A stretch of 20,916 nucleotides of DNA, taken from a virus. Below the pieces are notes generated by a model. It did no database searches. It was given only the letters and a program-made list of their open reading frames with translations, and was not told the DNA's origin. The DNA lies in IMG/VR virus record IMGVR_UViG_3300020191_000090, positions 1-20,916 of that record, one strand, 5' to 3'. Shown here one piece after another: positions 1 through 20,916 of the stretch. Every line of letters starts with the position of its first letter. Position 1 is the stretch's first letter. A program made the translations under genes and the position numbers.

Positions 1-183
1 CACCCATTTACCTTCATCATCACATTCATCATCGCAAATGCAGTATTGGTCATTTTCCGTTCCGCAACAGTTTCCTTCTTCATCTTTCCCAAACCCTATG
101 AACCCATCGTATCCATAAAGCCTGTATTCAAAAGTTTCGGTGGATAGTGGTGTTCCGTCTGGATTCTTTTCGTAATAGTTCAT
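1..183 (-). CDS. Partial cysteine-rich acidic protein, function unknown (3' end outside window)
   Basis: An open frame starts at an ATG at 181-183 and runs off the left edge after 61 codons without a stop. Its ATG overlaps the TGA of the gene before it (ATGA), the same coupling used at the preceding junctions, which supports this being a real gene. The N-terminal half is rich in Tyr and Gly (GYDGFIGFG at 24-32). The second half carries Cys39, Cys40, Cys48, Cys50 and Cys54 among many Asp and Glu residues, which could be a metal-binding or disulphide-stabilised knot. Its position after the tape measure and three unknown tail genes suggests a tail-tip or host-contact protein, but that is inference from location. 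I do not recognise the family, and the length is unknown. Confidence 0.7.
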   Translation of the reverse strand, partial: MNYYEKNPDGTPLSTETFEYRLYGYDGFIGFGKDEEGNCCGTENDQYCICDDECDDEGKWV

Positions 184-569
184 CTCTGTTCTGATCTAGA
201 GTTGTATGCTTTTTCTAGAAACAATACATGCCCTGCACCCCCACAATATTTAATAAATTGTGTGTACCCTTGCAGTTTTATTCGATAATCCAAGTCTCCA
301 TTAGGGTTCGGTGTTTGCTCTATTGTCAATGGGTGTTCCACCTGAATTGTGGTTACGGTATTTTTTGCTGCTTGGCTATTGCTTTGTTCCAAATCCTTGA
401 TCTTTATTTCTACCCCAGTATCTGTGTAATTGATAGTTGTAGCATCGGAATTTGTTACCGAGATATTTGCAAGTTGATTTAGTGCTTTGTATACCTTGTT
501 GGCTTGGTCAGTTTCTAACAAAGTTGGTCGCTGATCCTTGGCTACGGGTGTAAAATAGTTTCTGCTCAT
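180..569 (-). CDS. Hypothetical tail-region protein (129 aa)
   Basis: A 129-residue frame coupled at both ends: its ATG overlaps the upstream TGA by ATGA at 566-569, and its own TGA overlaps the next ATG at 180-183. The sequence has a polar N-terminal helix-like part (roughly 13-35), a beta-prone middle with GVEIKIKDLE near residue 52, and a C-terminal YRIKLQGYTQFIKYCGGAGH stretch. No signal peptide or membrane segment is visible. In siphovirus gene order this spot after the tape measure usually holds distal tail, tail-tip or receptor-binding components, so a minor virion role is the best guess. I do not recognise the family. Confidence 0.72.
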   Translation of the reverse strand: MSRNYFTPVAKDQRPTLLETDQANKVYKALNQLANISVTNSDATTINYTDTGVEIKIKDLEQSNSQAAKNTVTTIQVEHPLTIEQTPNPNGDLDYRIKLQGYTQFIKYCGGAGHVLFLEKAYNSRSEQR

Positions 570-1528
570 TTTGGGTCGCTAATTATGTCCGTGTATTTGT
601 ACAAACATCCACGCACCTGTTGGATGCTTGTTGCTTCTAAATAAATTTTATCCTTCGCAAAATACCCATCTATCGATGGATTTGTGCTATTTGATAAATA
701 ATTTGTTCTCTCCGCTGATGACTGAATTTCTGGTACATCGTAGGTCGTTTGTTGGCTTCTTGGGTGTAGCTGATCTTTTATTAGTTGGTCTATTTTCTGT
801 TTGGCAGTTTGGTTAGCGTTCCCGAATATTTCAAATGCTTTGTTTGTTTCTGGTATGCCAAGTTGGTCTTCTTTATTACCGCTTACACTTGCCCCCCTGT
901 TTCTTACAATACTGAACGGATTGGTTGTTGCACCTGTAATGCTTGTACCTGTTGGTAGTGCAGTCGTGCAATATGTGACTTTTTCAGTTACATTAACCGT
1001 CATTGATTTGGGCTCCCGTAGAACTACATTGGGAACAACAAATTGTCGTTTCCCTACCCTGCTTGCCTCTTTGATATAATTTACCTGATAAGCCGTTGTA
1101 TTCGGTTGCCCTGGTATTCCAGGAACTGCAACCACCGACGAAGACCATTGTGACCTGGGTAACTCGTAAACATCTTCGTATTGTTCGTTTATTGTTACTT
1201 CTGGTAATTTGATTCCTGGAAACTCGTATGTTCTTGATGTGTCTCTTTCAAAACTTGCAGGGGCTCCTATCACGAATGTACACGAAACTTTAATCAGGCC
1301 GCCCCCAATATCTTGCGTCGGTGATACATCTATTAAAGTTGCTTCCCTTACTTCTTGGTGGGTAGTTCCGTAAGCAGGCGTTCTATAAAATTCTGCTCTC
1401 ATTGCATAGCTCTGAGTGAGTAGTTTCAGAGTAGATGCAAAAGGGTCAATTATGCTGTAAGAGATTGTGCCAACAGGTTGTAATTCCCCAAACCCATTTG
1501 GGTCATCGTAAAAAATTGTTTCTCTCAT
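566..1528 (-). CDS. Hypothetical tail-tip or baseplate-type protein (320 aa)
   Basis: A 320-residue protein whose ATG overlaps the TGA of the preceding coiled-coil gene (ATGA at 1525-1528) and whose TGA overlaps the next start. Residues 1-180 look beta-rich with alternating hydrophobics (LIDVSPTQDIGGGLIKVSCTF; FVVPNVVLREPKSMTVNVTE). Residues 220-300 are polar and contain a likely helical piece (NKAFEIFGNANQTAKQKIDQL). The C-terminus ends with VRGCLYKYTD. No transmembrane helix or signal peptide is seen. Position three genes after the tape measure suggests a distal tail or baseplate structural protein. This is inference from order; the family is not recognised. Confidence 0.75.
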   Translation of the reverse strand: MRETIFYDDPNGFGELQPVGTISYSIIDPFASTLKLLTQSYAMRAEFYRTPAYGTTHQEVREATLIDVSPTQDIGGGLIKVSCTFVIGAPASFERDTSRTYEFPGIKLPEVTINEQYEDVYELPRSQWSSSVVAVPGIPGQPNTTAYQVNYIKEASRVGKRQFVVPNVVLREPKSMTVNVTEKVTYCTTALPTGTSITGATTNPFSIVRNRGASVSGNKEDQLGIPETNKAFEIFGNANQTAKQKIDQLIKDQLHPRSQQTTYDVPEIQSSAERTNYLSNSTNPSIDGYFAKDKIYLEATSIQQVRGCLYKYTDIISDPK

Positions 1529-2007
1529 AATATTTCTTTCATTTTTTTAACCAGGTCTTTTAATCTGTGTAAGTTATTACTTGCTCTTCTGATATTGTAT
1601 TCTTGTTTCTTTATACTCCGACGCTTTTTATCTAACTCAATTTCAAATTCTTCTTTTTCCCTTTTTATATCAGCAATACCCAATTGCCCACTTTCTGCTT
1701 TTTCTCGTAATGCTTGTCCAAATTCCTCTTTCATTTCAGACATTTCACGCTTAATTTTGGCGACTTCACCAAGCTCTTCTATTAGTGATCGTTTTGCTAG
1801 TTTCTCCTGTTTCAATAATTCATAGTAGTTCTTTCGTGCTTGGGGGGTTGATTCTTTTTGTGCGTACAACCTTTTTTGCCTTTGTGAATTTACAGAAAAA
1901 GGGTTTTTCTCTTCTATCTTTGCATGGAATAACCCAACTGCCACACCGATGCTTTCCGGTGCATTTACTTTAGTAATTTTCCATTGTGGATTAGAGCTTT
2001 TAATCAT
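1525..2007 (-). CDS. Coiled-coil protein after the proline-rich gene (160 aa), function unknown
   Basis: A 160-residue, highly charged protein. Residues 1-30 are mixed and beta-prone (WKITKVNAPESIGVAVGLFHAK). From about residue 60 to the end it is almost purely Lys, Glu, Arg and Leu with heptad-like spacing, which predicts a long coiled coil, interrupted near QLGIADIKREKEEF. Its ATG overlaps the TGA of the proline-rich gene (ATGA at 2004-2007) and its TGA overlaps the next start (1525-1528). It is thus translated in step with the tail-tip cluster. The coiled coil may mediate oligomerisation or contact with the tape measure end. No known family was recognised. Confidence 0.75.
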   Translation of the reverse strand: MIKSSNPQWKITKVNAPESIGVAVGLFHAKIEEKNPFSVNSQRQKRLYAQKESTPQARKNYYELLKQEKLAKRSLIEELGEVAKIKREMSEMKEEFGQALREKAESGQLGIADIKREKEEFEIELDKKRRSIKKQEYNIRRASNNLHRLKDLVKKMKEIL

Positions 2008-2300
2008 TTTTCTGGTACCTGGGGTTTATTCTCTGGCTGCCTTGGTTTATTTTCTGGTGGCCTTTTTCTGTTCTCTGGTTGCTTGGGTTTATTTTCTGGT
2101 GGTGGTTTGCGGTTTTCTAGGGGTGGTTTGCGATTTTCTGGGGGTGGTGGTGTTGGCGAGGGTTCTATAATCTTTACTACTACATTTTCTTTATCTTGTT
2201 TGTTTTCGGGCTCACCCTGCATCTTTTTATATTCTGGGTCGATCCCTACCCTTAAAGATTTTACCTTAAAGGTGCTCGCAACGATGTTGATCTGGAACAT
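2004..2300 (-). CDS. Proline-rich heptapeptide-repeat protein (98 aa)
   Basis: A 98-residue protein in two parts. Residues 1-50 are ordinary and probably folded (FQINIVASTFKVKSLRVGID). Residues 52-93 are six tandem seven-residue units of the form PPPENRK, PPLENRK, PPPENKP, KQPENRK, RPPENKP, RQPENKP, closed by QVPEK. The tail has no aromatic residues and alternates Pro, Glu and Lys/Arg, so it is expected to be an extended, polyproline-like rod or flexible linker. The gene starts 2 nt after the tape measure stop and couples by ATGA to the coiled-coil gene. A spacer or binding arm in the tail tip is plausible, but no family is recognised. Confidence 0.75.
   Translation of the reverse strand: MFQINIVASTFKVKSLRVGIDPEYKKMQGEPENKQDKENVVVKIIEPSPTPPPPENRKPPLENRKPPPENKPKQPENRKRPPENKPRQPENKPQVPEK
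2022..2147 (-). repeat. Six tandem 21-bp units encoding PPENRKP-type heptapeptides
   Basis: On the plus strand the block reads as repeated T/G-rich units of the type ttttctggtggc. It covers codons 52-93 of the proline-rich gene. Units keep the central P-E-N-[RK] and vary at the flanking positions. The periodicity is 21 bp, so gain or loss of a unit keeps the reading frame. It is a candidate site for length variation between relatives. Confidence 0.85.
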
Positions 2301-2302
2301 AA

Positions 2303-5077
2303 TTATTGATTTACAAAATAGCCCTGCAAAGTTTCCAATATATCTTCTTGGGTCTGTTGCTTCAATTCGCTTTGGATTGCTATTTGTATTGTGTTGTTAA
2401 TGATGGGTACGCTTGCCGTAGGTTGCGTTCCAGATGAGTTATTTTGCGGTGCAGGTATTTTGATTCCTTTGATTGCGTTTACTATTTGCAAGGTGTTTGA
2501 TTCTACCGCTGCAACGATTGCATCCTTATTTGCTTTTACCGCATCTTTTACGGCAGGGTTATTATTGATTGCATCTAGCTTTTTGGCTTGTGCGTCCCCT
2601 GCTGCCACAATCGCTGCTTCCCCTGCTTGAATCACTTGCCCTACTTTGGCTGCAACCCCTGCACCTTCTACCGCTACGGCTGCCCTGTCTGCTGCTGCTT
2701 GGGCTTGTGCTGCTGCTTGATCTGCTAGAACTTGAGCGTTTGCCTGGTTCAATGCTTGGAGTTGTGCATCATGATTGTCTTGTAGCTTTAGTTTTTCTGC
2801 CTTTAGTTCATCCAAGTCTTCTTTCGTTTCATCGTCTAAGAGCAAAGCAATCTCTCGCATCTTGATTTGTTCCCATAGCTCAACCTGCTTTTGTGCCTGA
2901 TCGTTTTGTTCGTCTTTTTTCGCTTTGATTTGTTCTTCTAAGCGGATAATCTTTTTAGCTTTCCTGATACGGGCTCTTTCTTCTGCGTCTACTCCATCTT
3001 GTATACGCTTTTGTGCAAGGTCACGGATGTCGCCAATTTCTTTCTCATCTATTTTTTCTTGTATTTTCTTTCCGGCTATTTGGTTTTCTAGGTCTAATTT
3101 TTGTTGGATTTTTGCAACTGCATCCGCTTGCCCCAATCCCTGTTGATCCATAACCCTTTTTATTTCTTTTTCTAAATCAAATTGCTTTTGTAAAAGGTCT
3201 GCTTTTTGATTTTCCCCTGCTGCTTGTAATGCTAGAACCTGTAATTGCTTATCGGCTTCTTCTCGGGCAAGTTTTTGTAATCCCAACTGCCTTTCTAATT
3301 TGTCAATTATCTTTTGTTCTGCCCCACCCCTTGCATCTGCTGCTGCTTTTGCTTTATCTTCCGCATCTTTTATTTGGCCCAATATTACCTTCTGTTGGGC
3401 TTTAGCATCTTTCAGCTTTAGGGCTTCCCTGGCAGCCTCTGCAATGGTCATCTTTCCTTGCTTTACCAATTTTACAACATCGTCTTCCCAGGCGTGTCGG
3501 TCTTTAACCTGCTGCACCAAATCGTCATTTTGCGTTTTGATTGCATCGTTCAGTTCTTTAATTCTGCGTGTCTCGATTGCTACATCGCTTGTCCCATCGA
3601 ATAAATCTTTTATGCCCAGGTTTAATGCGATTGTGTCTTGGATCCTTTGTTTTCCAATTCCTTGTATTTCTTGGGATATTTCTTTAACTTTTTGTTGGGC
3701 TGCAATTAAATCATCTTCCTTTGCTAGTGACTGAATTTTCAGTTGATTTAGTTTTATCTGTGCTTCTTGTAACTTACCCCCTTCAACCCCTTGGTTTTTT
3801 AATTTATCAACTATTTCTTGTTGGGCATCTGCATTATTTTGGGCTTGTTTTGCCATGTCTTCAAGCTTACCAATATTTTCGACAATTTGATCCCTTTGTT
3901 TTATCAGTTGGAATTGTAGCTCGTCTGCATCTATGTCCACTTTTGTTTTATTCAAATCTTCCAATGATTTTCTAAATTCGTCGGAAGCTTGTTTGGCAGC
4001 TAGAAAGTCTGCTTGGACACCTGCAAGTTTTTGAGCTGCATTATCTATTCCCTTGTTTGCTACATCACCAAGTTTGTCTTCTACTTCGGTAAGTTTATTT
4101 ATCAATAAAGTTAAACCACCTGCAACAAGTGCCGAAATAACTGCACCGAGTTTAGCGTATCCGTTTGCGGCAATTGCTGCATTTACCAGAAGTATCTTTG
4201 CTCTGAGTGCCACTAAAGTAGCACCGAGAACCTTCATGGCGGCGACTGCCCCTGTAATTACCGCACCAATACTTAGAGCTAATTTCATGCCCACAAGTGC
4301 AGCCGCAACTGCAGCTATTTTTGGTAACCATTCTCCAAACTTTTGGGCTATCTTTTGGATTTCTGGTTTAAATACTTTGAGCTTATCTAAGAAGGGTGTT
4401 ATCCCCTGTGCTATTGCAGTAATGAAGGTTGTTTTCAGTTCGTCTAATTTGTCACCTGCATCCCTTAAACTTTCAACGGTATCGCCATCTAAAATTAGTC
4501 CAAGTCTCTCGGCTTCTTTTCCATAATCTTCAATGGCGTCCGTTCCGTTCTTGAACATCTGCACAAGGCCTACACCTTCGGTATCTAAGAATTGAAATGC
4601 AGTTCTAACCTTTTCGCCCTGGTCTGGTATCTCACCAAGCTTTCTCCCAAATTCTCTAAATAAGTCTTCCCCACTTTTTGCCAATCCGTTTACATCTTTG
4701 AACGAAATACCTAGCTTGTCTAAGGTGTCTTTTAGTGGTCCACCTTTTTCTTTTGCTTCTGCTACTCTTCGTATAAATCTTTGCAAGGCAGTATTAGCCG
4801 AAGTTGTTGCTACACCCGATTGATTTGCTGCAAAATTAAATTTTTGTAAAAATTCAGTAGAGACTCCCAACCTGGTTGCCATGTTCGACAACTCCGTTCC
4901 ATATTCGATTGCTGCTTGTGCTCCTTGCTTGAAAGCTGCTGCACCCAATGCACCCGTCAGCAGAGTGGCCATCTGGGTCTTGAAATTCTTTGCTTTTTCG
5001 TGAGCCCTTCCAAGCTCGGTTTGGAAACCCTTGGTGTCTGCTCCAAATATTACTTTTACATGATCGCTAAATGCCAT
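2303..5077 (-). CDS. Tail tape measure protein (924 aa)
   Basis: The largest gene in the window, placed after the tail tube and chaperone candidates as expected for a siphovirus tape measure, which sets tail length and passes into the host with the DNA. The N-terminus (MAFSDHVKVIFGADTKGFQ) resembles the start of many tape measures. A long Ala/Val/Leu/Gly-rich hydrophobic block spans about residues 253-328. From about 340 to 860 the protein is Lys/Glu/Gln/Ala-rich and predicted to be coiled coil. The C-terminus is beta-prone (IPAPQNNSSGT onward). At roughly 1.5 angstrom per residue it would give a tail near 140 nm. It starts 22 nt after the chaperone candidate without a clear Shine-Dalgarno sequence. 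Confidence 0.9.
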   Translation of the reverse strand: MAFSDHVKVIFGADTKGFQTELGRAHEKAKNFKTQMATLLTGALGAAAFKQGAQAAIEYGTELSNMATRLGVSTEFLQKFNFAANQSGVATTSANTALQRFIRRVAEAKEKGGPLKDTLDKLGISFKDVNGLAKSGEDLFREFGRKLGEIPDQGEKVRTAFQFLDTEGVGLVQMFKNGTDAIEDYGKEAERLGLILDGDTVESLRDAGDKLDELKTTFITAIAQGITPFLDKLKVFKPEIQKIAQKFGEWLPKIAAVAAALVGMKLALSIGAVITGAVAAMKVLGATLVALRAKILLVNAAIAANGYAKLGAVISALVAGGLTLLINKLTEVEDKLGDVANKGIDNAAQKLAGVQADFLAAKQASDEFRKSLEDLNKTKVDIDADELQFQLIKQRDQIVENIGKLEDMAKQAQNNADAQQEIVDKLKNQGVEGGKLQEAQIKLNQLKIQSLAKEDDLIAAQQKVKEISQEIQGIGKQRIQDTIALNLGIKDLFDGTSDVAIETRRIKELNDAIKTQNDDLVQQVKDRHAWEDDVVKLVKQGKMTIAEAAREALKLKDAKAQQKVILGQIKDAEDKAKAAADARGGAEQKIIDKLERQLGLQKLAREEADKQLQVLALQAAGENQKADLLQKQFDLEKEIKRVMDQQGLGQADAVAKIQQKLDLENQIAGKKIQEKIDEKEIGDIRDLAQKRIQDGVDAEERARIRKAKKIIRLEEQIKAKKDEQNDQAQKQVELWEQIKMREIALLLDDETKEDLDELKAEKLKLQDNHDAQLQALNQANAQVLADQAAAQAQAAADRAAVAVEGAGVAAKVGQVIQAGEAAIVAAGDAQAKKLDAINNNPAVKDAVKANKDAIVAAVESNTLQIVNAIKGIKIPAPQNNSSGTQPTASVPIINNTIQIAIQSELKQQTQEDILETLQGYFVNQ

Positions 5078-5099
5078 GCAAAAGATTCAATCGTCTACT

Positions 5100-5699
5100 C
5101 TAGTTGTTGCGAGGTTGCTTTTGTTTTTTTACTTCTTCTAGAATTGCTTTTGCTTCCATCGCTTGCACCCTAGTCATTTTGCTAAATTGCTCGCCATTTT
5201 GTTTAGCGTACCTGGCTGCAATGACCGTATTAAGCTGAAACAACTGCCTTAAAGGGATTGCAAGGATTTTTTCGATACTCCAACCATATTCTTTAGCATA
5301 AAGATCAATTTGATACGCTATGAAGGGAGCGTGCATCTTGTGTTCCTTGCCGGATGATAAGGTGTCTGCATCATTAAAGGTTGTATCTATGTAATCCAAG
5401 ATGCCTTTTTCCGCATCTAAAATCTTTATATCCTTAATCTCTGATGCAAACTCTACTTTGTCTTTATTTTCTGTGCTATGCTTTGGGCTAAGAATCCACA
5501 AAAATACTGCAATATCCCCAATCGTGTAATCTGACTTGGTTATGAATGGAGATTCTATGCCTTCCAAGACATAGTAATCATAAAGGGTCATTTGCCGAAT
5601 TGGTATTCCGCAAATTTCAGTATCGTGATTTAACCAAGCTTCGGATTCATTAACCTTGGATTGCTCCAAGGCCTTTTTGACTTCTTCCGAAAAGTGCAA
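5100..5699 (-). CDS. Tail assembly chaperone candidate (199 aa), TTG start
   Basis: A 199-residue protein directly before the tape measure, the usual place of tail assembly chaperones (lambda gpG/gpT type), which coat the tape measure during assembly. It is mainly helical and charged, with a PIRQMTLYDYYVLEGIESPF segment around residue 33 that resembles phage proteins found at this position. The frame opens with TTG at 5697-5699, immediately after the TAA of the tail tube candidate (TAATTG). The first in-frame ATG is at codon 37 and would discard the segment before MTLYDYY, so TTG is preferred. An A AAA AAA run in the right frame lies at 5124-5130, but a -1 shift there adds only about nine codons. 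The function rests mostly on position. Confidence 0.65.
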   Translation of the reverse strand: MHFSEEVKKALEQSKVNESEAWLNHDTEICGIPIRQMTLYDYYVLEGIESPFITKSDYTIGDIAVFLWILSPKHSTENKDKVEFASEIKDIKILDAEKGILDYIDTTFNDADTLSSGKEHKMHAPFIAYQIDLYAKEYGWSIEKILAIPLRQLFQLNTVIAARYAKQNGEQFSKMTRVQAMEAKAILEEVKKQKQPRNN

Positions 5700-6065
5700 T
5701 TACGGATTCAGTTTTTCCCTTGCGGAAAAAGTTTGCGTACTGAATGCTCCGTTGCTTTTTGTAATGGAAGTTTCTGTAATCAAGAAAGTTGATGTGCCTT
5801 GTCCCGATACAAGCTCGGCAGTAAATTCATCACCACGCTGCAATAGTGCCGTATCTGTTTCCAGAATAGCGGTTCCACTTGCTTCTTTTGGCCTTCCAAT
5901 AAACACCTGGCTAATTACTTCACCTTGTGAGCCTTCAAGCTCAATAACATTTGTGCCGTTAGAAACGGTAAGTTCTTGGAAAATGTATTGTTGCCCATTG
6001 ATGGTGGTAACCAGACCCCCAAATTGGTAGTTATCTCCGTCGATAGTAATATTGTCGTTAGCCAT
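5700..6065 (-). CDS. Tail tube protein candidate (121 aa)
   Basis: A 121-residue, almost entirely beta-prone protein with no membrane segment (YQFGGLVTTINGQQYIFQEL; LLQRGDEFTAELVSGQGTS; C-terminal TFSAREKLNP). Small all-beta proteins between the tail terminator and the chaperone are usually the tube subunit that stacks as hexameric rings around the tape measure. The start ATG at 6063-6065 has an AT-rich leader with no Shine-Dalgarno sequence, and 44 nt separate it from the gene before, the loosest junction in the tail block. That could leave room for separate, stronger expression of an abundant protein. An alternative is another small tail structural protein. Confidence 0.55.
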   Translation of the reverse strand: MANDNITIDGDNYQFGGLVTTINGQQYIFQELTVSNGTNVIELEGSQGEVISQVFIGRPKEASGTAILETDTALLQRGDEFTAELVSGQGTSTFLITETSITKSNGAFSTQTFSAREKLNP

Positions 6066-6109
6066 GATTAATAAATTATTTTAAAGGGTTCTGTATAAGG
6101 TGTTCGTGT

Positions 6110-6550
6110 CTACTCCAAGTTTGCAAAATTTAGTTGGAAAGATATTTCGTAAGCTAAAGTGGTTTGATCGGTGTTTGTTTCTTCGTCGTTGAGTTGATTG
6201 GTATTAAGTGGTTTTATATCATAAACATGATACCAATCCTTGCCGAATGGTTGCTTGTGGTTCAGCATTAACGAACGAACCTGCCCGAGTAATCTGTGGT
6301 GATCTCCAAAATTGTCTCTGTATGTTACCACAAGTATTTCAATCTGTGCCTGGTGCAAATCATACTCCTGGTAATTCTTGTGCAGTTTGCGTGAGTCTTC
6401 CCTAGCCCCCATGTATTGCAAGCTAACTTGGACATTACTTGCCCCTAATTGTGTCAAGTCCCTGCTTACTTCTGCTTTGATGCCTGCACCCAACAAGGTT
6501 GTAACAATCCCTGCTTCTAAGTTGGTTTCAAATTGCAGATAGTCGCTCAT
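6110..6550 (-). CDS. Tail terminator / tail completion protein candidate (146 aa)
   Basis: A 146-residue protein with a helical N-terminus (FETNLEAGIVTTLLGAGIKAEV), a central QIEILVVTYRDNFGDHHRLLGQVRSLM segment and a C-terminal beta part ending TTLAYEISFQLNF. That layout of an N-terminal helix, a strand plus helix, and a final strand pair resembles small phage tail terminator proteins (gpU-like) that cap the tube and join it to the head. The spot between the adaptor candidate and the tube candidate fits. The start overlaps the upstream stop by ATGA at 6547-6550. Assignment is by layout and order, with no diagnostic motif. Confidence 0.5.
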   Translation of the reverse strand: MSDYLQFETNLEAGIVTTLLGAGIKAEVSRDLTQLGASNVQVSLQYMGAREDSRKLHKNYQEYDLHQAQIEILVVTYRDNFGDHHRLLGQVRSLMLNHKQPFGKDWYHVYDIKPLNTNQLNDEETNTDQTTLAYEISFQLNFANLE

Positions 6551-7881
6551 TGTAAAGGTGGGTTGGTTTTGTATGTATGCGTTGCAGGCAGGTTACTTGC
6601 TAGTCCCCACTTGTGGGCAAGATACCCTTCAATTTTTTCTTCGTCTGATGCGTTAGTAAATAACACAATTTCCCCCATCAAACCATCAAAGTCTCTTCCA
6701 TTAACTTCATTTACACCAAGCTCGAATTGAGTCATCTGTACGGATCCTGTATTACCGGAGCCTGTTTGTGTGCCATCTATACGCAGCCTTGAGTTTGATC
6801 CATGTACCTTGAGAATAAGCATGGTATCCACGGAGTCTATTGCAGTTCCGTAAAACCCAGGCATATTATTGACATAATCCCCACCCATGACCTGGTATGA
6901 GTTTGCAGTATTCAACTCTGACAGGAATAAGCGGTGGCCTTTTGTAGTAACCCCTGTTCCGTTAAATATTGTGTTGCCCCCATCTTGTGGGCTATCAATG
7001 TTGATAATGAATGCCATGAACAAGGGGCTACTTGTTTGGTCATGGTTAATGTCCGTATTTATAAGGTTATCGGTTGGAACAAATTCTATCGCATTCAGGT
7101 GGTTAATTTTTCTATGACCGGTTTCTGGGCTCTGAGTTGAGTCGGGAGTCAAGTGGTATGCGTTGCCACTTTTATCTTCCCACCTGACAACAGGGTGCGA
7201 GTTAGAAATAACTGTATCTGCGTCTGCTGCATCATACCAAGCTAATGTCGTTGTTTGTGCAGGTGTCCAAAGGAAAGTTTCTGCTTGCAGTTGGTGGGGT
7301 TTATCTGGGCTTCTTGCAATCTCTATATCGCTTGGTGCATTGGGGATTTTTCCGGCTTCTAGGTTGCTTGGTGCGTTCGGTATAATACCAACTTGTAAAT
7401 TGTAAGGTATTCTTGGTGATTGCAGGGTTTGCACTTCGCTTGGAGCTAAAGGTTTTGCCAAGGATTGCACCTCCGTGGGTCTCGCAGGAATTATCCATGC
7501 ACTCAACTCAGTAACAATGTCAGGGGTAATGTAAATCGGCTCTGTGGGTCGTTCTGGGATATATTGCGGAACTAAGGCTACCTGGAGTTCATACCCGTGC
7601 CCTGCTTCAAGGGTTCTTCGCATTTGCACCCGATAACCTTTGTTGCGTATTTCAATGATTTCATTGATGTCGGGTGGATCGCTCAATTGGAGCAATTCAC
7701 TTGCAGGCAAAACAAGGTTGAGGGTGTCCGTGTCTAAATACCCACCAACTTCAAAGGCTTCCCCCTGTTGCGATGAACCGAGGGAAGCCTTCAAGCTTTT
7801 TCCACGAATGAGAATCGTTTCTCCGAATGCTAGGTTTTCAGCCTCTATGCATTCGGCTAATGCATTTGCCCAATCTTCCAT
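6547..7881 (-). CDS. Head-tail adaptor-like domain fused to 12-residue repeats and a LamG/concanavalin-like lectin domain (444 aa)
   Basis: Three regions are visible. Residues 1-107 resemble small head-tail joining proteins: a helical N-terminus (EDWANALAECIEAE), then strands ending with IIEIRNKGYRVQMRRTLEA and YELQVALV. Residues 109-203 are eight tandem units, mostly 12 residues, opening with P-x-x-P (for example PNAPSNLEAGKI). Residues 205-444 begin LAWYDAADADTV with VVRWEDKSGNAYHL after it, contain many strands and end with EEKIEGYLAHKWGLA; this is typical of LamG/concanavalin A-like lectin domains. The fusion would place a glycan-binding module near the neck or head vertex. The gene starts 15 nt after the capsid-adjacent gene and couples to the tail terminator candidate by ATGA. 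Lectin domain confidence is high, adaptor confidence moderate. Confidence 0.78.
   Translation of the reverse strand: MEDWANALAECIEAENLAFGETILIRGKSLKASLGSSQQGEAFEVGGYLDTDTLNLVLPASELLQLSDPPDINEIIEIRNKGYRVQMRRTLEAGHGYELQVALVPQYIPERPTEPIYITPDIVTELSAWIIPARPTEVQSLAKPLAPSEVQTLQSPRIPYNLQVGIIPNAPSNLEAGKIPNAPSDIEIARSPDKPHQLQAETFLWTPAQTTTLAWYDAADADTVISNSHPVVRWEDKSGNAYHLTPDSTQSPETGHRKINHLNAIEFVPTDNLINTDINHDQTSSPLFMAFIINIDSPQDGGNTIFNGTGVTTKGHRLFLSELNTANSYQVMGGDYVNNMPGFYGTAIDSVDTMLILKVHGSNSRLRIDGTQTGSGNTGSVQMTQFELGVNEVNGRDFDGLMGEIVLFTNASDEEKIEGYLAHKWGLASNLPATHTYKTNPPLQ
7273..7557 (-). repeat. Eight tandem 12-residue (36-bp) P-x-x-P units, diverged at DNA level
   Basis: Codons 109-203 of the adaptor-lectin gene fall into units starting at residues 109, 120, 132, 144, 156, 168, 180 and 192. 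The first unit has 11 residues and the rest 12. The pattern is P-x-x-P-[ST]-x-[LVI]-x followed by four variable residues. The third to eighth units begin PARP, PLAP, PRIP, PNAP, PNAP and PDKP. The DNA has diverged more than the protein pattern, which suggests an old, selected repeat. Confidence 0.85.
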
Positions 7882-7896
7882 TGAGCTATTTTCTTT

Positions 7897-8589
7897 TTAT
7901 GCTTCTGCCTTGAGGTCTAAACCTTCAATAGCGTAGATTGCAGTAATTGTATAAACCTGGCGAAGTGCGGTTCCTTGTTGGACTGCTACAGGGCTTGTGC
8001 GAGCAATAGTGAAGTTCTCGGGTGGGTCGCTCAACCCTGCAAATACTTCGGATGCTCGATGTACTGCACCCCAGACAAGCTTACGGCCATCGGTTTCTTC
8101 GCCTGATTCCAAGTCGTAGTAATCAGATTTTTTGATTAATACATATTCAGAGTCAGGATCCAAGTCCCCACTTGTTGCGTCTGCACCTGTTTGAAGGTTT
8201 GCAGAAGTGAAAGTTCCAATCAAAGCGGTAGCACTATTGGCAACACTCAAGGTAATCAGGTCAGTAACATCTGTTGATGCTGCAAGATAAGCATTTTCTA
8301 CATCGCCCTGGGTGTAAGTAGAAGCACCAAGTTCAGTAGCAATAGTAATAGCATTGCCAACTGCACTTATCTCCACTCCCACAACTCCATTAGCACTTTG
8401 CCCCTCAATCAATTCAATCGTGATTGAGTTACCTGCTGCACCTGCGGTAACTGCGGTAAATGTGAGCCCATCAATGGTTCTTGATGCTGCAACTGCTGAA
8501 CTACCTACGGTTTCCCCCAGGTCACCAAGTCCATCCGTAGAGATGAACTTGATGCTTGGAAAGATAGTAGATGCGTTTACGGTGGCCAT
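7897..8589 (-). CDS. Capsid-adjacent protein with an inserted beta-rich domain (230 aa)
   Basis: A 230-residue protein following the major capsid gene with the arrangement TAA-G-ATG. Residues 35-137 form a distinct Thr/Ala/Gly-rich segment (TIDGLTFTAVTAGAAGNSIT at 38-57; LGASTYTQGD; LITLSVANSATAL; ending LQTGAD) that looks like a beta domain found inside various phage structural proteins, including tail sheaths. The flanking parts, residues 1-30 and 140-230, read as one small domain interrupted by it (RKLVWGAVHRASEVFAGLSD, then TISPV-like strands to the end). A capsid decoration, connector or tail-tube role are all possible. Position directly behind the capsid gene favours a head or neck role. 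Confidence 0.7.
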   Translation of the reverse strand: MATVNASTIFPSIKFISTDGLGDLGETVGSSAVAASRTIDGLTFTAVTAGAAGNSITIELIEGQSANGVVGVEISAVGNAITIATELGASTYTQGDVENAYLAASTDVTDLITLSVANSATALIGTFTSANLQTGADATSGDLDPDSEYVLIKKSDYYDLESGEETDGRKLVWGAVHRASEVFAGLSDPPENFTIARTSPVAVQQGTALRQVYTITAIYAIEGLDLKAEA

Positions 8590-8590
8590 C

Positions 8591-9478
8591 TTATGAAGCC
8601 TTGGTAATTACTGCGAGATGCTCTGGTTTTGCAAGGGAGCAACCAAAGATGGTTGTAAATGCCCCGAAGTGCTCACCCTTGGCAGCATCGTAGTAACGGC
8701 GATATGCACATTGTAATCCAATACCTTCTACGGTGAATGGAGTGTATTCTTCAAGAGTGGATGTTCCACTTACTTCTGGAATACGATTTGCAATAACTAG
8801 GGCATCGCTACTTCCGGCAAAAGTATGTACATCATCCACATCTGAACCACCTGTAACAGATGTCACATGTGTGCTCATGCCATAGAGGTTTCCAAATCTG
8901 CCACCTTGTAAAACACCTGGTCCAAAGGTTTCGATACTGCTAGGCATGAGAGCAGAATTTACGCTGCTATTCATTACAAGATGCCTGTCCATTGGAGCAC
9001 CTGCACTATCTAAAGATGCCTGCATTGCCTGTATATTGGAAAGAGCTACTGAACCTGCATTTACTGAAGTTATTGCAGTGATATTTGGAGTGGCCAAATC
9101 AAGGTCTGCTTGAATTGCACCAAATACAAGAGAAAGCAAATAGCGACCAAATTCGTGAGCATTTTGTTTCGCATAGCTCTGGATGGTCAAAGGGCTCTTG
9201 TTCATATCGTTGTCTACCAGGTGGAAAGGTTTGATTCTTTCTACCAAGTCTACATTTACGGTATCAACATCGTTATCGGCAGTTGTATTATAACCTGTGC
9301 CGTAAGCATAATCACGGGCTACGCTTGAAGTGCGTACAATGGGAACCTTTACGGTTGACTGACGACCTACGATTTCGTTCGTGATGTTTAGCGTGAAATC
9401 AGAAACAGGGGCAAGCAAATCGGTTAATACGCTGACCGCTGAACTGATGGTAATTTCGGATGATATTGAGTTAGCCAT
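8591..9478 (-). CDS. Major capsid protein, HK97-like fold (295 aa)
   Basis: A 295-residue protein located right after the protease-scaffold gene, as expected for the shell subunit. Features fit an HK97-fold coat: an N-terminal helix-strand part, a DYAYGTGYNTTADNDVDTV loop, VDLVERIKPFHLVDND, a long central helix (YAKQNAHEFGRYLLSLVFGAIQADLD at about 100-125), NIQAMQASLDSAGAPMDRHLVMNSSV typical of the P-domain spine region, and a C-terminal FTVEGIGLQCAYRRYYDAAKGEHFGAFT sheet region. The length is usual for small coat proteins. The leader is AT-rich without a Shine-Dalgarno sequence and lies 11 nt after the upstream stop. No cross-linking Lys/Asn claim is made. Confidence 0.87.
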   Translation of the reverse strand: MANSISSEITISSAVSVLTDLLAPVSDFTLNITNEIVGRQSTVKVPIVRTSSVARDYAYGTGYNTTADNDVDTVNVDLVERIKPFHLVDNDMNKSPLTIQSYAKQNAHEFGRYLLSLVFGAIQADLDLATPNITAITSVNAGSVALSNIQAMQASLDSAGAPMDRHLVMNSSVNSALMPSSIETFGPGVLQGGRFGNLYGMSTHVTSVTGGSDVDDVHTFAGSSDALVIANRIPEVSGTSTLEEYTPFTVEGIGLQCAYRRYYDAAKGEHFGAFTTIFGCSLAKPEHLAVITKAS

Positions 9479-9489
9479 TTTTCTTTATT

Positions 9490-10401
9490 TTATTGATTCC
9501 AAGTGCGTACGAGTTCGCTCATGTTTTGATTAATTAAATTTTGTTTTTCTGCCCAGGTTGTGCAGTTAGCAAGTTTTTCTTGAAAGGTCATAGGTGTAAC
9601 TTCGGCAGAAGCATGGATTGGGTCGCTACCTGTTTCTTCTACCATAGTTTTGAAACGAGCCTCCATGCTTCCAAGTTGCTTTTGTAATTCGTCAACTTGG
9701 TTTTGTAGTTCTTCGTTAGATTTTCCGGCTGCTTCAATTGCTTTTTGAGAAGCATCTAAGTCCATAGCCAATCTGTCATTTTCTTCCTGGAGTTTGATTA
9801 AGTTACCTGCAACTTCTTCTACATTGTTTTCTTCTTTGGCTTCTGCAAATAAGCCCGTAGGGTTAGCAGCAGGTTGGGCGACAATCGAAAAAGCAGATAC
9901 GCTAATTGCTCTTGCATATACTTCCACATTTTCTTGCCCGTTAAATTGTTGTGCTTCACCTTCTTCATCATAGTAAATTGTTTCTGCCTGGAACTCTGCC
10001 GAAACACCAAATGCTTCAGGAGCTTTTTCTGCTAATTCAAACAAGGCATCGTAATCGCCTTGGTGGTGTTCTTTCCAGGAATCTAATGCTTGAAACTTTG
10101 CAGTTAGCTTGGTGTATTCCCCATCTTGTACAATTTCAAAGTCGCTCCACAATCCGATAGAGTCTAATGCTTCGTTGCTTGGGCTATGGGTGTAATATGC
10201 CTTGATGGTTTTACCTTCAACTGCATTGTAAAAACTCTGGATTGATGCTTCGTCCAATTTCATGCCGTGCCCTTTGGCTTCTGGTGTTGAAATTAAACTC
10301 ACATTGCTGATGCTGCCAAGGGCTCTATCCACAATGCCTTGGTTCATCTTCGTGTCGGTTTCAAATAATAGTTCCATACCTAAGGCATCTATGTCAACCA
10401 T
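9490..10401 (-). CDS. Prohead protease fused to scaffold (303 aa)
   Basis: Residues 1-185 resemble the herpes-assemblin-like phage prohead proteases. His72 sits in KAYYTHSPSNEALDSIGLW and Ser134 in EAFGVSAEF, the positions of the catalytic His and Ser in that fold. The domain closes with ARAISVSAFSIVAQPAANPT. Residues about 200-255 are a coiled coil (LIKLQEENDRLAMDLDASQ through LQKQLGSMEARFKTM), typical of a scaffold, and the last 45 residues form the tail that would bind the capsid protein. A combined protease-scaffold just before the coat gene fits lambda C/Nu3-type organisation. The start at 10401 has an ACCAATG context. ATG at codon 9 is an alternative. A terminator hairpin lies only 29 nt upstream. 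Confidence 0.8.
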   Translation of the reverse strand: MVDIDALGMELLFETDTKMNQGIVDRALGSISNVSLISTPEAKGHGMKLDEASIQSFYNAVEGKTIKAYYTHSPSNEALDSIGLWSDFEIVQDGEYTKLTAKFQALDSWKEHHQGDYDALFELAEKAPEAFGVSAEFQAETIYYDEEGEAQQFNGQENVEVYARAISVSAFSIVAQPAANPTGLFAEAKEENNVEEVAGNLIKLQEENDRLAMDLDASQKAIEAAGKSNEELQNQVDELQKQLGSMEARFKTMVEETGSDPIHASAEVTPMTFQEKLANCTTWAEKQNLINQNMSELVRTWNQ

Positions 10402-10430
10402 TGGTCTGTCAATGCCTTTTGTGGATGCAT

Positions 10431-10460
10431 AAAAAAAGGGCTCCTGTTGCCAAGAGCCCT
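10431..10460 (-). terminator. Rho-independent terminator closing the accessory cassette
   Basis: On the minus strand a perfect 7-bp stem AGGGCTC/GAGCCCT (arms 10454-10460 and 10437-10443) encloses a 10-nt loop and is followed by seven T residues (10431-10437, sharing one base with the stem). It lies 53 nt after the last small gene and 29 nt before the protease start. It could also act as a 5' hairpin on a transcript starting just upstream. Confidence 0.85.
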
Positions 10461-10462
10461 AG

Positions 10463-10490
10463 ATTATGAATAAGAAACAAAAGTCGACAA
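10463..10490 (-). promoter_or_regulatory. Candidate sigma70-type promoter before the protease-capsid genes
   Basis: On the minus strand TTGTCG (10485-10490) and CATAAT (10463-10468) are separated by 16 nt, matching TTGACA/TATAAT at four and five of six positions. It sits between the last cassette gene and the protease gene. The predicted start of transcription would fall just before or in the terminator hairpin, which is odd. Chance occurrence in AT-rich DNA is a real possibility. Confidence 0.3.
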
Positions 10491-10513
10491 AGAGCCGATT
10501 CTTGCAAGTTGAA

Positions 10514-10657
10514 TTATTCTTGTTTTGCCTGCAAGGTTTTTTTTCTAGCTGCTTGCATCTTTGCTTGTTGTGCAGGTGTTATCTTGCGTTTGCTTTTCTT
10601 ACCACCTGCTGCTGCAATAGGGTTCTTAATTTCCTTGTTACAATGTGGGCATTTCAT
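10514..10657 (-). CDS. Small basic zinc-finger-like protein (47 aa)
   Basis: A 47-codon frame starting MKCPHCNKEIKNPIAAAGG and ending in a Lys/Ala/Gln-rich helix (RKITPAQQAKMQAARKKTLQ). The CPHC knuckle plus a His gives only three close metal ligands, so it may dimerise or bind zinc weakly. The basic C-terminal helix suggests nucleic acid contact. Small phage proteins with this CxxC start followed by a GGK-R-TPEQQ-type tail are a pattern I have seen in other phages, always of unknown role. Its ATG overlaps the stop of the 28-codon gene before it (ATGA at 10654-10657), supporting translation. It is the last gene of the cassette. Confidence 0.72.
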   Translation of the reverse strand: MKCPHCNKEIKNPIAAAGGKKSKRKITPAQQAKMQAARKKTLQAKQE

Positions 10658-10740
10658 TTGTAGTATGTAGTTATAATTAAAGGAACGAATATTCCAGACA
10701 CTAACCAGGTAATAGCGATTATTTCAATTAATGTATTCAT
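10654..10740 (-). CDS. Single-pass membrane micropeptide (28 aa)
   Basis: A 28-codon frame, MNTLIEIIAITWLVSGIFVP then LIITTYYK, that is almost entirely hydrophobic from residue 4 to 24 with Trp12 and a Tyr-Tyr-Lys end, as expected for one transmembrane helix. It is coupled on both sides by ATGA overlaps: its ATG overlaps the TGA of the 48-residue gene (10737-10740) and its TGA overlaps the ATG of the zinc-finger gene (10654-10657). This double coupling makes a chance frame unlikely. Possible roles include a small holin-like, superinfection-exclusion or membrane-sensing peptide; none can be chosen from sequence. Confidence 0.65.
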   Translation of the reverse strand: MNTLIEIIAITWLVSGIFVPLIITTYYK

Positions 10741-10883
10741 TTTTGCCAAGCTGCTTTCTTTTTCTTTTCTGGTGTAATTACCACTTTAATACCTCTTTCT
10801 AGGTCTGTATAAAGTATCTGACCTGTTCCCTGCTTTAGAGCTAGTATTTCGTGATGACTGAGTTTTATGTTTATTGTATGCAT
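10737..10883 (-). CDS. Small basic protein (48 aa), function unknown
   Basis: A 48-codon frame, MHTINIKLSHHEILALKQGT then GQILYTDLERGIKVVITPEK and a Lys-rich tail. The pattern of a strand (HTINIKLS), a helix (HHEILALKQG) and two strands (GQILYT, GIKVVITP) suggests a tiny alpha-beta fold. The start has the ACCAATG context shared with other cassette genes and lies in a 28-bp sequence also found before the 44-residue gene. The stop overlaps the ATG of the membrane micropeptide (ATGA). No family is recognised; a DNA-binding or regulatory role is only a guess from the basic charge. Confidence 0.65.
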   Translation of the reverse strand: MHTINIKLSHHEILALKQGTGQILYTDLERGIKVVITPEKKKKAAWQK

Positions 10884-10900
10884 TGGTTTTAATTTTGGTG

Positions 10901-10948
10901 TTATCTAGAATGTGTGCGATTACCTAACACATTATTTACCAATTTCAT
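10901..10948 (-). CDS. Candidate 15-residue leader peptide with a strong Shine-Dalgarno sequence
   Basis: A frame MKLVNNVLGNRTHSR begins at the ATG at 10946-10948 and stops at TAA 10901-10903. It is preceded at 7-nt spacing by AAGGAGG (10956-10962), the best Shine-Dalgarno match in the cassette. It starts inside the end of the 44-residue gene in another frame and fills most of the gap before the 48-residue gene, whose ATG lies 17 nt after its stop. It may be a leader that carries ribosomes to that gene. The AGGAGG also encodes Arg-Arg of the overlapping gene, so it could be accidental. Confidence 0.35.
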   Translation of the reverse strand: MKLVNNVLGNRTHSR

Positions 10949-11066
10949 CTTTGAACCTCCTTATGAAGTGACGGGCTGCATGGTACTCCTCGGTAGTAAG
11001 TTCATTATTTCGCCACATAGAATCAGTTTCGTCCATTAGTTTCTTAAATATTTCTTCTACATTCAT
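10932..11066 (-). CDS. Small acidic helical protein (44 aa), function unknown
   Basis: A 44-codon frame, MNVEEIFKKLMDETDSMWRN then NELTTEEYHAARHFIRRF and KDEIGK. It is predicted to be two amphipathic helices joined by a short turn at NNELTTEEY. The start ATG overlaps the stop of a three-codon frame (ATG CAC ACA TGA, 11063-11074) that carries the ACCAATG context, so the exact initiation route is unclear. The preceding gene ends 12 nt upstream. Codon content and helix periodicity look like a real gene, but no family is recognised. Confidence 0.6.
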   Translation of the reverse strand: MNVEEIFKKLMDETDSMWRNNELTTEEYHAARHFIRRFKDEIGK

Positions 11067-11078
11067 GTGTGCATTGGT

Positions 11079-11369
11079 TTAGTCTTTGGTGTACCCATCA
11101 AACCATCCTTCGCCTCGAGTGTCGTCTCTGCTGCACCATTCTTGAGCCTGTTCTAGGGTTAAACCTGTTGCGATGACTTTGTTCTGTTTTGTTGGTTTTG
11201 CGTAGTATCTTATAATTCTATATGTTTTCATGGTTCTAACTTTCTCGTTGTAACATTGTTGGCAGCACCATCCATTCGTGTATGGGTTTGCATTGTAGCA
11301 GTCGTTGGCTGAAAAGAGCAACGCCTTGCAAATGTCGCATGTCGCCTGATAAGGGTATTCTGTTAACAT
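11079..11369 (-). CDS. Zinc-ribbon protein with a GLTLEQA-WFDGY C-terminal module (96 aa)
   Basis: Two modules can be seen. Residues 11-39 hold CDIC and CCQQC, spaced as a zinc ribbon. Residues 48-93 read KTYRIIRYYAK, then GLTLEQAQEWC and WFDGY, a compact module known as a stand-alone small protein in many phages, of unknown role. I chose the ATG at 11367-11369, which overlaps the upstream stop by 7 nt. A longer frame from 11411 would lie entirely inside the upstream gene and adds only a basic extension. Met47 could also start the second module alone. Zinc binding and a nucleic-acid role are inference. Confidence 0.7.
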   Translation of the reverse strand: MLTEYPYQATCDICKALLFSANDCYNANPYTNGWCCQQCYNEKVRTMKTYRIIRYYAKPTKQNKVIATGLTLEQAQEWCSRDDTRGEGWFDGYTKD

Positions 11370-11644
11370 GCCAAGTCTACGCTCCGAACTTGTCTGCCTG
11401 TGTGAATACATTGCACAGGTTCAGTTTCTTTTATGTGTCCTTTTTTGAGTAGCTCTGTAACTCGAGGCCGTACTTGGTTCATGTCATCAAGCATAAGGTA
11501 TGTCTTTATTGCACGATCCGTAATTGGTCGCTTTAGGTTTGTCATTTTATTAATAGCCCAAAGGATTTTACTTTGTCTATCTGGCAAGGTTTTGAGCAGT
11601 TCAATGTAGCTTGCATAAGTGTTTGCGTGTAGTTGTTTTTTCAT
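11363..11644 (-). CDS. Winged-helix DNA-binding protein (93 aa)
   Basis: The sequence RQSKILWAINKM (helix 1), PITDRAIKTYLML (helix 2), DDMNQVRPRVTELLKKGHIKE (recognition helix and turn) and a closing strand HTGRQVRSVDL follows the winged helix-turn-helix plan over residues 20-90. VRPRVTEL followed by KGxI is the typical recognition-helix-to-wing signature. It is most likely a DNA-binding regulator of the cassette or an adaptor for a replication or transcription complex. The start has the ACACCAATG context and follows the upstream stop by 21 nt. Function is inferred from the fold only. Confidence 0.72.
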   Translation of the reverse strand: MKKQLHANTYASYIELLKTLPDRQSKILWAINKMTNLKRPITDRAIKTYLMLDDMNQVRPRVTELLKKGHIKETEPVQCIHTGRQVRSVDLAC

Positions 11645-11665
11645 TGGTGTTGTGCAGTTGGTTGG

Positions 11666-11920
11666 TTAGTAGATTGATGTCCACTCATCAATAAAGTCGT
11701 ATGCGTCAAAGCAGTTATCAAAAATGCAAATTGCTTTTCGCTTTGAGTTTGTTGCATACTTTGCAATAACTAGATAATATTGCTTAGTAAATAGTTTGAG
11801 ATAAATAACTTTTGATCCGTCATCATACTTGTCTTGATTGAATGCCACGACAGGAGGTTTAACAGGTTTGCCCTCTTGGTTTTTTATGCCTAATGCTATT
11901 GATAATTCTTGAATGCTCAT
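11666..11920 (-). CDS. Hypothetical small protein (84 aa)
   Basis: An 84-residue frame with SIQELSIALGIKNQEGKPVK at the start and strands VIYLKLFTKQYYLVIAKYAT in the middle, ending FDAYDFIDEWTSIY. The composition is consistent with a small alpha-beta domain; LSIALGIKN could be one helix of a helix-turn-helix, but no second helix follows. The start has an AT-rich leader (ACAACAATACAATG) without a Shine-Dalgarno sequence. Neighbours on both sides are small unknown genes separated by about 21-25 nt. I do not recognise the family. Confidence 0.62.
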   Translation of the reverse strand: MSIQELSIALGIKNQEGKPVKPPVVAFNQDKYDDGSKVIYLKLFTKQYYLVIAKYATNSKRKAICIFDNCFDAYDFIDEWTSIY

Positions 11921-11945
11921 TGTATTGTTGTGTTAATTTGTTAAT

Positions 11946-12227
11946 TTAGTCTTCGTAAATATATTGGCTTGGTTCTAAAACTGTATCTATTAAGTTTTCT
12001 AGTTTTTGTAGTTCTTCATTTGCCCAAATTTTTTGAGCTTCTGTTACATCGTTGCTTGTTAGTGCTTTAACAAGGTATCCTAAGACTGCTTCTTTTGCTG
12101 CCCTGTAGAAACTATTTTCTGTAAGATGATAGGTTCCTTGGCTTTCTTTTAAAAGTTCTTTGGTGTTGTTCCACAATGCCTCCTGAACTTCTACGTAATC
12201 CTTATCTGTTTCTATTGTAATTTTCAT
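11946..12227 (-). CDS. Hypothetical helical protein (93 aa)
   Basis: A 93-residue frame: a short strand (KITIETDKDY) then mainly helices (VEVQEALWNNTKELLKES, NSFYRAAKEAVLGYLVKAL, AQKIWANEELQKLENLID). The ATG lies 1 nt after the TAA of the preceding gene, inside the sequence GACTAAAATGA that is repeated at the next junction upstream. No motif points to a function. Acidic, all-helical phage proteins of this size are often inhibitors or adaptors that bind host proteins, but this is speculation. Confidence 0.65.
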   Translation of the reverse strand: MKITIETDKDYVEVQEALWNNTKELLKESQGTYHLTENSFYRAAKEAVLGYLVKALTSNDVTEAQKIWANEELQKLENLIDTVLEPSQYIYED

Positions 12228-12228
12228 T

Positions 12229-12582
12229 TTAGTCTCTCCATTCGTTTGTGATGCAGTAATAATCTACCTTGGCTTGCTCGTATGTATATCTGCCAAGCAA
12301 CCCTCTTTCTGCATGTAGTAAAATTTCTTGCTGCCAAGACTTGGCCTTTGGGTATCTATGCTTCACAATAGCATCCATAAACCATAAAAGATTATCTGCT
12401 TGCCTAGCTTCTCTTTCTAGCTCTGTTTCAGTTTTTTTGAGCTTTGCTCTCTTCTCTATTCTTTTGCGTCTAATAGCTTCTTCTATTATTCCTTTCAAGC
12501 CTTGTGGTGTTATAGGAAAAAGTTCTATTGAGTTTAGCCTTTCTGGTTTATAAGATTTAAATTTTTTAGATTTGTTTCTCAT
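12229..12582 (-). CDS. Hypothetical basic protein (117 aa)
   Basis: A 117-residue frame with a very basic N-terminal half (RNKSKKFKSYKPERLN; RRKRIEKRAKLKKTETELERE) and a less charged C-terminal half (LLWFMDAIVKHRYPKAKSWQ through YEQAKVDYYCITNEW). The basic part could bind nucleic acid; the C-terminal part looks folded and helical. Its ATG overlaps the preceding TGA (ATGA at 12579-12582), and its TAA is followed after 1 nt by the next ATG. No family is recognised. Confidence 0.65.
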   Translation of the reverse strand: MRNKSKKFKSYKPERLNSIELFPITPQGLKGIIEEAIRRKRIEKRAKLKKTETELEREARQADNLLWFMDAIVKHRYPKAKSWQQEILLHAERGLLGRYTYEQAKVDYYCITNEWRD

Positions 12583-12767
12583 TTTAGTCTCTTCATTCCT
12601 GGAGGTGTTATTGCTGCTTCAAGCACTTCAATGATGGAGTCAACTTGTTGGCGTTCTTCAGAAGTTACAAGCAAGTCACTTGCTTTTTCTTGCAATCGAA
12701 TAAAGTGCTCAATGTCTCCAACTTCGACAGCATTTGCCATGTCTGAAAGTAATTGTAATAATGTCAT
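12579..12767 (-). CDS. Hypothetical helical protein (62 aa)
   Basis: A 62-residue frame starting MTLLQLLSDMANAVEVGDIE. It consists of helices with an EERQQVDSIIEVLEAAI segment near the end. A longer upstream start at 12848 exists, but it would overlap the preceding gene by 85 nt. The ATG at 12765-12767 overlaps the preceding TGA as ATGA, matching the coupling used elsewhere in this cassette, so I chose it. The TGA overlaps the next ATG as well. The role is unknown. Confidence 0.65.
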   Translation of the reverse strand: MTLLQLLSDMANAVEVGDIEHFIRLQEKASDLLVTSEERQQVDSIIEVLEAAITPPGMKRLK

Positions 12768-13000
12768 AGTGATTGTTGGTTTACAGCTACCCATTCTTCT
12801 TTTCTTACATCTTTCGTTCTTACTATATATCCTTCGTTGATGTACCATTGGATAACTCCTCTGATATTAAGCCAATTGCGAACTCTAATTTTTGTTGCCT
12901 TAATAGGCTCAACAAAATCTTTTCTCCACTCTAGCTTACTTACTTCTCCATCAAGGAGACCTTCAATGATACTTTGGGCATGTTCTTGTGCTTTTGTCAT
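12764..13000 (-). CDS. First gene of the accessory cassette, possible winged-helix protein (78 aa)
   Basis: A 78-residue frame starting MTKAQEHAQSIIEGLLDGEV. The C-terminal half, KIRVRNWLNIRGVIQWYINE followed by GYIVRTKDVRKEEW, has the helix-then-strand-hairpin pattern of a small winged helix (INEGYIV is a typical turn into the wing). It is the first gene after the strong terminator at 13097-13128, so its own promoter must lie between 13022 and 13096. I see only weak promoter-like sequences there. Function unknown; DNA binding is a moderate guess. Confidence 0.62.
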   Translation of the reverse strand: MTKAQEHAQSIIEGLLDGEVSKLEWRKDFVEPIKATKIRVRNWLNIRGVIQWYINEGYIVRTKDVRKEEWVAVNQQSL

Positions 13001-13096
13001 AATATACTTGGTTGTGGGTTAATGTTGTTGTATATTCTTAACTTACCATAGCCTGTTACGATGTAAAGAAAAAAGATTAAAAAAGTTTCAAGGCAC

Positions 13097-13128
13097 AAAA
13101 AAACCACCCTTGCCGGAACAAGGATGGT
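13097..13128 (-). terminator. Rho-independent terminator after the portal-phosphoesterase block
   Basis: On the minus strand a 10-bp stem with one mismatch (ACCATCCTTG and CAAGGGTGGT; arms 13119-13128 and 13103-13112) with a 6-nt loop is followed by seven T residues (13097-13103). It lies about 60 nt after the phosphoesterase stop and separates packaging and portal genes from the cassette. Confidence 0.9.
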
Positions 13129-13129
13129 C

Positions 13130-13150
13130 TGGCATCTACCCCTGATGCCA
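13130..13150 (-). other. Second hairpin abutting the terminator
   Basis: TGGCATC (13130-13136) and GATGCCA (13144-13150) form a perfect 7-bp stem with a 7-nt loop, one nucleotide from the terminator stem. It may stabilise the 3' end of the transcript or be a processing site. Confidence 0.6.
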
Positions 13151-13188
13151 AATGAATCAACGCAAAGCGTACCTTCTTTTTCCGATGG

Positions 13189-14097
13189 TTATTTTGCCCT
13201 GGTTACTTCTAGTATTGGCTCGCAAATATCTTTGTTATTTTCCTTGGTTTTCCTTGCACTAAATCTAAGCCAAAGTGCTCCCGTAGGTTTTGGTGGCCCG
13301 CCCCTTTCAATATGCCACCCTCCGTATCCGTCAGAATATTCTTCTTTGTAGCTTGGAACCTTCAGGTGCAGTTGTTCATCGTGATAAATTGAACCTTTGT
13401 TAGTCAGCCGGATTCTTGCGATTGGGAACTGCCATTCGTTATGGGTATGCCCTGTTGCTACAATATGTGCATCTGGTAAATAAACTGCCTGCCTGTTTGT
13501 TTGTATTGTCCCTTTTGTAACAGGTGCGTCCCCTCCGTATCCGTGGTGATACCACATGTTTTTGGTCATACATTGGGAATGATACATGATTTGGAACTTT
13601 ACCCATCCACTCATCCCACCAACTTTAATTGAACTGCCTTCCTTGTCGTTGAGCTTTTCAGCAAGTCTTTCTGTAAGGTTGGTTTCGTGCCTCTTTGCTA
13701 TGTTTGTTTCATGATTGCCAAGTGCCATGATCGCAAAGTTTTTTGCGTAAGGTGCGTAGAATTTTGCTGCCGTATTAACCAAGCTATCCAGGTAATCCCC
13801 TTTTGCGTGCTCTGGTTTCAAATCTTTCTTTGTACCCCTGGGATCGTATTTCCCCTGCATTGCACAAAATAAATCACCACCATCTATGATAATTGCGTTT
13901 CTTTCTTTCGCCTGCTTTAGATGCCTGAGTTCCATTGCGTTGTCAGATTTTGGGTTATCATGATGTCTATCAAATGACAACAACACCCAAAAAGAATCTT
14001 CTGCAGCCGATGATTTTAATCTATGTTTTACAAAGAAAACATTCCGGCTCCTTTGTGTTACCTCCGTGCAGCCGATTGGTATTTTCTGAACAGGCAT
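13189..14097 (-). CDS. Calcineurin-like metallophosphoesterase (302 aa)
   Basis: The ordered metal-binding motifs of the metallophosphoesterase superfamily are present: FDRHHDN (Asp43, His45/46), IDGGDLF (Asp75), ALGNHE (Asn128, His129), YHHGYG (His184/185) and ATGHTHNEW (His217, His219). The family hydrolyses phosphomono- or diesters with two metal ions; members include nucleases and protein or nucleotide phosphatases, and the substrate here cannot be told. Its ATG overlaps the portal stop by one base (TAATG at 14095-14099), so it is co-translated with the portal, an odd partner for a virion gene. It may process DNA ends during packaging or act on host nucleotides. It ends before the terminator. 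Confidence 0.85.
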   Translation of the reverse strand: MPVQKIPIGCTEVTQRSRNVFFVKHRLKSSAAEDSFWVLLSFDRHHDNPKSDNAMELRHLKQAKERNAIIIDGGDLFCAMQGKYDPRGTKKDLKPEHAKGDYLDSLVNTAAKFYAPYAKNFAIMALGNHETNIAKRHETNLTERLAEKLNDKEGSSIKVGGMSGWVKFQIMYHSQCMTKNMWYHHGYGGDAPVTKGTIQTNRQAVYLPDAHIVATGHTHNEWQFPIARIRLTNKGSIYHDEQLHLKVPSYKEEYSDGYGGWHIERGGPPKPTGALWLRFSARKTKENNKDICEPILEVTRAK

Positions 14098-15779
14098 TAA
14101 GCCTTGTCTATTTCTTTGAGCTTTCTAATGGCCCACTCGATACCACTTGTTCCACCCCAAGCATCCCACATTAATCCTCCGCATCCTTCTGAATATGGTA
14201 CATCTTTGTGCTGCTGATGCCTTTTGAAACTTGCCATTCTTGCGATGGTTTCCCTGCTAATGTTTTCGCCTTTTGCTAATTGGTTTGCCCGTGCCCACCC
14301 AACAGGTGTTCCGCAATCTGGGTTATTTTCGTCTCTGTACTTCAATGCCCTTTTTGCGTTATTGGATGCAGACTTTGGGTAATCGTTGTAAGTTGCAAAC
14401 TCAAGGGATTCTAGTTTTTCTTCTTCTGTTACTAATGCGGATTCTCCAAGGTATTCTTTTTCTATCGCCCTGTCTTTTGCCATTTTCTTTAGCTCTTCTT
14501 CGTAGTCCATGCCATTGGCTGCATAGATTGTGGATTTACTTGCCAATCCGTTTTCTAATAGAACTGCATCTGTTTGTGCATCTTGCCTCCGGTCTAGGGT
14601 TGGGCTTGTTGTCCACATGAAGTCGAAACTCTCTCTATCCCCTTCGACCATTCCGTTTATTTCGCCATTATTTTCCCATTTGTACATCTTCCATTTACAT
14701 AATCTTCGCAAGAAAATGTCTTCTATCTGTTCCCTGATTTGCCCAAACCTGTGATTGGTAACTGCTCTGGTTGCTTTTGAACTGCTGAAAGATGCGTTTG
14801 ACCACCCAACTAGGTTTTCTACGGTTATGCCAACAGAAGAGCAGGCAAAGGAAATCAGCGACAACATGAATTTGTCCACCCCATCAACTGCACCCCCTTG
14901 TATGGTTTCAACTGATTCTCCGGCTTCTAGTAACAACAAGGATCCTGAGTAAAGTTTCTTGTATGATGAACGCATGGGTTCGTCGCCAAATTCGTTACCA
15001 TCCCATCTTGCCGAATATGGTTGGTTGCTTGTGATGAACCCTGTTAGTGCTGAACTTGTTTTAACTTTAGCAGTATATGCAGTTTGCACCTCATGTATGT
15101 CTTCAAGAGTTTTGGTTGCTGCTGCTAATAACGGAGTGCCCCTGATTTGCCCAATCCGTGTCGTATTTGCTACATGTATGCAGTCTTTGCTATTTATGTA
15201 AATGCCTTCTGAATAATCTACTACACCATCTTTAACCTGGGCTATTCTGTATTGGGTTGGGCGGCCAAATTGATTCAATACAATTCCATCGACTTCGTTT
15301 TTCTTTCGTTTCTGTGGGTCATGGCTACTTGCTACCCTTTCGGATGGTACAAGTTGAAAGCTGCCCCCCTTTGTTAGCAATACAAATGCTTCACCTGCTA
15401 ATAGCAAATCGGTGATAATATGCTGTAAAACCTTTTGCATACCATGGCCAGATATTTCGCAATTTCTAAAATAGTTTTTAAAAAGTTTATTTTGTTTTTC
15501 GTTGAGTTCTTCATTGCTACCCATTGCCTGGTATTTGCAGCTTCCCAAGTTGCTTACAAATACTTGGATAATGGATTTGCAGATTGGGTTGTTTCTCTCG
15601 AGGTCTCGCAGGGTTGAAAGCAATTCTAAACGATTGCCATGCGATAAAACTTTTTCTTCTGTTTGGGTAATACTGCTTCTGTCAAGAGCATCTTCGTGTT
15701 TTCTCCATGAAGGCCGGCTACCTGCGTAGCCAAATTGTACAGGTTTCCCGAACTCGTTTAGTATTGTCTGCGGTTGCAT
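14097..15779 (-). CDS. Portal protein, lambda type, with C-terminal extra domain (560 aa)
   Basis: Residues about 30-400 resemble lambda gpB-type portals: LERNNPICKSIIQVFVSNLG near 60, a LLLAGEAFVLLTKGGSFQLV segment, DCIHVANTTRIGQIRGTPLL, KTLEDIHEVQTAYTAKVKTS, and ATRAVTNHRFGQIREQIEDI. Twelve such subunits would form the DNA channel at one vertex. Residues 464-560 form an added domain with NAKRALKYRDENN, CGTPVGWARANQLAKGE, SRETIARMASFKRH and the ending GGLMWDAWGGTSGIEWAIRK, a pattern I know from other phage head proteins (some portals and proteases) but without an established role. The start follows AAGGAG at ideal spacing, the best ribosome site among the head genes. The start lies inside the end of the gpW-like gene. 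Confidence 0.88.
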   Translation of the reverse strand: MQPQTILNEFGKPVQFGYAGSRPSWRKHEDALDRSSITQTEEKVLSHGNRLELLSTLRDLERNNPICKSIIQVFVSNLGSCKYQAMGSNEELNEKQNKLFKNYFRNCEISGHGMQKVLQHIITDLLLAGEAFVLLTKGGSFQLVPSERVASSHDPQKRKKNEVDGIVLNQFGRPTQYRIAQVKDGVVDYSEGIYINSKDCIHVANTTRIGQIRGTPLLAAATKTLEDIHEVQTAYTAKVKTSSALTGFITSNQPYSARWDGNEFGDEPMRSSYKKLYSGSLLLLEAGESVETIQGGAVDGVDKFMLSLISFACSSVGITVENLVGWSNASFSSSKATRAVTNHRFGQIREQIEDIFLRRLCKWKMYKWENNGEINGMVEGDRESFDFMWTTSPTLDRRQDAQTDAVLLENGLASKSTIYAANGMDYEEELKKMAKDRAIEKEYLGESALVTEEEKLESLEFATYNDYPKSASNNAKRALKYRDENNPDCGTPVGWARANQLAKGENISRETIARMASFKRHQQHKDVPYSEGCGGLMWDAWGGTSGIEWAIRKLKEIDKA

Positions 15780-16033
15780 ATTATCATCTCCTTAAAGTTA
15801 GGGTTCAATGCTACACCCTGGGTTCGGGCGTTTACAACCTCATACTCTTTTTCTGCTCGCTCAAGCTCTTCTCTAATTTCTTCTTGCTGCCGAAAACTCT
15901 TATTACTTCCGGCTGAAGAATATTGTGTTAGCCCTAAGGTTTCCAATCTTTCTAAAGTCTTTGCCAACCTGGTTATTCTTGCAGCAAGAAATTCCAAATA
16001 TTGTTCGTCGGTTCTGTATTTATACGATGCCAT
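15758..16033 (-). CDS. gpW-like head-tail joining protein candidate (91 aa)
   Basis: A 91-residue frame starting MASYKYRTDEQYLEFLAARI, with a first helix of that type and a long charged helix (RQQEEIREELERAEKEYEVV). Short helical proteins with a TDEQYLEFL-like start between large terminase and portal are usually gpW-type joiners that plug the portal after DNA packaging, though lambda gpW is shorter (68 residues). I chose ATG 16031-16033 because it lies 17 nt after the upstream stop; a longer frame from 16090 adds 19 Cys-rich residues that overlap the previous gene. Its 3' end overlaps the portal by 22 nt and carries the portal ribosome site. Confidence 0.6.
   Translation of the reverse strand: MASYKYRTDEQYLEFLAARITRLAKTLERLETLGLTQYSSAGSNKSFRQQEEIREELERAEKEYEVVNARTQGVALNPNFKEMIICNRRQY
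15788..15793 (-). promoter_or_regulatory. Strong Shine-Dalgarno (AAGGAG) of the portal gene
   Basis: AAGGAG lies 8 nt before the portal ATG and inside the coding sequence of the gpW-like gene. Most other starts in the window lack such a site, so it suggests the portal is translated independently and that the host uses the Shine-Dalgarno pathway at least in part. Confidence 0.8.
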
Positions 16034-16050
16034 GCAAAAGGTGCAGGTGT

Positions 16051-16878
16051 CTACTTGGCAAAGATTAATGGATACCTGCTTGGCATCCAATTTTTCATAT
16101 CCTTGTAGAACTCTTTTTTTATTGCCTGGTTCTTAAATAGATTTACTCTTGCTCTGGTTGCTTCCAACAATTTTCTATTAGCGCCCCTTGTTGCAGACAT
16201 TTTGATGCCCTTGGATTCTACCTTGATTGCTGCCTCGAATTTCTGGGTTATGTTTTTTCCAGACGACCTCGGAGCAACAATTTTACGGACTGCCGGAGAT
16301 AACATCGCTCGCATTTTGTTTTTACCAAGCCCCCTAATGGGGAATACAATATTAGCTTTTTCTGCCATGATTGGAAACTGCCCTGCTGTAATGCCTCGGT
16401 ATGTTATTTTGCGTTTTGTTGTTGCAAGAGCTTTTGGAAATACTTCTCCGAACATGTGTTCTTTCAACCATTGCTGCCGTGGATATGGATGTGCATAAAT
16501 CTTACCTCCTCTTTTAGGGAATCTTTTCTTTACACCTGGAGGAGTTTTCATGCCTACGGTATTAGGTTGCCTGCCAACCATCTTGGGCTCTCCAATGTGA
16601 TAATACCTGCCGTTTCTTTTGGTAATCATTTTTGCACCCTTTGCACCTAACAAGTCAAAACCCTGTGGTAAGTTGTATGGCACAATACCCCCCCTTAACT
16701 TGCCCTTAGACATCCTGCCTTTTATGTCTGCTACTTTTGTTTTACGGGCTGCCCCGTTTAGCACCATCCCTACTTCTGCCTTCAATACTTCCTTGAAGGT
16801 TTTACCTGAGAGGTTTGCCAATCCTTTTACAACTGCACCAAATCCACTTATGTCTACTGCGTCTTTTGTTTTTTTCAC
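16051..16878 (-). CDS. Basic structural protein between terminase and gpW-like gene (275 aa), role unknown
   Basis: A 275-residue, strongly basic frame. The N-terminus (GLANLSGKTFKEVLKAEVGM, then VLNGAARKTK) has the helix and TGK-type pattern seen at the start of HK97 gp10-like and other tail-completion proteins. The middle is Lys/Gly/Pro-rich (MITKRNGRYYHIGEP, KMVGRQPNTVGMKTPPGVKK), and the C-terminus (ANRKLLEATRARVNLFKNQA) is a basic helix. The start is GTG at 16876-16878, which overlaps the terminase TGA as GTGA; no ATG fits. A connector or minor capsid protein is most likely given its place between terminase and portal, where the closest relatives carry only short genes. Function is not settled. 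Confidence 0.68.
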   Translation of the reverse strand: MKKTKDAVDISGFGAVVKGLANLSGKTFKEVLKAEVGMVLNGAARKTKVADIKGRMSKGKLRGGIVPYNLPQGFDLLGAKGAKMITKRNGRYYHIGEPKMVGRQPNTVGMKTPPGVKKRFPKRGGKIYAHPYPRQQWLKEHMFGEVFPKALATTKRKITYRGITAGQFPIMAEKANIVFPIRGLGKNKMRAMLSPAVRKIVAPRSSGKNITQKFEAAIKVESKGIKMSATRGANRKLLEATRARVNLFKNQAIKKEFYKDMKNWMPSRYPLIFAK

Positions 16879-18665
16879 ATTTCTTCGGGTCGATGGGATT
16901 CGCTTAAGGGTGCTCTCCTACTATCTGTTGGCCTGTCTACTTTGCCCACTTTAGTTTTCTTAAAAAACGAACCAATCGCTAATGAATAATTTAAGCAGTC
17001 AAACCAATGGTTCTCCCTGTCTATTTGCTTAAATTCAAACTTTGCCCTGCCGTTTTTGTCCCTTATTTCGACTTCTACTTCGGATAATAAATGTCTGTAC
17101 AAAAGGTAATCAGCGTTTCTGTAAATGGAAAGTCCGGCTAACTTTTGGTTCCGCATTCGCACCAACAATCTTTTGAAGTGCAGATTGTTGACATCAAACC
17201 TTGGTATAGTTCCTTTCACCGCTTTGTCTTTTTGCCCATCTGTTGGGTTTACTTGGGTTATGTTGAGTTGCCCTTGCATAGTCTGTTGCCCCCGTATAGC
17301 AAACCACTTATTCCCCAGGTTCAAAAGGTTAGATAAAACAAAAGCAGTATTATATGCAGAATCCACCCCTGCATAGTCGCAGTTGTATCGGTTGTAAAGG
17401 TCACTTAGGTCTTGGAAATTATCTGCCCTACCATTGTCCACTATGTGGGTAATTCCCATGTTATCATGTGCCGTAACCATCCAATAAAATTCGTATTTCT
17501 GCACATCGCAGGTAAGAAGCACCAAAGAGTCGGCAGGTATTTCGCCCCTAGCATATTCTCCCTCGAGCTGCTTCATTTTTATCACGTCAGGTGTATCTTC
17601 TGTGTCGTGCTTCCATGGCAGAGCTTGGAAACTATTACGAAAATCTTGCAGTTGGTTTGTTCCCTTTGCTTCCAGGAACATTCTTGCAGCATCCTTTATG
17701 CTTATGTAACTGCTATATAAGCTATTGAGGTGATAACCCTGGTGGCTCTCGTCAGCAGTTGGGTTTGTGCTGACCCATTTAGCTAATGGGGAGCTGACCA
17801 TTTTGTTTTTCTCTGCCGTGTCTTTAACTTCGTGCCCACATGATGGGCATACCAAAGCAGCAGATGATGCAGTTGCGTTGATGTCTATTTCCCCACCTTG
17901 TGTTTCTTTCTGCCATTTTACATGAAACTTTTCACCGTCTTCTTTGAACCCAATCTCTGCTAATTCACCACACGAAAGGCAAGGAACTCGGTAGGTATTA
18001 AAGGTGCTATGCTTCAAATGATGGTATATCGTTTCTGCTCCATCATCTACCGTTGGGGTAGATGCTAAAACAAATAGTTTCGATGATCCATACGCTTTGA
18101 TTCTATTGGATGCTAATTGTATTGCACCTGCTTCGTTCTGGTTGTTTACGCTCGCCTTGTCGCACTCGTCAAAACATACAACTGCACATGGGAAACTAGC
18201 CAACTTTGATGCCGAGCCTGCTCCACCTAAATGGACATTGCAGGTTGTAAGGTTGTAAGTCAGGTGGGTAAAGTTATCTGGGTTTGCAGGCAGAACCTTT
18301 CTTACCTCGGCAGATGCTTCCATCATTGGCTTAATTCTTTCTTTAGAAATCTGCCTGGCAGCAGTATCGCTCGGCATCAAATATAAAACGGGCTTTGGTG
18401 TCTTTGTGACTACATAGAGCAATCCAATATGCATCAATGTGGTTTTGCCTGTTTGCGATGCAAAACAGACGGTTAATCTATCTGTCCTTTTATTCCCAAA
18501 TTGATTTAATGGTTCTATCAAATATTGATTGAACCCTGCTTTGAAATAACCTGCGTATGGGGAAACTTCTTTTGGAATGTAAATGTGTTTTTCTGCCCAC
18601 TCGCTTACCGTCTGATTTTCTTTAGGAGCAAAGATGTTGGATGCAGTTGCTTCAAGGCTATTCAT
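16875..18665 (-). CDS. Large terminase subunit, GpA family (596 aa)
   Basis: The packaging motor and nuclease. From the chosen ATG (18663-18665), residues 69-76 are ASQTGKTT (Walker A-like), 161-168 AVVCFDEC (Walker B), followed by LASTPT near 201 (coupling motif). A zinc-ribbon insert has CLSC (Cys229, Cys232) and CPSC (Cys273, Cys276). The RuvC-like nuclease has likely metal aspartates in LTCDVQ (387), AGVDSAY (435) and HWFDCLNY (556). An earlier ATG at 18731 would overlap the small terminase by 74 nt; the chosen one overlaps by 8 nt (ATGAATAG), which is more usual. The small subunit lies just upstream and the basic structural gene follows by GTGA. Confidence 0.93.
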   Translation of the reverse strand: MNSLEATASNIFAPKENQTVSEWAEKHIYIPKEVSPYAGYFKAGFNQYLIEPLNQFGNKRTDRLTVCFASQTGKTTLMHIGLLYVVTKTPKPVLYLMPSDTAARQISKERIKPMMEASAEVRKVLPANPDNFTHLTYNLTTCNVHLGGAGSASKLASFPCAVVCFDECDKASVNNQNEAGAIQLASNRIKAYGSSKLFVLASTPTVDDGAETIYHHLKHSTFNTYRVPCLSCGELAEIGFKEDGEKFHVKWQKETQGGEIDINATASSAALVCPSCGHEVKDTAEKNKMVSSPLAKWVSTNPTADESHQGYHLNSLYSSYISIKDAARMFLEAKGTNQLQDFRNSFQALPWKHDTEDTPDVIKMKQLEGEYARGEIPADSLVLLTCDVQKYEFYWMVTAHDNMGITHIVDNGRADNFQDLSDLYNRYNCDYAGVDSAYNTAFVLSNLLNLGNKWFAIRGQQTMQGQLNITQVNPTDGQKDKAVKGTIPRFDVNNLHFKRLLVRMRNQKLAGLSIYRNADYLLYRHLLSEVEVEIRDKNGRAKFEFKQIDRENHWFDCLNYSLAIGSFFKKTKVGKVDRPTDSRRAPLSESHRPEEM

Positions 18666-19278
18666 ATTTGAATTGTTTCGTGCGTTGGTCAGACTCCATG
18701 CTTTTGCATAAATCTGCGTAAATGTTTTCAAGCTCTTGTTCTAATATTGCTTCTGCCCTTGATGGGTCTGTTGGGTTAAGTGCTGATGCAAGGTTTTCGG
18801 GCATGGAATCCAATGCCTTTTTCAATGGATAAAGAATTTTGCTTAGAGTTGCGCAAAGTTCATCGCTATCAACCAACCTGCCTTCTTTCTCTTCTACATG
18901 CAGCCTTTCAATTCTGTTCTTGAGCATTATGTTTTCCGATTGCCCCTCGAGCAGTTTCCCACGCAAATCAATCAGGTCTTGTGCCGTGAATGTTTTCCCA
19001 CCTATCTCAATTTTACCGCTACCCTGCCTGGCTAAACCTGCCCGTACTTGAAGCCAATCTTTGGCATCTTCGAGAGTTTCCGGCATTCCTTGTTTAACAT
19101 ACTTATAGTATGTTGAACGCTTAATATTAAGTTCTTGCCAAGGACTACTCTGGCTTTGGGTAATTATTTTTCTCTCTGCAGATGTTAGGGTTTTTCCGGC
19201 TTGTACCTTCTTAACAATATTTTTTAATTCTGCCTTTAAAACAGTATCTGCAAAGTTTTCTGGTATTAACTCAGCCAT
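18658..19278 (-). CDS. Small terminase subunit (206 aa)
   Basis: The partner that recognises the packaging site on phage DNA. Residues 45-70 look like a helix-turn-helix (PWQELNIKRSTYYKYVKQGM; the RSTYYKYVKQG part resembles the DNA-binding region of Nu1-like small terminases). Residues 106-138 (LIDLRGKLLEGQSENIMLKN and onward) are a coiled coil, and the C-terminus (TLSKILYPLKKALDSMPENL) is the kind of segment that contacts the large subunit. It overlaps the methyltransferase stop by 13 nt and the large terminase start by 8 nt. Position and layout make the call, without a unique motif. Confidence 0.78.
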   Translation of the reverse strand: MAELIPENFADTVLKAELKNIVKKVQAGKTLTSAERKIITQSQSSPWQELNIKRSTYYKYVKQGMPETLEDAKDWLQVRAGLARQGSGKIEIGGKTFTAQDLIDLRGKLLEGQSENIMLKNRIERLHVEEKEGRLVDSDELCATLSKILYPLKKALDSMPENLASALNPTDPSRAEAILEQELENIYADLCKSMESDQRTKQFKYE

Positions 19279-20330
19279 TGATTGATAACTGCTTTTGCCA
19301 CTTGCTCTGTCATTTTTGGAGGAACTGACATTCCAACCAGGTAGTTTCCTAGGGATTCTTTTTTTGCCACATAGTCATCAGGAAAGCTCTGCAATCTTTT
19401 CCTTTCTCTGAAACAAAATATTCTCGGCTCCGACCAGTGAGCATGGTCGTGATCTGTTGCAGTCAGAGTTGATGCAGGCTTTCCAGAATGCATTCTAACA
19501 TTTGTAAACCAACTTGGGCGTCCATAGAGTTTTACATGTGCTTTTTCAAAGTTATTTCCGGGCAAAGTTGCTTTCCATAAAGTTGTAAATTTCTCACTTA
19601 CAGCACAATATTTTTGCTCTTCTTTATTTAGAACTATGTCTTGCAATGCTTCGCCTGCTGTTATTATTGGTTCTTTAGGCTGCAAAATAAGTTTTTTCTT
19701 ATAGAGGTCTGATCTAATAGCACAAAAAAACACTCGCTGTCTTGCTTGAGGAACTCCACAGTTTTTTCCGTTAATTAAAAAGACCTGGACTCGATACCCT
19801 ATTTCCTCAAACCTTTTTATTACTAGCTTTGTATAACCTTTTGCGTTTCCAATAAGCATTCCTTTAACATTTTCTGCTATTGCTACTTTGGGCTTTAGCT
19901 CTTTAACTAGATCAAGGTAATCAAAAAAAAGATCCGAAAGAACCTGCTTTGCTTGCCCTTCCCTAAACTTCTTTTCTTTACTCCAATCTCTTTCTCTTTT
20001 ACCTGCCATTGAGAATGAACTGCAAGGTGGAGATCCATCTAATATATCGAGGTTGTAAAGTCTGTCATCAAGTTTCTGATTTAACAATTCCTTGATAGGA
20101 CAAAGGTAATAAAGTTCAGGCTTCAAGTTTTGCTGATAGTGCCATGCCATTTCCGGATCAATATCATTTGCCCCAAGTACATTTGCACCTGCTAATTTAT
20201 AGCCCATACTTGAACCCCCACCACAGGCAAAGGTACTAAAGACTTGTATGTTATTTGTCTGTTTTAAATCTGATAGAAACCATGAACAGTTATTCACTTG
20301 TTTATACAGGTTTATCAAATTCAAACCCAC
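19266..20330 (-). CDS. DNA (cytosine-5) methyltransferase (354 aa)
   Basis: The standard motifs are in order: FSTFACGGGSSMGYKLAG (motif I), NDIDPEM (II), GSPPCSSFS with catalytic Cys103 (IV), IAENVKGML (VI), QARQRVFF (VIII), a TRD-like region from about 215 to 300, and GNYLVGMSVPP (X). The enzyme transfers a methyl group from S-adenosylmethionine to C5 of cytosine; the target site cannot be read from sequence. The frame opens with GTG at 20328-20330, overlapping the ParB-like gene by 29 nt. A second GTG at 20297, just after that gene's stop, is a good alternative giving 343 residues. The position upstream of terminase fits protection against host restriction or marking of DNA for packaging. 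Confidence 0.93.
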   Translation of the reverse strand: MGLNLINLYKQVNNCSWFLSDLKQTNNIQVFSTFACGGGSSMGYKLAGANVLGANDIDPEMAWHYQQNLKPELYYLCPIKELLNQKLDDRLYNLDILDGSPPCSSFSMAGKRERDWSKEKKFREGQAKQVLSDLFFDYLDLVKELKPKVAIAENVKGMLIGNAKGYTKLVIKRFEEIGYRVQVFLINGKNCGVPQARQRVFFCAIRSDLYKKKLILQPKEPIITAGEALQDIVLNKEEQKYCAVSEKFTTLWKATLPGNNFEKAHVKLYGRPSWFTNVRMHSGKPASTLTATDHDHAHWSEPRIFCFRERKRLQSFPDDYVAKKESLGNYLVGMSVPPKMTEQVAKAVINQWLS

Positions 20331-20823
20331 ACTTTGGGCATTTGTGCTTTGTTTCTAAGTCTTCTAATTCTACTTCTGAAGTTTCTGTGTTTTCATTTTC
20401 TACATGGAATTGTGACATTAAAAAGCTCAGACTTGATTGATCGTATCCTGTAAGATCCAGGTCATTCTCTCCTGTATCAAGCTGCTCTATTAAATCTTTT
20501 AGTTTAGTATTATCACGCTCTGATAGTTCTGCTATCCGATTGTCTGCAATCATGTCTGACCACTCTTCTGCCTCTGTCAGATATTCTTGTTCGTCAACAG
20601 GAACTTTCTCAAAGCCTGCAAGCTTCGCGGCTTCAAGTCTTCCATGTCCTTTAACTATAAAGCCGGACCGTTTGCTAACTACAATGGCCTGCCGGAATCC
20701 TTGAACCTTTAGGATCTTTGCTAATAAAGCAATTTGCTCACTTGAGTGAGTATTAGGATTATTTGGATTTGGTACTAATTGACCAATATCTACCATATTT
20801 GTATAGCTACATTTTATAATCAT
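20302..20823 (-). CDS. ParB-like nuclease-domain protein with C-terminal CxxC (173 aa)
   Basis: Residues about 12-118 match the ParB/Srx N-terminal domain: LVPNPNNPNTHSSEQI at the start, KGHGRLEAAKLAG (GHGR at 59-62) and MIADNRIAEL. In ParB this fold binds CTP and DNA; phage copies near methyltransferases are often annotated as ParB-domain nucleases or co-modification proteins. A C-terminal CPKC (162-165) followed by GFEFD adds a possible zinc site. Met10 (MVDIGQLVP) is an alternative start. It overlaps the methyltransferase. It is the first gene in the window; 93 nt upstream contain no readable gene. Confidence 0.8.
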   Translation of the reverse strand: MIIKCSYTNMVDIGQLVPNPNNPNTHSSEQIALLAKILKVQGFRQAIVVSKRSGFIVKGHGRLEAAKLAGFEKVPVDEQEYLTEAEEWSDMIADNRIAELSERDNTKLKDLIEQLDTGENDLDLTGYDQSSLSFLMSQFHVENENTETSEVELEDLETKHKCPKCGFEFDKPV

Positions 20824-20916
20824 AGTCTGTTTCTCTATTTATTAAACAAATGAAGCAATAAAAAAAGTCTATGAAACCGAAAACTTTGGCTCTCGCAAAA
20901 ATAGCCGACCGCGCAC

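Follow-up and report, generated by a model that had tools for sequence, protein, structure and literature searches.

A variable slot between the portal and protease genes of uncultured tailed phages and its probable role as an accessory transcription unit

Why should eleven small genes, enclosed by two strong terminators, separate the portal block of a phage late cluster from its protease-capsid block? The window analysed here, an entire IMG/VR record (20,916 bases), encodes on its minus strand a ParB-like protein, a DNA methyltransferase, the small and large (GpA-type) terminase subunits, an unknown protein and a lambda-family portal, followed by a metallophosphoesterase, the terminator T1, genes c1 to c11, the terminator T2, a protease/scaffold-type gene, a coat candidate and tail genes (Table 1). 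A first-pass annotation had read the enclosed genes as an independently expressed, moron-like accessory unit with a possible anti-host, exclusion or defence role. We are fairly confident that the interval is indeed an accessory (moron-type) transcription unit, one that carries early-type genes and is insulated from the late operon around it. Comparison with relatives shows that the slot is either filled or empty, that its cargo changes wholesale, that promoter-like sequence with an operator follows T1, usually with a predicted T2 before the protease, and that several cargo genes are, by homology, early-operon genes elsewhere in the clade.

Relatives were gathered by portal and coat searches, which yielded about 14 distinct ones with portal identities of 63-98%, and every window gene was mapped onto their loci. 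The closest in slot content, L084 (IMGVR_UViG_3300021379_001631), lies on contig G001; G002 is the contig of L004. Portal and terminase queries against 84,980 genomes, made in search of a host or prophages, returned no relative. In INPHARED, an annotated phage collection, the portal had no match above about 27% identity and c6 and c11 had no matches. The phages of this clade are a group of uncultured tailed phages.

Table 1. Features of the portal-protease interval in the window, and promoter/operator sequences of filled slots.
Feature	Position	Strand	Remarks
Portal (lambda family)	14097..15779	-	Left slot border; Phage_portal_2 E 1e-36
Calcineurin-like metallophosphoesterase	13189..14097	-	Between portal and T1
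T1, intrinsic terminator after portal/phosphoesterase	13101..13130	-	Stem 13130-13101, dG -16.8, then T-run
Putative cassette promoter	13040..13067	-	TTTACA (13067-13062), 16 nt, TAAGTT (13045-13040)
Operator-like palindrome CGTAAC-AG-GCTATG	13047..13060	-	In promoter spacer; 2 mismatches to CATAACNNGTTATG
c1, 78 aa	12764..13000	-	No assigned function
c2, 62 aa	12579..12767	-	Relative in G005 early operon (L199:4302-4472) and in L166 slot
c3, 117 aa	12229..12582	-	Relative in G003 early operon (L196:6815-7153)
c4, 93 aa	11946..12227	-	No assigned function
c5, 84 aa	11666..11920	-	No assigned function
c6, 93 aa	11363..11644	-	Winged-helix-like (weak); early-operon gene in G003, G004, G005
c7	11079..11369	-	Cys-rich N-terminus and C-terminal ...WFDGYTKD domain
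c8, 44 aa	10932..11066	-	Missing from L084; least certain gene
c9, 48 aa	10737..10883	-	Protein identical in L084
c10, 28 aa	10654..10740	-	Hydrophobic micropeptide
c11, 47 aa	10514..10657	-	CPxC motif and GGKKSKRKITPxQQAKMQ; candidate regulator
T2, intrinsic terminator just before protease	10437..10460	-	Stem 10460-10437, dG -17.8, then T-run
Protease/scaffold-type gene	9490..10401	-	Right slot border; ATG 36 nt past T2 stem
Promoter/operator, window			CGTAACagGCTATG
Promoter/operator, L084 slot			CATAACagGTTATG
Promoter/operator, L004 slot			CATAACcgCTTATG
Promoter/operator, L169 slot			TTGACATAACctGTTATG
Promoter/operator, L176 slot			CATAACaaGCTATG
Promoter/operator, L178 slot			CATAACtaGTTATG

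Eleven genes between two terminators

T1 and T2 are the only hairpin-plus-T sites at a dG of -14 or below on either strand of the whole window, and no site as strong arose when the minus strand was dinucleotide-shuffled 40 times, which bears out the earlier description of two strong minus-strand terminators bracketing small genes. Eleven ORFs lie between them, with starts revised for c2 (ATG 12767), c7 (ATG 11369) and c10 (ATG 10740), and the ATGA coupling noticed before is present as ATGA-type overlaps at c1/c2, c9/c10 and c10/c11. All except c8 recur in L084 at 86-100% amino acid identity and without stop codons, and dN/dS between window and L084 is 0-0.29 in nine of these ten, consistent with purifying selection; the value for c2, with three differences only, is uninformative. 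The count of eleven small genes therefore holds, c8 being its least certain member. Synonymous divergence from L084 is 12% in c1-c5 versus 36% in the flanking genes (Fisher 3e-14), in line with a recent exchange of that tract. GC content is 36.5% inside the cassette against about 41.5% outside, a base composition unlike the surroundings of the kind by which morons are recognised.

None of the window's cassette genes received a function from PADLOC, NCBIfam or Pfam searches. The winged-helix assignment of c6 is plausible but weak: a LexA-like Pfam match falls below the cut-off, and an AlphaFold model (two sequences tried, pLDDT 57) has helices followed by two strands, with DnaD-N and ROK/MarR-type folds as best PDB matches, none significant. 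These fold matches were set aside as evidence because the confidence of the model is low. Of two further descriptions in the first-pass annotation, the zinc ribbon of c11 is reduced to one CPxC pair and a basic tail, which do not make a full zinc ribbon, and the membrane micropeptide c10 keeps its hydrophobic character.

The phosphoesterase gene was considered as part of the insertion and ruled out, being upstream of T1 and absent from relatives other than L084. Its homologues in larger phages are 74-79% identical, and it is probably a separate acquisition.

The portal-protease interval in relatives

The order terminase, portal, protease, coat is constant across the relatives; the portal-protease interval is variable. 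It is empty in L005/L015, L173 and L177, and in L015 and L173 the protease directly follows the portal with one terminator between. The slots of L171 and L174 hold c11 and one gene, those of L004, L006, L169, L176 and L178 hold 0.9-2.9 kb of small genes mostly unrelated to the window's, and that of L084 holds the window's genes minus c8, plus two extra genes ahead of c1 and a third separating c1 from c2. The c11 of L165 is part of an oppositely oriented block adjoining a Mom-like gene. The same genes in the same order in all relatives, named beforehand as the pattern contrary to an accessory unit, were not found; slot content varies among these roughly 14 phages.

An insertion had been expected to appear as a present/absent block with breakpoints near the terminators, and two independent comparisons reveal one. 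In the first, T1 is almost identical in sequence between filled L169 and empty L173, which also share the protease leader, and the extra 2.7 kb of L169 lies between the T1 tail and that leader. In the second, T1 of empty L177 is followed by the 3′ tail that follows c11 in L176 and L178, and then by only the right arm of their T2; judging from these remnants, the L177 junction is the deletion scar of a lost cassette. The block is thus present in some close relatives and absent from others, as morons are, and the existence of empty-site relatives suggests that the cassette is dispensable. As far as these alignments tell, the portal-protease gap is a swap-in/swap-out slot for small genes with their own promoter-like sequence and predicted terminator.

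The two hairpins differ in distribution. A T1-type hairpin is present in 11 of 13 readable portal-protease junctions, empty-site relatives included, and a T2-type hairpin in seven loci, every one of them filled; L171 and L174 have no terminators and L004 has no T2. Since empty-site relatives keep a T1-equivalent after the portal, T1 belongs to the junction rather than to the insert, and the junction is therefore terminator-punctuated even without a cassette. The proposal that both terminators delimit the insertion consequently stands for the breakpoints, which fall at both, and fails for T1 as a part of the insert. T2, found among relatives in filled slots only, is predicted to be the factor-independent terminator that a moron carries as its own.

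A terminator after the portal even at empty sites is also what would be expected if the eleven genes were ordinary late genes transcribed by read-through from the portal, with hairpins that only tune or stabilise the late message and need not mark a cassette. On that account it fits as well that no clear promoter lies between T2 and the protease, so that late transcription must cross T2. The restriction of T2 to filled slots argues instead for an accessory unit, as do the features just downstream of T1.

Promoter-like sequence, operator and c11

Just after the first terminator, filled slots carry a putative σ70-like promoter and a palindromic operator, CATAAC-NN-GTTATG, whose inverted repeat sits in or beside the promoter spacer. 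Both are absent from empty slots, a difference that simple read-through from the portal does not account for. In the window the putative promoter lies within about 35 nt of T1, a distance taken from the sequence with early timing presumed, and it is a poorer match than the relatives' promoters in both its TTTACA hexamer and its operator. Related promoter copies occur in L084 (two), L004, L169, L176, L178, L166 and L171. Operator sites, of which L084 has two and L169 three, stand one ahead of each inserted block; L006 has a filled slot without operator and without c11. The strength and timing of the slot promoter are predictions.

Allowing one mismatch, the operator occurs at 10 sites in 19 kb of slots versus 2 in 248 kb elsewhere, about 52-fold per base, a number that is descriptive and partly circular because the consensus was drawn from those slots. 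The exact pattern TTGACATAACNNGTTATG was found in 12 IMG/VR contigs. Two of these belong to the clade (L169 and L210, a near-copy of it), most of the rest look like chance, and the operator is therefore not generally common.

Another reading is that the genes are passengers and that the slot serves mainly to retain a cis element, a replication origin for instance. The position matches that in phage SPP1, whose portal/capsid order is broken, between transcription signals, by oriR and three morons (PMC6316719). The repeats here, however, are lone operators separated by hundreds of bases and each preceded by a -35 hexamer, rather than iteron arrays, and the empty-site relatives manage without any such DNA, making an origin very unlikely as the reason for the slot.

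The sole cargo gene common to most filled slots is c11. By our count, operator and c11 are both present in eight clade loci and both missing from five (Fisher 8e-4, a value that ignores shared descent); the operator of L174 is very weak. Relatives of the c11 tail in unrelated phages have the operator in 5 of 15 contexts (L219, L220, L230, L237 and L244), where the frequency in 1.8 Mb of other phage loci would predict 0.17. To be counted, a site had to have at most one mismatch, be preceded by a -35-like hexamer and lie on the same strand no more than 1.6 kb upstream. The relaxed consensus used (C/G at two positions) was chosen after L004 and L219 had been seen. A cleaner test is given by the contexts found after this relaxation, 3 of 10 of which have the operator (L230, L237 and L244); these three are independent of the choice of consensus, the other two of the five having been seen before. 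L237 has TTGACA-17-TATAAT with a perfect operator.

This co-occurrence, unrelated phages included, makes c11 the leading candidate for the operator's regulator. The simple reading is that c11 may bind the operator and regulate its own unit; the alternative is a host regulator common to these phages. More tentatively, and with somewhat less than even confidence, we suggest that c11 is the founding member of a family of very small phage regulators (GGKKSKRxITPEQQxKMQ tail, in many cases together with CPxC) whose operator, CATAA(C/G)-NN-(G/C)TTATG, lies in σ70 promoter spacers; operator, c11 and cargo would then move among unrelated phages as a self-regulated early unit, with a dedicated portal/protease landing slot in this clade.

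Early genes as cargo, and comparison with known systems

In G002 the slot-type operator also heads the early replication operon, which encodes an ERF-like protein, a replication initiation-type protein, a DnaC-like loader and a RusA-like protein (family matches were made for the G001 counterparts; the ERF-like and RusA-like labels are our reading of the sequences). Relatives of c6 lie in the early operons of G003, G004 and G005, in the first two between the same two genes; in G001 those two genes abut, 12 bases apart, and c6 is in the slot. It has apparently changed place between early operon and slot. The first slot gene of L169, moreover, encodes a protein identical to that of the first early gene of G005. 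This apparent relocation, the early-operon relatives of c2 and c3 and the L169-G005 identity together indicate that genes pass between early operon and slot. Since the early promoters of G001, G003, G005 and partly G004 carry a different palindrome, of the TGTAACGC...GTTACA type, and those of G006 yet another, control common to slot and early genes is direct in G002 only. The slot promoter thus looks early-type by sequence and cargo, and control in common with early genes is not proven. Cargo related to early replication-operon genes is a further point against the late-gene account with read-through from the portal, which we regard as unlikely.

The same cargo bears on whether the slot is a defence, anti-defence or exclusion island, an idea compatible with an accessory unit. 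Action on the host is common among small early phage genes, and the slots of relatives include a Mom-like DNA modification protein (L165, PHROG E 2e-19) and DUF932/TIGR03299 proteins (L006, L169 and L188). The best PADLOC match had an E of 0.005, to a partial Cas10 stretch judged to be chance, and no recognisable system proteins were found; the window genes have no Pfam or NCBIfam function, and those that can be traced (c2, c3 and c6) come from replication operons. An anti-host, exclusion or defence role, as first proposed, is accordingly not supported for the window, and we consider such an island doubtful, though less so than the late-gene account.

Under the accessory-unit reading, host RNA polymerase would start near 13035 early in infection and transcribe c1-c11; T2 would stop this transcript before the protease, so that the capsid genes stay off early, and T1 would keep early portal-block transcripts out of the cassette. 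The protease starts about 36-45 bases past T2 or T1 (window, L173), and because this leaves almost no promoter room late transcripts must cross both hairpins, which the late polymerase might do by read-through or antitermination. By binding the operator, c11 would control its own unit. The likely benefit is that extra early functions could be gained or lost with the late operon undisturbed. Of the independently expressed unit first proposed, the bounded block, its presence and absence, the breakpoints at terminators and the promoter-like sequence are in place, and expression itself is a prediction from them. A guess from raw sequence thereby becomes a testable case of small phages carrying and swapping early genes inside a late head operon, with a concrete candidate regulator-operator pair for a protein family without known role. 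It also raises the question of how late transcription passes the terminators that nearly all relatives have between portal and capsid genes.

The nearest layout is that of Bacillus subtilis phage SPP1, in which a segment with oriR and ORFs 8-10 lies between transcription signals (PMC6316719). Both segments sit between packaging/portal and capsid genes, are bracketed by transcription signals and contain small moron genes of unassigned function; SPP1 has an origin, whereas here there are a conserved operator-promoter and cargo common to relatives' early operons, the comparison being one of layout. Lambdoid morons (Juhala et al. 2000 and Hendrix et al. 2000, as cited in PMC6316719; definition also in PMC1524935) are likewise inserts between late genes with their own promoter (here promoter-like sequence) and terminator, of odd base composition and present in some relatives only. 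The classic ones consist of one or few genes, whereas here up to eleven form one unit, promoter-headed blocks can stack (L169, L084), and the traceable cargo consists of phage early genes rather than host-like genes. The promoter-early stem-loop cassettes (PeSLs) of T4-like phages (Arbiol 2010 and Comeau 2014, as cited in PMC4503421) also join a terminator hairpin to an early promoter (early timing being presumed here) at the borders of shuffled genes. They are reported in T4-like myoviruses, with many copies shuffling across one genome; the present arrangement has one fixed site in the window and up to three in a relative, in a small phage of lambda-portal type with an operator palindrome in the promoter. 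A similarly bracketed segment in the same place is thus, by layout, already known from SPP1; what is new against these known kinds is a fixed slot with a common operator, cargo of early-operon type, and a candidate regulator that is also present in phages beyond the clade.

Probable exchange at the portal, phosphoesterase and c1-c5 genes

More than 500 viral contigs match the C-terminal part of the portal, with 57-87% identity in the best 80, in most of which the match is limited to this part, whereas relatives of the portal body are few. The portal of L084, a close relative, lacks the C-terminal part seen in the window portal. This part looks like an add-on domain that is exchanged widely. 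The phosphoesterase has 74-79% identity to genes in larger phages and, in both larger-phage loci examined (L085 and L089), is preceded by a gene for >3,000 aa, which points to a recent move of the gene from one phage to another of a very different kind. Synonymous difference between the window and L084 is 12% for the cassette genes c1-c5 versus 36% for the flanking genes; c1-c5 is likely a recent recombination tract.

Feature locations
Feature	Location	Remark
Portal C-terminal part	window 14097-14460	residues about 440-559; viral contig matches
Phosphoesterase	window 13189-14097	
c1-c5 tract	window 11666-13000; L084:11718-13338	
DUF932/TIGR03299 proteins	L006:8691-9815; L169:8047-9120; L188:533-1507; L166 end	slot cargo
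L165 slot block	L165:4838-6053	opposite orientation; holds c11 and Mom-like gene
Early-operon promoter	L191:4470-4534; L196:6080-6140; L199:4800-4850	non-slot palindrome

Cargo of the portal-to-protease slot in relatives

DUF932/TIGR03299 proteins are repeated slot cargo among four relatives. In the reversed L165 block, the candidate regulator gene c11 adjoins a Mom-like DNA modification gene.

Early-operon promoters

In four clade members, early operons are headed by a predicted TTGACA/TTGAAA-type promoter containing the palindrome TGTAACGC...GTTACA, which differs from the slot operator (CATAAC-NN-GTTATG).
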